Assembly (NCBI RefSeq): GCF_030160075.1
Contig: NZ_BSNQ01000009.1
Coordinates: 802,295-866,294, forward strand
Length of the DNA stretch: 64,000 nucleotides
Direction: 5' to 3'
Source: Dyella lipolytica
GTDB lineage: Bacteria; Pseudomonadota; Gammaproteobacteria; Xanthomonadales; Rhodanobacteraceae
In this document: in pieces, positions 1 through 64,000 of the stretch
Layout of the letters: every line of letters starts with the position of its first letter
Position numbering within the stretch: the stretch's first letter is position 1
Program-made: the position numbers and the translations under genes
The notes under the pieces: model-generated
Databases searched by the model: none
What the model saw: the letters and a program-made list of their open reading frames with translations, nothing else
What the model was told of the DNA's origin: nothing

Positions 1-1776
1 GCCGGTTTGCTTCAGCGCCAGCAAATGCGTGATCAATTGCAGCGTCTTGCCAAGCCCCATATCGTCGGCCAGCACGCCGCCCACACCGGCTTCGGCGAGC
101 GCATTCAACCATCGCAGGCCTTCGCGCTGATACGGGCGCAATTCGACGGTAAGGCCTTCGGGTACCACATCGCTGGCGCGGTCAGCAGCGTCGCGCAGGC
201 GCGCAGTGAAACCGCGCAATTGCTCGGGCGCTTGCAGTTCACCGCCGCTCGGCAGCGCTTCGACGATTTCCTCGAGTCGCCCGGCCTGCACGCGCGGCAG
301 GTGCAGTTTCTTTTTCGGCTTTTCCAGGTATTCGGCGAGCGGTGCGAGCAGGCCACGCAGTTCTTTCAAGCGCACGGGCACACGTCGACGCTCGTCGACG
401 GGCGCGTACCACACGGCGTCTTCCGGCTCGTTCGGCGCGGGGCTCAGGTTGAGTTGATGCTCGGCCAGTGCCTGCGCAACGGCAGGCAGCAGGTTGCGGC
501 GCTTGCCTTCGACCTCGATACCGATTTCCAGATCGAACGCGTGATCGTCGGCGTCTTCGACGGCATTGCCGTACCAGCGCACCGGACCTTCCAGCACTTC
601 GAACGGAAAACTCGGCGCGTATTCGAGCAGGAAGCCTTCCGCTTCGAGTTTGGGACGCAACGCGAGCCAGCGCGCCGGCGTGTTCACTTCGAGCGCACCG
701 GCGTGGCCTTTGCCGGGGAACAGCCAGGCGTCTTCCGGCAGCGTATCGGCGACATCCCAAGGCAAACCTTCGGTATCCACGCCGAGCGTGAGGCCGGCAC
801 GTTCGAGCTGCTCCATCGTGGACAACTCTTCGGCGCGGCGGCGGGTGATTTCCACCAACTGGCCGTTGCGCACGCGACGTACCAGCGGTTCGCCACCGCG
901 CCCTGGCAAGCGTTCGCCCGCGTAATCGAAGGCGAGCCGCGCATAGGCGAGCGGCGGCGTGCCTGCGGCCAGGCGCGCGTGACGGGTCAGCGCGTGCAGG
1001 ATCAGCACCGGCTTGGGCGCCAGTTCCGCGCGACGCAGTTCCTCGAAGACCTGCGGCGCCGGAATGCGGTGCGCCAGTCGACTCGACGGCAGGCTGCGGC
1101 GCAGGCTGCGGCTGTACTCGTGCTTGAGCGGTGGCAGATCGAGCCAGTGCGTTTCTTCGGGGTCCGCTTCCAGATGCCCGAGTTCGGCGCGTTCGGCATC
1201 CAGGTACCAAAGCCCTTCGACGCGCAGCAAGCGCTGGCTGTGCGGCAGCGACGGCAGCAGGCGCTGGCTGCCATCGTGTTCCAGGTGCCAGTGCCAGTTG
1301 AGCTGATGCGATTTGCCGCGTGACAGGCGCAAGCCAGCCAGACCACCGAGGAAGCACGGCGTGGTGTCGAGCATTTCAGCCAGCAGCGTGCTGCCGACGT
1401 GACCGCTCAGACGCGCATAGCTGCGCGACTTGCGCAGCGTCTGCGGCAGACCCAGCACGGCCGTGGCAAGCCGCTGTTCGAGCGGCTGCAACGTGGTGTG
1501 GGACAGCAGTTTGCTTTCCAGGGGCGCAGGGCGAGCGAAGCGGCCGTGTTCGACGGCCGACAGCAGCACCGGCGCTGCGTCCAGCCGCGCGAAGGGCGCG
1601 CCTTCTTCCGACATCACCTCGAAAAAGAAACCGAGCACGACGTGTTCGTGTGCCGCAGCGGCTGTCGGCTTGGCCAGCAGCTTGCGCCACACGCCGGGCA
1701 GACTCTCCTCGCCGCGCTCTTCCTTGGGTGCGGAGGGATCGTCGTGCCGTTTCTCGTCCGGTAGATGCATGCGCAT
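1..1776 (-). CDS. SNF2-family DEAD/DEAH-box helicase, N-terminal part (cut by window edge)
   Basis: The reading frame is open from an ATG at 1776 to the first base of the window, so about 592 N-terminal residues are present and the rest lies outside. Close to the edge (about residues 565-577) it reads [15 protein letters not shown], the Walker A segment typical of SNF2/SWI2 ATPases, preceded by the usual [13 protein letters not shown] lead-in. The roughly 540 residues before the motor are a long family-specific N-terminal region without a motif I can name. SNF2 proteins use ATP to move along double-stranded DNA or displace bound proteins; a specific bacterial role cannot be assigned. A second in-frame ATG lies at 1770. 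Confidence 0.85.
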
Positions 1777-1866
1777 GCGATCCCTGGGGAGATCAAAACC
1801 TTGAGCTTAACAGCGATCGGGGTCCGCGCCGCAAGCGAATGCGGACAAGCACACAAGAATTGACGT

Positions 1867-2907
1867 TTAGTGAGAGCCGAACAGGCCTTGCGGGTATTCC
1901 GGTTTCTGTTCGCGCGCCATCAGGGCACGCAGTCCTTCGACGGGCGTGACCTCGCCATGCAGCACCGCGCGCACGCCTTTGCTGATCGGCAGGTCCAGGT
2001 CGTGCTTGTCGGCCAGGCGCACCACTTCATCGACCGTAACGACGCTTTCGACGACCTGACCGATCTGCGCCACCGCCTCGTTGATACCGATGCCTTGCCC
2101 CAGCGCGATACCGAGCCGACGATTGCGGGAGAGGTCGCCGGTGCAGGTAAGCACGAGATCGCCTAGGCCGGAGAGGCCCATCAGGGTTTCCGGTCGTGCG
2201 CCAAGTGCAACGCCGAGGCGCAGCATCTCGTTCATGCCGCGGGTGATCAGGCCGGCACGTGCATTCAGGCCCAGCTGCATGCCGTCGGCCACGCCGGTGG
2301 CAACCGCCAGCACATTTTTCATCGCACCGCCGAGCTCGGCGCCGAGCACGTCCTTGCCGGTGTAGGCGCGAAAGTTGGGTGCGTGAAGCAGAACGGCCAG
2401 CTGCTGGGCGAACGCATCGTTTTCCGAATGCACGGTGACGGCACTGGGCATGCCGGCCGCCACTTCACGCGCAAACGATGGGCCGGTGATCACCGCCGCA
2501 GCGCGACCGGGAAGCTTCTCGGCCACCAATTCATGCAGGAAACGACCGGTGCCAGGCTCGAAGCCCTTGGTGGCCCAGGCGATGTTGGCGGCGGGATCGA
2601 GCAGCGGCGCGACCTCATCCAACATTTCGGCGAACGCGTGGCTGGGCACCACGATCAGCACGATCGTGGCGCCGCGCAGAGCGACAGCCAGATCGGGCTC
2701 GAAGGCGAGCCCGGCGGGCAGCTCGAGATCCGGCAGATAGCGCTGGTTACGGCGCGTGGTCGCCATGGCGGCCAGCGCTGCGGCATTGCGCCCCCACAAC
2801 CGCGTGGGAACACCATTGCGCGCAGCCAGCGTGGCCAGGGCCGTGCCCCAGGAGCCCGCACCCAGAACCGCCAGGCTCGGCTGGTCCAGAATCGGCTGGT
2901 CGGTCAT
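1867..2907 (-). CDS. gpsA: NAD(P)H-dependent glycerol-3-phosphate dehydrogenase
   Basis: This cytosolic enzyme reduces dihydroxyacetone phosphate to sn-glycerol 3-phosphate, the backbone for phospholipids. The 346-residue protein has the Rossmann motif [10 protein letters not shown] near residues 16-25, a second conserved block [10 protein letters not shown], and the C-terminal catalytic region with [13 protein letters not shown] (catalytic Lys about 200) and GLGDLVLTC. Length and motif order are normal for bacterial GpsA. It lies 9 bases downstream of secB on the same strand, and a secB-gpsA operon is common in gammaproteobacteria. Its product feeds the PlsB acyltransferase encoded at 17790. 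Confidence 0.96.
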
Positions 2908-2916
2908 GGTTTGTGC

Positions 2917-3420
2917 TCAGCTGTTGAGCGTCGGGGCCTCGCCGCCGCCCGCTACGCGGCGCTGCTGCTCGGCGTACAGGGCTTCGAAATTGATCGGCTG
3001 CAGCAGGAACGGCGGGAAGCCGCCTTCCTGCACCAGCGAGGAGATCACCTGCCGCGCGTAAGGGAACAACAGGTTCGGGCAGTAGCTGCCGATGATGCCG
3101 GCATGATCGCTTTCGCTGAAGCCGGCGATGCCGAACAGACCTGCCTGGTGCACTTCGGCCAGATAGGCGGTGCGATCATTCACGGTGCAGGTCAAGGTCA
3201 GGCTCAGTACCACTTCATACATGTCGTTACCCAGGCCGGTGGCGCGCTGGGTCAGGTTCAGCTGAACCTGCGGCGCCTCGTTCAACTCGCCCACATCCTG
3301 GAAGATCTGCGGAGCGTTGGGTGCCTCGAAGGACACGTCCTTTACGTAGATCTTCTGCAGCATTAGCTGCGGCTGGCTGGCCGGGCCACTGGCCTGACCG
3401 TTGGCGATGACTTCTGCCAT
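2917..3420 (-). CDS. secB: Protein-export chaperone SecB
   Basis: SecB is the tetrameric cytosolic chaperone that holds preproteins unfolded and delivers them to SecA. The 167-residue protein shows the family core IYVKDVSFEAPNAP followed by the long beta-strand region (VQLNLTQRA, YEVVLSLTLTCTV) and the conserved YCPNLLFPYARQVISSLV block. The start at 3420 has a good ribosome-binding site (GAGGGA) seven bases upstream on the minus strand. It is the first gene of a secB-gpsA pair; upstream of it is a gap rich in hairpins. Confidence 0.96.
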   Translation of the reverse strand: MAEVIANGQASGPASQPQLMLQKIYVKDVSFEAPNAPQIFQDVGELNEAPQVQLNLTQRATGLGNDMYEVVLSLTLTCTVNDRTAYLAEVHQAGLFGIAGFSESDHAGIIGSYCPNLLFPYARQVISSLVQEGGFPPFLLQPINFEALYAEQQRRVAGGGEAPTLNS

Positions 3421-3514
3421 GGGAATCCCTCAGTTCGAATAAGCAGGCGCGCGGGGCGCAAAGGAGGAGATTGTTCCATACATCCCCGTCTGCTGCCATG
3501 AGCATGGCTCTTTG

Positions 3515-3697
3515 CCTTCTCCCCTTCTCCCCACCGGGGTACGCGGGGAGAGCACATGGATGTGCTCGGCTTTGAGGAGCGAGGAGAAGGTTGGGATGAG
3601 GGGCCAATCTTGCGACGGGCTACATCGAAGCAGACTACGAATAGCCATTTACGCAAGAGTGGCCCCTCACCTCGTTCCTCTCCCCGAAGGGGAGAGG
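3515..3697. repeat. Cluster of REP-like hairpins upstream of secB and rpmB
   Basis: Three nested or adjacent inverted repeats are visible. CCTTCTCC (3515-3522) matches GGAGAAGG (3583-3590), with an inner hairpin AGCACAT/ATGTGCT (3551-3566). GAGGGGCC (3598-3605) matches GGCCCCTC (3661-3668), with inner arms CTTGCG (3609-3614)/CGCAAG (3652-3657) and GGCTA/TAGCC. CCTCTCCCC-GAA-GGGGAGAGG occupies 3677-3697. The texture resembles extragenic palindromic repeats found in many gammaproteobacterial genomes. No coding potential is evident. Confidence 0.7.
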
Positions 3698-3712
3698 AAG
3701 CAAAGCCGCCAT

Positions 3713-3742
3713 TTGCACATCACCCTGTTTTTACTGGATAAT
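3713..3742 (+). promoter_or_regulatory. Candidate sigma-70 promoter of rpmB-rpmG
   Basis: TTGCAC (3713-3718) and GATAAT (3737-3742) are separated by 18 bases and lie about 165 bases before the rpmB start. The -10 element matches the consensus at five of six positions. Seen in the sequence only; no start site is known. Confidence 0.55.
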
Positions 3743-3749
3743 GCACGGC

Positions 3750-3908
3750 TCGCCCTTATCGACCCGGCCTACCGGGTATGTCCGCTACGCGATGCGGACC
3801 TCACGACGTACGGCGAAAGCAACACCCTCCAGCATCGCGTGGCGCATAGCGTCGCTGGGCCGATGTCGCCCTGGCTAACGGGCGTTACACCACATTACGG
3901 AGGTCATC
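3750..3908 (+). promoter_or_regulatory. Structured 5' leader of rpmB-rpmG
   Basis: The predicted untranslated leader is about 155 bases long. It contains two clear hairpins: ACCCGG-CCTA-CCGGGT (3762-3777) and GTCCGC-8 nt-GCGGAC (3780-3799). It ends with a GGAGG-like site (ACGGAGG) eight bases before the rpmB ATG. Many ribosomal-protein operons carry leaders bound by one of their own products; whether this one is such a site is inference. Confidence 0.4.
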
Positions 3909-4145
3909 ATGGCCCGTGTATGCCAAGTCACCGGAAAAGGTGTGCAGACCGGCAACAACGTCTCGCATGCCAACAACAAGACCCGTCGCCGCTGGTTGCC
4001 CAACCTGCATGAGCGTCGCTTCTGGGTTCCCAGCGAAAACCGCTGGGTGAAACTGCGCGTCTCCAACCAGGCGCTGCGCACCATCGACAAGAAGGGCATC
4101 GAGGCCGTGATCGCCGACCTGCGTGCCCGCGGCGAAAAGGTCTGA
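3909..4145 (+). CDS. rpmB: 50S ribosomal protein L28 (bL28)
   Basis: This is a 78-residue basic protein beginning [23 protein letters not shown], the standard start of bacterial L28, and continuing [18 protein letters not shown]. It lacks the paired CxxC motifs of zinc-binding L28 forms, so it is the zinc-independent type. L28 is part of the large ribosomal subunit. It lies 10 bases upstream of rpmG, and the two form a conserved operon. The start is fixed by the ACGGAGG site upstream. Confidence 0.97.
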
Positions 4146-4155
4146 GGAGTAAGTC

Positions 4156-4323
4156 ATGGCTAACAGCAAGCAAGACAAGATCCGTCTGATCTCGTCGGCC
4201 GGTACCGGCCACTTCTACACCACGCAGAAGAACAAGAAGAACACCCCGGACAAATTTGAATTCAAGAAATACGATCCGGTCGTTCGCAAGCACGTGATCT
4301 ACAAGGAAGGCAAGATCAAGTGA
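4156..4323 (+). CDS. rpmG: 50S ribosomal protein L33 (bL33)
   Basis: This 55-residue basic protein begins [23 protein letters not shown] and ends [10 protein letters not shown], the usual gammaproteobacterial L33. It has no cysteines, so it is the zinc-independent form. The ATG at 4156 follows GAGGAG by 7 bases. It is the second gene of the rpmB-rpmG operon and is followed by a strong intrinsic terminator. Confidence 0.96.
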
Positions 4324-4372
4324 TCTCGCTGTGGGTGGATCACTACAGCGAAAGCTAAGATCCATCCCTTCG

Positions 4373-4400
4373 AAAACCCGCCCTTGTGGCGGGTTTTTTA
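4373..4400 (+). terminator. Intrinsic terminator after rpmG
   Basis: The ten-base arms AAAACCCGCC (4373-4382) and GGCGGGTTTT (4388-4397) enclose a five-base loop and run into six T residues (4394-4399). This is a textbook rho-independent terminator for the ribosomal-protein operon. Confidence 0.92.
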
Positions 4401-4493
4401 TTGGCAGCTCTCAGACAAACGGAAAATAGCGTCTATACCAGGAATACGATTGATTTATTTTGTGCCGGAATATGCAGGCGTCATGCGATGAGA

Positions 4494-5333
4494 TTACTTA
4501 ATCGCGCGAAAGACCGCGGTGTTCGCGCTTACAAATCCATATGAAGGCGCATAGCACAGCCCGATAGAAACGTGCGTAAAGCCTGCCGCACGAAGTTCGT
4601 CTATTAAATCGAGTCCAAAAGAGTGAAAGGTGTAGATGCCTGTACGATTCAAGCCATCCCCATGATATTCCGGCGGCGCAAAATGCGTGAGAGATCCATC
4701 CGAGTTCGGCTTCCCTCTTAATAGAGAGGTGGCGTTTTCATGAAAAAATGGCACGGTAAATACAAGCGTACTTCCTGGCGCGAGTACACGAGAACATTCA
4801 CGTAACGCTGCCCGGTAGTCGTAGACGTGCTCCATTACATCGCTGTGAGCGATCAGGTCGAGCGAGTTCGACGCGTAAGACAACTGCGTGATGTCCTCAT
4901 GCCTCGTATAACGAGGCCGAAAGGTGCTCGATCGCCACACATAGGCTTTCCCGTGTTGTTTATCAGGCCCAAGAAACTCGGACCCCATCGTATTCGGGTA
5001 TCGTTTTTTTACTGATCGATACAATCTCGATGTTTGTTCTAACAACGCGATTCGAGCTTCGCGACCAGGCACATTCTCCGCTACCGCGCATCCGACCAAA
5101 CGTTGCCGATTCGTCAGTCTGCAGTGAGCGCATCGCATACCCTCTCGCAAATTGGGGCGATCACTAAACGCGCCCCCTTCTGACACGCTAAAAATCGTCG
5201 CGCGATCGCACCAAGCGCACCAACCTTGGACAGAAGTGGATTTGGCTAGGGAATCTTCGTCTGCAATCACAGTCGAGCGAAGATCGTTCACCGCCGCGAC
5301 ATATTCGGACGCATCTGCAAACCAATTCAGCAT
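4494..5333 (-). CDS. Class I SAM-dependent methyltransferase with N-terminal four-Cys motif
   Basis: The 279-residue protein carries a type-11 methyltransferase core in its second half: ...LIAHSDVMEHVYDYRAALRECSRVLAPG..., where DVMEHV and the RVLAPGS segment are characteristic. A canonical glycine-rich motif I is not obvious. The N-terminal third has two CxxC pairs (WCAWCD about residue 38 and RCAHCR about residue 68) that could bind zinc. The substrate is unknown. Codon use is clearly more AT-rich than all neighbours, and the gene stands alone between two terminators, both signs of horizontal acquisition. No clear ribosome-binding site precedes 5333, so the start is tentative. Confidence 0.8.
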   Translation of the reverse strand: MLNWFADASEYVAAVNDLRSTVIADEDSLAKSTSVQGWCAWCDRATIFSVSEGGAFSDRPNLREGMRCAHCRLTNRQRLVGCAVAENVPGREARIALLEQTSRLYRSVKKRYPNTMGSEFLGPDKQHGKAYVWRSSTFRPRYTRHEDITQLSYASNSLDLIAHSDVMEHVYDYRAALRECSRVLAPGSTLVFTVPFFHENATSLLRGKPNSDGSLTHFAPPEYHGDGLNRTGIYTFHSFGLDLIDELRAAGFTHVSIGLCYAPSYGFVSANTAVFRAIK

Positions 5334-5505
5334 GTCTGAGTACTTTTCTGTTGAAGTCGGCCGACTATATAAGTTGGCCCAAACAACTGGCAGTCAATCG
5401 ACGACTCATACGAGCATTTTTGGGGGCGTCTATGCGGGGATAACACCGAGGTCATGGTGATGGAACCCATCAGCCCTTCGCAATTACGGTGGAAATATTG
5501 CACCC

Positions 5506-5535
5506 AAAAGAAAGCCCGCCTCAGGGGCGGGCTTT
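5506..5535 (-). terminator. Intrinsic terminator after the desaturase gene
   Basis: The arms AAAGCCCGCC (5511-5520) and GGCGGGCTTT (5526-5535) enclose a TCAGG loop. On the minus strand the hairpin is followed by CTTTT, so it ends the desaturase transcript. It may also act on the opposite strand. Confidence 0.85.
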
Positions 5536-5566
5536 GCTTGACTCATGCGGCGAAGGCCGCCTGAGC

Positions 5567-6766
5567 TCAGGCGCTGTTACCAACCAGCGCGTAACTCTTC
5601 AACCGCTGCGCGAATTCTTGCAGCGCGCGGATACCGCTCTGTTCGGCCTCGGCGATCCACTGCTGCAAACCTTTCAGAGCCTGATCGGCACCGCGTTGCT
5701 CCATCAGATCGGCGAGGCGATTGCGGAAATCGCACACGGTGCTGAGCGTCGGACGCTTGGCCAGCACGGCCTGCAGGCGCTCGCGGCCTTCACCGTCGAG
5801 CCAGCGACCACCGTCGGCCAGTGCGCGGCGCATACGGCGCGGCGTCGCCTTGATGCTTTCGCCGGCGTGCTGCGCTTCATCGCGCAGGGTCGGCACGATG
5901 ACGTTGCGGTAGAAGTCGGTCATCGCCTCGAAGCGGTGGGTGAGCACGGCTTTCAAGGTTTCAGCATCGGGCAAGTGCACGTTCGGGCGCACGTCCAACG
6001 AGGGCGCAACGCGCAGCACTTTGGCAAGGCCCACGGCGCGCAGCGCGCAGATCATTGCCCAACCGATATCGAACTCCCACTTGCGCAGCGCGAACTTGGC
6101 CGAACTCGGGAAGGCGTGATGGTTGTTGTGCAGTTCTTCGCCGCCGATCCAGACGCCCCACGGAACGAGGTTGGTGGCGGTGTCGGAGCTTTCGAAGTTG
6201 CGGTAGCCCCACCAGTGGCCGACGCCGTTGACGAAGCCGGCCGCCCAGAACGGAATCCACGCCATCTGCACGGCCCACACGGCACCGCCGATGACGCCGA
6301 ACAGCGCTAAGTTGATGATGAGCATCAGCGACGGCCCCCAGTAAGGGTGCCCGCTGTAGAGCTTGCGCTCGATCCAGTCGTCGGGTGTGCCGCGGCCGTA
6401 CTTCTCCAGGTCTTCCTTCACTTCGCTGGCATCGCGATAAAGCCCGACACCGTCCCAAAAGACTTTCTTGAGACCGTAGATCTGCGGGCTATGCGGATCT
6501 TCCTCGGTCTCGACCTTGGCGTGGTGCTTGCGATGCACGGCGACCCACTCCTTGGTGACCATGCCCGTGGTGAGCCAGCCCCAGAAGCGGAAGAAATTCG
6601 CGATAGCAGGATGCAGATCGATGCCGCGATGCGTCTGGCAGCGATGCAGATAAAGGGTGACCGTGAAGATGGTGATCTGGGTGACCACCAACAGGTAGAC
6701 GATAATCGCCACCCAGCCGGCATGGCTCAGGCCGCCGGAAAGGAACTGCAGCACAGCATCGAACAT
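5567..6766 (-). CDS. Membrane fatty acid desaturase (delta-9 acyl-CoA/acyl-lipid type)
   Basis: This is an integral membrane di-iron desaturase that introduces a cis double bond into saturated acyl chains. From the ATG at 6766 the protein has 399 residues. The three histidine boxes are present: HRCQTH (41-46), HRKHH (78-82) and HNNHH (about 210-216). Hydrophobic stretches lie before box 1 and between boxes 2 and 3. The C-terminal ~100 residues are a soluble helical extension. The reading frame extends to 6841, but family members begin at MFDAVLQFLSGGL, so 6766 was chosen. The gene is monocistronic and divergent from the ABC operon. Likely role: adjusting membrane fluidity. Confidence 0.92.
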   Translation of the reverse strand: MFDAVLQFLSGGLSHAGWVAIIVYLLVVTQITIFTVTLYLHRCQTHRGIDLHPAIANFFRFWGWLTTGMVTKEWVAVHRKHHAKVETEEDPHSPQIYGLKKVFWDGVGLYRDASEVKEDLEKYGRGTPDDWIERKLYSGHPYWGPSLMLIINLALFGVIGGAVWAVQMAWIPFWAAGFVNGVGHWWGYRNFESSDTATNLVPWGVWIGGEELHNNHHAFPSSAKFALRKWEFDIGWAMICALRAVGLAKVLRVAPSLDVRPNVHLPDAETLKAVLTHRFEAMTDFYRNVIVPTLRDEAQHAGESIKATPRRMRRALADGGRWLDGEGRERLQAVLAKRPTLSTVCDFRNRLADLMEQRGADQALKGLQQWIAEAEQSGIRALQEFAQRLKSYALVGNSA

Positions 6767-6933
6767 CTGGATATACCCGGGTACGTTGAAAAAGCAGTCT
6801 AGTTGAGGGCGTCCATACCCACCAGCACGGACTCCCACCATGGTAACGCCCCACCGCTTTCACTTCTGTTAAAACACGGCTTCGTGACGGCGAACGGTTG
6901 TCTAACGTATGGGGTCACCCCGACAATCAAGCA

Positions 6934-7686
6934 ATGAACGCGCCGAAGCCTGCTTCACCTCCCGTATTGCAACTCGAACAGGTTGTCCGGCATCGCGCCG
7001 GCCGCCCTGCCGTGCGCGATGTCAGCCTGAGTCTCGAAGCCGGGCAAGTGCTTGGCCTGCTTGGGGTGAACGGGGCCGGCAAGTCCACCACGCTGGCGTT
7101 GATTGCCGGGGCGCTACGACCCGATAGCGGCGCGATCCGGCTGCAAGGACAAGACTTTCTCGAGCACCCCGAACGGGCCGGCCGAGCGATCGGCTGGCTG
7201 CCCGAAGGTGCCCCGCTGTGGCCAGAACTGACGGTACGCGAACATCTGGACGCGCATGGCCGCCTCCGCGGCCTGAACGGGACCGATCTGGACCGTGCGC
7301 GCGACGCCACCCTCGAGCGGCTGGAACTGAAGGACCTGGGCGACCGCCTTGCGGGCGTATTGTCGCAGGGTCAGCGCCAACGCCTTGGATTGGCCTGCGC
7401 GCTGCTGCATCGTCCGGCCCTGCTGGTGCTGGACGAACCCGCCAATGCCCTCGACCCCGTCCAAGTGGTCGCATTGCGCGGCTTGTTGCGCGAACTGGCG
7501 GCGAACGGTACCGCGGTGATTCTTTCCACCCACCAGCTGACCGAAGTCACTGCCGTGTGCGATCGCGTGGCGATCCTGCATGAGGGCACGCTGCGTTACG
7601 ACGCGCCGTTGCGCGCGGATGGACATGCCGCGCTGGAAAAAACGTTCTTCGACATTGCAATGGCTGGTAGGGCACAAGCCGCATGA
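6934..7686 (+). CDS. ABC transporter ATP-binding protein (Gld-like exporter)
   Basis: The 250-residue nucleotide-binding subunit has Walker A GVNGAGKST (44-52), signature LSQGQRQR, Walker B LLVLDEPANALDP and switch-loop histidine in STHQ. It powers the permease encoded immediately downstream, whose start overlaps its stop by four bases. A TTG at 6898 could add 12 residues, but the ATG at 6934 starts the usual domain and is preferred. The whole set resembles the GldA-GldF-GldG type exporters first named for gliding bacteria. Such genes are common in non-gliding proteobacteria, where the substrate is unknown. Confidence 0.9.
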   Translation: MNAPKPASPPVLQLEQVVRHRAGRPAVRDVSLSLEAGQVLGLLGVNGAGKSTTLALIAGALRPDSGAIRLQGQDFLEHPERAGRAIGWLPEGAPLWPELTVREHLDAHGRLRGLNGTDLDRARDATLERLELKDLGDRLAGVLSQGQRQRLGLACALLHRPALLVLDEPANALDPVQVVALRGLLRELAANGTAVILSTHQLTEVTAVCDRVAILHEGTLRYDAPLRADGHAALEKTFFDIAMAGRAQAA

Positions 7687-8468
7687 CACTTCTCGCAGTG
7701 ACGCGGCTGGAATTGCGCCGCCTGTTCGTGCGCCCGCTTGGTTGGATCATCGCCGCACTGGCCTTGGCGGAACTGGGTTGGCGCTTCGCCTTGTTGTTGC
7801 AGATATTCCTGCTCAACCAGATCCGGCTTGCCGCACTGCCCGATGGCCCCGGCTATACCGATCTGGTCGCCGTGCGGATGCTCAGCAGTTTCATGACCGG
7901 CAGCCCGCTGCCGTTCGGCCTGATCGAACTGGCTCTGCTGCTGGTTCCGTTGCTGACCATGACCACGCTCGCGAGCGAACGCAATGCGGGAACGTTGCCG
8001 TTGTTGTTCGCCAGCGGCTTGTCGGCTGCGCGCATTCTGCTCGGCAAGTATCTGGCAGTGCTGATCTGGCTGGCTCTGTGGCTGGTGCTCGCACTCGCCA
8101 TTCCCGTTTACCTTGCGCATGGCGCGACGCTGGATTGGGGCAAGCTGGCTGCGGCCACGCTGGGCACTTTTCTTACGCTGGCGTTGCTGGGCGCTATCGG
8201 CGTGGCGTGTTCCGCGTTTGCGTCGCACCCGGCGGTCGCGGCGGTCGCGGCGTTGATGGTGGGGCTGGCGCTCTATTGCATCAACCTCGGTGCGCAGCTG
8301 GCAGGTGTCAACAGCGGCTTCCTTAATTGGCTAGCCATGAGCACGCATCAGGAAAACTTGTTGCGCGGATTGGTATCGAGCGCGGACATTGTCTGGTTCC
8401 TGCTGGCGATCGCGGTGGCGCTGGCGCTGGGCACTCAACGCCTGGCCGCTGAGCGGGAGCGTGGCTGA
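7683..8468 (+). CDS. ABC-2 type permease (GldF-like)
   Basis: The 261-residue polytopic membrane protein has about six hydrophobic segments (for example LGWIIAALALAELGW, LLLVPLLTMTTLA and AVLIWLALWLVLALAIPVYLA) and the ABC-2 signature TLASERNAGTLPLLFASGLS. It starts inside the stop of the ATPase gene (ATGA overlap), and its own stop overlaps the next start, so the genes are translationally coupled. It forms the channel of the exporter. The substrate is not evident. Confidence 0.88.
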   Translation: MTLLAVTRLELRRLFVRPLGWIIAALALAELGWRFALLLQIFLLNQIRLAALPDGPGYTDLVAVRMLSSFMTGSPLPFGLIELALLLVPLLTMTTLASERNAGTLPLLFASGLSAARILLGKYLAVLIWLALWLVLALAIPVYLAHGATLDWGKLAAATLGTFLTLALLGAIGVACSAFASHPAVAAVAALMVGLALYCINLGAQLAGVNSGFLNWLAMSTHQENLLRGLVSSADIVWFLLAIAVALALGTQRLAAERERG

Positions 8469-9793
8469 TGAACATGGCGACACTCCGACGCCTCAACGGT
8501 TGGTTGTTTGCACTGCTGGTCGTGCTTGGCGCGGGCGCGATCGGCTTTCTCTCCGCACGCCACAACCATGTCGCCGATTGGACCTTCGGCAGTCGCGTCA
8601 GTATGTCGCCGGAAACGCGCAGCGTGCTCGCCAAGCTGGAAGGGCCGGTGGAGATCGTCAGTTACGCCGATCCACAGGGCGACCTACGTCAGACCATCGC
8701 GGCGGTGTTGCAGCGTTACCAGCAGGCCAAACCCGATCTGCACCTCAGCTTCGTCGATCCGCAAAAAGATCCGGCGGCGATGCGCAATCTCGGCATCACA
8801 GTAGACGGCGAACTGATCCTGCATTACCGCGATCGCGAACAACGCCTGGATGTACTGACCGAACGCAGTTTCACCGATGCGCTGGAGCGTCTGGTACGCG
8901 GTAGCGATCGCATCGTCGCCTTCGTCACGGGCGACGGCGAGCGGCGCGCGGATGGCGTGGCCAATGCGGACCTCGGCACTTTCGCATCGCAACTCGAACA
9001 AAGCGGCATGCGCGCCGTGCCACTGAACTTTTCGCAGGTCGCCGCGGTGCCCGATCACACCGATCTGGTGGTGCTGGCCAGCCCACAAGCAGCGCTGTCG
9101 CCCAGTGCCATGAAGGCGCTGACCGACTATCTGGGCAACGGCGGCAATCTGCTTTGGCTGGCCGATCCAGGCAATCAGGACCCAAGCCTGCAGCCGCTCG
9201 CAGATGCACTCGGCATCCGCGTGCTTCCCGGTGAATTGATCGACGCGTCTGCTGCCACACTGGCGTTGAAAGATCCGCGCATGATCGCACTCGGCGATTA
9301 CCCACCCAGCGCGATCACACGCGGCTTCACTCTTACCACGCTGTTCCCGGAAGTCGCGCCCCTCGCAGAAGTGCGCAAGAGCGAATGGCAGATCGTTCCG
9401 TTCCTGCGCTCCAGTGCGCAGGCCACTACGCAGTCGATCGACGGCACATCCGCCAATGCGATGAAGGGACCGCTGGATTTCGGCTTTGCGCTCAGCCGAC
9501 TCTCGCCCAGCCCGGCCAAGAGCGAACAGCGCGTGGCGGTGATCGGCAACGGCGATTTTCTCTCCAACAGCTACTTGGGTAACGGCGGCAACCGCGCGCT
9601 GGGCGAACGCATCTTCGACTGGCTGCTTGGCGACGACGCACTGATCAACATGCCGTCGCGTGGCGCACCCGATCGTGTGCTGACAGTCTCCCAGGGTTCG
9701 CTGAATGTGCTGAGCATCGCCTACATCGTCGTGTTGCCGCTGCTGTTGTTGGTGATCGGCGGCCTGATCGCGTGGCGCCGGCGTCGCGCATGA
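8468..9793 (+). CDS. GldG-like ABC exporter accessory protein
   Basis: The 441-residue protein has one N-terminal membrane helix (LFALLVVLGAGAIGFLSA), a long extracytoplasmic domain, and a C-terminal helix (IAYIVVLPLLLLVIGGLIAW) followed by RRRRA. The periplasmic part matches the auxiliary family found with GldF-type permeases: thioredoxin-like start (VEIVSYADPQGDLRQ), then FVTGDGERRADG and a DLVVLASPQAALSPSAM block. It overlaps the permease stop by one base and the next gene by four. Function as a substrate-binding or coupling subunit is inferred. Confidence 0.82.
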   Translation: MNMATLRRLNGWLFALLVVLGAGAIGFLSARHNHVADWTFGSRVSMSPETRSVLAKLEGPVEIVSYADPQGDLRQTIAAVLQRYQQAKPDLHLSFVDPQKDPAAMRNLGITVDGELILHYRDREQRLDVLTERSFTDALERLVRGSDRIVAFVTGDGERRADGVANADLGTFASQLEQSGMRAVPLNFSQVAAVPDHTDLVVLASPQAALSPSAMKALTDYLGNGGNLLWLADPGNQDPSLQPLADALGIRVLPGELIDASAATLALKDPRMIALGDYPPSAITRGFTLTTLFPEVAPLAEVRKSEWQIVPFLRSSAQATTQSIDGTSANAMKGPLDFGFALSRLSPSPAKSEQRVAVIGNGDFLSNSYLGNGGNRALGERIFDWLLGDDALINMPSRGAPDRVLTVSQGSLNVLSIAYIVVLPLLLLVIGGLIAWRRRRA

Positions 9794-10278
9794 AGCGTGC
9801 GGCGCGCCGACAGTTGTGGTTCCTGGCGGCAGTGTTGGTGCTGCTAGCCGCCGCATGGTGGCAGCTGCGTAGCGACCGGATGTCTGCGCCCGGTACGTTG
9901 CTGACGCTCGATCCCAATGCGATCACGCACGTCGACCTGCAGATCAGCCAAGCACCAGCGGAGCACTACGTAAAGCGCGACGGCCATTGGTGGAGTGCCG
10001 ACCAGACGGCAGCCGCCGACGATCTGCGCCTGGGCGAACTGGTTCGCATCGCTTCCGCCCCGGTGCAGAACTGGCAGCCTGCAGACAGCTACGATCCAAC
10101 CAAGATTGGCCTCTCTCCGCCGCAGGCCACATTGAATTTGGACGGCCAAACGCTTCGCTTCGGCGGCATGACGGCGATCGGCCAGCGCGGTTACGTGCAA
10201 GTCGGGTCGCGTATAGGCATTGTCTCGCTGCGTTATATGCCACGCTCGGTGCAGAGCGCATCGATCAAGGGGTTGTGA
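9790..10278 (+). CDS. DUF4340-like membrane-anchored protein of the exporter operon
   Basis: This 162-residue protein has an N-terminal helix ([18 protein letters not shown]) and an extracytoplasmic domain. It contains VKRDGHWW and [13 protein letters not shown], the pattern of DUF4340 proteins that follow GldG genes. It is shorter than most family members. The ATG at 9790 gives the ATGA overlap with the previous stop and is preferred to an upstream start at 9772. The role is unknown; position argues for a part of the Gld-like complex. Confidence 0.7.
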
Positions 10279-10279
10279 C

Positions 10280-11107
10280 ATGCCTGAATTGCCTGAGGTC
10301 GAAACGACCCGACGCGGCATTGCCCCGCACCTGATCGGCCGCCGCGTTGCTGGCGTCACGCTGCGCCGCGCGGACTTGCGCTGGCCGATTCCGCGTGAAA
10401 TCACCGAATTGCTGCCCGGGCAGCGGATCGACGACGTGGAGCGCCGTGCAAAGTATCTGCTGTTGCACACACAGGCCGGCAGCGCATTGCTGCACCTAGG
10501 CATGTCGGGTGTACTGCGAGTGCTGCCGCCCGATATTCCGGCTGGCGCGCACGACCACGTCGATATTCTGCTTGAACCGGTACAAGGCGAGCGCGAACGC
10601 ATCCTGCGGTTCACTGATCCACGCCGTTTCGGCTGCCTGCTCTGGCAGGCGCCAGGCACCACGCACGAACTGCTTGCAGGACTCGGCCCCGAACCGCTTA
10701 CCGATGCCTTCGACGGCGAGCGGCTGTGGCAACGTTCCCGCGGTCGCAAGGCGGCCGTGAAACTGTTTCTGATGGACAACGCCATTGTCGTCGGCGTAGG
10801 TAACATCTACGCCAGCGAAGCGCTGTTTGCTGCGGGTATCGATCCGCGCCGAACCGCCGGTTCAGTATCGCGCGCACGTTACCAGCGTCTTGCTGCCGAG
10901 GTGAAACGCATCCTGGCCTGGGCGATCGAGCGCGGCGGCACGACCTTGCGCGACTTCATCAATCCGGATGGCGCGCCCGGTTATTTCTTTCGCGAATTGT
11001 ATGTGTATGGGCGCGAGGGCGACCCGTGCAAAGTATGCGGCACGGCGATTCGACAGACGGTCATCGGACAACGCTCGACCTTCTGGTGTCCGCGTTGTCA
11101 GAAGTGA
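10280..11107 (+). CDS. mutM: Bifunctional DNA-formamidopyrimidine glycosylase/AP lyase (Fpg)
   Basis: Base-excision repair enzyme that removes 8-oxoguanine and formamidopyrimidines and nicks the abasic site. The 275-residue protein begins [13 protein letters not shown], in which Pro2 and Glu3 are catalytic after Met removal. It has the helix-two-turn-helix block [17 protein letters not shown], and the C-terminal zinc finger CKVCG...CPRC (four Cys) ends the protein. The start is one base after the stop of the previous gene, so mutM appears to be co-transcribed with the exporter operon, an unusual partner. Confidence 0.97.
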
Positions 11108-11132
11108 TGCTGTATGAGGCGCGACTCGCTCT

Positions 11133-11906
11133 TCACTCCGCGCCGGGCCAATAGAACGACACATACGTATTGTTGAACTGCGGATCGTCGTAACCACCGC
11201 CCATTTCAGCAACAAGACCGCCAAACAATCCGTCGACCTCCAGCGCCTGCCCATCGACGAAATGCGCGCCCATCGCCTGCAATTCAACCAATCGCTGGCA
11301 CAGCGCGCCCGCGCGATCGATGTCTTGGACCGGCACGTCATGCAGGCTGATATCGGGACGACCGAACTTGCGCAGGCCGCGCGTGTGAATCCACAGACGG
11401 TCCGACCCTTCCTCCTCATCGCGCAGGATCAACAGATGATTGCGCAACGGCGCGCCATCCCTGATCAGATAACGGCGACGCCATTCGTCGGCGCTGAACA
11501 AGGAGAGGATCTGCGGATCGAGAATCGCCACACCGCCGATGTCGAGCAGGCCGGCCAGCACGCCAAAGGTGTCGCGCATGTAGCCCGTGTCAGCGCTGTC
11601 CTTGAAGCGTCCCCGAAGCACCAGCACCTGCGGCGCAGCGATGGCTTCTTCGTACGCCTGGGGCGAGTCGTTCTTGAACAAGTCGCCGAGCGAACCTTTC
11701 AGCGGATAGCCTTCCCACTCGCGCAAACTGCTGTGGTGATGACTGGTCAGTTCGACCTCTTCCGGCAGACCGTCGCTGCCATAGGGTGCAGACGGTACGC
11801 GGGTCGGCTTGAAATCGCCGAACACATAAAACTGCAGGACGATTTCCTCGTCACTTGGCTGCCAATGCGGACGCTGCCATGCGGGGAAAGTAATCGGATT
11901 GCTCAT
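11133..11906 (-). CDS. Conserved hypothetical protein
   Basis: I do not recognise this 257-residue protein. It is soluble and acidic, without signal peptide or membrane helix, and contains several Trp- and Tyr-rich motifs (FPAWQRPHWQPSDEE at the start, NNTYVSFYWPG at the end). Codon use matches its neighbours. It is convergent with mutM and separated by 32 bases from tdk on the same strand, so it may share the tdk transcript. Confidence 0.7.
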   Translation of the reverse strand: MSNPITFPAWQRPHWQPSDEEIVLQFYVFGDFKPTRVPSAPYGSDGLPEEVELTSHHHSSLREWEGYPLKGSLGDLFKNDSPQAYEEAIAAPQVLVLRGRFKDSADTGYMRDTFGVLAGLLDIGGVAILDPQILSLFSADEWRRRYLIRDGAPLRNHLLILRDEEEGSDRLWIHTRGLRKFGRPDISLHDVPVQDIDRAGALCQRLVELQAMGAHFVDGQALEVDGLFGGLVAEMGGGYDDPQFNNTYVSFYWPGAE

Positions 11907-11938
11907 GCGTCATTCCTTAATAGCGGCGCCGGTTCGAA

Positions 11939-12571
11939 TCAGGACTTGTCGTCCAGCGGCAGGCCGGGTTGTTTCAGTTCGATACGGCCGCGTCCCCGGG
12001 TGATCCTCTTGAACTCGGCGCGGCTGACCGAGACATAGCGTTCGTTACCGCCGATCTCAACCTGCGGCCCTTCGGTAATCGCGCGACCCTGCTCGTCTAC
12101 GCGCACCACCATGGTGGCCTTGCGGCCGGTATGGCAGATGGTCTTGATCTCTTCCAGGCTGTCGGCCCAGGCCAGCAGATAACGGCTGCCTTCGAATAGT
12201 TCGCCGCGGAAATCCGTGCGCAGACCGTAGGCCAACACCGGAATGCTCAGCTCATCCACGACGTCGGTGAGCTGCCACACCTGCGCCTTGCTCAAAAACT
12301 GTGCTTCGTCGACGAACACGCAATGCAAGGTGCCGTGCGCGGCGATATCCGCCTGCACCAGCGCCCATAGATTTGCTTCTGCGGTGAAACGCTGCGCCGC
12401 CGATTTCAAGCCGATCCGCGAGGCGACCACCCCTTCGCCATAGCGATTGTCCAGCACAGGCGTGAGAATCAGCGTGCGCATCCCGCGCTCGTAGTAGTTG
12501 TAAGCGCTCTGCAGCAGATTGGTGGTCTTGCCGGCATTCATTGCCGAGTAATAGAAATAGAGCTTGGCCAT
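11939..12571 (-). CDS. tdk: Thymidine kinase (type II, E. coli-like)
   Basis: Salvage enzyme that phosphorylates thymidine to dTMP with ATP. From the ATG at 12571 the protein has 210 residues, with the P-loop [10 protein letters not shown] (8-17), Walker B-type FVDEAQFL, and the lasso region [12 protein letters not shown]...[11 protein letters not shown]. coli Tdk has CFCGRK and a second cysteine nearby in the zinc-binding element. Here only one of these cysteines remains, so the structural zinc may be absent. An upstream in-frame ATG at 12613 would add 14 residues not found in the family. Confidence 0.94.
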
Positions 12572-12712
12572 GCGGGTGCCGGACATGCGGAATGACGCAT
12601 GGTAACGCGGCACGGCGTCATCGGGACGAATCGGCTGTAACCTGCGCCAGGCACTCCCTGTTTGCTACGATCGTCTATTGCCTGCCTCCCACCGGACCGA
12701 TTCGCCCACCGC

Positions 12713-14695
12713 ATGCTCAACCCCCAACAATTGGCCGCCGTCGAACACATCGACAGCCCGCTGCTGGTGCTGGCCGGCGCCGGTTCCGGCAAAACCTCGG
12801 TGATCACCCAGAAGATCGCGCACCTGGTGCAGCGGCGAAAGCTGGCCGCCTCGAAGATCGCGGCCATCACCTTTACCAACAAGGCCGCTCGCGAAATGCG
12901 CGAGCGCGTGAGTAAACTGGTCAGCGCCGAGGATGCGCAGGCGCTCACCGTATGCACCTTCCACGCGCTGGGCCTGAAATTTCTGCAGATCGAACACGAG
13001 CGCGCCGGCCTGCGCCGCGGTTTTTCCGTACTGGATGCAGACGACAGCGAGAATATCGTCAAGGAACTCGCGCCGAAGGGTGCGAAGCCCGATGTACTGT
13101 TCGGCCTGCGCAACTTGCTTAGCCGCGCCAAGAGCAGCGGACTTTCGCCCGAAGAAGCACTAGCTGCCGCGCGCAGCCCACGCGAACTAGACGCCGCCAC
13201 CATTTACCAGATGTACCAGCAGCGACTCGCCGCTTTCAATGCGGTCGATTTCGACGACCTGATCCGCCTGCCGCTGCGCATCCTGGAAGACGACGAAGCG
13301 TGCCGCAACGGCTGGCGCGAACGCCTGCGCTATCTGTTGGTGGACGAATACCAGGACACCAACGACGCGCAGTACCGGTTGCTGAAAGCATTGTCCGGCG
13401 AGCGCGGCAACTTCACCTGCGTCGGCGATGACGATCAGTCGATCTATGCCTGGCGCGGCGCCAATCCGGAAAACATCGATCAGCTCGGCAAAGACTGGCC
13501 AAGCCTGCGCGTGATCAAGCTGGAGCAGAACTACCGCTGCGGCCGGCGCATTCTGCGTGCAGCCAATCAGCTGATCGCCAACAATCCGCACCTGCACAGC
13601 AAGAAACTTTGGAGCGAGCATCCGGAAGGCGCGCCGATCCGTGTCATCGAATGCAAGGACGCCGAGCACGAGGCCGAGCGCATCGCCGGCATGGCCGCTA
13701 CGCTGGCGGAAAAACACAAAGTGCGCTGGCACGATATGGCCATTCTGTATCGCGGCAACTTCCAGGCGCGACCGCTGGAAAAAGCGCTGCGCTTGGCGCG
13801 CGTGCCCTATCACCTCACCGGCGCGCTGTCGTTTCTGGACCGCGCGGAAGTGAAGGATCTGCTCTGCTATCTGCGCCTGTTGACCAACCCAACCGACGAC
13901 GCCGCCTTCCTGCGCGTTGTGAATGTGCCAAAACGCGAAATCGGCGCCACGACGCTCGAGAAACTTGGACAGCTCGCACAATCGCGCCATAGCTCATTGC
14001 TGGACGCCACACGCAGCGACAGCGTATTGCGCCAGCTGAGCCCGCGACCCGCCGCAGCGCTCGCCTCGTTTTCCGAGTTGCTGGACGAGTTGCGCAGCGC
14101 CTCGCTGCACGAAAGTGCCGCCGATCTCGTCGAGCGCGTGTTGACGCGCACAAGCTACGCCGCGCACATCGCTACCGGAACGCCGGACGCCGCGTTACGC
14201 GAACGCCGTCTCGGCAACCTGCGCGAGCTGGCCGACTGGTTCCGTGCCATGCAGAAAGGCGGTGGCAGTGCCGGCGATCTTGCTTCCCAGCTCGCGCTGT
14301 TGAGTCATGCCGACCGCGACGAACCCGGCAATGCGTTGCGCATGATGACCTTGCACTCCGCGAAAGGCCTGGAGTTCCGCTTTGTATTCATCGTCGGCTG
14401 CGAGGAAGGCACATTGCCACACGACGGTGCGATCGATGAAGGCCGCACCGATGAGGAACGCCGGCTGATGTACGTGGGCATAACCCGCGCCAAAGAACTG
14501 CTGACGCTTTCGTGGTCGTCCAAGACCAAGCGCTACGGCGAAGTGCACAGTAATCAGCCCAGCCGCTTCCTGCACGAACTGCCGCAAGACGACTTGCACT
14601 GGGAAGGCAAGGATCTCGAAGCGGACAAGGAAGCAGTGCGCGAAACAGCCGAATCGCATATGGCGAAGATCGCAGCAATGCTCGCCGGTAACTAA
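12713..14695 (+). CDS. rep: ATP-dependent DNA helicase Rep (UvrD/Rep family)
   Basis: Superfamily 1A 3'-5' helicase that restarts and clears replication forks. The 660-residue protein begins MLNPQQLAAVEHID and carries LAGAGSGKTSVI (motif I), VDEYQDTN (II), GDDDQSIYAWRGA (III), QNYRC (IV), TLHSAKGLEF (V) and YVGITRAKELL (VI). Length and the Rep-like start separate it from UvrD (about 720 residues). An upstream ATG at 12662 is possible but adds a non-conserved extension. It is divergent from tdk and followed nine bases later by bluB. Confidence 0.94.
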   Translation: MLNPQQLAAVEHIDSPLLVLAGAGSGKTSVITQKIAHLVQRRKLAASKIAAITFTNKAAREMRERVSKLVSAEDAQALTVCTFHALGLKFLQIEHERAGLRRGFSVLDADDSENIVKELAPKGAKPDVLFGLRNLLSRAKSSGLSPEEALAAARSPRELDAATIYQMYQQRLAAFNAVDFDDLIRLPLRILEDDEACRNGWRERLRYLLVDEYQDTNDAQYRLLKALSGERGNFTCVGDDDQSIYAWRGANPENIDQLGKDWPSLRVIKLEQNYRCGRRILRAANQLIANNPHLHSKKLWSEHPEGAPIRVIECKDAEHEAERIAGMAATLAEKHKVRWHDMAILYRGNFQARPLEKALRLARVPYHLTGALSFLDRAEVKDLLCYLRLLTNPTDDAAFLRVVNVPKREIGATTLEKLGQLAQSRHSSLLDATRSDSVLRQLSPRPAAALASFSELLDELRSASLHESAADLVERVLTRTSYAAHIATGTPDAALRERRLGNLRELADWFRAMQKGGGSAGDLASQLALLSHADRDEPGNALRMMTLHSAKGLEFRFVFIVGCEEGTLPHDGAIDEGRTDEERRLMYVGITRAKELLTLSWSSKTKRYGEVHSNQPSRFLHELPQDDLHWEGKDLEADKEAVRETAESHMAKIAAMLAGN

Positions 14696-14704
14696 GGAAA
14701 CAGC

Positions 14705-15412
14705 ATGAACGAACACGGCTTTCCGGACGAACAACGCGAAGGACTGTACCGGGCCATTCGCGAACGTCGCGATGTGCGCTCGCAATTTCTACCCGATCCC
14801 ATCGCGCCCGACGTACTTGCCCGCCTGCTGCGCGCAGCGCATCACGCACCCTCGGTCGGCTTTATGCAGCCGTGGGATTTCGTGGTCATCGACAGCATCG
14901 AGATCAAGCGCGCAGTCAAAGCGCTTTACGAAAAAGCCAATGCCGAGGCAGCCGGCCATTACACGGATGAACGCGCAACGCTCTATCGCCGACTGAAACT
15001 GGAAGGCATCGTCGACAGTCCGATCAACCTTTGCATTACCTGCGACCGCCAGCGCGGCGGACCGCATGTGCTCGGTCGCAATACGATGCTGGAGACCGAT
15101 CTCTTCAGTACCTGTCTCGCCGTGCAGAACCTATGGCTCGCAGCACGTGCCGAAGGCATCGGTGTAGGCTGGGTCAGCATCGTGGATCCGGCGCAGTTGG
15201 CCGACACGCTGGGACTGCCTGCTCATGTGCAGCCCGTGGCCTATTTGTGCCTGGGCCACGTGAGTGAATTTTTGCCGCGCCCGGAGCTTGAAATCGCCGG
15301 CTGGCGTTCGCGTATCCCGCTGGAGCAGTTGCTCCACAGCAACACCTGGAATAGCGCGGTGGAAGATGATGCGCTGATGGCAGCGGTGCGTGGACCTTTC
15401 GATTCGATTTGA
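14705..15412 (+). CDS. bluB: 5,6-dimethylbenzimidazole synthase BluB
   Basis: BluB breaks down reduced FMN with oxygen to make 5,6-dimethylbenzimidazole, the lower ligand of vitamin B12. The 235-residue nitroreductase-fold protein has the family signature RRDVRSQFLPDPIAPDVL and APSVGFMQPWDFVV, and the later block ARAEGIGVGWVSI. It starts after AAGGAAACAGC, 9 bases downstream of rep, so the two may be co-transcribed. No other cobalamin gene is in the window. Confidence 0.92.
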   Translation: MNEHGFPDEQREGLYRAIRERRDVRSQFLPDPIAPDVLARLLRAAHHAPSVGFMQPWDFVVIDSIEIKRAVKALYEKANAEAAGHYTDERATLYRRLKLEGIVDSPINLCITCDRQRGGPHVLGRNTMLETDLFSTCLAVQNLWLAARAEGIGVGWVSIVDPAQLADTLGLPAHVQPVAYLCLGHVSEFLPRPELEIAGWRSRIPLEQLLHSNTWNSAVEDDALMAAVRGPFDSI

Positions 15413-15423
15413 ACGCCGCGGAT

Positions 15424-16443
15424 TCAAACCATTCCTTCGGCCTCGAGCTCGCTCTTCAGATACGCATAGTAAATCGGCGCGGCGATCAATCCCGACAAAC
15501 CAAATGCGGCTTCCATCACCAGCATAGCCACCAGTAATTCCCAAGCGCGCGCGCGAATCTGCGTACCGATGATCCGCGCATTGAGGAAATATTCCAGCTT
15601 GTGGATCACTATTAAAAAGCCAAGCGCAGCTACCGCCATCCACACCGATATCGAAAGCGCGGCGATCGTCACCGCGGTATTCGAAATCAGATTGCCGATG
15701 ACCGGCAGCAAGCCTGCCACGAACGTGACTACCACCAGCGTCTTGGACAGCGGCACGTGGATACCCATCAACGGCAGTACGCCGAGCAGGAAGACGCCGG
15801 TCGCTACGGTATTGATCAGCGAAATCTTCAACTGCGCGAACACGATGTTGTGAAAGGCTTCGGCCAGGTGCTGGCAGCGCTGGCCCAACGCCGCCGCCAA
15901 TGGGCCGACCTGATGCGGCGGACGCTCGCGGTTGAGTGCCACCAGTGCGCCGAGCACCAGGCCGATGATGATGCGAACCAGCACACGCGCCGTTTCCTTG
16001 CCCGCCATTTGCAGGCTCATCGCATGCTTGCGGGTGAGATCCAGGGCCATCACGCGCAATTCGTCCACGCTATCGGGCAACCAGCCGGTCAGCGCGACGG
16101 GCAACTGCTGCCGCGCTTTTTCCACCAGCGGCATCAGCTGCTGCTGCCATAGCAGGTCCGGATTGCCGATCTCATTGCGCAAGAAGCTGACGGCCGCGAC
16201 GATCAGCAGAGTCAGCAAGCCGACCACGATCACGCCCAGCACCGTCACCACGACCAGTCGCGCACGCTCGCCGGAGATACGGCGACCGAGCAGCGGTGTC
16301 ATCGCGTGCACCAGTTCATACACGAGCAGTCCGGCAAACAAAGCGGGCAGCAGCCGCAATAGCAGCACCATCACCAATGCGAAGCCGGCCAGGACATAGG
16401 TGGTAACGCGGATACCGCGAACGGAATCGAAGAGTGCAGGCAC
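15424..16443 (-). CDS. AI-2E family transporter (PerM/TqsA-like)
   Basis: The 339-residue inner-membrane protein has about seven hydrophobic helices: two at the N-terminus (YVLAGFALVMVLLLRLLPALFAGLLVYEL), one at VVVTVLGVIVVGLLTLLIVAAVSFL, then a soluble loop and four or five more. The C-terminal pattern PVIGNLISNT and LIAAPIYYAYLKSELE is that of the AI-2E exporter family (TqsA/PerM/YdiK type). Substrates vary across the family, so signalling-molecule export is not established. It is convergent with bluB. Confidence 0.9.
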   Translation of the reverse strand: MPALFDSVRGIRVTTYVLAGFALVMVLLLRLLPALFAGLLVYELVHAMTPLLGRRISGERARLVVVTVLGVIVVGLLTLLIVAAVSFLRNEIGNPDLLWQQQLMPLVEKARQQLPVALTGWLPDSVDELRVMALDLTRKHAMSLQMAGKETARVLVRIIIGLVLGALVALNRERPPHQVGPLAAALGQRCQHLAEAFHNIVFAQLKISLINTVATGVFLLGVLPLMGIHVPLSKTLVVVTFVAGLLPVIGNLISNTAVTIAALSISVWMAVAALGFLIVIHKLEYFLNARIIGTQIRARAWELLVAMLVMEAAFGLSGLIAAPIYYAYLKSELEAEGMV

Positions 16444-16791
16444 GGGGGACCTTGGGGGGCAGACCTGAATGTCGGCAAGTCTGTCATAAACCTCCTCCCA
16501 GCCCGCGTGTCATCAGCGGTGGCGACGGAAGATCACTTCCCTATACACAAATATATTAAATATCAATTATTTATATCGTTGCTTCTAAAGTATTGCCTGA
16601 ACTTCGGAAGGTCCGTATCATGGCCTCCGCCGGATCCTGCTGACCTCCAATTTCTGCAGGCATGGCCATTTCCCTTCCGGCGCTGCCGGCATCACCCCGC
16701 GAGGCCCAACGCCCGTGGGGTTTTCTTTAAGATGCACCGCCAGCCCCTGCTTGCCTCGGGCAAGCCATCCTCCTCTTATGCGAGATATTCC
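16444..16791. other. Intergenic gap with AT-rich tract and terminator-like hairpin
   Basis: The 348-base gap separates divergent genes. Bases 16540-16600 are unusually AT-rich (ATATATTAAATATC-like), suited to promoters on both strands. A hairpin with arms ACCCCGCG (16694-16701) and CGTGGGGT (16714-16721) is followed by TTTTCTTT, like an intrinsic terminator, but sits upstream of the lipoprotein gene rather than after a gene. No convincing reading frame is present. Confidence 0.5.
16694..16728 (+). terminator. Orphan terminator-like hairpin upstream of lipoprotein gene
   Basis: An eight-base stem (one G-T pair) with a 12-base loop is followed by TTTTCTTT. With no gene ending before it on the plus strand, it could close a short non-coding transcript from the AT-rich tract or attenuate the downstream gene. 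Inference only. Confidence 0.45.
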
Positions 16792-17766
16792 ATGCGTTTT
16801 CAGACACTTGGCCGCGGCCTGCTGCTTTTGTCGATGCTCGTGCTAGTCGCCTGCCATAACAAGGAAGAGACCGCCGCGACACCCGGAGGCGCTACGCCGG
16901 AAGCGGCCATGCAGCAATCTGTGACGCTCATCAAGAATGGCGATTTCGCCGGCTTCTGGAAGCACGCGCTGCCGCCCGCCGACTACGCCAACCTGCGCGC
17001 CGACTGGATGCGCCCACGTCCCAACCAGCGGCCTATCACCGATGACGATCGCGCCCGCTTCGCGCTGACCGTCAAACAGCTCACCGCCCCGGATGCCGAA
17101 ACCAAGCTTTACGACCAGCTGAAACCCAAGCTGGCGCAGATGGACCAGCAGTACCACGACCAGCTGCCGGTAATGATCGGCATCGGCCAGGCCATCCTCA
17201 CCACCGGCATCGCGCAGAACAAAACCATGACGGAAAACCAGAAACAGCAGGCCCGCGACGCACTCAACGTGTTACTGCCCTGGGCCCAGCAAACGCCATG
17301 GTTCGACCAGGACAAAGCCAAGCAGGCGGTGAGCGTGGTGGTGGGTGTCTCGCGTCAGCTCGATCTCAAGAGTCCCGACCAGCTGCAAAGCATGGATTTC
17401 GACCCGGCGATGAAGGACTACTCGATCGCCTACGGTGGTCTCAAGCAGCTGCTGACGATCTACGGACTCTCGGTCGATGACACGCTGGATTCGGTGAAGG
17501 TCACCACGGTAAGTGTCGACCACGACCAGGCACACGTGAAGATCGACTACACCCTGCTTGGCAAGCCGCTGAGTTCCGACTCTCAACTCGTGCAGGTCGA
17601 TGGACGCTGGTACAGCCAGGATCTGATCAACAGCGAACGCGCGCAGCACGAGCAGTTGCTGCATCCGGCACCCACGAGCAATGCACCCGCATCCGCGGCA
17701 ACATCACCGGCACCTAGCATGCCCGCCCCTGCCTCTACCCAGGCCACACTCACGGCAAAACCGTGA
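16792..17766 (+). CDS. Predicted lipoprotein
   Basis: The 324-residue protein starts MRFQTLGRG, then a hydrophobic stretch LLLLSMLVLVAC ending at Cys21, a clear lipobox. The mature part is helical and acidic-basic mixed, with a central block of lysine- and glutamine-rich helices and a C-terminal low-complexity Ala/Pro/Thr tail. I recognise no enzymatic domain. The start at 16792 is chosen for the signal peptide; a longer open frame upstream crosses the hairpin and is unlikely to be used. It lies 23 bases upstream of plsB and may be co-transcribed. Confidence 0.75.
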   Translation: MRFQTLGRGLLLLSMLVLVACHNKEETAATPGGATPEAAMQQSVTLIKNGDFAGFWKHALPPADYANLRADWMRPRPNQRPITDDDRARFALTVKQLTAPDAETKLYDQLKPKLAQMDQQYHDQLPVMIGIGQAILTTGIAQNKTMTENQKQQARDALNVLLPWAQQTPWFDQDKAKQAVSVVVGVSRQLDLKSPDQLQSMDFDPAMKDYSIAYGGLKQLLTIYGLSVDDTLDSVKVTTVSVDHDQAHVKIDYTLLGKPLSSDSQLVQVDGRWYSQDLINSERAQHEQLLHPAPTSNAPASAATSPAPSMPAPASTQATLTAKP

Positions 17767-17789
17767 GCTAAGCCGGTACCCGTTAGACT

Positions 17790-20423
17790 ATGCAGATGCC
17801 GACTATGACGACCGCGGAATCCACTTACCGCAGCCGCGCCCCCTGGTGGTTCAACCTCGCCGGGCACCTGCTTGAACCCTGGGTACGCATCCGCCGCGAC
17901 CCGGCCGAACCGGCCGGTCTGTTGCAAGGCGATGCGCCCGTTTGCTACGTCATCGAGCGCGACGGTTTTTCCGACGCGCTGATCCTGGATCGCGCGTGCC
18001 GCGAAGCGGGCCTGCCGAGCCCGATGCAGCCGCTGCCCAACACGCGCCGCCGACGCTCGGTGTTTGCGCTGGCACGTCGCGATGGCTGGTTGTTCGGGCG
18101 CAATCGAAAGCGCTCGCCGAACGAACCGCTCGGCCAACTCGTGCGCTCGCTGGAAGGTTTCCCTGATCGAGACATTCAGATCGTGCCTGTCTCGATCTAT
18201 GTAGGTCGCGCACCGACGCGTGAATCCGGCTGGTTCAGCGTGCTGTTTTCGGAAAACTGGGTGGTGGTCGGTCGCTTCCGCCGCATGCTCGCTCTGTTGC
18301 TCAACGGTCGCGACACCGTGGTGCACTTCTCCGCACCGGTGTCGCTGCGCACCGTCTTGAACGAAGAAGGCGAAATTCGTCCCGAACGTTTCGCGCGCAA
18401 GATGGCGCGCGTGCTGCGTACTCACTTCCGCCGCATTCGTGCAGCGGTCATCGGGCCAGACCTTTCGCACCGCCGCACCGTGGTCGATGCAGTGCTGAAC
18501 TCCGAACCAGTACGCACCGCGATCACCGCCACCGCCGCCAAAGAAAACATCAGCTACGGCAAATCGTGGGAACGCGCGCAGAAGATGGCGATGGAAATCG
18601 CCGCCGACTACTCGCATCCCGTCGTGCGCTCGGCGTCGTTCCTGCTGCGCAACTTCTGGAACAAGCTGTACGACGGCATCACCATGCACCACTTCGACAA
18701 GGCCCGCGCCGCCGCGCCTGGCTACGAAGTGGTCTATGTGCCCAGCCATCGCAGCCACGCCGACTATCTGCTGATGTCCTATCAGCTGCACGCATCGGGC
18801 GTGGTAGTGCCGCATATCGCGGCCGGCGTGAATCTCAATCTGCCGCTGATCGGTCCGATCCTGCGTCGCGGCGGCGCGTTCTTCTTGCGCCGCAGCTTCA
18901 AGGGCAACGCCCTCTATCCGGTGGTGTTCAACGAATACGTCGCGCAGCTGATCGATCGCGGTGTGCCGATGGAATATTTCATCGAAGGCGGACGCTCACG
19001 CACCGGCCGCTTGCTCGCGCCGCGCGCCGGCATGCTGGCGATGACGGTGCGCGCCTATCTGCGTGCGCCGCGCCGCCCTGTGCTGTTCCAGCCGGTGTAT
19101 ATCGGTTACGAAAAGCTGATGGAAGGAAAGAGTTACATCGGCGAGCTTTCCGGCAAACCGAAGGAAAAGGAATCGCTGATCGGCCTGTTACGCGGCCTCG
19201 GCGTGTTGCGCCAGCGCTATGGCCATGTTGCGCTCAACTTCGGCGAGCCGATCGAACTCAATCCTCTGCTCGACGCCATGGCCGGCGATTGGCGCGAGGC
19301 CGGCACCGATCCGAATAGCAAGCCGGAGTGGCTCAACGCCGTGGTGGGCAAGCTGGCGGAAAAGATCCAGATCAACATCAACCGCGCCGCCGACGTCAAT
19401 CCCATCAACCTGCTTGCGCTTGCCTTGCTGGCCACGCCCAAACACGCGATGGCGGAAAACGATCTGCTGGCGCAGCTGGAACTGATGAAGGCCTTGCTCG
19501 AGGAACTGCCCTATTCGGACCGCATGACGCTTACGCCGCTGGATCCTTCTGCCATCGTCGCGTATGGCGAGCAGATGGGTTGGATCACGCGCGTAAACCA
19601 TCCGCTTGGCGACGTGCTGACGGTGGAAGGCGAACAGGCGGTGCTGCTGAGCTACTTCCGCAACAACGTCCTCCATCTCACCGCTGCCGCGGCATGGGTG
19701 GCCTGTTGCTTCCTCAACAATCGCCGCATGTCGCGCGCCTCGATTCTTCGCCTGGGCCGCATCATTTATCCCTTTATCCAGGGCGAACTGTTTCTGCCCT
19801 GGGACAGCGAGGGCTTCGGTGCGCAGCTGCAGGCAACCATCGACTTCTTCGTGCGCCGCGGCCTGCTGGAAGCCTCCGGCGAAGGCCGCCTGCTGGAACG
19901 CGGCCCCGGCCAGGACGATGCTGCCTACCAGCTCAAAGTGATTGCGCGCAGCCTGATCCAGGCCTTCGAGCGCTACTACATCGCCATCGCCGCGCTGGTG
20001 AAGAACGGCCCGCACACCATCACCGCGGCCGAACTGGAAAACGTCTGCACACTCACCGCACAACGCCTGAGCCTGCTCAACGAACCATCCGCACCGGAAT
20101 TCTTCGACAAGGCGCTGTTCCGCGGCTTTATCCATAAGCTGCGCGAAGGCCGCGTGGTGTGGACCGACGAAGAAGGCAAGCTCGACTACACCGCCGCGCT
20201 GGAAGACATGGTGCGCGACGCGCGCGTGATTCTCGCCCGCGAAATGCGTCACTCCATCCTCAAGATCACCGGTGGCGATAGCGAGAAAGAAGCGCCGCGC
20301 CATACCGAGCCGGACGTCCCACCGACACCCGCGGAGACCATGAATACCAGCGAAGAACTGCACGAGCGACATGTGATTGCCGAACATCGTGAGCATGCGC
20401 CGCTGGACGAAGAGAAAGATTGA
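17790..20423 (+). CDS. plsB: Glycerol-3-phosphate 1-O-acyltransferase PlsB
   Basis: Inner-membrane-associated enzyme that makes 1-acyl-sn-glycerol-3-phosphate from glycerol 3-phosphate and acyl-CoA or acyl-ACP, the first phospholipid step. The 877-residue protein has the four acyltransferase blocks: VPSHRSHADYLL (about 317-328, with catalytic HX4D), GGAFFLRRSFKGN, YFIEGGRSRTGRLL, and the proline block FQPVYIGYEKLMEG. It is about 70 residues longer than E. coli PlsB, partly through a polar C-terminal tail (HTEPDVPPTPAET onward). Alternative ATGs at 17796 and 17805 would remove 2 or 5 residues. Confidence 0.96.
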   Translation: MQMPTMTTAESTYRSRAPWWFNLAGHLLEPWVRIRRDPAEPAGLLQGDAPVCYVIERDGFSDALILDRACREAGLPSPMQPLPNTRRRRSVFALARRDGWLFGRNRKRSPNEPLGQLVRSLEGFPDRDIQIVPVSIYVGRAPTRESGWFSVLFSENWVVVGRFRRMLALLLNGRDTVVHFSAPVSLRTVLNEEGEIRPERFARKMARVLRTHFRRIRAAVIGPDLSHRRTVVDAVLNSEPVRTAITATAAKENISYGKSWERAQKMAMEIAADYSHPVVRSASFLLRNFWNKLYDGITMHHFDKARAAAPGYEVVYVPSHRSHADYLLMSYQLHASGVVVPHIAAGVNLNLPLIGPILRRGGAFFLRRSFKGNALYPVVFNEYVAQLIDRGVPMEYFIEGGRSRTGRLLAPRAGMLAMTVRAYLRAPRRPVLFQPVYIGYEKLMEGKSYIGELSGKPKEKESLIGLLRGLGVLRQRYGHVALNFGEPIELNPLLDAMAGDWREAGTDPNSKPEWLNAVVGKLAEKIQININRAADVNPINLLALALLATPKHAMAENDLLAQLELMKALLEELPYSDRMTLTPLDPSAIVAYGEQMGWITRVNHPLGDVLTVEGEQAVLLSYFRNNVLHLTAAAAWVACCFLNNRRMSRASILRLGRIIYPFIQGELFLPWDSEGFGAQLQATIDFFVRRGLLEASGEGRLLERGPGQDDAAYQLKVIARSLIQAFERYYIAIAALVKNGPHTITAAELENVCTLTAQRLSLLNEPSAPEFFDKALFRGFIHKLREGRVVWTDEEGKLDYTAALEDMVRDARVILAREMRHSILKITGGDSEKEAPRHTEPDVPPTPAETMNTSEELHERHVIAEHREHAPLDEEKD

Positions 20424-20463
20424 CGGCCTCACGCGCGTTGGGGTTCGCCGCACTTACTCCAAC

Positions 20464-21378
20464 CTACGGTGCAATACCCGTAGCAATCGCTTCGATCACA
20501 CACTGTCGAAACCATAGATGGGCCGGGTCGTCATTCGTCGACTCGTGCCAATACGCCAGTATCGGAAACGCTTTCAGTTTGATCGGTAACGGTAATATCG
20601 CAATCGGCAATAACGTCGACAGATGCAACGCATAGGAGCGCGGTACGGTCAGCAGCAAATCGGTGCTCGACGCAATCTGGCATGCCGAAAAATAATGTTG
20701 ACAAACCAGTCGCACGTGGCGAAACGTCCCGCTCTGACCCAGCAGCACATCCAATGCACTCGCTTCGCCTAGTGGTGAAACGGTGACGTGCTCGGCGTCG
20801 AGGTAATCACCGCGCTTCAGCTGCGACGACAGCGGATGCCCGGCACGCATCACCACCACCAATGTCTCCTCCGCCAGCGGCTGACGCACGATCTGCGGCC
20901 CGGCGCGCAACGGGCGGTCGACCACCAGGTTCAATGTTCCTGCGCGCAGCTCGCGCTCGACGTCATCGGCGGCGATGCGGTGACTGACGACGCGAACATG
21001 CGGCGCTTCGCGCTCGATCTGCTTGAGCAACGCAGGAAGTGCGATCGACTCCAGGATGTCGCGAAAACCCACCGCAAATTCCAGCTCCAGTCGCGCCGGA
21101 TCGAAACGCGGCTGCGCGTGCGCGCTCGCGTGCAATCCCTCCAGATGTGCTTGCACGGCGGGCATCATCGTGCGCACTTTTTCCGTAGGCAGCAGCCGAT
21201 TGCCCTGGCGCACGAACAACGGATCACCGAGATGGTCGCGCAATCGCTTCAAAGCATGCGTTACCGCCGGCTGGGTGAGATGCAGCACGCGCGCCGCGGC
21301 GCTGACGCCGCCATAGGTATAAATCGCGTCCAGCACGCGGAATAGGTTGAGATCGATGCGGCTGTCCGCGCGGTCCAT
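20464..21378 (-). CDS. LysR-family transcriptional regulator
   Basis: The 304-residue protein begins MDRADSRIDLNLFRVLDAIY and has a typical LysR winged-helix: GGVSAAARVLHLTQPAVTHALKRLRDHLGDPLFVR (about residues 22-56). An effector-binding domain follows. It belongs to the NodD/LeuO-like subgroup by its DLNLF start. An in-frame ATG at 21420 would add 14 residues; 21378 matches the family. It is divergent from the acyl-CoA operon beginning at 21510 and is the likely regulator of that operon and of itself. Confidence 0.92.
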   Translation of the reverse strand: MDRADSRIDLNLFRVLDAIYTYGGVSAAARVLHLTQPAVTHALKRLRDHLGDPLFVRQGNRLLPTEKVRTMMPAVQAHLEGLHASAHAQPRFDPARLELEFAVGFRDILESIALPALLKQIEREAPHVRVVSHRIAADDVERELRAGTLNLVVDRPLRAGPQIVRQPLAEETLVVVMRAGHPLSSQLKRGDYLDAEHVTVSPLGEASALDVLLGQSGTFRHVRLVCQHYFSACQIASSTDLLLTVPRSYALHLSTLLPIAILPLPIKLKAFPILAYWHESTNDDPAHLWFRQCVIEAIATGIAP

Positions 21379-21466
21379 GGAGGCGTCTCGATAAGGTGTT
21401 TTCAGGATACGCCAACCCATGCATGAAAATGATATCTACCCATAAGACATATTCATTTCAATAATC

Positions 21467-21478
21467 CCCTTATAAGGG
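21467..21478. promoter_or_regulatory. 12-bp perfect palindrome in the LysR/acyl-CoA operon promoter region
   Basis: CCCTTATAAGGG is a perfect palindrome centred 38 bases before the acyl-CoA dehydrogenase start. Its TTATAA core could also be a -10 element. It is a candidate operator or promoter core; the binding protein is not known. Confidence 0.4.
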
Positions 21479-21509
21479 CGTAGGCTGGTGGGATTGAGGA
21501 GAGAAGCCC

Positions 21510-22739
21510 ATGGATTTCGCCCCCTCCGAACGCACTCAAACCCTGGCCGAACACCTGACGCGCTTCATGCGCGAAGAGGTCGTGCCAGCTGAGCCCCTCT
21601 ACGCCGCCGAGTTGACCGGCAGCGCGGACCATCGCGCATGGCGGCAGCCGGCGATCATGGAAACGCTGAAGAACAAGGCACGTGCAGCCAGATTGTGGAA
21701 TCTGTTCCTGCCTGATGCCGAACTCGGCGCCGGCCTGAGCAACACGGATTACGCGCCGCTGGCCGAGATCATGGGCCACTCGTTCATCGCCCCCGAAGTG
21801 TTCAATTGCAGCGCGCCGGATACCGGCAATATGGAAGTGCTGCATCGCTACGGCACCGCCGAACAACGCGAGCGCTGGCTGAAACCCTTGCTCGCCGGCG
21901 AGACCCGTTCGGCCTTCGGCATGACGGAGCCCGAGGTGGCCTCCTCCGACGCCACCAATATGCAGGCTACGGCGCGTATCGATGGCGATCACGTCGTACT
22001 GAACGGTCGCAAATGGTGGACCACCGGCGCGGGCCATCCGCATTGCCGCTTCGTGATCTTTATGGGCTTGAGCGATCCCGACGCCGAGCCTCATCGACGG
22101 CACGCCATGGTGATCTGTCCGCTCGACACACCCGGCGTAAAAATCGAACGCATGCTGCCGGTGTTCCATCACTACGACGAACCTTCCGGACACGGCGAAC
22201 TGAGTTTTACCGATGTGCGTGTTCCCATCGGGAACGTGATACTCGGCCCCGGGCGCGGTTTCGAGATTGCGCAAGGACGACTGGGACCCGGGCGCATCCA
22301 CCACTGCATGCGCGCGATCGGCGCTGCGGAACGCGCCTTGTCGCTGCTGTGCAAACGCGCCAGTTCGCGCGTCGCCTTCGGCAAGCCGCTAGCGGAACTC
22401 GGCGGCAATCCCGATATTGTGGCGAACCTGCGCATGGCCATCGATCAAGCGCGCCTGCTCACGCTCAAGACGGCCTGGACGCTCGACACGCAAGGCACCA
22501 AGGCAGCCTTGAGCCTGATCTCGCAGATCAAAGTGGTGGTACCCGCCGTCGCGCAGCAGGCTGCCGATGCCGCGATACAGATTCATGGCGGCGCGGGTCT
22601 GTCCGATGATTTCCCGTTGGCCCAGCTGTTTGCTTATGCGCGCGTGCTGCGCCTGGCCGACGGCCCGGATGAAGTGCATCGTGGTGTGATCGCCAAACTG
22701 GAAGCGAAGGCGCAAGAGAGCAGGGAGTCTTTCCGATGA
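21510..22739 (+). CDS. Acyl-CoA dehydrogenase (ACAD10/11- and LvaC-like)
   Basis: This 409-residue flavoprotein oxidises or rearranges an acyl-CoA. Visible motifs are [16 protein letters not shown] (FAD/acyl-CoA loop), [10 protein letters not shown], the [15 protein letters not shown] block and the C-terminal [11 protein letters not shown] segment. These wordings match the ACAD10/11 group, whose members act with an APH-type kinase, encoded next door here with a four-base overlap. A strong site (GAGGAGAG) precedes the ATG. It is the first gene of a six-gene operon, divergent from the LysR gene. Confidence 0.92.
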
Positions 22740-23806
22740 CCGCCACGCTGGATCAGGCACGCAGCTTGCGCGAAGAGGATGCGTTCGATGTCGCCCGCGT
22801 CGACGCCTACCTCAAGCAACACATCGAAGGTTTGCATGGCGTACCTGCGGTGGCGCAGTTCCCGGGCGGCGCCTCCAACCTCACCTATCTGCTGACCTAT
22901 CCGAACCGCGAACTGGTGCTGCGCCGTCCACCGGCCGGTGCCAAGGCGAAATCGGCGCACGACATGCTGCGCGAGGCGCAGGTGATGGCAGCGCTGAAAC
23001 CGCACTATCCCTACGTGCCGGCCATTCTCGCCGCCTGCGACGACACGACGGTGATCGGCCAGCATTTCTACGTGATGGAACGCTTGCGCGGCAGCATTCT
23101 GCGCCGCGATCTGCCTGCCGAACTCGGCCTCGATACGGAAGGCGTGCGCAAGCTCTGCCTAGGGTTTGTCGACAGGCTGGTCGAACTGCATCGCGTCGAC
23201 ACGTCAAACCCTGAGCTGCAACACATCGGCAAGGGCGACGGCTACATCGCGCGACAGGTTTCCGGCTGGAGCGATCGCTGGCGTCAGGCTCTTACTGAAG
23301 ACACCGATCCCTGCGAAGACGTGGCTGCGTGGCTAAGCGAAAAGCAGCCCGCCCTCGACAATGCAAGCTGCATCATCCACAACGACTACCGCTTCGACAA
23401 TGTCGTGCTGGATCCGCTGCAACCGTTACGCATCATCGGCGTGCTCGATTGGGAAATGGCGACGATAGGCGATCCACTGATGGATCTCGGCGGTTCGCTG
23501 GCGTACTGGGTGCAAGCCGATGATGATGCGACGTTTCAGTCGTTCCGCCGCCAACCGTCGAATGCGCCCGGCATGCTGACGCGACGCGAAGCGGTCGATT
23601 ACTACGGCAGCCGCACCGGCCGGAGCGTGGACAACTTCGATTTCTACGAGGTGTTCGGCCTGTTTCGGCTGATGGTGATCATCCAGCAGATCTATCGCCG
23701 TTTCGTGCTGGGCCAAACCACCAACCCGCAGTTCGCGGGCTTCGGCCACGCCGCCCGCTACATGGGCGAACGCTGCCGCCGCATCATCGCTCGCTCGGCG
23801 TTGTAA
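22736..23806 (+). CDS. APH-fold kinase associated with acyl-CoA dehydrogenase (LvaA/ACAD11 N-domain-like)
   Basis: The 356-residue protein has the aminoglycoside-phosphotransferase fold: [23 protein letters not shown] at the N-lobe, catalytic loop [12 protein letters not shown] and metal-binding [17 protein letters not shown]. In animals this fold is fused to acyl-CoA dehydrogenase (ACAD10/11). In Pseudomonas putida LvaA phosphorylates 4-hydroxyacyl-CoA before elimination. Its ATGA overlap with the dehydrogenase gene argues for the same pairing here. The substrate is inferred. Confidence 0.88.
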
Positions 23807-23808
23807 CC

Positions 23809-24498
23809 ATGCGCAGCCTGCTACTGATCCGCCACGGGCAGGCCAGCTTCAGGGCGGCGGATTACGATCGCTTGTCACCCGTGGGCGAAGAACAATCGCA
23901 ACGTCTCGGCGCGTGGCTGGCCAGTTGTGGTCCCACACCGGAACTTGTTGCCGTGGGACCTCGGCAACGTCACTTGCGTACCGCCGAACTCTGTCTCGGA
24001 TCCGCGCGCATCGATCGCCCGCTGTTGCATTTAGAGGGACTGGACGAAGTCGATCATCAGGAACTGCTTGCCCGTTTGCGCCCGGATCTTGAGGGTCCCG
24101 ATGCACTGCGCGCCGAACTGAAGCAGGCGCCCGATCCGCATCGCGCCTTCCAGAAGCTATTCGCTACGGCGATTACACGCTGGATCAGTGGTGCACACGA
24201 TGCCGACTACACGCTCACCTGGCCACGCTTTCGCGGGAACGTGCTGCAGGCTTTGCGCACGCTGGCAGATCATCAGGCAAAAACGATCTGGGCATTTACT
24301 TCGGGAGGGCCGATCGCGGTGATTGCCAATACCGTCACCGAAGCGCCTGCCGCGCAAACGTTCAAACTCAGCTGGCCGCTGGTGAATACCAGTCTCACGC
24401 GACTGCGCCTGGGAAAACAGGGTGCGTCGCTCGTCACCTACAACGCGTGGCCGCATTTGGAGCGGACCGAAGACCAGCATCTGGTTACGCTTCGTTGA
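23809..24498 (+). CDS. Histidine phosphatase family protein
   Basis: The 229-residue protein starts MRSLLLIRHGQASF, with the RHG motif supplying the phosphohistidine nucleophile. A second conserved histidine seems not to be in the usual GH context: the corresponding region reads WAFTSGGPIAVIAN, where many family members have xHGGxI. Thr-Ser-Gly-Gly in place of His-Gly-Gly may lower or change activity. It lies 2 bases after the kinase gene within the acyl-CoA operon. Substrate unknown. Confidence 0.82.
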   Translation: MRSLLLIRHGQASFRAADYDRLSPVGEEQSQRLGAWLASCGPTPELVAVGPRQRHLRTAELCLGSARIDRPLLHLEGLDEVDHQELLARLRPDLEGPDALRAELKQAPDPHRAFQKLFATAITRWISGAHDADYTLTWPRFRGNVLQALRTLADHQAKTIWAFTSGGPIAVIANTVTEAPAAQTFKLSWPLVNTSLTRLRLGKQGASLVTYNAWPHLERTEDQHLVTLR

Positions 24499-24528
24499 AC
24501 TCTTCTCACTTCGCCGGAATGACCGATC

Positions 24529-25299
24529 ATGACCACATCGCCAAGCTTCGACCTCACCGGCAAAATCGCCATCGTTACCGGCGCCAGCCGTGGCATCGGC
24601 GCCGAGATCGCCAAGTTGCTGGCTGCACACGGCGCGCACACGATCGTGTCGAGCCGCAAGCAGGCCGATTGTCAGACGGTGGTCGACGAGATCGCCGCCT
24701 CGGGTGGTTCGGCCGAAGCAATGGCCTGCCATATCGGCGAGCTGGAACACATTGAGGCGCTATTTGCGCAAGTCGCACAAAAGCACGGTCGCCTCGACAT
24801 CCTCGTCAACAACGCGGCCACCAATCCCTTCTTCGGCCACATTCTGGATACCGAGCCGTCGATCTTCCAGAAAACCGTCGATGTGAACATCCGCGGTTAC
24901 TTCTATATGTCCACGCACGGCGCGCGGTTAATGGCGAAGAACGGCGGTGGCTCGATCGTTAACGTGGCTTCGGTCAACGGCGTGGTGCCGGGCATGCAGC
25001 AAGGCATCTACTCGATCACCAAGGCAGCCGTCATTTCAATGACCAAAGCGTTTGCCGTTGAGTGCGCCGAATCCGGCGTGCGCTGCAACGCATTGCTGCC
25101 GGGTTTGACCGATACCAAGTTCGCCTCGGTGTTGGTCAATACGCCGGCCATCCTCAAACACGCATTGGCGCACGTGCCGATGCGGCGCGTGGCGCAGCCT
25201 TCGGAAATGGCGGGCGCCGTGCTCTATCTCGCTTCCGATGCAGCGTCCTACACCACCGGCGCGGTGTTGAACGTCGACGGCGGCTATCTCAGCGTTTGA
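24529..25299 (+). CDS. SDR family oxidoreductase
   Basis: The 256-residue short-chain dehydrogenase has TGASRGIGAEIA (cofactor motif, about 17-28), NNAAT, and the catalytic YSITKAAV (Tyr/Lys) after the serine in NVASVNG. The C-terminal YTTGAVLNVDGGYLSV is the usual end. It resembles LvaD-like or 3-hydroxyacyl dehydrogenases in such operons. The cofactor is probably NAD(H) or NADP(H); the sequence does not settle which. Confidence 0.88.
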   Translation: MTTSPSFDLTGKIAIVTGASRGIGAEIAKLLAAHGAHTIVSSRKQADCQTVVDEIAASGGSAEAMACHIGELEHIEALFAQVAQKHGRLDILVNNAATNPFFGHILDTEPSIFQKTVDVNIRGYFYMSTHGARLMAKNGGGSIVNVASVNGVVPGMQQGIYSITKAAVISMTKAFAVECAESGVRCNALLPGLTDTKFASVLVNTPAILKHALAHVPMRRVAQPSEMAGAVLYLASDAASYTTGAVLNVDGGYLSV

Positions 25300-25315
25300 A
25301 CTCTTGGATACCCAC

Positions 25316-26104
25316 ATGACCCATGTTTCCGCACAACGCGTTGCAGGCAAGTGCGCTTTCGTCACCGGTGCAGCCGGAGGTCTGGGCGCAGCTACTGCGC
25401 GCATGCTGGCCCGGCATGGTGCCAAAGTTTTCATCACCGATATCGACGAGCAAGCGCTCGGCGCGGTCGCCGAAGACATCAACCGCGAACTCGGTGCGCA
25501 GGTCGCATGGTCCGCCGTGCAGGACGTACGGGACGAAGCGACTTGGCAGCGATTGCTGGCCGAGGCGGCGCAAACCATGGGCGGCCTGTCGGTGCTGGTG
25601 AACAACGCCGGCATCGGCTCGCTGGGCAGCGTGGAGCAGATCGAGCTGAAGGAATGGCGCCGCGTGATGGGTATCAACGTTGAAAGTATTCTGCTCGGCT
25701 GCAAGTACGCCCTCCCGTTCCTTCGCAAGCAGCAACCTGCGTCGATCGTGAACATTTCTTCGCTGGCCGCTTTCAAGGTCGATCCGGATTACACCGCCTA
25801 CAACACCTCCAAAGCAGCGGTTGCGATGTTGACCAAATCGGTGGCGGTCGATTGCGCGCGGCAGAAGATCGACGTGCGCTGCAATTCGATCCATCCGGCC
25901 TTTATTCGCACTGGTATCGTGGCACCATTCTTTGCAGCACTTGGCGAAGAGGAAGCTACGCGTAAACTCACGCGCGGCATTCCCATGCGTCGCCTCGGTG
26001 AACCCGATGACGTCGCCTATGCCGTGCTATATCTCGCCTCCGACGAAAGCCGCTACGTCACCGCGGCCGAACTCGTCATCGACGGCGGCGCTTGCGCTGT
26101 TTAA
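25316..26104 (+). CDS. SDR family oxidoreductase (hydroxysteroid/glucose dehydrogenase-like)
   Basis: The 262-residue second short-chain dehydrogenase of the operon has TGAAGGLGAATA near residue 18, an Asp in the ITDID segment favouring NAD(H), NNAGIGSLG, the Ser of NISSLAA and the active-site YNTSKAAV. The ATG at 25316 is preferred to a TTG at 25304. It lies 16 bases downstream of the first SDR gene. The two SDRs are clearly different in sequence, suggesting separate steps rather than a recent duplication. Confidence 0.88.
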   Translation: MTHVSAQRVAGKCAFVTGAAGGLGAATARMLARHGAKVFITDIDEQALGAVAEDINRELGAQVAWSAVQDVRDEATWQRLLAEAAQTMGGLSVLVNNAGIGSLGSVEQIELKEWRRVMGINVESILLGCKYALPFLRKQQPASIVNISSLAAFKVDPDYTAYNTSKAAVAMLTKSVAVDCARQKIDVRCNSIHPAFIRTGIVAPFFAALGEEEATRKLTRGIPMRRLGEPDDVAYAVLYLASDESRYVTAAELVIDGGACAV

Positions 26105-26130
26105 TCGCCCTTCTCACAGGTCATTTCGCC

Positions 26131-27150
26131 ATGTCTCTTGTCAATCGCCAGCTGCGCCTCAAGACCCGCCCCGAAGGATTGGTCAAGCGCGAAGACTTTG
26201 ATCTACAGCAGCAGCCCGTTCCCGAACTCAAGGAAGGCGAGTTTCTCGTGCGTGTGCTGTACCTGTCGATGGATCCCACCAATCGCGTGTGGATGAGCGA
26301 TATTCCTCAGTACATGCCGCCCGTAGCGATCGGCGAAGTGATGCGTGCCTTGGGTCTTGGCCGTGTGGTCGCATCGAAATCCGCGCACTTTGCCGAAGGC
26401 GATCTGGTGCAAGGCCTTGTGGGCTGGCAGGACTACGCCGTGATCGACGACCGTCGCCGCAAGGATTACGTCAAGCTGCCGCCGCATCCATCCGTGCCGC
26501 TGCCCACCTTGCTCGGTGCCTGCGGCTTCAGCGGTATCACGGCGTATTACGGTCTCACCGAGATCGCACCCGTACAACCGGGCGAAACCTTGGTGGTCTC
26601 CGCCGCCGCAGGATCGGTAGGTTCGATCGCCGGCCAGATCGGCAAATTGCGCGGCGCGCGCGTTGTGGGCATTGCAGGCGGCCCTGACAAATGTCGCCAC
26701 CTGGTCGAAGACCTTGGCTTCGACGCCGCCGTCGACTACAAGGCCGACGACTGGAAACAGGCCTTGGCCGATGCCACGCCAGACGGCGTGCACGTGAACT
26801 TCGAAAACGTTGGCGGCGCCGTGATGCGCGCCGTGTTGTCGCGCATGGTCAACGGCGGTCGCGTGGCGCTCTGCGGGCTGATCGCCAACTACACCAGCGA
26901 TACGCGCCCGGGCGCCGACTACAGCATCATCATCGTCAAACGGCTCACCGTGCGCGGCTTCCTCGCCTTCGACTACGCCGATACGCACAAGGCTGCGCAG
27001 GAACTGGTGGGCTGGGTTCAGAGCGGTCGCATCAAGGCCGAGGAAACCATCGAAGATGGCCTGGAAAACGCACCGCTCGTATTGAACAAACTGTTCGAGG
27101 GCAGCAACAGGGGCAAGCTGCTGCTGCGTGTTTCCGATGACACGCATTGA
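26131..27150 (+). CDS. NADP-dependent oxidoreductase, MDR family (alkenal/enone reductase-like)
   Basis: The 339-residue medium-chain reductase of the leukotriene-B4 12-hydroxydehydrogenase/CurA type has a GroES-like N-terminal domain (LSMDPTNRVWM), nucleotide motif VSAAAGSVGSIAGQIGK and the hallmark VNFENVGG. Zinc ligands are absent. Such enzymes reduce the double bond of enones or alkenals with NADPH. The ATG at 26131 gives the family start MSLVNRQLRLK. It is the last gene of the acyl-CoA operon and is followed by an inverted repeat. Confidence 0.9.
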   Translation: MSLVNRQLRLKTRPEGLVKREDFDLQQQPVPELKEGEFLVRVLYLSMDPTNRVWMSDIPQYMPPVAIGEVMRALGLGRVVASKSAHFAEGDLVQGLVGWQDYAVIDDRRRKDYVKLPPHPSVPLPTLLGACGFSGITAYYGLTEIAPVQPGETLVVSAAAGSVGSIAGQIGKLRGARVVGIAGGPDKCRHLVEDLGFDAAVDYKADDWKQALADATPDGVHVNFENVGGAVMRAVLSRMVNGGRVALCGLIANYTSDTRPGADYSIIIVKRLTVRGFLAFDYADTHKAAQELVGWVQSGRIKAEETIEDGLENAPLVLNKLFEGSNRGKLLLRVSDDTH

Positions 27151-27168
27151 CTGGACGCATTCGCTAAC

Positions 27169-27200
27169 CGCAAGGCATCGACGTCTATCGATGCCTTGCG
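27169..27200. terminator. Inverted repeat closing the acyl-CoA operon
   Basis: The arms CGCAAGGCATCGA (27169-27181) and TCGATGCCTTGCG (27188-27200) form a perfect 13-base stem with a six-base loop. There is no T tract, so it may be a transcript-stabilising or terminator-like hairpin. Confidence 0.6.
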
Positions 27201-27302
27201 ATCTCGCAAACGATCGGAAGCTGCGGATCAGCAGCCCTTTATGTCGTATAGGCGCCGGATAACCTTCCCTTATCCACACCCGCCTTCCTGTACCATGCCG
27301 GC

Positions 27303-28052
27303 ATGAGCGAGCAGCCCACTACCCACTTCGGCTTCCGCGACGTTCCGGTCGGGGAAAAGCAAAAACTGGTCGGCCAGGTCTTCACCTCGGTCGCCCGCAA
27401 CTACGATCTGATGAACGACCTGATGTCGTTCGGCGTTCACCGCCTGTGGAAGCGCCACTTCGTAGCCGTCAGCGGCATCCGCCGCGGCGACCGTGTGCTG
27501 GACCTGGCGGGCGGCACGGGTGACATCGCCGCGCTGATCAAACCGGTCGTCGGCGAAGAAGGCGATGTGGTCGTGGGCGATATCAACGCCGCCATGCTCA
27601 CTGTGGGCCGCGATCGCCTCACCGACCGCGGCCTGGTGGCGGGTCTGCGCTGGACGCAGTTGAACGCCGAAGCGCTGCCCTTCCCCGACAACAGTTTCGA
27701 CGCCGTGACCATGGCCTTTGGACTGCGCAATGTCACGGACAAGGACAAGGCGCTGGCCGATATCTGCCGCGTGCTCAAACCCGGCGGCCGCGCCCTGGTG
27801 CTGGAATTTTCCAGGGTGCAGAGCGAGTTGTTCAGCAAGCTCTACGACTTCCACTCGTTCCAGGTGCTACCCAAGCTGGGCAAGCTGTTCGCCGGGGACG
27901 CGGACAGCTACCAGTATCTGGCCGAATCGATCCGCAAGCATCCGGATCAGGAAACGCTCAAGGGCATGATGGAACGCGCCGGCTTCGGTCGCGTTGAAGT
28001 GCGCAACCTCAGCAACGGGATTGTCGCGATCCATCGGGCGTATAAGCTTTAA
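27303..28052 (+). CDS. ubiE: Bifunctional demethylmenaquinone/2-methoxy-6-polyprenyl-1,4-benzoquinol methyltransferase
   Basis: C-methyltransferase of ubiquinone (and menaquinone) synthesis. The 249-residue protein has the UbiE start [18 protein letters not shown], then [22 protein letters not shown] motif [10 protein letters not shown] and the [14 protein letters not shown] block. In E. coli ubiE, ubiJ and ubiB are adjacent; here ubiJ-ubiB lie 20 kb away. The start at 27303 matches the family. Confidence 0.97.
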
Positions 28053-28075
28053 GAGTCAGTCCTCATAGCGGGCGG

Positions 28076-28765
28076 TCAGGCCACCCGCAGATCCTCCAGC
28101 AACGTACCTTGGCGCAAGGTCTCCTCTTCGTGATCGGGATCGCGCCAGGTTTCTTTCAGTGCCGCGTCGTACCAGCGCTGCATGGAAGGAAGTGCAAGTA
28201 TGCGTTGCACGTAGGCCTGTGTGGCAGCGTCCATGGCCAGTCGATAGCTCTGTATACGGAACACGACCGGCGCATAGAACGCATCGACGGCGGTAAACGC
28301 GGCGCCTGCGAGATACGGGCCGCCGAATTGCTGCAAACCTTCGTTCCATAATTCCTGCACGCGCGCAATGTCGCGCGCCAAAGCCGGCGGCGTTGCGTTC
28401 AACTGCAAGCGGATACCGCAGTTCATCGGACAGTGCGAACGCAATGCGTCGAAGCCCGAATGCATCTCCGCCGCTGCACTGCGTGCCCAAGCCCGCGCAC
28501 GCGGATCGGCCGGCCATACGCCTGGGTGATGTTCAGCCACGTATTCGGCGATGGACAGCGAATCCCATACCGTGGTGTCGCCGTCGTGCAGGCAAGGCAC
28601 TTTGCCGGTGGGTGAAAAAGCGCGAAACGCTGTCCAGCTCGATGAGGTGCCACGCTGAAATGGCGTGATCTTTTCTTCGAAGGGAATGCCTAGCTCACTC
28701 AGCAATATCCACGGGCGCAGCGACCAAGACGAGTAATTTCTGTTGGCGATGTAGAGCGTGTACAT
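28076..28765 (-). CDS. Glutathione S-transferase family protein
   Basis: The 229-residue protein has an N-terminal thioredoxin-like domain starting YIANRNYSSWSLRPWILL, where the first serine of SSWSLRPW is in the catalytic position, then TGKVPCLHDG (cis-Pro) and DSLSIAEYVAEH, and a helical C-terminal domain. The wording matches the YfcF/maleylacetoacetate-isomerase-like subgroup. Substrate unknown. It is convergent with ubiE and probably monocistronic. Confidence 0.9.
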   Translation of the reverse strand: MYTLYIANRNYSSWSLRPWILLSELGIPFEEKITPFQRGTSSSWTAFRAFSPTGKVPCLHDGDTTVWDSLSIAEYVAEHHPGVWPADPRARAWARSAAAEMHSGFDALRSHCPMNCGIRLQLNATPPALARDIARVQELWNEGLQQFGGPYLAGAAFTAVDAFYAPVVFRIQSYRLAMDAATQAYVQRILALPSMQRWYDAALKETWRDPDHEEETLRQGTLLEDLRVA

Positions 28766-28933
28766 GGATTTTCTCTCCGAAGATGCAGCGCAATCAGATG
28801 TCCAAGTGTTCCTGCGGATAAGCAGCCGCGCTCATGCGCACTAGCTTGAGGTTGGCGCTACTAAATTTCGACACGATGCTAGAAGACTAGGCTTCCGGCA
28901 ACTGCCGTGCTGAATCGATCAACCGGATATGCG

Positions 28934-29863
28934 TCATGGTTCGCAAACTTGCTTGACCGCGGTCGACGTAACCGCCGACGGCACTGCAGCGCTGCGACGT
29001 GCATTGGCCAGGGCGACACCGCCCACGGTGATCGCACCACCGATCAGGGTCAGCCAACCCGGCTGCTCGCCCAGCCACACCCAACCGATCAATACGGCAA
29101 TAGGCGGAGAGAAGTAGATAAAGCTCGACACTTGCGAAGCCGATGCACGCCGCAATGCCGCGTTCCAGGTCAGATAGCCCACGAAGGTCGGCGCGATCCC
29201 AAGCCATAGCAATGCGGCGATATGCGACCAAGGCGCCGCGGCAAGAGCGCGCGGCAATCCGAGCCCGAACGGTATCGTGGCCAACGTACCGGCGAAGAAT
29301 GTAAACGCGGTAACGCCGATCATGTTGTTGCGTGCAAATAGCGGCTTCTGTCCGACAAAGAAGATGGCGCAGGCGATGACGCTAACTAGCACGAGCGCCG
29401 CCATCGGCTGGAATGTCACCTGCTTGCCGCTGGTAAGCACCACCAGCACCACGCCAATCAACGCCACACCAAGCCCTATCACCCTGCGCACGCCAATCCG
29501 CTCGCCGATCCAGAATGCCGATAACGTGGCGGTCGCTGCGGGCACCAGCGAAATCAGGATGGCCGCCGTGCCGCTGGCGATGCGCGTTTCGGCATAGTTG
29601 AGGCACAAGTGATAAACGGTAAGGCCGCACACGCCCAGCAGGGCGAGCTGTAACCAATCGCTGCGTTGCGGTAGCGGCACACGTTTGACCCATAGCAACA
29701 GGGCGAAACACAACGAACCGATGGCAAGCCGCGCCAGCGCCACTTCGCCGGGCGTGAACGACGCGAGGGCATAGGCGATCGCAGCGTACGCCGACGACCA
29801 CGTGAGCAAAGCGATAGCGATGTAAATCAGGGCGCGCCCGTCGAGGCGCTCAGTGCTGTCCAT
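28934..29863 (-). CDS. EamA/DMT family transporter
   Basis: The 309-residue inner-membrane protein has ten hydrophobic helices arranged as two EamA repeats (IAIALLTWSSAYAAIAYAL... and VLVSVIACAIFFVGQKPLF...). These carriers export metabolites such as amino acids. It is divergent from an Lrp-type regulator 112 bases away, a common arrangement in which the regulator controls an amino-acid exporter. The substrate is inferred only from this. Confidence 0.9.
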   Translation of the reverse strand: MDSTERLDGRALIYIAIALLTWSSAYAAIAYALASFTPGEVALARLAIGSLCFALLLWVKRVPLPQRSDWLQLALLGVCGLTVYHLCLNYAETRIASGTAAILISLVPAATATLSAFWIGERIGVRRVIGLGVALIGVVLVVLTSGKQVTFQPMAALVLVSVIACAIFFVGQKPLFARNNMIGVTAFTFFAGTLATIPFGLGLPRALAAAPWSHIAALLWLGIAPTFVGYLTWNAALRRASASQVSSFIYFSPPIAVLIGWVWLGEQPGWLTLIGGAITVGGVALANARRSAAVPSAVTSTAVKQVCEP

Positions 29864-29975
29864 GGAGCTATTCCGTGGGGAAGGAATGTGTGAATCCTAG
29901 CGTTGCCGTGCATACCGAGGAATAATGGCCTCATAGCCAACCCCCATGTTTCGCCGTCGATCGAAATATCACTCT

Positions 29976-30482
29976 ATGCCTATGACTTACGAATCGAAAC
30001 CCGATTGGGACAATAAGGATTGGCAACTATTGGAAGCCCTGCAGCACGACGCCCGCCTGGGCTATGCCGAGCTGGGCCGCAAGGTGCGGTTGTCCGCCCC
30101 CGCCGTGGCCGAGCGAGTGAAGCGGCTGGAAGAAGCGGGCGTCATCACGGGTTATCGGGCGGTAGTCGATCCGAAGCGGCTCGGCTACGGCATTGATGCG
30201 ATGGTGCGCCTGCGTTGCGATGGCGGCATTTGCGCGCGCATCGGGAAAATTGTCGCGGACGTGCCAGAAGTGCTCGATTGCCGTCGTCTCGCCGGCGAGG
30301 ATTCCGCTCTGCTACGCATCGTGGCGATGTCGATCACGCATCTGGAAGCCGTGCTCGATCGTCTGCTGAAGATTCATCCCAGCATCAGCACGACAACGTT
30401 GATCGTGCTGCAGACACCGCATGCAAACCGCCCGATAACGCGCACGATGTGGGATGCCGCGCGCGCGTTATCGCAGGATTGA
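29976..30482 (+). CDS. Lrp/AsnC family transcriptional regulator
   Basis: The 168-residue protein has a winged-helix of the Lrp type (WQLLEALQHDARLGYAELGRKVRLSAPAVAERVKRLEEAGVI), an RAVVDPKRLGYGI linker and an RAM ligand-binding domain. Start codons at 29946, 29976 and 29982 are all possible; 29976 was chosen because the DNA-binding domain begins shortly after it. Divergence from the EamA exporter suggests local control of that gene in response to an amino acid. Confidence 0.9.
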   Translation: MPMTYESKPDWDNKDWQLLEALQHDARLGYAELGRKVRLSAPAVAERVKRLEEAGVITGYRAVVDPKRLGYGIDAMVRLRCDGGICARIGKIVADVPEVLDCRRLAGEDSALLRIVAMSITHLEAVLDRLLKIHPSISTTTLIVLQTPHANRPITRTMWDAARALSQD

Positions 30483-30540
30483 TGCATCGTCTTCGCGTTA
30501 GGCGGCGCTGCATTCTGTCGCCATAACCGCCTCGCCACAG

Positions 30541-30573
30541 ATCTCTTTGCGCCGAAGCGCAAAGAGATCCTTT
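30541..30573. terminator. Hairpin between convergent Lrp and DUF3300 genes
   Basis: ATCTCTTTGCGC (30541-30552) and GCGCAAAGAGAT (30557-30568) form a perfect 12-base stem with a stable CGAA loop, followed by CCTTTG. It probably ends transcription from both sides, though T-tracts are weak. Confidence 0.65.
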
Positions 30574-30576
30574 GCA

Positions 30577-32379
30577 TCAATGCTGGGATTCGTCCTTCTT
30601 CTTCGGCGGCGGCGGCGGTTGATGCTGGGGCGGCGCCGGATGTGCTTGCGGCTGCGGCTGTGGACGCGGAGGCGGCGGGGGCGGCGCGTGCTGCACAGGT
30701 GGCGGTGCAGGACGCTGCATCGGCTGCGGGGCAGGTGCGGGACGCGGTGCCGGCGGCGGCGCAGGATGGAACGCTGGCGGTTGTGCCGGGTGGAACGCCG
30801 GTTGTGGCGCGGGATGGAACACCGGTTGCGGACGCTCCTGCGGCGGTGCCGGACGTGGCGCCGGTTGCGGCTGCGGTTGCGGTGCCGGGTGGAATGCCGG
30901 TGTCGGCTGCCGGAATGACTCTTGCGGTCGCGGCGCAACGGCCGGACGCGCCGGAGCCGGCTGGTTCGGCGGCGGCTGATGCACCACATTCGGATGAGGC
31001 ATCTGCGCCGGATGCGGAGCCTGCGCCGGGCGCGCTGACGCCGTCGGATTCACCTCAGGAGCGACATGCGGTGCCGCTGCCGGCGGATATCCCGCACGCC
31101 CGAAGTTCGGCATGCTCATCGGCTGCGCCGGACGTTGATTGTTATTAGTGGCGTTATGGCTGTTGAACTGGCGGTTGTCGGTGTTGTTGGTAACGTTATT
31201 CGTGACGTTGCGGTTGAACTGATTACGACTGTTGTTGATGTTGTTCGTGACGTTGCTGGTGTTATTCGTGCTGTTATTGGTGTTGTTGAACGTGCGGCTG
31301 TTGTTGATGTTGTTCGTGTTGTTATTGACCGTGTTGTTATTGACCGTGTTGTAACGGTTGTTGGTGATATTGGTATAACGATTGACCACCGTGGTCGAAC
31401 GCGACACATAGGTCTGGTTGTTGTAGACCACCGCCGGGCGATGCCAACCGCCGCCGCCACCGTCATAACCGCCGCCGTTGTCTCCACCGCGGCCGCCCCA
31501 GTTCATCCCCCAAGAATGCCAGCCGCCTTCACGATGATGGTCGAGCATCGAGCCGACGATGATGGCAGCGCCAAACGCCACCGCACCCACCGCGATCACT
31601 TCGCCCGTGCTGTAAGACGGTTGCTCATATTGATAGCTGGGATAGACCGGCACGTCCCCGCCGTAGACCGTCTGCGGATCGTAACTGGGCACATAGACCG
31701 CATCCGATTGCGCCGGCTCAATCTGGATGATCTGCGCCGGCGGCGGCACCACGGCGGGGCCGTCATACACGGGCGGCTCATTGCCGTTGTCGGCATAGCC
31801 GTTCGCGTCTTCGGGTTGCGCCACCTGCTGTACCGGCTGTGTGTTGATCTGCTGCTGCGCCGAACTGCGCAAGTTGCCATGCGCGGTCGCGCGCTGGCGC
31901 ATCACCTGGATGGCATTGAGCACGTCGGTCGGATCATTCACATAGGCTTGGCCCAACGCGGTGGTCCACTGAATGTTCTGCGCCATCTGGCCCAGCACGG
32001 ACGGAAATTGTGTCAGCCCCTTCACGCTGGGATCCCAGCTTTGCGGTTCGACCGCCGCCTGCAGGAGGTCGCCTTTCAGGTTCGGATTCTGCGTGAGTAG
32101 GTTCTGCGCCGCGGTGATCTGGTCCGGATACGTCGATCCGGCCAATACCTGAGCAACCAGCTTGTCTGGAAACAACGCGATGGGCGCGACCATCTGGTAC
32201 AGCTGATCCGCAGTCGGCGGCGTGTAGGCAGCGGCTTGCTGCTGTCCCGCGGCAGTGGCAGACGATGCCGGTGCGTTAGCGGTATTGGGGGCCTGCTGCT
32301 GATTGCACGCAGCCAGCGCCAACATGCTTGCGCACAAACCCGTAGCGACAGCCAGGCTGGGTGAATATGGTTTACTCAA
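30577..32379 (-). CDS. DUF3300 lipoprotein with Asn-rich and Pro-rich tracts
   Basis: I place the start at a TTG (32379) because GGAAGGAG lies seven bases upstream and the resulting 600-residue protein begins MSKPYSPSL, then a signal with lipobox LALAAC (Cys25). The DUF3300 domain follows (YQMVAPIALFPDKLVAQVLAGSTYPDQI onward to about residue 200), then a His/Gly-rich segment. Residues about 325-415 are dominated by Asn and Thr (TNNT/VNNN repeats), and the last ~185 by Pro, Ala, Gln and His with repeated FHPAP. The function of DUF3300 is unknown. The unusual composition suggests a fibrous or sticky surface lipoprotein; this is inference. Confidence 0.85.
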   Translation of the reverse strand: MSKPYSPSLAVATGLCASMLALAACNQQQAPNTANAPASSATAAGQQQAAAYTPPTADQLYQMVAPIALFPDKLVAQVLAGSTYPDQITAAQNLLTQNPNLKGDLLQAAVEPQSWDPSVKGLTQFPSVLGQMAQNIQWTTALGQAYVNDPTDVLNAIQVMRQRATAHGNLRSSAQQQINTQPVQQVAQPEDANGYADNGNEPPVYDGPAVVPPPAQIIQIEPAQSDAVYVPSYDPQTVYGGDVPVYPSYQYEQPSYSTGEVIAVGAVAFGAAIIVGSMLDHHREGGWHSWGMNWGGRGGDNGGGYDGGGGGWHRPAVVYNNQTYVSRSTTVVNRYTNITNNRYNTVNNNTVNNNTNNINNSRTFNNTNNSTNNTSNVTNNINNSRNQFNRNVTNNVTNNTDNRQFNSHNATNNNQRPAQPMSMPNFGRAGYPPAAAPHVAPEVNPTASARPAQAPHPAQMPHPNVVHQPPPNQPAPARPAVAPRPQESFRQPTPAFHPAPQPQPQPAPRPAPPQERPQPVFHPAPQPAFHPAQPPAFHPAPPPAPRPAPAPQPMQRPAPPPVQHAPPPPPPRPQPQPQAHPAPPQHQPPPPPKKKDESQH

Positions 32380-32682
32380 GAGATCACTCCTTCCGATACG
32401 TGCCACGGGAAAACCATCGGCTTCCCCCCTATTCGCCAGGTGCGGTGTGAGGCAAGCCGGCATAGTGTGCGCCGCCCGGCCTTACGTCCGTGGAAACGGC
32501 CCGAGTATGCCTATGCCGTCGAACGATTTGGGCTAATGCGCGATGAACGTTTCTGCCGTTTGGTCGGCGTTAGGCAAAACAGTAAGCTCCACGTCAGCCC
32601 TGTGCGCGATCGCTCGGAAAACCCGCCGCGTCATGCCGCCCTTGCCTGATGCATCTGCCCCCGCACCCTGGATCACTCGACC
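32380..32682. other. Intergenic gap between divergent DUF3300 and pip genes
   Basis: These 303 bases must carry the promoters of both divergent genes. Apart from the GGAAGGAG ribosome-binding site of the DUF3300 gene (minus strand, about 32387-32394), I see no hairpin, repeat or convincing small gene. Confidence 0.5.
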
Positions 32683-33633
32683 ATGCGCACGATGTATCCC
32701 GAAATAGAGCCCTATCGCACGCATCGGATCGCGGTAGGCGGCGGGCATACGCTGTACGTCGAGGAGTGCGGCAACCCGCAAGGGTTGCCCGTCGTGTTCC
32801 TGCATGGTGGTCCCGGGGCCGGTCTGTCGCCCTATCACCGACGCTTCTTCGATCCGGCACGCTATCGCATCGTGTTGTTCGACCAACGCGGCGCGGGGCG
32901 TTCCACACCCTTCGCCGATCTCACCGATAACACCACCTGGCATCTGGTCTCCGACATCGAAACGATCCGCGAACAATTCGAGATCGAGCGCTGGGCGGTG
33001 TTCGGCGGCTCGTGGGGTTCCACGCTGGCGCTGGCGTATGCGCAGGCACATCCCGAACGCGTGCTTGGCCTGGTGCTGCGCGGCATCTTTCTGTGTAGGC
33101 CGGAAGAGGTCCGCTGGTATTACGAGGAAGGCGGCGCATCATGGATCTTGCCGGAGAAGTGGCAGCGCTATGCGGCGGCCATTCCCGTCGAAGAACGCCA
33201 CACTATGCTCGATGCCTATTGGCGACGTCTGACCAGCGATGACGAAACCGTGCGGCTGGCCGCCGCCAAAGCATGGGGCGCGTGGGAAGGCGGTGGCATC
33301 ACGCTCGAAGAAAGTCCCGAAACCGAAGCCAGCTTCGCTGCGCCGGAGGTGGCACTGAGCCTTGCGCGTATCGAAGCGCATTATTTCCGCAACCAGGCTT
33401 TCCTCGAACCGAATCAACTGTTGCGCGATGTCGCGAAACTACGGCACATCCCAACCGTGATCGTGCACGGCCGTTACGACATTATCTGTCCAGCGAAAAA
33501 CGCCTGCGATCTGGCTGCCGTGTGGCCCGAAGCGGATCTGCGCATCGTTCTGGCCGGACATGCAGCGTCGGAACCGGCGATCGCGGATGTGCTGGTGGAA
33601 GCGACCGATCGGCTTGCCGACCGGTATTGCTGA
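32683..33633 (+). CDS. pip: Proline iminopeptidase
   Basis: Alpha/beta-hydrolase that removes N-terminal proline from peptides. The 316-residue protein has HGGPGAG (41-47, oxyanion region), FDQRGAGRSTP, the nucleophile elbow GGSWGS (Ser110), VHGRYDIICP (Asp) and the C-terminal LAGHAASEP (His). Length and motif order are those of the bacterial monomeric enzyme. Followed directly by an inverted repeat. Confidence 0.95.
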   Translation: MRTMYPEIEPYRTHRIAVGGGHTLYVEECGNPQGLPVVFLHGGPGAGLSPYHRRFFDPARYRIVLFDQRGAGRSTPFADLTDNTTWHLVSDIETIREQFEIERWAVFGGSWGSTLALAYAQAHPERVLGLVLRGIFLCRPEEVRWYYEEGGASWILPEKWQRYAAAIPVEERHTMLDAYWRRLTSDDETVRLAAAKAWGAWEGGGITLEESPETEASFAAPEVALSLARIEAHYFRNQAFLEPNQLLRDVAKLRHIPTVIVHGRYDIICPAKNACDLAAVWPEADLRIVLAGHAASEPAIADVLVEATDRLADRYC

Positions 33634-33663
33634 GAGCTTGCTCGCCACTTGGCGAGCAAGCTC
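33634..33663. terminator. Perfect hairpin at the end of pip
   Basis: GAGCTTGCTCGCC (33634-33646) and GGCGAGCAAGCTC (33651-33663) form a 13-base stem with an ACTT loop, starting at the base after the pip stop codon. It lies between convergent genes and probably acts on both strands. Confidence 0.7.
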
Positions 33664-33670
33664 CTTCCGA

Positions 33671-35431
33671 TCACTGATACACGTGCAGCCGGTTGAAGAT
33701 CCACGCGTAATACGACTGCACGAGCTGCTTGTCCGCACAATCGGCATACAAGCCGTTGCAGCGCTCCCGCAATGAGGTCAGCGCGGAAAAATACGGATCC
33801 ATCGGCAACCCCGACGCTTTCAACACCATGCCCGGCAGGTGCGCGATATCCAGCATCGGATAGGTCGGCAGCGGCGCACCAGGCACGTTGCTCTTGATCA
33901 TGTAATACGTCAGATAGTCCTGATACGGCACCAGCGCTGGCGGCAGCGTGCGCGGCAACGTACGCATCAGATCATCGAACGACGGCTGATGATCGCCGAA
34001 ATGCACCAGCACCGTCGGCTGCGCGCGGTCGAGAAAATCGTGCTCCAACCCTTTCATCGCCGCATCCGAATCGTGCAGACGCTGCAGATAAGTATCGAAG
34101 TTGAGCGCGGTCGCATCCGGCAGTCCTTGCAGCAGATTCTGGAACTGCTTCGGCAAGGTCGACATGGGATCGTCATGCGGCCCGTGCTGGTTGATCGTGA
34201 GGATCATGACGAACACGGGCTGGCCCGGCTTCTTTACCTTGTCGTAGACGCGTTTGGCGGCAGCGAACATCTGCGCATCGGTTTCGTCCCAGTCGTCGAG
34301 GCCCAGCTCTCCCGCACCGTAGAAATGATCGACACCGTAAGCCTTATAGGCATCGCGTCCGTTAAGGAAGATCGCATTGGTGGGATAAATCGCCACGGTG
34401 AGATAACCGAGCCGGCGCAGCAGCAGCGGTAGCGAATTGCGCACGTGCGGTGCGAGCACATACGGCGCGTACATGCCGCCGGGCCCGAAGATATCCTGCG
34501 GCATGCCGGTCAGCGCGGCGAATTCGCTGACCCAGGTACCACCGCCGAAGGTATGCACGCGCATCACGCCCGTGCCGCGCGTACGCGCATCGGACTTGAA
34601 CATCGCCAGATCGCATTCGGGCACGGTGCAATGCGTGTAGGGTGCTGGATCGAAGGTGCTTTCTTCCAGCACCTGCACGATGTCGGGATACTGGCTCGGA
34701 TCGACCGTCGCCGACGTGGCTGTCGCGGTAGCCTGCCAGTCGCGCTCGGCGGCTTCGTCGCCAGCCATGGCGGGCAAGTGCACGTTGGAATCGCGCAGGT
34801 TGACGAAGAAGTTGGTCAGCTGCGCATCGTCGGACATCTTGTCCCACACGCCGCGCGCATGCACCTGCGCAAACGGACCGGAAGGCAGCAGACAGATCCA
34901 GAATACCAGCGCGCAGAGCGCGATGCCGCCCACGCGCAACACGATCTGCGACAAGGCGCGCAAACGGGAAAAAAGTCGCCGATCGCCATACCAGGCCAGC
35001 CACAGCACGATGGGCACGGCGATGCACACGCAGATGCCGACGCTGTAGAGGTTCGGATAACGACGCAGTGTTTCGAACAGACTGGAGCGCACATAATAAA
35101 CGAAGTCCGCCGGCATCAGTGGCGATTCCAGATACTCCTGTTTGAGTACCGTAATCGCGCGCAGCAGCAAGAACAGTCCGCCACTGACGACGAGCGCAAA
35201 GGCCAGTCGTGCAAACACGAACAACGTCGCGCCGAAGACGCACACCATCAACGCGAAGACGAAGCCGCGTTGCTCCAGCAGCGGCTCCTGCCACGCAGTA
35301 AACCAAACGCAGATGGCGAAGAACGCCATGGCGCAGACCATAGTCGTGCGGTTTCGCGATGCGCGAAACGGAATCGACGGCATGTGCGGTGTCCCCCTGG
35401 TGCGGCGCCGCTTCGTGGAGCGGGACGTCAT
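33671..35431 (-). CDS. Membrane sulfatase-fold transferase (LTA synthase/OpgB-like)
   Basis: The 586-residue protein has four or five N-terminal helices (MVCAMAFFAICVWF, FVFALMVCVFGATLFVFARLAFALVV, VGICVCIAVPIVLWLAWY, IALCALVFWICLLP) and a periplasmic alkaline-phosphatase-superfamily domain. The likely nucleophile is the Thr in LEESTFDP (about 252-259), and a metal site is HFGDHQPS (about 480). Relatives move phosphoglycerol or phosphoethanolamine onto polysaccharides, glucans or lipids. The donor and acceptor here are unknown. The longest start (35431) is given; an ATG at 35383 has a better ribosome-binding site (AGGGGG). Confidence 0.82.
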   Translation of the reverse strand: MTSRSTKRRRTRGTPHMPSIPFRASRNRTTMVCAMAFFAICVWFTAWQEPLLEQRGFVFALMVCVFGATLFVFARLAFALVVSGGLFLLLRAITVLKQEYLESPLMPADFVYYVRSSLFETLRRYPNLYSVGICVCIAVPIVLWLAWYGDRRLFSRLRALSQIVLRVGGIALCALVFWICLLPSGPFAQVHARGVWDKMSDDAQLTNFFVNLRDSNVHLPAMAGDEAAERDWQATATATSATVDPSQYPDIVQVLEESTFDPAPYTHCTVPECDLAMFKSDARTRGTGVMRVHTFGGGTWVSEFAALTGMPQDIFGPGGMYAPYVLAPHVRNSLPLLLRRLGYLTVAIYPTNAIFLNGRDAYKAYGVDHFYGAGELGLDDWDETDAQMFAAAKRVYDKVKKPGQPVFVMILTINQHGPHDDPMSTLPKQFQNLLQGLPDATALNFDTYLQRLHDSDAAMKGLEHDFLDRAQPTVLVHFGDHQPSFDDLMRTLPRTLPPALVPYQDYLTYYMIKSNVPGAPLPTYPMLDIAHLPGMVLKASGLPMDPYFSALTSLRERCNGLYADCADKQLVQSYYAWIFNRLHVYQ

Positions 35432-35553
35432 GTTGTGATTGTCAAAGTGTCGTCATTTTAGAGCCTTTTTATCGTCAAAAAGCTCTGTCTAGGCAGCGAA
35501 CGGTCATTCATATCTGTTAGGTTCAGGCCCTGCACGCCCAAGACGGAACCCCC

Positions 35554-37578
35554 ATGTCTCTGCGCTCTTCTCGCCTTGCCGCTCTTTTTACCGCGCTCCT
35601 GCTCGCCGGCTGCGCCAGCCAGCCGCATTCTCCTCAGCCGCGAACACTTCCGGATGGCTTGCGCGCAGACGTAGCGGTGCTGGAAACCACCGACCTGCAT
35701 TCCAACATCCTTAGCTACGACTACTACAAGCAGAAAGCCGATCCGACGCTGGGCTTCGAGCGCACGGTGACGCTGATACGCAAAGCGCGCAGCCAGTTCA
35801 CCAACAGCCTGCTGTTCGACGCCGGCGACACCATCCAGGGCAGCGTGCTGGCCGATTACCAGGCGCAGGTACAGAAGGTGGACTGCGGGCAGGAACTTGC
35901 GATCTATCAGGCAATGGATGCCATCGGCTACGACGGCGGCACCATCGGCAACCACGAATTCAACTATGGCCTGCCGTTCCTCTCGCAGGTCACCGGCACA
36001 CCGATGAATGTGGATGGCGCGGGCTCGCAGCGCTGCATCGGCCCGCATTACCCACTGGTGCTGGCCAACGTGAATAGCGCCCGCGATGGCCAACCGATCT
36101 TCAAACCGTGGACGATGATCAAGCGCAACATGGCGGCTTTCACGCCGGATGGCAGCCAGATCAGCGTGCCGCTCAAGATCGCCATCATCGGCTTTACCCC
36201 GCCGACGATCATGCAATGGGACAAGCAGAATCTGGAAGGCAAGGTCACGGTGACGGGCGTGGTCGAAGCGGCGCAGAAATACATGCCCGAGATCGAAGCG
36301 CAGCACCCCGATCTGGTCATCGCGATCCTGCATGGCGGCATGAACATGGCACCGTACACCTCCGATATGGAAAACGGCGGCTGGTACCTGGCCGGTGTGC
36401 CGGGTATCGACGTGCTGCTGCTGGGTCACGAGCACACCGATTTCCCGGGCCCGCGTTTCGCGCACATGCAGGATGTGGATGACCAGCGCGGTTTCGTGCG
36501 CGGCGTTCCTGCGGTGATGGGCGGCTTCTTCGGCAAGGATCTCGGCGTCATCCGACTCGCATTGGTGCACCAGCAGGATCGTTGGACGATCGACAAAACC
36601 AAGACTTTTAGCCAGGTATGGCCGATCTGTCCGCCAATGGCCGGGGCAGGCAAACCCGCTGACTCGACGTCCCATTGCGTCGCCGCCGATCCGCAGGTGC
36701 CGCAGGTCGTCGGCAAGGTGCAGCAGGCTGCCATCGACTATGTGAACACGCCGATCGGCCAAAGCACGGTGCGTATGAGCAGCTACTTTGCCGATGAGGG
36801 CGATATGACGGCACTCGCACCAGTGAATGCCGCGCAGATCGACTATGCACACCAGGAACTATCCTCCGCGCATCCGGAACTCGCCAAGGTGCCGGTGCTG
36901 GGGTCGGCTGCGGCGTTCCGCAGCGGCTTCGGCGGCCCGGACGACTACACCGACGTACTACCCGGCCCGCTCACGCTACGCAGCGCGGCCGACCTGTACT
37001 TCTATCCGAATACGTTGAGCGCGGTGAAGATCAACGGCGCCGGGCTCAAGGCATGGCTGGAAAAATCCGCCGAGCGCTTCAACCGCATCGATCCCAACGC
37101 CAGCGGCGAACAAGCGCTGATCAACGACAAGTATGCCGGCTTCAACTTCGACCAGATCCAGGGTGGTATCGCCTACACCATCGATGTGTCGAAGCCGATC
37201 GGTCAGCGTATCGAGAAGTTGACCTATCACGGCAAACGCGTCACGCCGTCGCAGACGTTTGTGGTGGTGACCAACAATTATCGCGCCAGCGGTGGGGGTC
37301 ACTTCCCCGGACTGGACGGCAATAACGTCGTGCTGGCATCGCCCGATGGCACGCGCGAAATTCTCGCGCGCTGGTTGCAATCGCACCCCACACTTAACGC
37401 GCAGGATTTACCGCACGCGTCGTGGCATTTCGCTCGCCTGAAGACCCGCAGCATGGTGGTGTTCACAGCAGCCAGCGACAAACAGGCCGTCGCGGAAGCC
37501 GATGGGTTGCGTCATATTCGCCAGCTCAGGGACAACGGCGACGGCACAGCGGTCTACGCGATCGACCTTTCGCACTGA
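35554..37578 (+). CDS. 2',3'-cyclic-nucleotide 2'-phosphodiesterase/3'-nucleotidase-like lipoprotein (CpdB family)
   Basis: The 674-residue protein begins with a lipoprotein signal (lipobox LLLAGC, Cys20). The calcineurin-like metallophosphoesterase domain has ETTDLHSNI, FDAGDTIQGS, GNHEFNYG and AILHGGMN/LLGHEHTD metal-binding motifs. The C-terminal 5'-nucleotidase domain ends with NYRASGGGHFPGLDG. This is the CpdB layout, used to salvage nucleotides in the periplasm. A lipid anchor is unusual for E. coli CpdB but seen in related groups. It is divergent from the sulfatase-fold gene. Confidence 0.9.
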   Translation: MSLRSSRLAALFTALLLAGCASQPHSPQPRTLPDGLRADVAVLETTDLHSNILSYDYYKQKADPTLGFERTVTLIRKARSQFTNSLLFDAGDTIQGSVLADYQAQVQKVDCGQELAIYQAMDAIGYDGGTIGNHEFNYGLPFLSQVTGTPMNVDGAGSQRCIGPHYPLVLANVNSARDGQPIFKPWTMIKRNMAAFTPDGSQISVPLKIAIIGFTPPTIMQWDKQNLEGKVTVTGVVEAAQKYMPEIEAQHPDLVIAILHGGMNMAPYTSDMENGGWYLAGVPGIDVLLLGHEHTDFPGPRFAHMQDVDDQRGFVRGVPAVMGGFFGKDLGVIRLALVHQQDRWTIDKTKTFSQVWPICPPMAGAGKPADSTSHCVAADPQVPQVVGKVQQAAIDYVNTPIGQSTVRMSSYFADEGDMTALAPVNAAQIDYAHQELSSAHPELAKVPVLGSAAAFRSGFGGPDDYTDVLPGPLTLRSAADLYFYPNTLSAVKINGAGLKAWLEKSAERFNRIDPNASGEQALINDKYAGFNFDQIQGGIAYTIDVSKPIGQRIEKLTYHGKRVTPSQTFVVVTNNYRASGGGHFPGLDGNNVVLASPDGTREILARWLQSHPTLNAQDLPHASWHFARLKTRSMVVFTAASDKQAVAEADGLRHIRQLRDNGDGTAVYAIDLSH

Positions 37579-37599
37579 CTATATTCGAGTAATACAAGC

Positions 37600-37625
37600 G
37601 TCATTCCGGCGCATGCCGGAATGAC
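37600..37625. repeat. Perfect inverted repeat after the CpdB-like gene
   Basis: GTCATTCCGGC (37600-37610) and GCCGGAATGAC (37615-37625) enclose GCAT. This wording matches a palindromic repeat class seen in many proteobacterial genomes. It may also serve as the terminator of the preceding gene. Confidence 0.7.
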
Positions 37626-37735
37626 AGCAGGGTTACGATGCCTGCTTTCCAAAGCGCAGGTGTAACACCGACATGCCATTGTTTCATTAGCGAACAGATT
37701 GACAGCAGCTCCGGCACGCGCCTATCTTCGGAACC

Positions 37736-37885
37736 ATGTCGCCGCTATCCGCGCCAGCACGCATGCATTTCGCCCCGGTCCACACCGGGCGGGCGGGTAT
37801 CTCGGCTGCATCGATTATCGCCACGATGACGACCACAACCGGAACCGGTACAACCGGCTACCGGGTGGTGTCTGTGCGCGAGTAA
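37736..37885 (+). CDS. thrL: thr operon leader peptide
   Basis: A 49-codon frame upstream of the thr genes ends with IIATMTTTTGTGTTGYRVVSVRE, which has 8 Thr codons between positions 32 and 40 region and two Ile codons just before. This is the composition of a threonine-operon leader, where stalling at Thr (and Ile) codons senses charged tRNA. In-frame ATGs at 37763 and 37826 would give shorter forms; the last would encode only the Thr-rich 19 residues. None has a strong ribosome-binding site. The stop is 88 bases before the homoserine dehydrogenase gene. Confidence 0.75.
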   Translation: MSPLSAPARMHFAPVHTGRAGISAASIIATMTTTTGTGTTGYRVVSVRE

Positions 37886-37910
37886 GTTCTCATACGCAAC
37901 GGCCCCGCCC

Positions 37911-37970
37911 TCGAAGAGGCGGGCCGGCACACACCGAACCGCCAGCGAGCAGGGGCCTCAACCGGAGGCC
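37911..37970 (+). promoter_or_regulatory. Candidate attenuator and Shine-Dalgarno-sequestering hairpins of the thr operon
   Basis: A GC-rich hairpin (GGCCCCGCCCTC / GAGGCGGGCC, about 37911-37925) follows the leader stop but has no T tract. A second hairpin, GGCCTC (37954-37959) with GAGGCC (37965-37970), contains the GGAGG site of the next gene. GAGGC of the first can pair with GCCTC of the second, and GGTG..TGTGC (37867-37877) can pair with GCACACACC (37927-37935), so alternative folds exist. Regulation by translation rather than only by termination is possible. Confidence 0.5.
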
Positions 37971-37973
37971 ACC

Positions 37974-39122
37974 ATGGACAGCTGTGCATTACCACTCATT
38001 GCCGAACTCCCGCACCGTCTGCCGCCGCTGCAGGCAGCCAGTTCGCGCCGTCGAACTCTGGCGATCGGCTTGATTGGCCCCGGACGAGTCGGCAGCGTGC
38101 TGCTGGCCCAATTGCGCGCGGCGCAGGAGCGGCTTTCCCGCGAAGCCGGACTGGAACTGAAGCTCTGCGGTGTCGCCGCCAGCCGCCGCATGTGGCTCGA
38201 TTGCGACGATCCCGAACTCAACGCGCGTCATGATTGCGCGCAGACCTGGCGACCTACCGACCTGGATCAGTTCGCCGCCTATATCCGCGGTGAGGATCAA
38301 CGCCATGCGATGCTGATCGACTGCAGCGCAAGCGAAACGGTGGCGTCGCAATATCCCTACTGGCTGGCCTCCGGCTTGCACGTGGTGACGCCGAACAAGG
38401 TGGCCAGCAGTGGCCCGCTATCGCGCTGGCAGTCCATTCGTGCCGCGAGTCATCACGGCGGAAGGTTTCGCTATGAAGCGACCGTCTGCGCAGGCTTACC
38501 GGTGGTGCAAACACTGCGCGACTTGCTCGATACCGGTGATCAGCTGCTCTCCGTCGAAGGCATGTTCTCCGGCACCCTGGCGTGGCTGTGCTGCCAGTAC
38601 GACGGCAAACGCCCCTTCTCCACCCTGCTGCGCGAGGCGCATGCGCTGGGTTATACCGAACCCGATCCTCGTGACGATCTGTCCGGCACCGACGTGGCGC
38701 GCAAGCTGGTGATCCTGGCGCGCGAGGCCGGCTGGCCGCTATCGCTACAGGACGTCGCGGTGGAAAGTCTGGTGCCGCAGCACTTGGCCGAGCTGCCGTT
38801 GGAAAGTTTTATGGAGCGGCTGGATGAACTCGACGAACCGATGGCCGAACGGCTTGCACTGGCCCACGGCGAGCACGGCGTATTGCGGCATGTCGCCAGC
38901 CTCGACCGCGACGGACACGCCCAGGTTCGCCTGCACGTACTGCCATCCTCGCATGCCTTCGCGCACACGCGCCTTACGGATAACATCGTGCAATTCCACA
39001 CGCAGCGTTACCGTGATAATCCGTTGCTGGTGCAAGGCCCCGGTGCCGGCCCGGAAGTGACTGCCGCCGGAGTTTTCGCCGACCTATTGCGCATCGCCGA
39101 ATCGCTGGAGGTGCGCGCATGA
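37974..39122 (+). CDS. Homoserine dehydrogenase (stand-alone ThrA C-domain type)
   Basis: This enzyme reduces aspartate semialdehyde to homoserine with NAD(P)H. The 382-residue protein has the nucleotide motif [17 protein letters not shown] (about 31-47), [19 protein letters not shown] and the strongly conserved [22 protein letters not shown]. These match the C-terminal half of bifunctional ThrA, yet there is no aspartokinase domain in the gene or immediately upstream. The aspartokinase must be encoded elsewhere. It is the first structural gene of the thr operon and overlaps thrB by four bases. Confidence 0.92.
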
Positions 39123-40108
39123 ACACCCCACTTGCCGCAAAGGCCGCCATGCCCCCGCAACGCCTGCAATCCGCTTCTGCGATCGCCCATGCCAGCGTGG
39201 GCAATGTCGGCGTGGGCTTCGATATCCTCGGCCATTGCATCGCGGGTGCGGCGGATCGCGTCGAAGTGCGGCGCATCGATACAGCAACCGTACGTATTGC
39301 CGGCATCCATGGCTGCGTCGAAGTGCTTCCCATCGATGCCGCGCAGAACACAGCAGGCATGGCGCTGTTGGCGCTACGCAAGGCGCTGGGTTTGCAGCAC
39401 GGTTTCGAGCTGTCGCTGCACAAGGGCATCGCGCTCGGTTCGGGCATGGGAGGCTCTGCGGCATCCTGCGTCGCGGCTTTGGTTGCCGCCAACGCATTGT
39501 TGGAGCGGCCGCTTTCGCGCGAATCGCTGTACGGTTTCGCGCTGGAAGGCGAAGCGGTCGCCAGTGGCGGCCGTCATGGCGATAACGTGGGGCCGATGCT
39601 GCTTGGCGGTTTAGTGATAGCCACGCGCGATCGCCTGTTGCGTATTCCGGTACCACCGACTTGGCACTGCGCGTTGGTGCATCCGCACGTCGTGCTGGAA
39701 ACGCGCAAGGCCCGCGCAGCGCTGGTCGGTGACTACGCGTTGGGCGAATTCGTAGCGCAATCGGCCAACCTCGCACTGGTGCTCGCCGGTTGCTGGCGCG
39801 GCGAAGCCGAACTGGTGCGCGAAGGACTGAAAGATGTGCTGATCGAACCGCGCCGCGCGCCATTGGTGCCGAACTTCGCGCGCGTCAAACAAGCGGCGCT
39901 GGATCACAAGGCGATGGGTGCGAGCATTTCCGGCGGCGGCCCCAGCGTGTTTGGCTGGTTTGAACATCGTGCCGAGGCTGAAGCTGCCGCGGAGGCAATG
40001 CGCAGCGCGTTTGCCGAGGCGGGCTTGGATAGCGATAGCTTCGTTGCCCCCGTGGACGGACCCGCTGCGTCGCTGATTCCTTCCATCGACGCGAGTGAAC
40101 AGGCATGA
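39119..40108 (+). CDS. thrB: Homoserine kinase
   Basis: GHMP kinase that phosphorylates homoserine. The 329-residue protein has the start [21 protein letters not shown], the ATP motif [14 protein letters not shown] (about 103-116) and the C-terminal [15 protein letters not shown]. It is slightly longer than E. coli ThrB (310) because of its N-terminus. ATGA overlaps with both the upstream dehydrogenase and downstream thrC show translational coupling. Confidence 0.96.
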
Positions 40109-41430
40109 GTGTGGCCTTGCATTATCCCAGCACCCGCAACGCGAGCCATGCGGCGACACTCAGCGAAGCAATGTCTGCAGGACTCGCACCAGACGGCGGT
40201 CTGTATGTGCCCGAATACTTGCCGACATTAGATCCGGAAACGTTCGACCCTGCAGGAACACTGGCCGATACGGCCGCGACGTTGCTCACGCCATTTTTCG
40301 CCGGCGACGCACTCGCCAGCGAACTACCCTCGATCTGTGCGGAAGCGTTGACCTTTCCGACGCCGTTACGCGCGTTGCCGCAGCATCCCAAAACCTCCGT
40401 GCTTGAGCTGTTCCACGGACCGACTGCGGCCTTCAAGGACGTCGGCGCGCGCTTTCTAGCCGCATGCATGCGGCGCTTGCGTAAGCATGCCACGCAACCG
40501 CTTACCATTCTGGTGGCGACATCCGGTGACACTGGTGCGGCCGTCGGTGCGGCGTTTCATCAACAGCCGGGCATTGACGTAGTCATTTTGTACCCGGATG
40601 GTCGTGTATCGCCGCGACAGGCGCATCAGCTTGGCTGCTTCGGCGACAACGTGCGGGCCTTGCGCGTGCAAGGCCGCTTCGATGACTGCCAGCGCATGGT
40701 GAAAGCCGCGTTGAGCGATACGGCACTGCAAGCGCACTCGCCACTTTCCTCAGCCAACAGCATCAGTCTTGGACGATTGTTGCCGCAGATGAGCTATTAC
40801 GCGCACGCATCCCTGGCGTGGTGGCACGAACATCGAGAACCGCTGAATCTGATCGTGCCGACCGGGAATCTCGGCAATGCGCTGGCGGCGCTATGGGTTC
40901 GCTCGATGGGCCTGCCTGTGGGCCAGATACGGCTCGCCTGCAACGCCAACGCCACGCTTCCGGATTTTTTTGCAGGCGGCGACTATGCACCGCGCGACGC
41001 TGTCGCCACGCTAGCCAATGCGATGGATGTCGGTGCACCGAGCAACTTCGAGCGTCTACGCTGGACACTCCCTGACGCCCACGAATGTCGAACGCAGTTG
41101 CAGGCAAGCAGCGTAGACGATCACACGATCCGCACGACCATTGCCTTGCATGCACGTGAACACGGCGAAGTATTCTGCCCGCATACGGCAACAGCCATGC
41201 ATCTGCTGGATCAGCTGCGCGCGTCCGGCGACAACCTGCCATGGGCGGTCGTGGCGACGGCGCATCCGGCGAAGTTTGAGAGCGTGGTGGAACCTTTGAT
41301 CGGGCACCCTATCGACGTGCCGCCTGCGCTATCGACCATGTTGCGGCGATCGGCTTCAGCAGAGCCGTTGGCGGCTGAAGACGGCGCGCTGCGTCAGTGG
41401 CTGGTGGAACGCGTTGTGCCCGTCTCTTGA
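40105..41430 (+). CDS. thrC: Threonine synthase
   Basis: PLP enzyme that converts phosphohomoserine to threonine, the last step of the operon's pathway. The 441-residue protein has LEYRSTR-like start [16 protein letters not shown], the PLP lysine in [16 protein letters not shown] (about residue 112), [12 protein letters not shown], and [12 protein letters not shown] for phosphate binding. C-terminal [14 protein letters not shown] is typical. It is the last gene of the thr operon. Confidence 0.96.
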
Positions 41431-41463
41431 CACGTATGCGTTGGCAAGAAGCGCAGACTGCGC

Positions 41464-42933
41464 TCACTGCCGCTCCATCAACCAGCCACCGGTAAAGCCG
41501 GCACGCTCCAGCCCCTTGCGTATATATGGATTCTTGCGCATCACGCGCCACACGAACCCGCTGCGCCAGTTCTCGATCATCAACACGATCGGCCCTTGGT
41601 CGATGCCGATCTGCAGAGTGTCGAACCAACCTTTGCCAGGCACCAGTCGGCCGGTGCGCGGCGAGAAGTTCGCATCGAAGCTGGGATCGAAGGCATCGAC
41701 AAAGCCGTAACGGTCGTAGACGTTGTCGCCGTAACGTTCCTTGATCGCTTCGAGCGCGGGAACCACGACCTCCGGCGCGAACGCGATGGAACCCCCGGCA
41801 GCCATCGGCGCGATCGTGCCATCGTCGGAAATGTAGTCGAGCCCGGCGCCGCGCGCGGTATAGCCGTAGAACGTGCGCGTGCTGCCATCGGCGATTTTCA
41901 GGGTGTAGTCGCCGGGTCCATTGCATGCGCTGAGTCCCCAGACATTTTCGCCGTAACCCGTCCAATGTCCCGGATTGGCCATGGCATAGGCACGTTGTGC
42001 ATACACGGCGCGACGACTGTTCTCGAAGTAATCCAAATCGTGCGCGCGACTCCACGCATCACGGATACCGCGAAAGTCGACCCAGGCTTCGCTGAACTGA
42101 TGACCGAACAGTGGTGCGAAGTTGAGGAAGGTTTGGCCCTGGAAACGGCCCCAGGTTTTGGGATAGGTACTCGCCCATGCCGACCAACCATCGTCGGTGA
42201 TCGCATGCGTCGGCGAACCGAGCGCGAGGATGTAGACCAGCATACCTTCGTCGTAACCCTTCCAGTCGGCGTCAATGAATTTGCCGCCGGGCGTCCAGCC
42301 CATGCTGATCAGTGGTGCGCGCGGCTGCATCCAGGTCCAGTCCGCACGCCGGTAGATGGCATCGGCCAACGCGCGAATCTCTTTTTCTTTGGCGGTGTTG
42401 CGATCGTAGTAGGACTGTGCGAACAGCACGCCGCCGAGTAGCAGCGTGGTGTCCACGCTGGATAGCTCGGTAAAGCGCGCAAAGCGCTTGCCGGTGCGTA
42501 TGTCGAGAAAATGATAGAAAAATCCGTGGAAGCCGGTGGCGTCATCCTCGCTGTCGTCTTCCCGCGCATTAGCGAAGAAGCGCAACGTCGCCAGGGTACG
42601 GTCCACTGCTTGCTCGCGTGTGATGTAGCCGCGCTCCACGCCGATGCCGTAAGCGGTCAAGCCGAAACCGACTGAGGCGATGCTTGAGAAAGAAGGGCCG
42701 GGATAGTGATCCGGTATCAAGCCATTGGAGGGATTGGCACTGTCCCAAAACCACTGGAAGGTACGCCGCTCCAGATCCGCGACCATCGCCTGCTGCGGTT
42801 TAGACAAGCTGTCGAAAGTGCTCGATAGCGGTCGTGCCGATGCAGGTTGCAGCGCACTGCCCCCACAGAAAACCCACAAGGCGACCAGGGCCTTGAACGC
42901 GACGTTTTTAAGAACATTGCTTGCCATGGTCAT
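41464..42933 (-). CDS. Secreted glucoamylase-like glycoside hydrolase (GH144-type, PF10091 family)
   Basis: From the ATG at 42933 the protein has 489 residues, with a signal peptide (VAFKALVALWVFCGGSALQPASA) and the domain known as bacterial glucoamylase-like (now GH144, endo-beta-1,2-glucanase). Typical segments are RRTFQWFWDSANPSNGLIPDHYP, ASVGFGLTAYGIGVERGYI, GWTPGGKFIDADWKGYDEGMLVY and the GLSACNGPGDY region. It lies downstream of the TonB receptor gene on the same strand, 117 bases apart, suggesting a glucan-uptake pair. Other ATGs (42990, 42927) are possible. Confidence 0.85.
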   Translation of the reverse strand: MTMASNVLKNVAFKALVALWVFCGGSALQPASARPLSSTFDSLSKPQQAMVADLERRTFQWFWDSANPSNGLIPDHYPGPSFSSIASVGFGLTAYGIGVERGYITREQAVDRTLATLRFFANAREDDSEDDATGFHGFFYHFLDIRTGKRFARFTELSSVDTTLLLGGVLFAQSYYDRNTAKEKEIRALADAIYRRADWTWMQPRAPLISMGWTPGGKFIDADWKGYDEGMLVYILALGSPTHAITDDGWSAWASTYPKTWGRFQGQTFLNFAPLFGHQFSEAWVDFRGIRDAWSRAHDLDYFENSRRAVYAQRAYAMANPGHWTGYGENVWGLSACNGPGDYTLKIADGSTRTFYGYTARGAGLDYISDDGTIAPMAAGGSIAFAPEVVVPALEAIKERYGDNVYDRYGFVDAFDPSFDANFSPRTGRLVPGKGWFDTLQIGIDQGPIVLMIENWRSGFVWRVMRKNPYIRKGLERAGFTGGWLMERQ

Positions 42934-43050
42934 GATGGTTAGGTCAGTCACTGCAGGTGGTGAACTTGCGAGCCCTAACACGCCGAGCAATTCGTGTCAG
43001 GGCCCGCAGGCTCACTTCAACATGTAGCGGCATGATGCAACAACCACACA

Positions 43051-46000
43051 CTAGAACTTGATGCCCAGCGTCAGCTTCACCTCGCGCGGTGTACCGAGGA
43101 TGTTGCCCGTCGGATTGTATGTCACCGGTATCCGGTTCAATACGCCGTTCGAACCGTAGTTTTGAATGTAATCGCTGTAGTTGTTCCAGTTGAATGCATT
43201 GAGTAGATCGAAACGGACGTAGCCGTTGAAATTCTCGTAGATCTTGAAGTTCTTGGTGATCTGAAAATCGATCGAGCGATAGCCGAAGATCGGACCGCCG
43301 ATCAGGAAGTGCGAACCCGGCGGCGTGAACGCGAGCGGGACGCACCCATTTCCGAGACTGCCATTGCCCTGAAGCGGAGCGCCGTAGCACGCCAGACCAA
43401 GGCTAGGGATGGGAGTGGCCAAGGTGAGCTTGTAGCCGAACAACAGACCCCAGGGTAGATCCGCCGAACCGGCAACAACCAGGCGATGCTTTGCCACCGC
43501 CGAGGTTATATACGGATAGTCCTGGATGGTCGCCTCGTCGAACGCGTATTGGTCGGTCACATCCTGGTTGTCATTGTTCTGCTTGGCGCGCGTGTAGGTG
43601 TAGGCGACATTGATGCCCCAGCCCGATTCGGGCGTATAGGGTTTTTGTATCGACGCCAGTACTTGCTGCGTCTTTTGGGTCAAGCCGTTGTTGGCGATGA
43701 TCAGGCTGCCGAAGCCGGGGATGGGCTGGCCGAAAGCCTGGTTGCCGTTCTGCCAGAACGCACCATTGGCGTAGCGGTTGCCCAGCGTCAGCACGACGCC
43801 ATCGAAGCGGTTGATCTGCGCCCAAGTGAGGTCAGTGATCCAGTCGCCGAACTGGTTGCGCATGCCGATACTGATCTGATCGGAATACGGCGTCTTCAGA
43901 CGGTTGTTCATCAGGTCCACTTCGCGACCGGCCGTGGTGCCGGTCAGCAGCCCCTGCAATACACCTATGCCGCTGAGATAGGCGGGGTTCCACGGAATGC
44001 AGGTGGGACTCGGCGCGCAGGAGTGGTACTGATTGGGGAAGATGATGGTCGCTTCGGCCAGTGCGAGTTTGGTCTGCTCCAGTTGCAGGATCTCGTAGAT
44101 GGTGCGGTCATAGGAACGGCCGGCGCCGCCGTGGATCACATGCTGCTGGTCGCCGTTGACGTCGTAGGAAAAGCCGAAGCGCGGCTGGATTTCGTTGGTC
44201 TGCGCGTTACGGTTATGACCATTGCTGATGTAGTCATTGACGTTCACGCCGCCCAAGGCCAGCGATTGCGCATAAGTCACACCGGCCGGCGCATTGGGAT
44301 TTTGCGAAAAGAACGCGTTGACGACCGACGCTGGCGTGACGAAGTTGAGGTAGGACGGCGTTTGTTCGTAGTCCCAGCGAACGCCCAGGTTCAAGGTGAG
44401 ATGCTGATCTACCGTCCAGTCGTCCTGGATATACGTCCCAAACTGACGGTCGTTGGTTCTGACGACCGGACTGAGCCCGGGCAGTGAGATCGGGAACAGC
44501 ACCTGATACGGCGTCGACAGCGTGCCCGTGGGCGTCACGTCGTAAGAGAACTGCGGATTGAATTCGCCCGCGTCTTGCGCCGTGAGCTTCACCAGTTTGT
44601 ATTTGACACCCATCTTGACGACGTGGTCGCCAAGCCATTCGAAGTCGTTGAAGGTGAGATCGTCCTGAATCGACGGACCCTTCTGGCCCTTGTCCTGCGT
44701 CCCGCGCGGATCGGCCGCATCGGTGGTCAGGATCTCCGCGTTCTGGTTGTTGAATTCGGTGTAAGTGGCACCGTTGCCGATGTTCACCGCACTCGGCTTG
44801 AAGAATGCGTTTTCGAAGGTCGCCTGCAAGCGGTTGAACCAGCTGTCGGCGCTGTGATCCCAGCGGATGTCGAAACGGCGGTCGTAATTAATCTGATTGA
44901 GCGCCGACGATTCGGCCACGCCGGTACCGGTGCCGGTAATGGCCGTTTCATTGCGGTATTTGCCGCTCACTTCGATGCGGTCGCGATTGGTCGGCTCGTA
45001 GTCGACCTTGAGGAAGTACAGGTTTTCCTTGAACGGCAAGCTCGACGGCCCAAGCTGCGCCAGTGCACTCGGCGGCAGCTGTGCGATGAGTGCGGGCGAT
45101 CCGTTACCCGGCACCACCGCGATCGGCGTGTCGTATTCCTTGCCCTCGTAGGCCACGAAGAAGTGCGCCTTGTCCTGGATGATCGGTCCACCGAACGCGA
45201 AACCGTATTCCTTGTCGTGCGAGGGTTGTTTCTTTTTCGCGGCGATTTCGGAAGGATTTTCGGCACGCATGCGGGTGTCGGTCCAGTCGCCGAACACTTC
45301 GCCATGGAATTCGTTGGTGCCGGACTTGGTTTCTGCAATCACCGCGGCGCTGGAAATCTGATCGTATTCGGCTTTGTAGTTGGACGTAACGACCTTGTAT
45401 TCGCCAATCGCCAACTGCGGAAACGGGTTACCCTGAGTGGCGTTCTGCCCGGTGATGCCGCCGTTCTCCACGTAGTTTTTCTGGCCGATGCCATCGATAT
45501 ACACGTTGATGCCGGCCGGCGCCTGACCACCGGATTGCAGACTGGTGTTGCCGTTCTGCTGCACGGTAAACACCATGCCGGGCACGGTGTCGGCGAATTC
45601 GAGGAAGTTGCGCGTGATTTGCGGCACGGTCGCGATTTCACGCTGCGTAACGGTCGTACCGACTTCCGAGGTGGTCATTTCAGGCAGCGTGGTGGCCGTG
45701 ACCGTCACGGCGCCGAGATTCTTGGCGTTAACGGCCGCCGCAGGCGCTGCAGCAACGAGATTGAGCGTAGAGGTTGAAGCCACGGTCAACGTCACCGTGT
45801 GCTCGGTGCCCGGACCTGCGTCGACCTGATAGGTGCCGGGCGGCAAACTGACCAAGGCATAGCTGCCATCGGCACCTGACGTGGTGACACGCGCATAGCC
45901 AGTGGCAAGGTTTTTTGCGGTGACGGTGGTGTTGGGCGCGGCCGTTCCGCGCAGGTTTGCATCGGAGCTTTGTGCGAAGGAAACCATCGGCAAGGCTGCG

Positions 46001-46068
46001 GTCGCAGTAATCGCAGCAACGATAAATCGCGCCAGAACTAAGCTTTGATAACTCGGTAAAGCTTTCAT
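43051..46068 (-). CDS. Oar-type TonB-dependent receptor with carboxypeptidase-regulatory-like domain
   Basis: The 1005-residue outer-membrane protein has a signal peptide (VLARFIVAAITATAALPMVSFAQS), an N-terminal beta-sandwich of the CarboxypepD_reg type (NLRGTAAPNTTVTAKNLATGYARVTTSGADGSYALVSLPPGTYQV), a plug with NVYIDGIGQKNYVENGGITGQN, and a long beta-barrel ending GTPREVKLTLGIKF with aromatic C-terminus. These Oar-like receptors import large substrates. The start at 46068 has a strong site (GGGAGAGG). The frame extends to 46197, but that part lacks a site. The substrate is probably a glucan, judged from the GH144 neighbour. Confidence 0.93.
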   Translation of the reverse strand: MKALPSYQSLVLARFIVAAITATAALPMVSFAQSSDANLRGTAAPNTTVTAKNLATGYARVTTSGADGSYALVSLPPGTYQVDAGPGTEHTVTLTVASTSTLNLVAAAPAAAVNAKNLGAVTVTATTLPEMTTSEVGTTVTQREIATVPQITRNFLEFADTVPGMVFTVQQNGNTSLQSGGQAPAGINVYIDGIGQKNYVENGGITGQNATQGNPFPQLAIGEYKVVTSNYKAEYDQISSAAVIAETKSGTNEFHGEVFGDWTDTRMRAENPSEIAAKKKQPSHDKEYGFAFGGPIIQDKAHFFVAYEGKEYDTPIAVVPGNGSPALIAQLPPSALAQLGPSSLPFKENLYFLKVDYEPTNRDRIEVSGKYRNETAITGTGTGVAESSALNQINYDRRFDIRWDHSADSWFNRLQATFENAFFKPSAVNIGNGATYTEFNNQNAEILTTDAADPRGTQDKGQKGPSIQDDLTFNDFEWLGDHVVKMGVKYKLVKLTAQDAGEFNPQFSYDVTPTGTLSTPYQVLFPISLPGLSPVVRTNDRQFGTYIQDDWTVDQHLTLNLGVRWDYEQTPSYLNFVTPASVVNAFFSQNPNAPAGVTYAQSLALGGVNVNDYISNGHNRNAQTNEIQPRFGFSYDVNGDQQHVIHGGAGRSYDRTIYEILQLEQTKLALAEATIIFPNQYHSCAPSPTCIPWNPAYLSGIGVLQGLLTGTTAGREVDLMNNRLKTPYSDQISIGMRNQFGDWITDLTWAQINRFDGVVLTLGNRYANGAFWQNGNQAFGQPIPGFGSLIIANNGLTQKTQQVLASIQKPYTPESGWGINVAYTYTRAKQNNDNQDVTDQYAFDEATIQDYPYITSAVAKHRLVVAGSADLPWGLLFGYKLTLATPIPSLGLACYGAPLQGNGSLGNGCVPLAFTPPGSHFLIGGPIFGYRSIDFQITKNFKIYENFNGYVRFDLLNAFNWNNYSDYIQNYGSNGVLNRIPVTYNPTGNILGTPREVKLTLGIKF

Positions 46069-46103
46069 GGACACCTCTCCCGAAAGATTTACGATGTATG
46101 TCG

Positions 46104-46538
46104 CTATGTAGAGTTGGTTGGCGGGTGGCGCTTGCGTGTCATGTGAGTTGTCGCGCGGGCGGTTCCGCCGCAGGTTTCTCGAACGACCACTTCGCATCCC
46201 TGCGCTTGCACCGATGCCGGCATCGTGTCGGTCGGGTCCAGCACAACCGCCTCGCGCTGCAGCGCGAGGTGGCCAGGATTGGCGATACGTCGCTGCGCCG
46301 TGGCAACGACGCGGCTGTCGACATTCAGCAGCAGATAGCGCGTGCTTTTCACGAAGCTATCCGGCAACACGCCAGTAGGCTGGCGCGTAGATGGGCCGCG
46401 CAAAGAGGCGGCGTCGACGCATTCGGAAAACATCAGCATGCCTTCCACATGGCCGCGACATCGCGCGACGGCGCCAACGTAGTCGCTTTCATACGAGCTT
46501 GTAAAGTTAGCGTTGCGTGCGCTTTCGCTGCAATGCAA
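46104..46538 (-). CDS. Possible small hypothetical protein
   Basis: A 144-residue frame lies on the same strand just upstream of the TonB receptor gene. Codon choice (many CTG, GGC, CGC, GTC, GCC) resembles the neighbours better than the opposite frame does, which favours it. I recognise no domain. It has no signal peptide, and a cysteine pattern is not evident. It could be a degraded or truncated gene. It would occupy much of the gap 46069-46734; I see no other gene there, so promoters of the receptor may also lie inside it. Confidence 0.35.
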   Translation of the reverse strand: MHCSESARNANFTSSYESDYVGAVARCRGHVEGMLMFSECVDAASLRGPSTRQPTGVLPDSFVKSTRYLLLNVDSRVVATAQRRIANPGHLALQREAVVLDPTDTMPASVQAQGCEVVVRETCGGTARATTHMTRKRHPPTNST

Positions 46539-46734
46539 AACGGCAGGATCGCTTCGAGCTTGCTAATGGCGCTGTGGAGCGCGTGACTGCTTCTGCTGTT
46601 AAGAAGCAGTCGACATGGCAGTGCAGCACACTTGTGGTTCTTTCCGTGCTCTGCACAGTGACTCAACTGGGATGATCGGCTTCACTGTTGTGCAGCGCCG
46701 CCGGCCAACGCCGGGCGGCGCATCGTCACAAGCG

Positions 46735-47154
46735 TCAACCACCCTTTGAGGGATAGGTCTGGAAACCACCGCTTTGTTGCTGTGGCGGCGGAGGTGGTGC
46801 GCTCTGCTGCGCCGGCGCCACCGGTCCGACCTCGTGATTGCCGCAAGCATAGGCTTCCCACGGCTGCGAACCATCGACCGGATCGGCCAATGGCTTGATG
46901 GTGTCGGCATGCATGCTGGCGGCGCTGTTGCGGGCCTGCACCTGCAGTTCGTCACGCACTTTGATGTCGTTGCGATCGAACGGCCCCACGTGATCCATCA
47001 CCTGCACTGTGATCTTGCCGAGATCGCGGCAGCTGGGGGAAACATCGCCATTCCAGGCGGTGCGGATATTCAATGACGCCGGTTCCGGATTAATGCCCCA
47101 GGTACAACCGCCGAGCAGCACCACAGGTGCGAGCAAGAGCAGGGTTTTGCGCAT
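46735..47154 (-). CDS. Small lipoprotein (DUF4156-like)
   Basis: The 139-residue protein begins MRKTLLLLAPVVLLGGC, a lipobox with Cys17. The mature part has NPEPASLNIRTAWNGDVSPSCRDLG, resembling DUF4156 lipoproteins (RcsF-like fold region), and ends in a Pro/Gln/Gly-rich tail. GGAG lies before the ATG at 47154, which decides this start over the in-frame ATG at 47166. Function unknown. Confidence 0.75.
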   Translation of the reverse strand: MRKTLLLLAPVVLLGGCTWGINPEPASLNIRTAWNGDVSPSCRDLGKITVQVMDHVGPFDRNDIKVRDELQVQARNSAASMHADTIKPLADPVDGSQPWEAYACGNHEVGPVAPAQQSAPPPPPQQQSGGFQTYPSKGG

Positions 47155-47260
47155 GAGTAGCTCCATATAAGCGGGGAATGCGAAGGATGTTGCATCCGAT
47201 TTGCATCGTAACCCGTTGCCGCCGCCCATCGCCGAACGGCGGCTTACCGTGCCTGCTCTG

Positions 47261-47307
47261 TTGTCCGTCCGGACACTGTCCGGTCGCATGTGTCCGGTGT
47301 CCGCGGA
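47261..47307. promoter_or_regulatory. Repeated GTCCGG motifs in a divergent promoter region
   Basis: TGTCCG- or GTCCGG-type hexamers recur in both orientations, with an inverted pair CCGGACAC (47269-47276) and GTGTCCGG (47290-47297). It lies between the divergent lipoprotein and small membrane protein genes. It could be an operator; the binding protein is unknown. Confidence 0.4.
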
Positions 47308-47439
47308 CAGCACGACGCCCTTCAGTGCATCCAGATAAATACTTTCATATCAATGTATTACGAGAAAATCACGGGCTGGCACGGGGATTGCTCTGTATAG
47401 GGCGAGGACCTTCCCGGCCCATTACTCGGAGATACGGAC

Positions 47440-47646
47440 ATGAAATTCGAAACCCTGATCCTGCGCAGCTTGTTTGTCGCCTGCATGCTGGTCTGCGGAC
47501 TGATTCTGGTGGCCATGGTCACGACCAAGCCAACACCGGTGCAACTGACGGTAAACAGCCCCGTCAGCACCTTGCTGGCGTCGGCACCATCGAGCTGCGC
47601 TTTGCCGATCGGTGGGAACATGGTTTGTGTACAGGCCGCGGGCTGA
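47440..47646 (+). CDS. Small membrane or secreted protein (68 aa)
   Basis: The protein has one long hydrophobic helix ([21 protein letters not shown]) followed by a polar segment with Thr/Val-rich strands and two cysteines near the end ([11 protein letters not shown]), which could pair by a disulfide. GGAG lies nine bases before the ATG, supporting a real gene. I do not recognise a family. Confidence 0.6.
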
Positions 47647-47686
47647 TTGCGAGACGCGATCACCCCCGTCGTCTGATAATGACGGC

Positions 47687-48157
47687 ATGCTGCATGTCAT
47701 CCTGTTCCGCCCCGAAATTCCGCCCAATACCGGCAACGTGATCCGTTTGTGCGCCAACACCGGCGCCGGACTGCACCTGATCCGCCCGCTGGGCTTTGAG
47801 CTCGACGATACACGCCTGCGACGCGCGGGCCTCGACTACCATGAGTATGCGCGCGTCGCGGTGCATGACGATCTCGACGCTTGCCTTGATGCACTCGATC
47901 GCCCTCGGGTCTTTGCCTTCTCCACTCGCGGTCGCACCGCGCATGTGGACGCACGCTTCGCCGATGGCGACGCATTGCTGTTCGGTTGCGAAACCGCGGG
48001 TTTGCCCGACGCGGTGTTGTCTGCGCTGCCACCGGAACAACGGTTGCGGCTGCCGATGTGCGTGGATAGCCGCAGCCTCAACCTTTCCAATACGGTGGCG
48101 GTGGCGGTGTACGAGGCTTGGCGGCAACTTGGCTTTCCGGGCGCAGCAGCGCCCTAG
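47687..48157 (+). CDS. trmL: tRNA (cytidine(34)-2'-O)-methyltransferase TrmL
   Basis: SPOUT-class enzyme that methylates the ribose of C34/U34 in tRNA-Leu. The 156-residue protein starts [32 protein letters not shown], the TrmL/YibK signature, with the knot motifs [11 protein letters not shown] and [23 protein letters not shown]. It is about the length of E. coli TrmL (157). The start at 47687 matches the family. Confidence 0.95.
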
Positions 48158-48203
48158 GGCTCGATAGCGGCAGGCGCAACGTGTAGGCGGCTACAATCCC
48201 TGC

Positions 48204-48854
48204 ATGAATACTGTCTCTTCCCCCAACCTGCTTCCGCAGCCGCTGCGTCAGTTGGCAGGCCGTGCGCTGGAAACCGCCCTCAATCACGCGCTTTCGCTCG
48301 ATCCCGACACCCAGGCCAAGCTCGCCACGCTGGATGGCCGCAGCGTGCAGCTGCATTTGCGCGGTGTCGACCTTGCGCTGGCGGTCACGGTCGAACAAGG
48401 ACGGCTGAACGTCGGACCCGCCCCGGACACGAGCGACCTGCGTGTCGCCGCGACGCCGGGCAGCCTGCTCTCGATGCTGTTTCGCCGTAACAGCGACGGC
48501 ATGGCGCCCGGCAAAGTGGAGATTGCCGGCGATGCAGAACTCGCGCGTCGATTGGAAAAACTCGCCAGCGGCTTTGCGCCCGATTTCGAGGAAGCCTTTT
48601 CCCGCACTTTCGGCGATGTGCTTGGCGTGCCATTGGCGAAAGCCGTGCGCAGCGGTCTTGCGCATGCGCGCGAAACCGCGACGCATCTTAGTCAGGACAG
48701 CGCGGCGTGGTTGCGCGACGAGGCACGCATCGCGCTTGCACCGGGCGAAGTGGAAAATTTCCTCGATGAAGTCGACGCGTTGCGCGAACGTACCGAACGC
48801 CTGGATGCGCGACTCGCACGCCTGGAACGCACGCGCCGGGGAACCAACCCGTGA
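48204..48854 (+). CDS. ubiJ: Ubiquinone biosynthesis accessory factor UbiJ
   Basis: The 216-residue protein has an SCP2 lipid-binding domain (about residues 20-115, with [23 protein letters not shown] and [15 protein letters not shown]) and a C-terminal coiled coil ([29 protein letters not shown]). UbiJ helps gather lipid-soluble intermediates in the aerobic Ubi complex. It overlaps ubiB by four bases, as in the classic ubiJ-ubiB pair. Confidence 0.92.
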
Positions 48855-50497
48855 CGCCGCTGAGCGCGGTACCGGGTCTATTACGCGTTGCGGTAGTGCT
48901 GCTGCGCTATCGGCTCGATGAGCTGGTCGATGCAACGCATCTGTTTCGTCCGTTGAAGCTGCTGCGTCCCTTGCTTGGACGACCTATTACGGATGTTCGA
49001 CCGCTTTCCCGCGGCGCCCGCATTCGACTGGCCTTGACCGAACTCGGCCCGATCTTCGTCAAAGCAGGTCAGGTGCTGTCGACGCGGCGCGATCTGGTGC
49101 CGGCCGATATCGCCGATGAATTGGCGCTGCTGCAGGATCAAGTACCACCGTTCCCGGGTGACGAAGCGCGCGCCATTATCCAACGCGAACTCGAGCAACC
49201 CATCGATCAGCTGTACGCCAGCTTCGACGCGGTTCCGCTGGCGTCTGCGTCGATCGCTCAGGTGCATGCCGCCACGCTTTACGACGGCCGCGCGGTGGTG
49301 GTGAAAGTGCTGCGCCCGCGTATCGACGAACGCATTGCGCGCGATGTCCGCCTGATCCATTCGCTCGGCGAACTCGCGCAACGCTGGCATCCCAATGCGG
49401 ACAAGATCCGCCCGCTCGACGTGGTCAGCGAAGTCGAGAAGATGCTGGAGAACGAGCTGGATCTACAGCGCGAAGGCGCCAATGCCAGCCTGCTTCGTCG
49501 CAATTTCGCCAGCGGCACGGACCTCTACGTGCCGGACGTGCATTGGGAGCTCACGTCTACCCGCGTGTTGACGCTGGAACGCGTCACGGGTGTCAGCTGC
49601 GACGACATCGCTGCGATCGACGCTGCCGGCATCGATCGCAAGAAGCTCGCCGCCAAAGGTGTGCGCCTGTTCTACGAGCAGGTGTTCCGCGACAACTTTT
49701 TCCACGCCGATGCGCACCCTGGCAATATCTGGGTCGATCCCACGCGCGTCGACGAGCCGCGCTTCATTGCGCTGGATTTCGGCATCATGGGTTCGCTGCC
49801 GGAGACCGATCAGTACTGGCTGGCGCAGAATTTCATCGCACTGTTCGAGCGCGACTACGCACGCATCGCCAAACTGCACGTCGACGCGGGCTGGATGCCG
49901 GCCAGCGTAAGGCTGGACGAACTGGAAGCCGCGGTGCGTACCGTGTGCGAGCCTTACTTCACGCGTCCGCTATCGCAGATCTCGCTGGCCGAACTGGTGG
50001 TGAAACTCTTCCAGACCGCGCGCCGGTTCGAGCTGACCTTGCAGCCGCAACTGATCCTGCTGCAGAAGACATTGCTCAATATCGAGGGCGTGGGTCGACT
50101 GCTGGATCCGGATATCGATATTTGGGCGGTGGCGCATCCGGTGCTCAAGCGCATTCTGCGCGAGCGCTATAGTCCCCTGCGCACCTTGCGTGAAATTCGC
50201 AAGCACGCGCCGGAATGGTTCCACAATGCACCGCTGCTGCCAGTCCTGGTACGCGATGCTTTGCGCAAGATTGCTGTCGGCGAACAACGTTTGCTGGCCG
50301 ATGCGGAAGCCCTCAGCCATCAGCGCAACCTTGCACGTCGCGTACTGGGGATGGTCGGCGGCAGTGTGCTTGGCGCAACGCTGATCATGAGCGCCACGCT
50401 GTTGTGGACTCTCTCGCCGCAGCATGGCGTGTGGCCGCCGCTTTGTGTGGGCGCAGGCGGTTTGCTCGCGTTTGCTGTTGGCTGGACGCGCAGATAG
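48851..50497 (+). CDS. ubiB: Ubiquinone biosynthesis regulatory protein kinase UbiB
   Basis: Atypical protein-kinase-like ATPase needed for ubiquinone synthesis. The 548-residue protein has the UbiB-specific [33 protein letters not shown] (KxGQ motif), [26 protein letters not shown], and the metal-binding DFGIMG; two C-terminal helices anchor it in the membrane ([20 protein letters not shown] and [18 protein letters not shown]). The GTG start at 48851 overlaps the ubiJ stop. Confidence 0.95.
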
Positions 50498-50544
50498 CAC
50501 GTTAGCGTCTGCCTTGCTTACTGTCGGGCGTGCTTTCTGCGCGA

Positions 50545-51279
50545 ATGAACATGATTGAGATTCTTTACCAGGACGATGCGCTGATCGCGGTGAACAAGCC
50601 CGCTGGCTTGGCCGTGCATCGCTCGAAAATGGTCGGCAATGCCGAGACGTTTCTGATCGATGTGCTGCGTGAGCAAGTCGGCGGCACGGTGTATCTGGCG
50701 CATCGTCTGGATCGCGCCACCAGCGGCGTGCTGCTTGTTGCTCGTTCCTCGGAAGTGGCTGCAGCGTTGGGCGAGCAGTTCATGGGCCGCGATGTGCACA
50801 AGCAATACCTGGCGGTAGTGCGTGGCTGGCCGGAGCCCGGCGAAGGCATCATCGATTATCCCTTGCCGGGTGCGCGAGATACCGGCCCACGCCGCGAAGC
50901 ACGTACCGACTACCGGCGGCTTGCGACCGTCGAAGTGCCGATTGCGCTGGGCCGCTATCCGCAGCAGCGTTACGCGATGGTGCTGGCCGAACCCGAAACC
51001 GGCCGCTTCCGGCAGATTCGCAAGCACCTGGCGCATATCCATCATCCGGTGATCGGCGATTGCCAGCACGGGCGCAGCGATCACAACCGCTTATACAAGC
51101 AGTACTTCGGCTGTCATCGCATGTTGTTGCACGCCTGGCGTCTGCGTTTTCGCCATCCCTTGGACGGCCGACCCATGGTGCTGGATGCACCGCTCGACGA
51201 TGCTTACTTGGGACTGCTGGAACGCTTCGGCTGGAGCCCGCCTACCGATGAGGTCATAAGCGTCACCCCGACCAGCTAA
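50545..51279 (+). CDS. truC: tRNA pseudouridine(65) synthase TruC
   Basis: RluA-family enzyme that makes pseudouridine 65 in tRNA. The 244-residue protein has the start IEILYQDDALIAVNKPAGLAVHRS, the catalytic-Asp motif HRLDRATSGVLL and RQIRKHLAHIHHPVIGD. The short length and the N-terminal IEILYQDD match TruC rather than RluA/C/D. ATGs at 50545 and 50551 are both possible; a GTG at 50530 is less likely. Confidence 0.88.
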   Translation: MNMIEILYQDDALIAVNKPAGLAVHRSKMVGNAETFLIDVLREQVGGTVYLAHRLDRATSGVLLVARSSEVAAALGEQFMGRDVHKQYLAVVRGWPEPGEGIIDYPLPGARDTGPRREARTDYRRLATVEVPIALGRYPQQRYAMVLAEPETGRFRQIRKHLAHIHHPVIGDCQHGRSDHNRLYKQYFGCHRMLLHAWRLRFRHPLDGRPMVLDAPLDDAYLGLLERFGWSPPTDEVISVTPTS

Positions 51280-51289
51280 ACTGCGCGGC

Positions 51290-51712
51290 ATGCTGCCTGT
51301 TAGCCCTTCCATCGTCCTGCCGGAATCCGAGCTGGTCGTGCGCTTTCTGCGTGCCGACGGGCCCGGTGGCCAGCATGTAAACCGCACCGAAAGCGCCGTC
51401 GAGCTGCGCTTCGATGTGCTGCATTCGCCTTCGTTGCCGGAAGATGTGCGGGCACGGTTATTGGCACGCCGGGATCGCCGCCTGACCGACGAGGGTGTGC
51501 TGGTGATCCAGGCGCGTCGCTTTCGCGATCAGGGCCGCAACCGCGAAGATGCGCGCGAGCGTCTCGTGGAGATCGTGCGCGGTGCGCTCGTCGCTCCCAA
51601 GAAACGCGTCGCAACTAAACCTACTCGTGCGTCGAAACAACGCCGCCTGGATGGCAAGCAACAGCGGGCGAAACTCAAGCAAAACCGATCGCGTTCCTGG
51701 AGCCCCGAGTGA
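51290..51712 (+). CDS. arfB: Alternative ribosome-rescue factor ArfB
   Basis: Peptidyl-tRNA hydrolase that frees ribosomes stalled on broken mRNA. The 140-residue protein has the catalytic GGQ (26-28) in the PGGQHVNRTESAVELRF context and the basic C-terminal tail (KKRVATKPTRASKQRRLDGKQQRAKLKQNRSRSW) that enters the empty mRNA channel. It lies 10 bases after truC and overlaps the next gene by four bases. Confidence 0.95.
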   Translation: MLPVSPSIVLPESELVVRFLRADGPGGQHVNRTESAVELRFDVLHSPSLPEDVRARLLARRDRRLTDEGVLVIQARRFRDQGRNREDARERLVEIVRGALVAPKKRVATKPTRASKQRRLDGKQQRAKLKQNRSRSWSPE

Positions 51713-52305
51713 GTGAACCCATTTTGCCGCCCGTACCGGCACAGGCGCCTAGGATCAACAGCCGATTTTGGCCCTGGCTGATGCGCAGTCTGCTACGCCT
51801 CTCCGGCTGGCGCCTGCAGGGACAGCTGCCTGACTTGCCGAAGTTAATCATCATCGGCGCACCACATTCGTCCTACTGGGACGGTATATGGGGACTGATG
51901 ATGAAGATCGGGCTGGGGATCAACATCAACATCATGATCAAGCGCGAAGTGCTGGACAGTCCGCTCGGCATTATCTTGCGCCCGATTGGCCTGATTCCGA
52001 TCAATCGCGGTGCAGCGCTGAACGTGGTCGATCAGATGGTGCAGCGCTTCAGCGAACACGAAAAGATGTGGCTGGGCATTACTCCGGAAGGTACGCGCAA
52101 GCGCGTCAAACAGTGGAAATCGGGCTTTTTGCGCATTGCGCGCGAAACGAACGTGCCGATCCAGACCTTGTTTATCGATTACCCGAGCAAAACTTTTACG
52201 CTGGGGCCGATAGTGCAAGCCAGCGACGATGTGAATACTGACATGGCCGCCATTCGCTCGCTGTTCCGGCCGTATCGCGGCAAGCATCGGAATACCGAAG
52301 AATAA
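51709..52305 (+). CDS. Lysophospholipid acyltransferase family protein
   Basis: The 198-residue protein has the PlsC-type motifs HSSYWD (HX4D, 53-58), INRG and PEGTRKRVKQWKSGF. It is short, like the group that acylates lysophospholipids or ornithine lipids rather than full-length PlsC. It begins with GTG inside the arfB stop (GTGA overlap). The substrate is unknown. Confidence 0.85.
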   Translation: MSEPILPPVPAQAPRINSRFWPWLMRSLLRLSGWRLQGQLPDLPKLIIIGAPHSSYWDGIWGLMMKIGLGININIMIKREVLDSPLGIILRPIGLIPINRGAALNVVDQMVQRFSEHEKMWLGITPEGTRKRVKQWKSGFLRIARETNVPIQTLFIDYPSKTFTLGPIVQASDDVNTDMAAIRSLFRPYRGKHRNTEE

Positions 52306-52359
52306 GAGCCACCGGAAGTACTCACTACGAAGAAAGTTCAGCAGCAGGACTGATCACTA

Positions 52360-53400
52360 TCAGCGTTCGGAATGTCCGGATTCGTCGTAGTCGCGATGAG
52401 TCAACAATCCCGGACGGATCAGATCGATGAAAGCTCGCGCCTCCGCGCTGAGGAACTTGCTCTTACGCATCACCACTCCGTAACTGCGCTGCGGGAAATA
52501 CTGCCGCATGTTGCGCACGGCCAAGCGATTGCGATCGGCATCGGTGATGCAGATGCCGGTGACGATGGAAATGCCCAGGCCCATGGCCACGTATTCCTTG
52601 ATCACTTCCCAGCCGCCGACTTCGATCGCCACGTGATACGGCACCTGACGCTGTTGGAACACCAGATCGACCAGCCGGTACGTGGACAGACGTTGCGGCG
52701 GCAGGATCAGGCCGTAAGGCGACAGGTCTTCCAGCGCCACGTTTTCCTTGCTGGCCAGCGGATGATCCTTGGGCATGATCAGCATCGGATCGTAGTGATA
52801 GACCGGTGCCCACGCGATGTCGTTGGGCACGTCGAGCATGGAGCCCACCGCGAAATCGGCTTCATCGGCACGCAGCAACGCCATGCCGTCTTTGCCGGTG
52901 ACGTTGGCCAGCTGCAGCTGCACGGCTGGAAAGCGATCGCGATAGCGCCGCACCAGTTCGGGCAGCAGGTATTGGATGGTTGAGCTGCCCGCGGCGACCG
53001 TCAGCCGCCCCCCTTGCAGGCCTTTTATTTTGCTCTGGAAATCGCGGTCGAGATTTTCCCAGCCTTCCACCAACGGACGCGCCAACTCGTACAGGGCTTC
53101 GCCGGCGTCGGTCAGGTTGATGCGGCGTCGGCTGCGTTGCAGCAATTCCACCCCCAGTTCACGCTCCAACGCCTGCAGCTGCAGGCTGATCGAGGGCTGA
53201 GACAGGTACAAAGATTCGGCGGCCCTGCTCAATGTGCCGAGCTTCACCGTGGCGACAAAGGCACGCATCTGCTTAAGCCGGTTGCCCTTGTAGTAATAGC
53301 GACCGGCATCGGCGGGGGGCGCGGCGTCCTTTTTCGCGCGACGTTGGGCGCCCGTCGGCAGCTTTTTTGTCACGTTCGGCTTTCGGACAGGTTCTTTCAT
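52360..53400 (-). CDS. LysR-family transcriptional regulator (CysB-like), divergent from aceB
   Basis: The 346-residue protein has a ~45-residue basic N-terminal extension before the winged helix (LSRAAESLYLSQPSISLQLQALERELGVELLQRSRRR). The effector domain resembles CysB-type regulators (LTVAAGSSTIQYLLPELVRRYRDRFP). Divergent position from aceB-aceA, 123 bases away, makes it the likely regulator of the glyoxylate shunt. The effector is unknown. Confidence 0.9.
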   Translation of the reverse strand: MKEPVRKPNVTKKLPTGAQRRAKKDAAPPADAGRYYYKGNRLKQMRAFVATVKLGTLSRAAESLYLSQPSISLQLQALERELGVELLQRSRRRINLTDAGEALYELARPLVEGWENLDRDFQSKIKGLQGGRLTVAAGSSTIQYLLPELVRRYRDRFPAVQLQLANVTGKDGMALLRADEADFAVGSMLDVPNDIAWAPVYHYDPMLIMPKDHPLASKENVALEDLSPYGLILPPQRLSTYRLVDLVFQQRQVPYHVAIEVGGWEVIKEYVAMGLGISIVTGICITDADRNRLAVRNMRQYFPQRSYGVVMRKSKFLSAEARAFIDLIRPGLLTHRDYDESGHSER

Positions 53401-53413
53401 GACAGATAGTTCA

Positions 53414-53449
53414 ATACGTTAGCGTATGTATTGACATTGATAATATCAA
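53414..53449. promoter_or_regulatory. Two candidate operators between the LysR gene and aceB
   Basis: ATACG-TTAG-CGTAT (53414-53427) is a perfect 5-base inverted repeat with T-N11-A-like spacing typical of LysR sites. TTGATA-A-TATCAA (53437-53449) is a second, 6-base inverted repeat. Both are centred between the divergent starts. A possible aceB promoter is TTGAAA (53453-53458) with CATAAC (53477-53482) 18 bases on. Confidence 0.5.
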
Positions 53450-53523
53450 AGATTGAAACATTTGTTTTGTCAAATGCATAACTGATCACTAGCTTTTTCA
53501 CCGTACCCCTGGTGGAGAAGCAC

Positions 53524-55119
<1,596 letters not shown>

Positions 55120-55154
55120 TCGCGCGCATCCAGAGCATTCACGGAGTACACGAC

Positions 55155-56450
55155 ATGAAAAACACCCTGCCTACTGCCGAACAGATTTCGCTGGACTGGA
55201 AGAACAACACCCGCTGGGCTGGTATCGAGCGCAATTACAGCGCTGAGGACGTGGTGCGTTTGCGCGGCACAGTGGGCGTGGAACACTCGCTCGCCCGCCG
55301 CGGCGCGGAGCGCTTGTGGAAATCGCTGCACAAAGAAGATTTCGTCAACGCACTTGGCGCACTTACCGGTAACCAGGCCATGCAGCAGGTGAAAGCCGGC
55401 TTGCAGGCGATCTATCTCAGTGGCTGGCAGGTGGCCGCCGATGCAAACGTGGCGGGTGAGATGTATCCCGATCAGTCGTTGTATCCGGCCAACTCGGTAC
55501 CGCTGGTGGTGAAGCGCATCAACAACACGCTATTGCGCACCGATCAGCTGCATCACGCCGAAGGCAAGGACGACACCGACTGGATGGTGCCAATTGTGGC
55601 CGATGCCGAGGCCGGTTTCGGCGGCGTGCTCAACGCCTTCGAACTGATGAAGGCGATGATCGAGGCGGGCGCGGCTGGCGTGCATTTTGAAGATCAGCTG
55701 GCCTCGGTGAAAAAGTGCGGTCATATGGGCGGCAAGGTGCTGGTGCCGACGCGCGAAGCAGTGGACAAATTGAATGCGGCGCGTCTCGCCGCGGACGTGC
55801 TTGGCGTACCGACCTTGCTGGTGGCGCGCACCGATGCGGATGCAGCCGACCTGCTCACCTCCGATATCGACGATAACGATCGGCCATTCACGACCGGCGA
55901 ACGCACGATGGAAGGTTTCTATCGCGTGCGCGCCGGCCTCGATCAGGCCATCAGCCGTGGCCTTGCGTACGCGCCGTATGCCGATCTGGTCTGGTGCGAG
56001 ACCAGCAAGCCCAATCTGGAAGAAGCACGCAAATTCGCCGAGGCGATTCATGCGAAGTTCCCAGGCAAACTGCTGGCCTACAACTGCTCGCCGAGCTTCA
56101 ACTGGAAGAAGAATCTGGACGACGCCACCATCGCGAAGTTCCAGCAGGAACTCGGTGCGATGGGCTACAAGTTCCAGTTCATTACGCTGGCGGGGTTCCA
56201 CAGCCTCAACTACGGCATGTTCGATCTGGCACATGGTTATGCGCGGCGCCAGATGAGTGCGTTCGTCGAGCTGCAGGAAAAAGAATTCGCGGCAGCCGAG
56301 CGTGGCTTCACTGCAGTGAAGCATCAGCGCGAAGTGGGCACGGGTTACTTTGATGCAGTGACGCAAGCCATTCAGCAGGGCCAATCCTCGACCACGGCGT
56401 TGAAGGGCTCGACCGAAGAAGCTCAGTTTCACCGTGCTTCGGCCGCCTGA
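55155..56450 (+). CDS. aceA: Isocitrate lyase
   Basis: Cleaves isocitrate to glyoxylate and succinate, the first step of the glyoxylate shunt. The 431-residue protein has the signature KKCGHMGGK with catalytic Cys, [17 protein letters not shown], and [15 protein letters not shown]. It lies 35 bases after aceB with a GGAG site before the ATG at 55155. The shunt lets the cell grow on acetate or fatty acids, linking it functionally to the acyl-CoA operon at 21.5 kb. Confidence 0.97.
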
Positions 56451-56468
56451 GTTCGCGCGACTGACCCA

Positions 56469-56496
56469 CGCCTCCCTCTACTTGCAGAGGGAGGCG
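56469..56496. terminator. Hairpin after aceA
   Basis: CGCCTCCCTCT (56469-56479) and AGAGGGAGGCG (56486-56496) form a perfect 11-base stem with a six-base loop, 18 bases after the aceA stop. There is no strong T tract. Confidence 0.65.
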
Positions 56497-56515
56497 TTAC
56501 GTTGATGCGCAACTT

Positions 56516-56659
56516 AGAGCCGCTAACAAAACGTAGCGAGCGGCCGCGGGGTGGGTGCGGGCGGCGCGCAGGAACCGGAGTGTACTGGGTCGTACATGAG
56601 GATTCCGAGCACCGACCGCGCCCACCCCGCGGCCGCGCAGTAGTTTTGTTAGCGGCTCT
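56516..56659. repeat. ~144-bp near-perfect palindromic element abutting the comM stop codon
   Basis: The outer arms AGAGCCGCTAACAAAAC (56516-56532) and its exact reverse complement (56643-56659) flank inner arms that also match with few differences, including CGGCCGCGGGGTGGG. The folding ends in TGTAC-TGGGTC-GTACA (56580-56595). The whole element could fold into one long hairpin. It has no coding potential. It ends at the comM stop codon TAA. It may be a MITE-like or large REP-type repeat. Confidence 0.7.
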
Positions 56660-58173
56660 TAGTCGGACAAGAGGGACAGGCGTCGGTATTGCAGGGCTTC
56701 GGCCAGATGGGTGCGATCGAGTGCTGCGGCACCGTTGTCTATATCGGCAATCGTGCGCGCGACGCGCAAGGTTCGATGGTAAGCGCGTGCGGATAACCCC
56801 AGTCGCTCCAGCGCGCCATCGAACCAGCGCCGTTCGGCAGAACCGAGAGCGCAATCGCGTTCCAGTTCGCGAGTACTGATCTCGGCGTTCGGCCGGCCGG
56901 CACGCGCAAGCGCATGCTGGCGTGCGCGAATCACCCGCGCGCGAACCGTGGCAGAGTCTTCGTCCTGCGAGGTGCGTGGCGCGCCCAGTTCGGTCAACGG
57001 CAGACCCGGCACTTCGACGCATAGATCGATGCGGTCGAGCATCGGACCGGAAATGCGCGAGCGGTAGCGCTGCACCTGATCTGGCGTGCAGCGGCAACGC
57101 GGGCGCGCGTCGCCGGCATAACCGCAAGGACAGGGATTCATGGCCGCCACTAGTTGAAACTGAGCGGGGAAGCTCAACTGACGCGCTGCACGCGAAATAA
57201 GAATGGTGCCGGACTCCATCGGCTCGCGCAGCACTTCCAACACATGCCGGCTGAACTCCGGAAATTCGTCCAGAAACAGCACGCCGTTATGGGCCAGCGA
57301 AATCTCACCGGGCCTAGGTTGCGACCCACCGCCCACCAAGGCAACGGCCGACGCAGTGTGGTGGGGCGCGCGAAAGGTGCGGCGACGCCAGTGCGCGGGA
57401 TCGACGGTTAGGCCGGCCACCGACATCACGGCGCAGGTTTCCAGCGCCTCCGATTCGGTCATCGGCGGCAGGATGCCCGGCAGGCGTTCGGCCAGCATGG
57501 TTTTGCCGGTGCCGGGCGGCCCCATCAGCAGCAAGTGGTGGCCGCCGACTGCCGCAATCTCCAGCGCTCGGCGCGCTTGCAGCTGACCGCGTACATCGAT
57601 GAGATCCGGACCCGCATCGTCGTTGCTCAGCACGAGCGACGATGTCGGCGGCATCAACTCCTGCGCACCGCGTAGCCAGCTGCAGACATCGGTGAGCGTA
57701 TCGGCCACGCGCACATCGACTTCGGAAATCAGCGCCGCTTCCTCAGCGTTGGCGCGCGGCACCACCACGCGACGTCCGCGCGCCCGTGCGCGAAGCAGCG
57801 CGGGCAATACGCCAGATACCGGCCGCAGCTGGCCGGAAAGCGCCAGTTCGCCCAGGAATTCGCAATCGTCGAGCTTTTCACGCGGAACCTGATGTCCCGC
57901 GGCCAGAATGCCCAGTGCGATAGCCAGATCGAAGCGGCCGCCGTCCTTGGGCAACTCGGCCGGCGCCAGATTCACGGTAACTTTGCGGTTGGGGTATTCG
58001 AAGGCGGCGTTTTGGATGGCCACACGTACACGGTCGCGTGCCTCGCGCACGGCCGCTTCGGGTAAACCGACAATATTGGTGCTAGGCAGACCACCAGAGA
58101 GATGCACTTCCACCATCACCTGCGGTGCGGAGACCCCCTCCTGGGCACGGCTTAGCGTGACGGCCAGGCTCAT
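56659..58173 (-). CDS. comM: YifB/ComM family Mg-chelatase-like AAA+ ATPase
   Basis: The 504-residue protein has an N-terminal Lon-protease-like domain (SLAVTLSRAQEGVSAPQVMVEVHLSGGLPSTNIVGLPEAAVREARDRVR), an AAA+ Mg-chelatase domain with LLMGPPGTGKTMLAERLPGI, LFLDEFPEF and AAMNPCPCGY, and a C-terminal region ending YRRLSLLSD. ComM is a hexameric helicase that extends branch migration during natural transformation. It is single-copy and convergent with aceA; its stop forms part of the palindromic element. Confidence 0.94.
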   Translation of the reverse strand: MSLAVTLSRAQEGVSAPQVMVEVHLSGGLPSTNIVGLPEAAVREARDRVRVAIQNAAFEYPNRKVTVNLAPAELPKDGGRFDLAIALGILAAGHQVPREKLDDCEFLGELALSGQLRPVSGVLPALLRARARGRRVVVPRANAEEAALISEVDVRVADTLTDVCSWLRGAQELMPPTSSLVLSNDDAGPDLIDVRGQLQARRALEIAAVGGHHLLLMGPPGTGKTMLAERLPGILPPMTESEALETCAVMSVAGLTVDPAHWRRRTFRAPHHTASAVALVGGGSQPRPGEISLAHNGVLFLDEFPEFSRHVLEVLREPMESGTILISRAARQLSFPAQFQLVAAMNPCPCGYAGDARPRCRCTPDQVQRYRSRISGPMLDRIDLCVEVPGLPLTELGAPRTSQDEDSATVRARVIRARQHALARAGRPNAEISTRELERDCALGSAERRWFDGALERLGLSARAYHRTLRVARTIADIDNGAAALDRTHLAEALQYRRLSLLSD

Positions 58174-58252
58174 GGGGCACGGTGACGGCTAACGGCAGCG
58201 GAGTCGCTGATTGATCGGTCCATCGAGCGACTCCATCCATCGAGGTGCGGAG

Positions 58253-58304
58253 AAAAATGGCCGCCCCCGACTCCTTGGGGTGATGGTGACGAATCGGGGG
58301 CGGC
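58253..58304 (-). terminator. Intrinsic terminator after ubiK
   Basis: GCCGCCCCCGA (58260-58270) and TCGGGGGCGGC (58294-58304) form a perfect 11-base stem with a 23-base loop. On the minus strand it is followed by CATTTTTCT, so it ends the ubiK transcript. Confidence 0.8.
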
Positions 58305-58316
58305 TACCGGAACTGG

Positions 58317-58574
58317 CTATGCACCGCGAGGTGACACGCCGGCTTCCAGCTCCGCCACGCGCCGCTCGAGTTCCTCGACCCGAGCGCGCGTACGCGCCAA
58401 TACCTGGGTCTGAACGTCGAATTCCTCTCGGGTAACCAGCTCGAGATGGCGCAATCCCTGCGCCAGGATATCGCGAAAATTGGCGCGCAGATCCTTGTGC
58501 GCGTCTGCCAGCCCTGGCGGTACCAACGACACAAGTCGTGTGGCAATTTGATCGATATCCTGCCTGCCCGTCAT
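58317..58574 (-). CDS. ubiK: Ubiquinone biosynthesis accessory factor UbiK
   Basis: The 85-residue helical protein begins MTGRQDIDQIATRLVSLVPPG and ends in a coiled coil (TQVLARTRARVEELERRVAELE), the standard UbiK/BMFP layout. UbiK binds UbiJ in the aerobic Ubi complex. The ATG at 58574 gives the usual length; the open frame upstream is longer but not conserved. It is divergent from the P-II gene. Confidence 0.9.
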   Translation of the reverse strand: MTGRQDIDQIATRLVSLVPPGLADAHKDLRANFRDILAQGLRHLELVTREEFDVQTQVLARTRARVEELERRVAELEAGVSPRGA

Positions 58575-58696
58575 GGTAGGCACCTCGAACTCGTCGGAGA
58601 TGAGTCTAGGGAGAAGTTCAAACACGGCGCCATCGGCTTGCTCCATCAAAGTTTGTAGGCATTTTCCTACATTGCGGGACAGCCTGCCTTCGGAAA

Positions 58697-58710
58697 GGCA
58701 GAATGTATGC
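58697..58710 (+). promoter_or_regulatory. Possible sigma-54 (-24/-12) promoter of the P-II gene
   Basis: GGCAG...ATGC has the invariant GG (58697-58698) and GC (58709-58710) separated by ten bases, the RpoN spacing. The flanking bases fit the consensus only partly. It lies 48 bases before the P-II start and overlaps a small hairpin (TGCCTT/AAGGCA). Confidence 0.35.
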
Positions 58711-58748
58711 TTCGCAACGCGTGATCCGGCCAACCCCTGGCCCGATGA

Positions 58749-59096
<348 letters not shown>

Positions 59097-59633
59097 TCAT
59101 TCCAATCCGGGGCGTTCGCGCACGATGCGCTGGTGATGAATCAGCAGCCCCGTGAAGTAGCAGATGTAGTAGCCCACGAACACGCCGAACAGGGCCAGCG
59201 TCAGCGGGCTCTGACCAAACTCGGGACCGTGCACGGGCGGCGTGGCGCCGGTCGGATCCTGCAGCTGCGGGGAAAGCATCGCGAAGCGCCAGAACAAGCG
59301 CCCCAGAAACAATACCGTGACCAACCCGCCGATATACGCATTGGGTACGTAGCAGTCGCCCTTCACCGGATCGAGCTGAAAGCGACTGAGGCGCAAGCCC
59401 AGCAGCCCTAATCCTGCTCCAGCAATCAGACCGCCGCCCAGCCCTGTCAAAAGGCGCATATCGTGCATGCTGGCAAAGGCGATGACGCCACCCAGCACGG
59501 CAAAAATGGCGATACGGGCGATCATTTTGTTTCGCCGGATCGGCTGCGGCCCGAACTGGCTGCGCACGCGCCGCCATACGGCGAAAGCCAATACCGGAAT
59601 CAGGACCAGCGGCATGGTGAAATGGGGGGCCAT
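59097..59633 (-). CDS. Predicted membrane protein (CcdC-like, uncertain)
   Basis: The 178-residue protein has four to five helices: LVLIPVLAFAVWRRV, IAIFAVLGGVIAFASM, GLGGGLIAGAGLGLLGLRL, NAYIGGLVTVLFLGRLFWRF and TLALFGVFVGYYICYFTGLLI. The VWRRVRSQFGPQPIRR start and helix pattern resemble the CcdC/DUF1453 family, but I am not sure. Its stop abuts the P-II stop, so the two genes are convergent. Confidence 0.7.
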   Translation of the reverse strand: MAPHFTMPLVLIPVLAFAVWRRVRSQFGPQPIRRNKMIARIAIFAVLGGVIAFASMHDMRLLTGLGGGLIAGAGLGLLGLRLSRFQLDPVKGDCYVPNAYIGGLVTVLFLGRLFWRFAMLSPQLQDPTGATPPVHGPEFGQSPLTLALFGVFVGYYICYFTGLLIHHQRIVRERPGLE

Positions 59634-59726
59634 CGCTTTATCCCTGTGCGTTGAGGAAGTGCGGGCAGCCTAGCAAGCGGACGCATGGCAGGCGACTGAC
59701 GTCTGTCATGCCTTGCACCGCACGGT

Positions 59727-60470
59727 TTATTTGGCCTTGCCCTGGTTTGCCACAGCGGCCATCTTCGCAGCGATGGCATCCGCATCGCCCAGGTAATAGT
59801 GCCGCAGCGGCTTGAGCTTATCGTCGAATTCGTACACGAGCGGCACGCCATTGGGGATGTTCAAGTCGACGATCGCTTCGTCGGATATGCCGTCGAGATA
59901 CTTCACCAGCGCACGAATCGAATTTCCGTGGGCCACCAGCAGTACGCGTTGGCCGGCACGAATCGCCGGCGCGAGGACATCGTCCCAGTACGGAATCACG
60001 CGCTCGACGGTGTCTTTCAGACACTCGGTGTCGGGGATCAAACGTGGATCGAGCGTCGCATAGCGCGGATCGCGCAGCGCCGGGTTCGCACTGCGCTCCA
60101 GCGGCGGCGGCGGAATGTCATAACTGCGGCGCCAGACCTTCACTTGGTCCTCGCCGTATTTCGCGGCGGTCTCGGCCTTGTTAAGACCGGTCAGGCCGCC
60201 GTAGTGACGCTCGTTGAGGCGCCACTCGGTCAGCACCGGGATCCACATCAGGTCCATCGCGTCCTGCACGTGCCACAGCGTGCGCACGGCGCGCTTGAGC
60301 ACCGAGGTGTGCGCCACGTCGAAGTGGTAGCCGGCCTGAACCAGCAAGTGGCCCGACTCGCGTGCTTCGGCAGCACCTTGTTCGGTAATGTCGACGTCGG
60401 CCCAGCCGCTGAAACGGTTTTCGAGGTTCCACTGGGATTGGCCGTGGCGGATCAGGACGAGTTTGTGCAT
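59727..60470 (-). CDS. gpmA: 2,3-bisphosphoglycerate-dependent phosphoglycerate mutase
   Basis: Glycolytic enzyme that interconverts 3- and 2-phosphoglycerate. The 247-residue protein has the phosphohistidine motif [10 protein letters not shown] (6-15), [14 protein letters not shown], and the second histidine in [12 protein letters not shown]. Length matches E. coli GpmA (250). The ATG at 60470 matches the family; a start at 60524 would add 18 non-conserved residues. Confidence 0.96.
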
Positions 60471-60615
60471 GACGTGAGGTTCGCGATCGAAGCAAAGCAA
60501 GAATGGTGAGGCCCGCTCGCGCACCCGTCAAATCCCGCCCTGCCGAAGGTCACGCTAAACCGATAACGCCGCTGGCGCATCCAACCCCTAAATTCACACC
60601 CGAATGGAGTCCGCC

Positions 60616-61263
60616 ATGCGCCGCACCCTGCTTGTTCTCGCTCTGCTTGCCCCCGTTGCCGTATCCGCCCAGGACCTCGACAAGGTCAACGGCTCCATTG
60701 ACGTCGCCCCCGGCCAGCACGCCGGCAACGTGAGCACGGTCAACGGCTCGGTGCATATCGGCGACAGCGCTGTCGTGGACAAAGCCGGCACCGTGAACGG
60801 TGCGCTGCAACTGGACGACAAAGCGCAGGCCACCAGCGTGGAAACCGTCAACGGCGGCATCAAGTTGGGTGAAAACACCGTGGTTAGCAGCACGGTGGAT
60901 GCCGTCAATGGCGCCATTCGGCTCGACCAGGGCGCGACTGTGCGCGGTCGCGTTTCCAACGTCAACGGCGCGATCGTGCTGGATCAGGCGCACATCGGTG
61001 GCGGCATCGGCACGGTTTCCGGCGATATCACCGTCGGCGCCGGTTCCCATGTCGAAGGTGGCATTTTGGTCGACCAGCCAAACGGCGGGCACAGTTGGAA
61101 CGGACAGCGCCCGCCGCGCATCGTTATCGGGCCGCACGCTGTCGTGCAAGGCACGCTGGAATTCCGCCGCGACGTGGTGCTGCAAGTCAGCGACAGCGCG
61201 CAGATCGGACCGGTGAAGGGTGCGACGCCGGTGAAATTCAGCGGCGACACACCGAACGGCTAA
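60616..61263 (+). CDS. Secreted VNG-repeat protein (predicted beta-solenoid)
   Basis: The 215-residue protein has a signal peptide (LLVLALLAPVAVSA) and then six or seven imperfect ~20-residue repeats, each with a V-N-G core (VNGSI, VNGSV, VNGAL, VNGGI, VNGAI, VNGAI, then VSGDI). Spacing and alternating hydrophobics suggest a right- or left-handed beta-solenoid. The C-terminal region (RRDVVLQVSDSAQIGPVKG) is repeat-like but less regular. GGAG before the ATG at 60616 decides the start over an ATG at 60604. Function unknown. Confidence 0.7.
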   Translation: MRRTLLVLALLAPVAVSAQDLDKVNGSIDVAPGQHAGNVSTVNGSVHIGDSAVVDKAGTVNGALQLDDKAQATSVETVNGGIKLGENTVVSSTVDAVNGAIRLDQGATVRGRVSNVNGAIVLDQAHIGGGIGTVSGDITVGAGSHVEGGILVDQPNGGHSWNGQRPPRIVIGPHAVVQGTLEFRRDVVLQVSDSAQIGPVKGATPVKFSGDTPNG

Positions 61264-61274
61264 GCGCAACCAAG

Positions 61275-61323
61275 AACGAGTAGCGGTGTACTGCCAGGCA
61301 CACTGGCACATCCGCTACTCGTT
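61275..61323. terminator. Branched inverted repeat between convergent VNG-repeat and hemF genes
   Basis: AACGAGTAGCGG (61275-61286) pairs exactly with CCGCTACTCGTT (61312-61323), and inside TGCCAG pairs with CTGGCA. The outer stem runs into TTTATC. It probably stops transcription from both sides. Confidence 0.7.
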
Positions 61324-61330
61324 TATCGCT

Positions 61331-62308
<978 letters not shown>

Positions 62309-62389
62309 TCACGCGCCAGCGTGAACGGTAGCTACCGAGGCCTTGCGCACCATCTAGGCAAGCTCCAGAGCGGTCGCTAGGCTCATCGC

Positions 62390-63604
62390 ATGCGCGCTTC
62401 GATCCTCCCTCTCGCGGTTACGGCATACACCGCCACCTCCGCACTGGGCCTCGGCCTAGACGCTCATCTTGACGCACTCAAACAGCAGCGAAGCGGGCTC
62501 CGCAGCAACGATTTCGGCGACAACCCGCTAGCATGCTGGATCGGCCGCGTATCCGGTCTCGAAACTACGACGCTGCCCGCCGAATACGCGCAGTGGGATT
62601 GCCGCAATAACCGCCTCGCCTGGCTGGGTCTTAACCAGGACGACTTTCTGGCACGGGTTCATACAGCGCGGCAACGTTACGGGGCGACCCGCATCGCGCT
62701 GCTGCTCGGCACGTCCACCGCCAGCATCAGGGCCACCGAGGAGGGTTACCGGCGTCTTGAGAACGATAGTCAGCTGCCCGCCGACCTCCGTCGCCAGGCG
62801 ATCCATACCCCGCACTCGCTGACAGCTTTCGTGGCGGCCGCGCTGGATATTGGCGGCCCTTGCCTGACTATCTCCACCGCCTGCTCATCCAGCGCCAAGG
62901 TATTTGCAGGTGCGGAGCGACTTATCCGCCTTGGCATCGTCGATGCCGCTGTCGTGGGGGGCGTCGATTCGCTGTGCGACAGCGTGCTGTACGGCTTCAA
63001 CGCGCTGGAGTTGGTATCGCCCGAACCGTGTCGTCCCTTCGATGCGGGCCGCCGCGGCATATCCATTGGCGAAGCCGCGGGTTTCGCCTTGCTTGAACGC
63101 GTCGATGCAGACACCGAAACGCACTTGCGACTGCTCGGCTGCGGCGAATCCAGCGATGCACATCACATGTCTACGCCCGACCCCGAAGGTATCGGCGCCG
63201 AACTGGCACTGCGCGATGTACTCGACCGCGCGGGCATCGATGTCTCGCAGGTCGACTACATCAATTTGCACGGCACGGCCAGCCAGAAAAACGATGCGAT
63301 GGAAGCCACTCTGGTCGCACGCCTGTTTCCAGCCAGTACACGAGTGAGCTCCACAAAAGGACTCACCGGCCACACCTTGGGTGCAGCAGGCATTGTCGAA
63401 GCGGCGATCACCTTGCTGGCTTTGCATGAAGGTTTCGTACCAGGCAATGCGGGTGCGGTGACACCCGACCCTGCTTGTACCGCGCATTTCGCCTGGCAGA
63501 ACGAATTCCGCCCCATGCAGATCGCGCTCAGCCATTCGTTCGGTTTCGGCGGTAGCAATGCCTGCCTGGCTTTCGCACGCGCATCCACGGGTAGCGACGT
63601 ATGA
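62390..63604 (+). CDS. Beta-ketoacyl-ACP synthase of a predicted aryl-polyene/xanthomonadin cluster
   Basis: The 404-residue ketosynthase extends a polyene chain on an acyl carrier protein. It has the catalytic cysteine in TISTACSSSAKVF, the histidines in NLHGTASQKNDAMEA and STKGLTGHTLGAAG, and the C-terminal SFGFGGSNACLAF. The next gene, with an ATGA overlap, is a chain-length-factor-like protein, the typical paired start of aryl-polyene clusters. hemF on the other side is divergent and probably unrelated. Confidence 0.88.
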   Translation: MRASILPLAVTAYTATSALGLGLDAHLDALKQQRSGLRSNDFGDNPLACWIGRVSGLETTTLPAEYAQWDCRNNRLAWLGLNQDDFLARVHTARQRYGATRIALLLGTSTASIRATEEGYRRLENDSQLPADLRRQAIHTPHSLTAFVAAALDIGGPCLTISTACSSSAKVFAGAERLIRLGIVDAAVVGGVDSLCDSVLYGFNALELVSPEPCRPFDAGRRGISIGEAAGFALLERVDADTETHLRLLGCGESSDAHHMSTPDPEGIGAELALRDVLDRAGIDVSQVDYINLHGTASQKNDAMEATLVARLFPASTRVSSTKGLTGHTLGAAGIVEAAITLLALHEGFVPGNAGAVTPDPACTAHFAWQNEFRPMQIALSHSFGFGGSNACLAFARASTGSDV

Positions 63605-64000
63605 GCGCGTTGCGTGTCCAGGTGGAAGGCGTTGGCGTGTGGTCGCCGTCGTTGACCGACTTCGAGGCACTTCGCCGTCTGCTGGCCGGCGAAGCTCTTT
63701 CCGAGCCTGCTACGCGCCCCAACGCTGCGGCCTTGTCGCTCAACGAACGTCGTCGCGCGCCGGAAAGCGTCCTCGTCGCCATCGAGGTTGCTTCACAGGC
63801 CTTGGCCATGAGCGGGCGCGTCGCCGACAACCTGGCCTGCGTGTTTGCGTCTGCCTATGGCGATCAGGCCACCACCGACTACATGTGCCGCGTACTGGCG
63901 CGCGCACCCACCGAACTTTCACCCACCCGCTTTCACAACTCAGTGCACAACGCATCGGCCGGCTACTGGACGATCGCCACCGATTGTCGCGCACCGTCTA
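63601..64000 (+). CDS. Beta-ketoacyl synthase chain-length-factor-like protein, N-terminal part (cut by window edge)
   Basis: About 133 residues are present before the window ends. The sequence SALRVQVEGVGVWSPSLTDFEAL, and later LACVFASAYGDQATTDYMCRVLA and RFHNSVHNASAGYWTIAT, matches the ketoacyl-synthase-like partner proteins of aryl-polyene clusters (PF13723 type). It starts inside the stop of the ketosynthase gene. Further cluster genes (ACPs, dehydratases, ketoreductase, glycosyl/acyltransferases) would be expected beyond the edge. Confidence 0.82.
   Translation, partial: MSALRVQVEGVGVWSPSLTDFEALRRLLAGEALSEPATRPNAAALSLNERRRAPESVLVAIEVASQALAMSGRVADNLACVFASAYGDQATTDYMCRVLARAPTELSPTRFHNSVHNASAGYWTIATDCRAPS

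Follow-up and report, generated by a model that had tools for sequence, protein, structure and literature searches.

By prevalence, sX9 (Rfam RF02228) has been placed in the top 20 of bacterial small RNAs (PMC9029176), and in X. campestris copper has been reported to raise its transcripts (PMC10924375). The parts of the literature on sX9/RF02228 drawn on here, the original description excepted, class it as a small RNA or a non-coding RNA and leave mobility unstated. Elements of the IS5 group follow a TNA target rule, while REPs and REPINs are defined as inverted, GTAG-tagged palindromes without target duplication. A three-base target has been described for the IS1031 group (PMC2516522), and processing by RNase III has been described for the transcripts of Neisseria elements (PMC2649163). 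The locus considered here lies in a 64-kb stretch of the Dyella lipolytica genome (hereafter the window, all positions being counted within it), where a long palindrome ends at the stop codon of comM. We propose that this palindrome is very probably a non-autonomous MITE moved in trans, at TNA, by an IS5-family (IS427/IS1031-like) transposase.

The palindrome and its site at comM

The whole element, which we take to be an IS5-type MITE with an sX9 core, spans 142 bp (56517–56658; plus orientation is that of the strand carrying GTACATGAGGATTCCGAGC) and is bounded by exact 16-bp terminal inverted repeats, GAGCCGCTAACAAAAC on the left (56517–56532, plus strand) and its exact inverse on the right (56643–56658, minus strand). 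Two conserved boxes, CGTAGCGAGC (56532–56541) and GCGCAGTAG (56635–56643), both on the plus strand, lie in an internal-loop region, and the highly conserved hairpin tip reads GCGCAGGAACCGGAGTGTAC-TGGGTC-GTACATGAGGATTCCGAGC (56566–56610, plus strand), with the letters TGGGTC at 56586–56591. The outer arms (56512–56532 and 56643–56663) are 95% complementary and the inner arms (56529–56576 and 56600–56647) 75% complementary and gapless, while the RNA fold of 56500–56680 reaches −116.3 kcal/mol (z = −10.8); dinucleotide-shuffled versions (n = 200) give −70.8 ± 4.2, and none of them folds equally well. The preliminary description of a giant near-perfect palindrome is thereby borne out, as are its 17-base outer arms, exact reverse complements that read AGAGCCGCTAACAAAAC; the extent of 144 bp that it gave (56515–56661) does hold the palindrome, but the proper limits are those of the 142-bp element, with TTA left outside. 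The element is short, has terminal inverted repeats and is apparently without coding capacity, in the manner of a MITE, the only frames open across it (56429–57127, minus strand; 56502–56879, plus strand) being mechanical ones.

The triplet TTA stands on each side of the element (56514–56516 and 56659–56661), so that the proposed check for a target-site duplication gave a positive answer. The right copy is, on the minus strand, the TAA stop codon of comM (56659–58173, minus strand), a gene for a YifB-family Mg chelatase-like AAA ATPase; YifB also goes by the name ComM. The sharp end remarked upon at this stop codon is thus a real one. Insertion would have taken place at TTA, the complement of the stop codon, and the duplication would have left that codon in place, keeping comM intact and giving the element its sharp edge. 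The convergent neighbour, isocitrate lyase, is held by an open frame at 54747–56450 (plus strand), the match starting at frame residue 140. On the 3′ side of isocitrate lyase, at 56468–56497, there is an inverted repeat with perfect 12-bp arms around a loop of 6 bases (ACGCCTCCCTCT), likely a terminator, and similar repeats are visible in some relatives, for example G008 and G011.

In the host genome (nine contigs, 99.98% complete) we found a second full copy at C3:2033663, 97% identical and likewise flanked by TTA/TTA, a diverged copy with 70% identity, and a 53-bp remnant (L006, 1480–1532) which retains little beyond the two ends, is flanked by TGA/TGA and sits at the stop codon ending a 262-codon open frame. 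The multiple copies and target-site duplications that characterize MITEs are thus present in the form of two full copies with TTA/TTA and a remnant with TGA/TGA. The unit at comM recurs in the host genome and in other genera, whereas uniqueness to this locus had been named at the outset as the result that would speak against a mobile element. Among the genus genomes searched comM is present in 16 of 16, and the element is absent from the comM locus in all 15 same-genus relatives, scanned about 1.5 kb to each side as far as the contig reaches; the nearest stretches there have at least 4/16 mismatches to the end repeat and at least 6/19 to the core. In one of these relatives (G008) the end of comM directly joins a hairpin-bearing spacer resembling that found beyond the 142-bp element, and the joined host flanks align across the junction, which constitutes an empty site. 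Given this absence and the alignable empty site, the element was most likely gained at comM in the present lineage.

Sixteen of 36 elements (four of them full insertion sequences) lie where an open frame of at least 80 codons stops; of the 4214 TNA sites that these loci contain, 716 do. Two pairs among the 36, L116/L125 and L131/L134, appear to represent one site each in related records. A preference for stop codons is suggestive only, since insertions that disrupt genes do not survive and spurious frames enter the control.

IS5-type ends and the putative mobiliser

An IS5-family transposase would recognize the GAGCCGCTAACAAAAC ends, insert at TNA and duplicate 3 bp. Among 17 GAG-ended elements with an sX9 core (three spurious pairings of 139, 203 and 940 bp having been dropped), the 3-bp flanks are identical in nine, differ by one mismatch in five and are unmatched in three, so that the GAG-type ends and 3-bp TNA duplication expected of an IS5-family derivative are found, with exact duplication in 9/17. 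In two Xanthomonas-like elements beyond these 17, L181 and L197, the 3-bp flanks differ at one base each.

A search of 233 genomes of the family for the exact end repeat, GAGYCGCTAACAAAAC, found it in 11. In Dyella sedimenti (G111) the scaffolds stop 62 bases inside copies of an insertion sequence bearing these ends, as expected of a multi-copy element that the assembly failed to resolve; two Xanthomonas citri plasmids carry a complete IS5-family element that matches both of its ends at 87–89%, and plasmid-borne IS5-family elements from X. translucens and Cupriavidus taiwanensis match one end at 80–81%. These full plasmid elements (L131–L134) measure 864–866 bp and come from four plasmids and three independent sites. 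Compared with those of the window element, their ends show 0–3 differences in 16 bases; within each element the two ends are alike at 13–15 of 16, and all four are flanked by TTA/TTA, the two X. citri copies sharing their flanks. The two reading frames of L131 correspond to DUF4096 and DDE_Tnp_1 (NCBIfam IS5 family); two frames within some 860 bp are in keeping with the IS427 group (PMC3196728), and a three-base target with the IS1031 group (PMC2516522). A MITE whose ends match those of an autonomous element is therefore found here with the plasmid IS5-family elements as its counterpart, and since these complete elements combine near-identical ends with TTA duplications, the likely kind of mobiliser is an IS5-family element. 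The suggested search for a transposase with the same terminal repeats accordingly succeeded on plasmids, while the host genome yielded none.

No PF01609 match was detected in the host genome, so that a resident mobiliser is unseen and present mobility of the element doubtful. Across the 12 genomes searched with this profile, G011 has one match, Dyella sedimenti two, G114 two and the others none. The match that was read, L107 from Dyella sedimenti, was rejected as the insertion sequence sought; it is a second IS5-type element with ends GAGCCTGTTCAAAATC that directly abuts the first one, at the contig end. Elsewhere, in L067, a CGTCATTCCGG palindrome lies between one GAGCCGCTAACAAAAC end and a right end of another kind (GATTTTGAACAGGCTC), the whole flanked by TAA/TAA, possibly a mixed-end element.

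Insertion in trans at TNA by an IS5-type enzyme would explain at once why the element is sharply bounded by terminal repeats and a duplication and why the stop codon is preserved. What can be read directly at the level of sequence is the ends, the duplications, the absence in relatives with an empty site, and full insertion sequences with near-identical ends; movement in trans we infer from these, and any effect on comM or isocitrate lyase transcripts would be a side effect. The mobile palindromic element (MITE) of the preliminary description is well supported by the second copy with TTA/TTA, the absence in 15 of 15 relatives, the empty site and the full IS5-family relatives.

The sX9 core and its changing ends

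The Rfam RF02228 (sX9) match runs on the minus strand from the hairpin tip into the terminal repeat (56521–56597) and scores 70 bits against a gathering score of 44 bits. Nothing else in the window reaches an Rfam gathering score; of other RNA families, only microRNA hairpins matched, far under their cut-offs, and these were rejected as chance. Since the alignment spans the hairpin tip into the terminal repeat, the Rfam model covers one arm of a putatively mobile palindrome. RF02228 matches are present in 16 of 97 genomes of the family and 21 of 151 of the order, with up to 28 copies per genome.

The inside is the sX9 hairpin, its tip and two boxes conserved and its stems rewritten with compensation, and it would travel with other IS5-type ends too. 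In other genera both boxes and the tip are kept and the outer arms differ (GAAGTGGTCTCAAAAAC, AACCTGTTCTCAAAAC, GGAACCTCTAGAAACC, AATGAAGCTYTGCAAAAC and more). Of 34 loci fetched from one genome, G023, the 22 with both boxes were used, the remaining 12 having a box missing or interrupted (L207, one of these, shows no core). The left arms of the 22 copies form 10 clusters (about ten, one being a row out of register; two of the 22 rows are out of register by one base, 5/15). Left and right arms of the same copy agree at 12.9 of 15 positions on average, compared with 7.2 of 15 between copies; agreement reaches at least 12/15 in 20 of the 22 copies, and none of 5000 permutations gave a value as high.

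One arm class, AACCTATCTCAAAA, comprises five G023 elements and two from other genomes (eight rows were found, of which L025 was assigned to another arm class, giving n = 7). Its adjoining four bases are CTAG on at least one side in six of the seven, and the four bases of the two flanks agree fully in one element, at three positions in five and at two in one; the background is 13 occurrences of CTAG in 23,732 positions of the G023 loci, AACCTATCTCAAAA sites included. The presence of CTAG at these elements suggests that a second type of transposase, with a target of 4 bp, is involved. No full insertion sequence with the other arm classes was found by PF13340 in 10 genomes (matches in two; none in eight, G023 included) or in the insertion sequence of G031. 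The latter, a resident IS5, was rejected as mobiliser on comparison of its left end, which begins AGAGCCTGTTCAAAGTC, unlike the sX9 elements of that genome.

The agreement of the G023 arms could also have arisen by template switching, one arm being copied onto the other; this explanation concerns the ends only and dispenses with different transposases. It would account for the closer match of a copy to itself than to others, several arm types do occur once, and G023 is without a PF13340 match; several arms, however, recur as clusters, and CTAG stands at the expected place in 6/7 of the AACCTATCTCAAAA class compared with the background above. We regard template switching as a quite credible account that nevertheless falls short of being the probable one, and propagation of the hairpin by several IS5-type transposases as the best reading.

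In many sX9-type copies of G023 a further repeat (GACTCGCCGC.. or TACATGCCGC..) breaks in directly behind GAGGAT or close to it, as in L204, L208, L210, L212, L214–L216, L218, L221, L225 and L228, as if a second small element targeted the hairpin tip.

The same ends also enclose other interiors, in elements of 53–114 bp at other loci. L130, L110, L116, L125 and L118, in viral contigs, have other interiors within the same IS5 ends, one such element measuring 90 bp. The core of L110, L116 and L130 takes the form CAAGGC..GCAG.CAGTAC..GTAC..AACGC, with the ends of the window element, and relatives of the L130 type lie on replicons of Cupriavidus metallidurans CH34 (nine places) and Eleftheria at 77–80% identity. 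Phage records gave no match to the 142-bp element or to the L130 element.

The hairpin strand and comparison with known systems

Alignment A1 holds 26 of 34 mapped divergent elements, chosen by judgement without a fixed rule (L182, L168, L164, L185, L015, L189, L017 and L028 were left out). Both sides have changed in 37 of its 53 consensus pairs, and in 14 of 19 in the inner stem (helix 4); its cells are paired in 96.6%, as against 77.4% in shuffles (0 of 500 as high) and 33–42% when slid. Part of these double changes is expected from the nature of terminal repeats. Multiple copies, a shared core and covariation are, like the ends and duplications, legible in the alignments themselves.

For 25 of the 26 elements of A1 the plus strand has the better predicted fold of the two strands (median 11.5 kcal/mol), and again for 23/25 and 18/22 of two further, partly overlapping sets. 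Read on the strand opposite sX9, the imperfect pair states of A1 that occur in at least two sequences are 13 G-T and no A-C, compared with 11 and 12 among states seen in one sequence; at pairs predicted on both strands the inherited states are 7:0 (p 0.016) and the singletons 11:8 (Fisher p 0.06 between them). A set of 25 GAG-type elements, collected with up to five mismatches per end and including four (L033, L209, L226, L241) that bear other ends, has inherited G-T to A-C states of 16:3, 7:1 at both-strand pairs and singletons of 13:13. The corresponding ratios for G023 are 11:5, 2:0 and 15:11, with 41 G-T and 27 A-C over all imperfect cells. The both-strand values (7:0, 7:1, 2:0) are the fairer ones because the pair set was partly picked by the plus-strand fold, and all come from few columns, related sequences and a consensus folded from the same data, with a weaker bias in G023. 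Propagating lineages appear to keep the single-strand fold of the plus strand, and the pattern reads as selection on that single strand during propagation followed by neutral decay after insertion. The strand that keeps its fold is opposite to sX9 and would, at comM, be read in the direction coming from isocitrate lyase; candidate functions of the hairpin are RNase III processing of transcripts or a role as single-stranded DNA.

A bolder proposal would make the sX9 hairpin an exchangeable module on several IS5-type transposases (with TNA and CTAG targets) whose success depends on a one-strand fold, as RNA or as replicating DNA on the strand opposite that of Rfam, a core with interchangeable ends that may be of the same kind as the Correia core. 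Inherited A-C pairs occur in two of the three sets, which speaks somewhat against this proposal, and we think it rather unlikely as a whole.

The same data bear on whether sX9 is instead a true regulatory sRNA gene kept by the host, the palindrome being merely its structure. Rfam lists sX9 as an sRNA, and its transcripts rise under copper in X. campestris (PMC10924375). Against this, sX9 is without synteny, being absent at comM in 15 of 15 relatives with its copies scattered; terminal repeats and target duplications are present; and changes confined to one copy are without clear strand bias (13:13, 15:11), as if single copies decayed unselected by the host, all of which leaves a host sRNA gene highly improbable. 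A bidirectional terminator or mRNA 3′-end stabilizer selected at the comM site we likewise judge very unlikely: the fold between the convergent isocitrate lyase and comM is indeed very stable, but no T-run follows either end of the palindrome, isocitrate lyase has its own inverted repeat at 56468–56497, and relatives lack the element at comM. The earlier suggestion of a structured RNA ending two transcripts keeps its first half, the core being Rfam sX9, while the ending of transcripts is not supported. A REP or REPIN moved by a REP-associated tyrosine transposase, the ‘large REP’ once considered, is almost certainly the wrong description, for although GTAG, the tag of one REP superfamily (PMC3733652), occurs inside the left and right boxes, it runs in the same direction in both rather than inverted, and the ends are IS5-type with copies carrying 3-bp duplications.

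The element, very probably an IS5-type MITE, adds a new member to that group; what sets it apart is that its inside is conserved while the ends can be exchanged, and that this inside is what Rfam lists as sX9. Compared with the IS5 family (IS427/IS1031-like), its terminal repeats match at 13–16 of 16 bases and the full elements likewise duplicate TTA; known full elements, however, have DUF4096 and DDE, whereas the window element has 142 bp and no transposase, and its inside is not derived from the IS ends examined. Like Rfam sX9, the window element matches the full model at 70 bits, but Rfam describes one half on one strand, while here that half is part of a presumably mobile palindrome whose opposite strand folds better. 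If sX9 is half of a mobile palindrome, counts of sX9 reflect transposition rather than regulation. The usual picture of a MITE is also inverted where the middle is conserved and the ends are replaced, and with a G-T bias seen in inherited changes but not in private ones, the old question of what such hairpins are for becomes testable.

The cores of L110 and L130 are reminiscent of Correia elements. Set against L110, the sX9-type core of L017 was equalled by none of 2000 shuffles, and against L130, more weakly, by 26 of 2000, while the window core gave 212/2000 and 260/2000, which is not significant. The Correia/NEMIS elements of Neisseria are likewise reported as MITEs with terminal repeats, a conserved core and a hairpin RNA (PMC2649163, PMC2229807). 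ERIC, YPAL and other palindromic MITEs of about 100–170 bp resemble the element, by description only, in size and in their long hairpins (PMC2229807).
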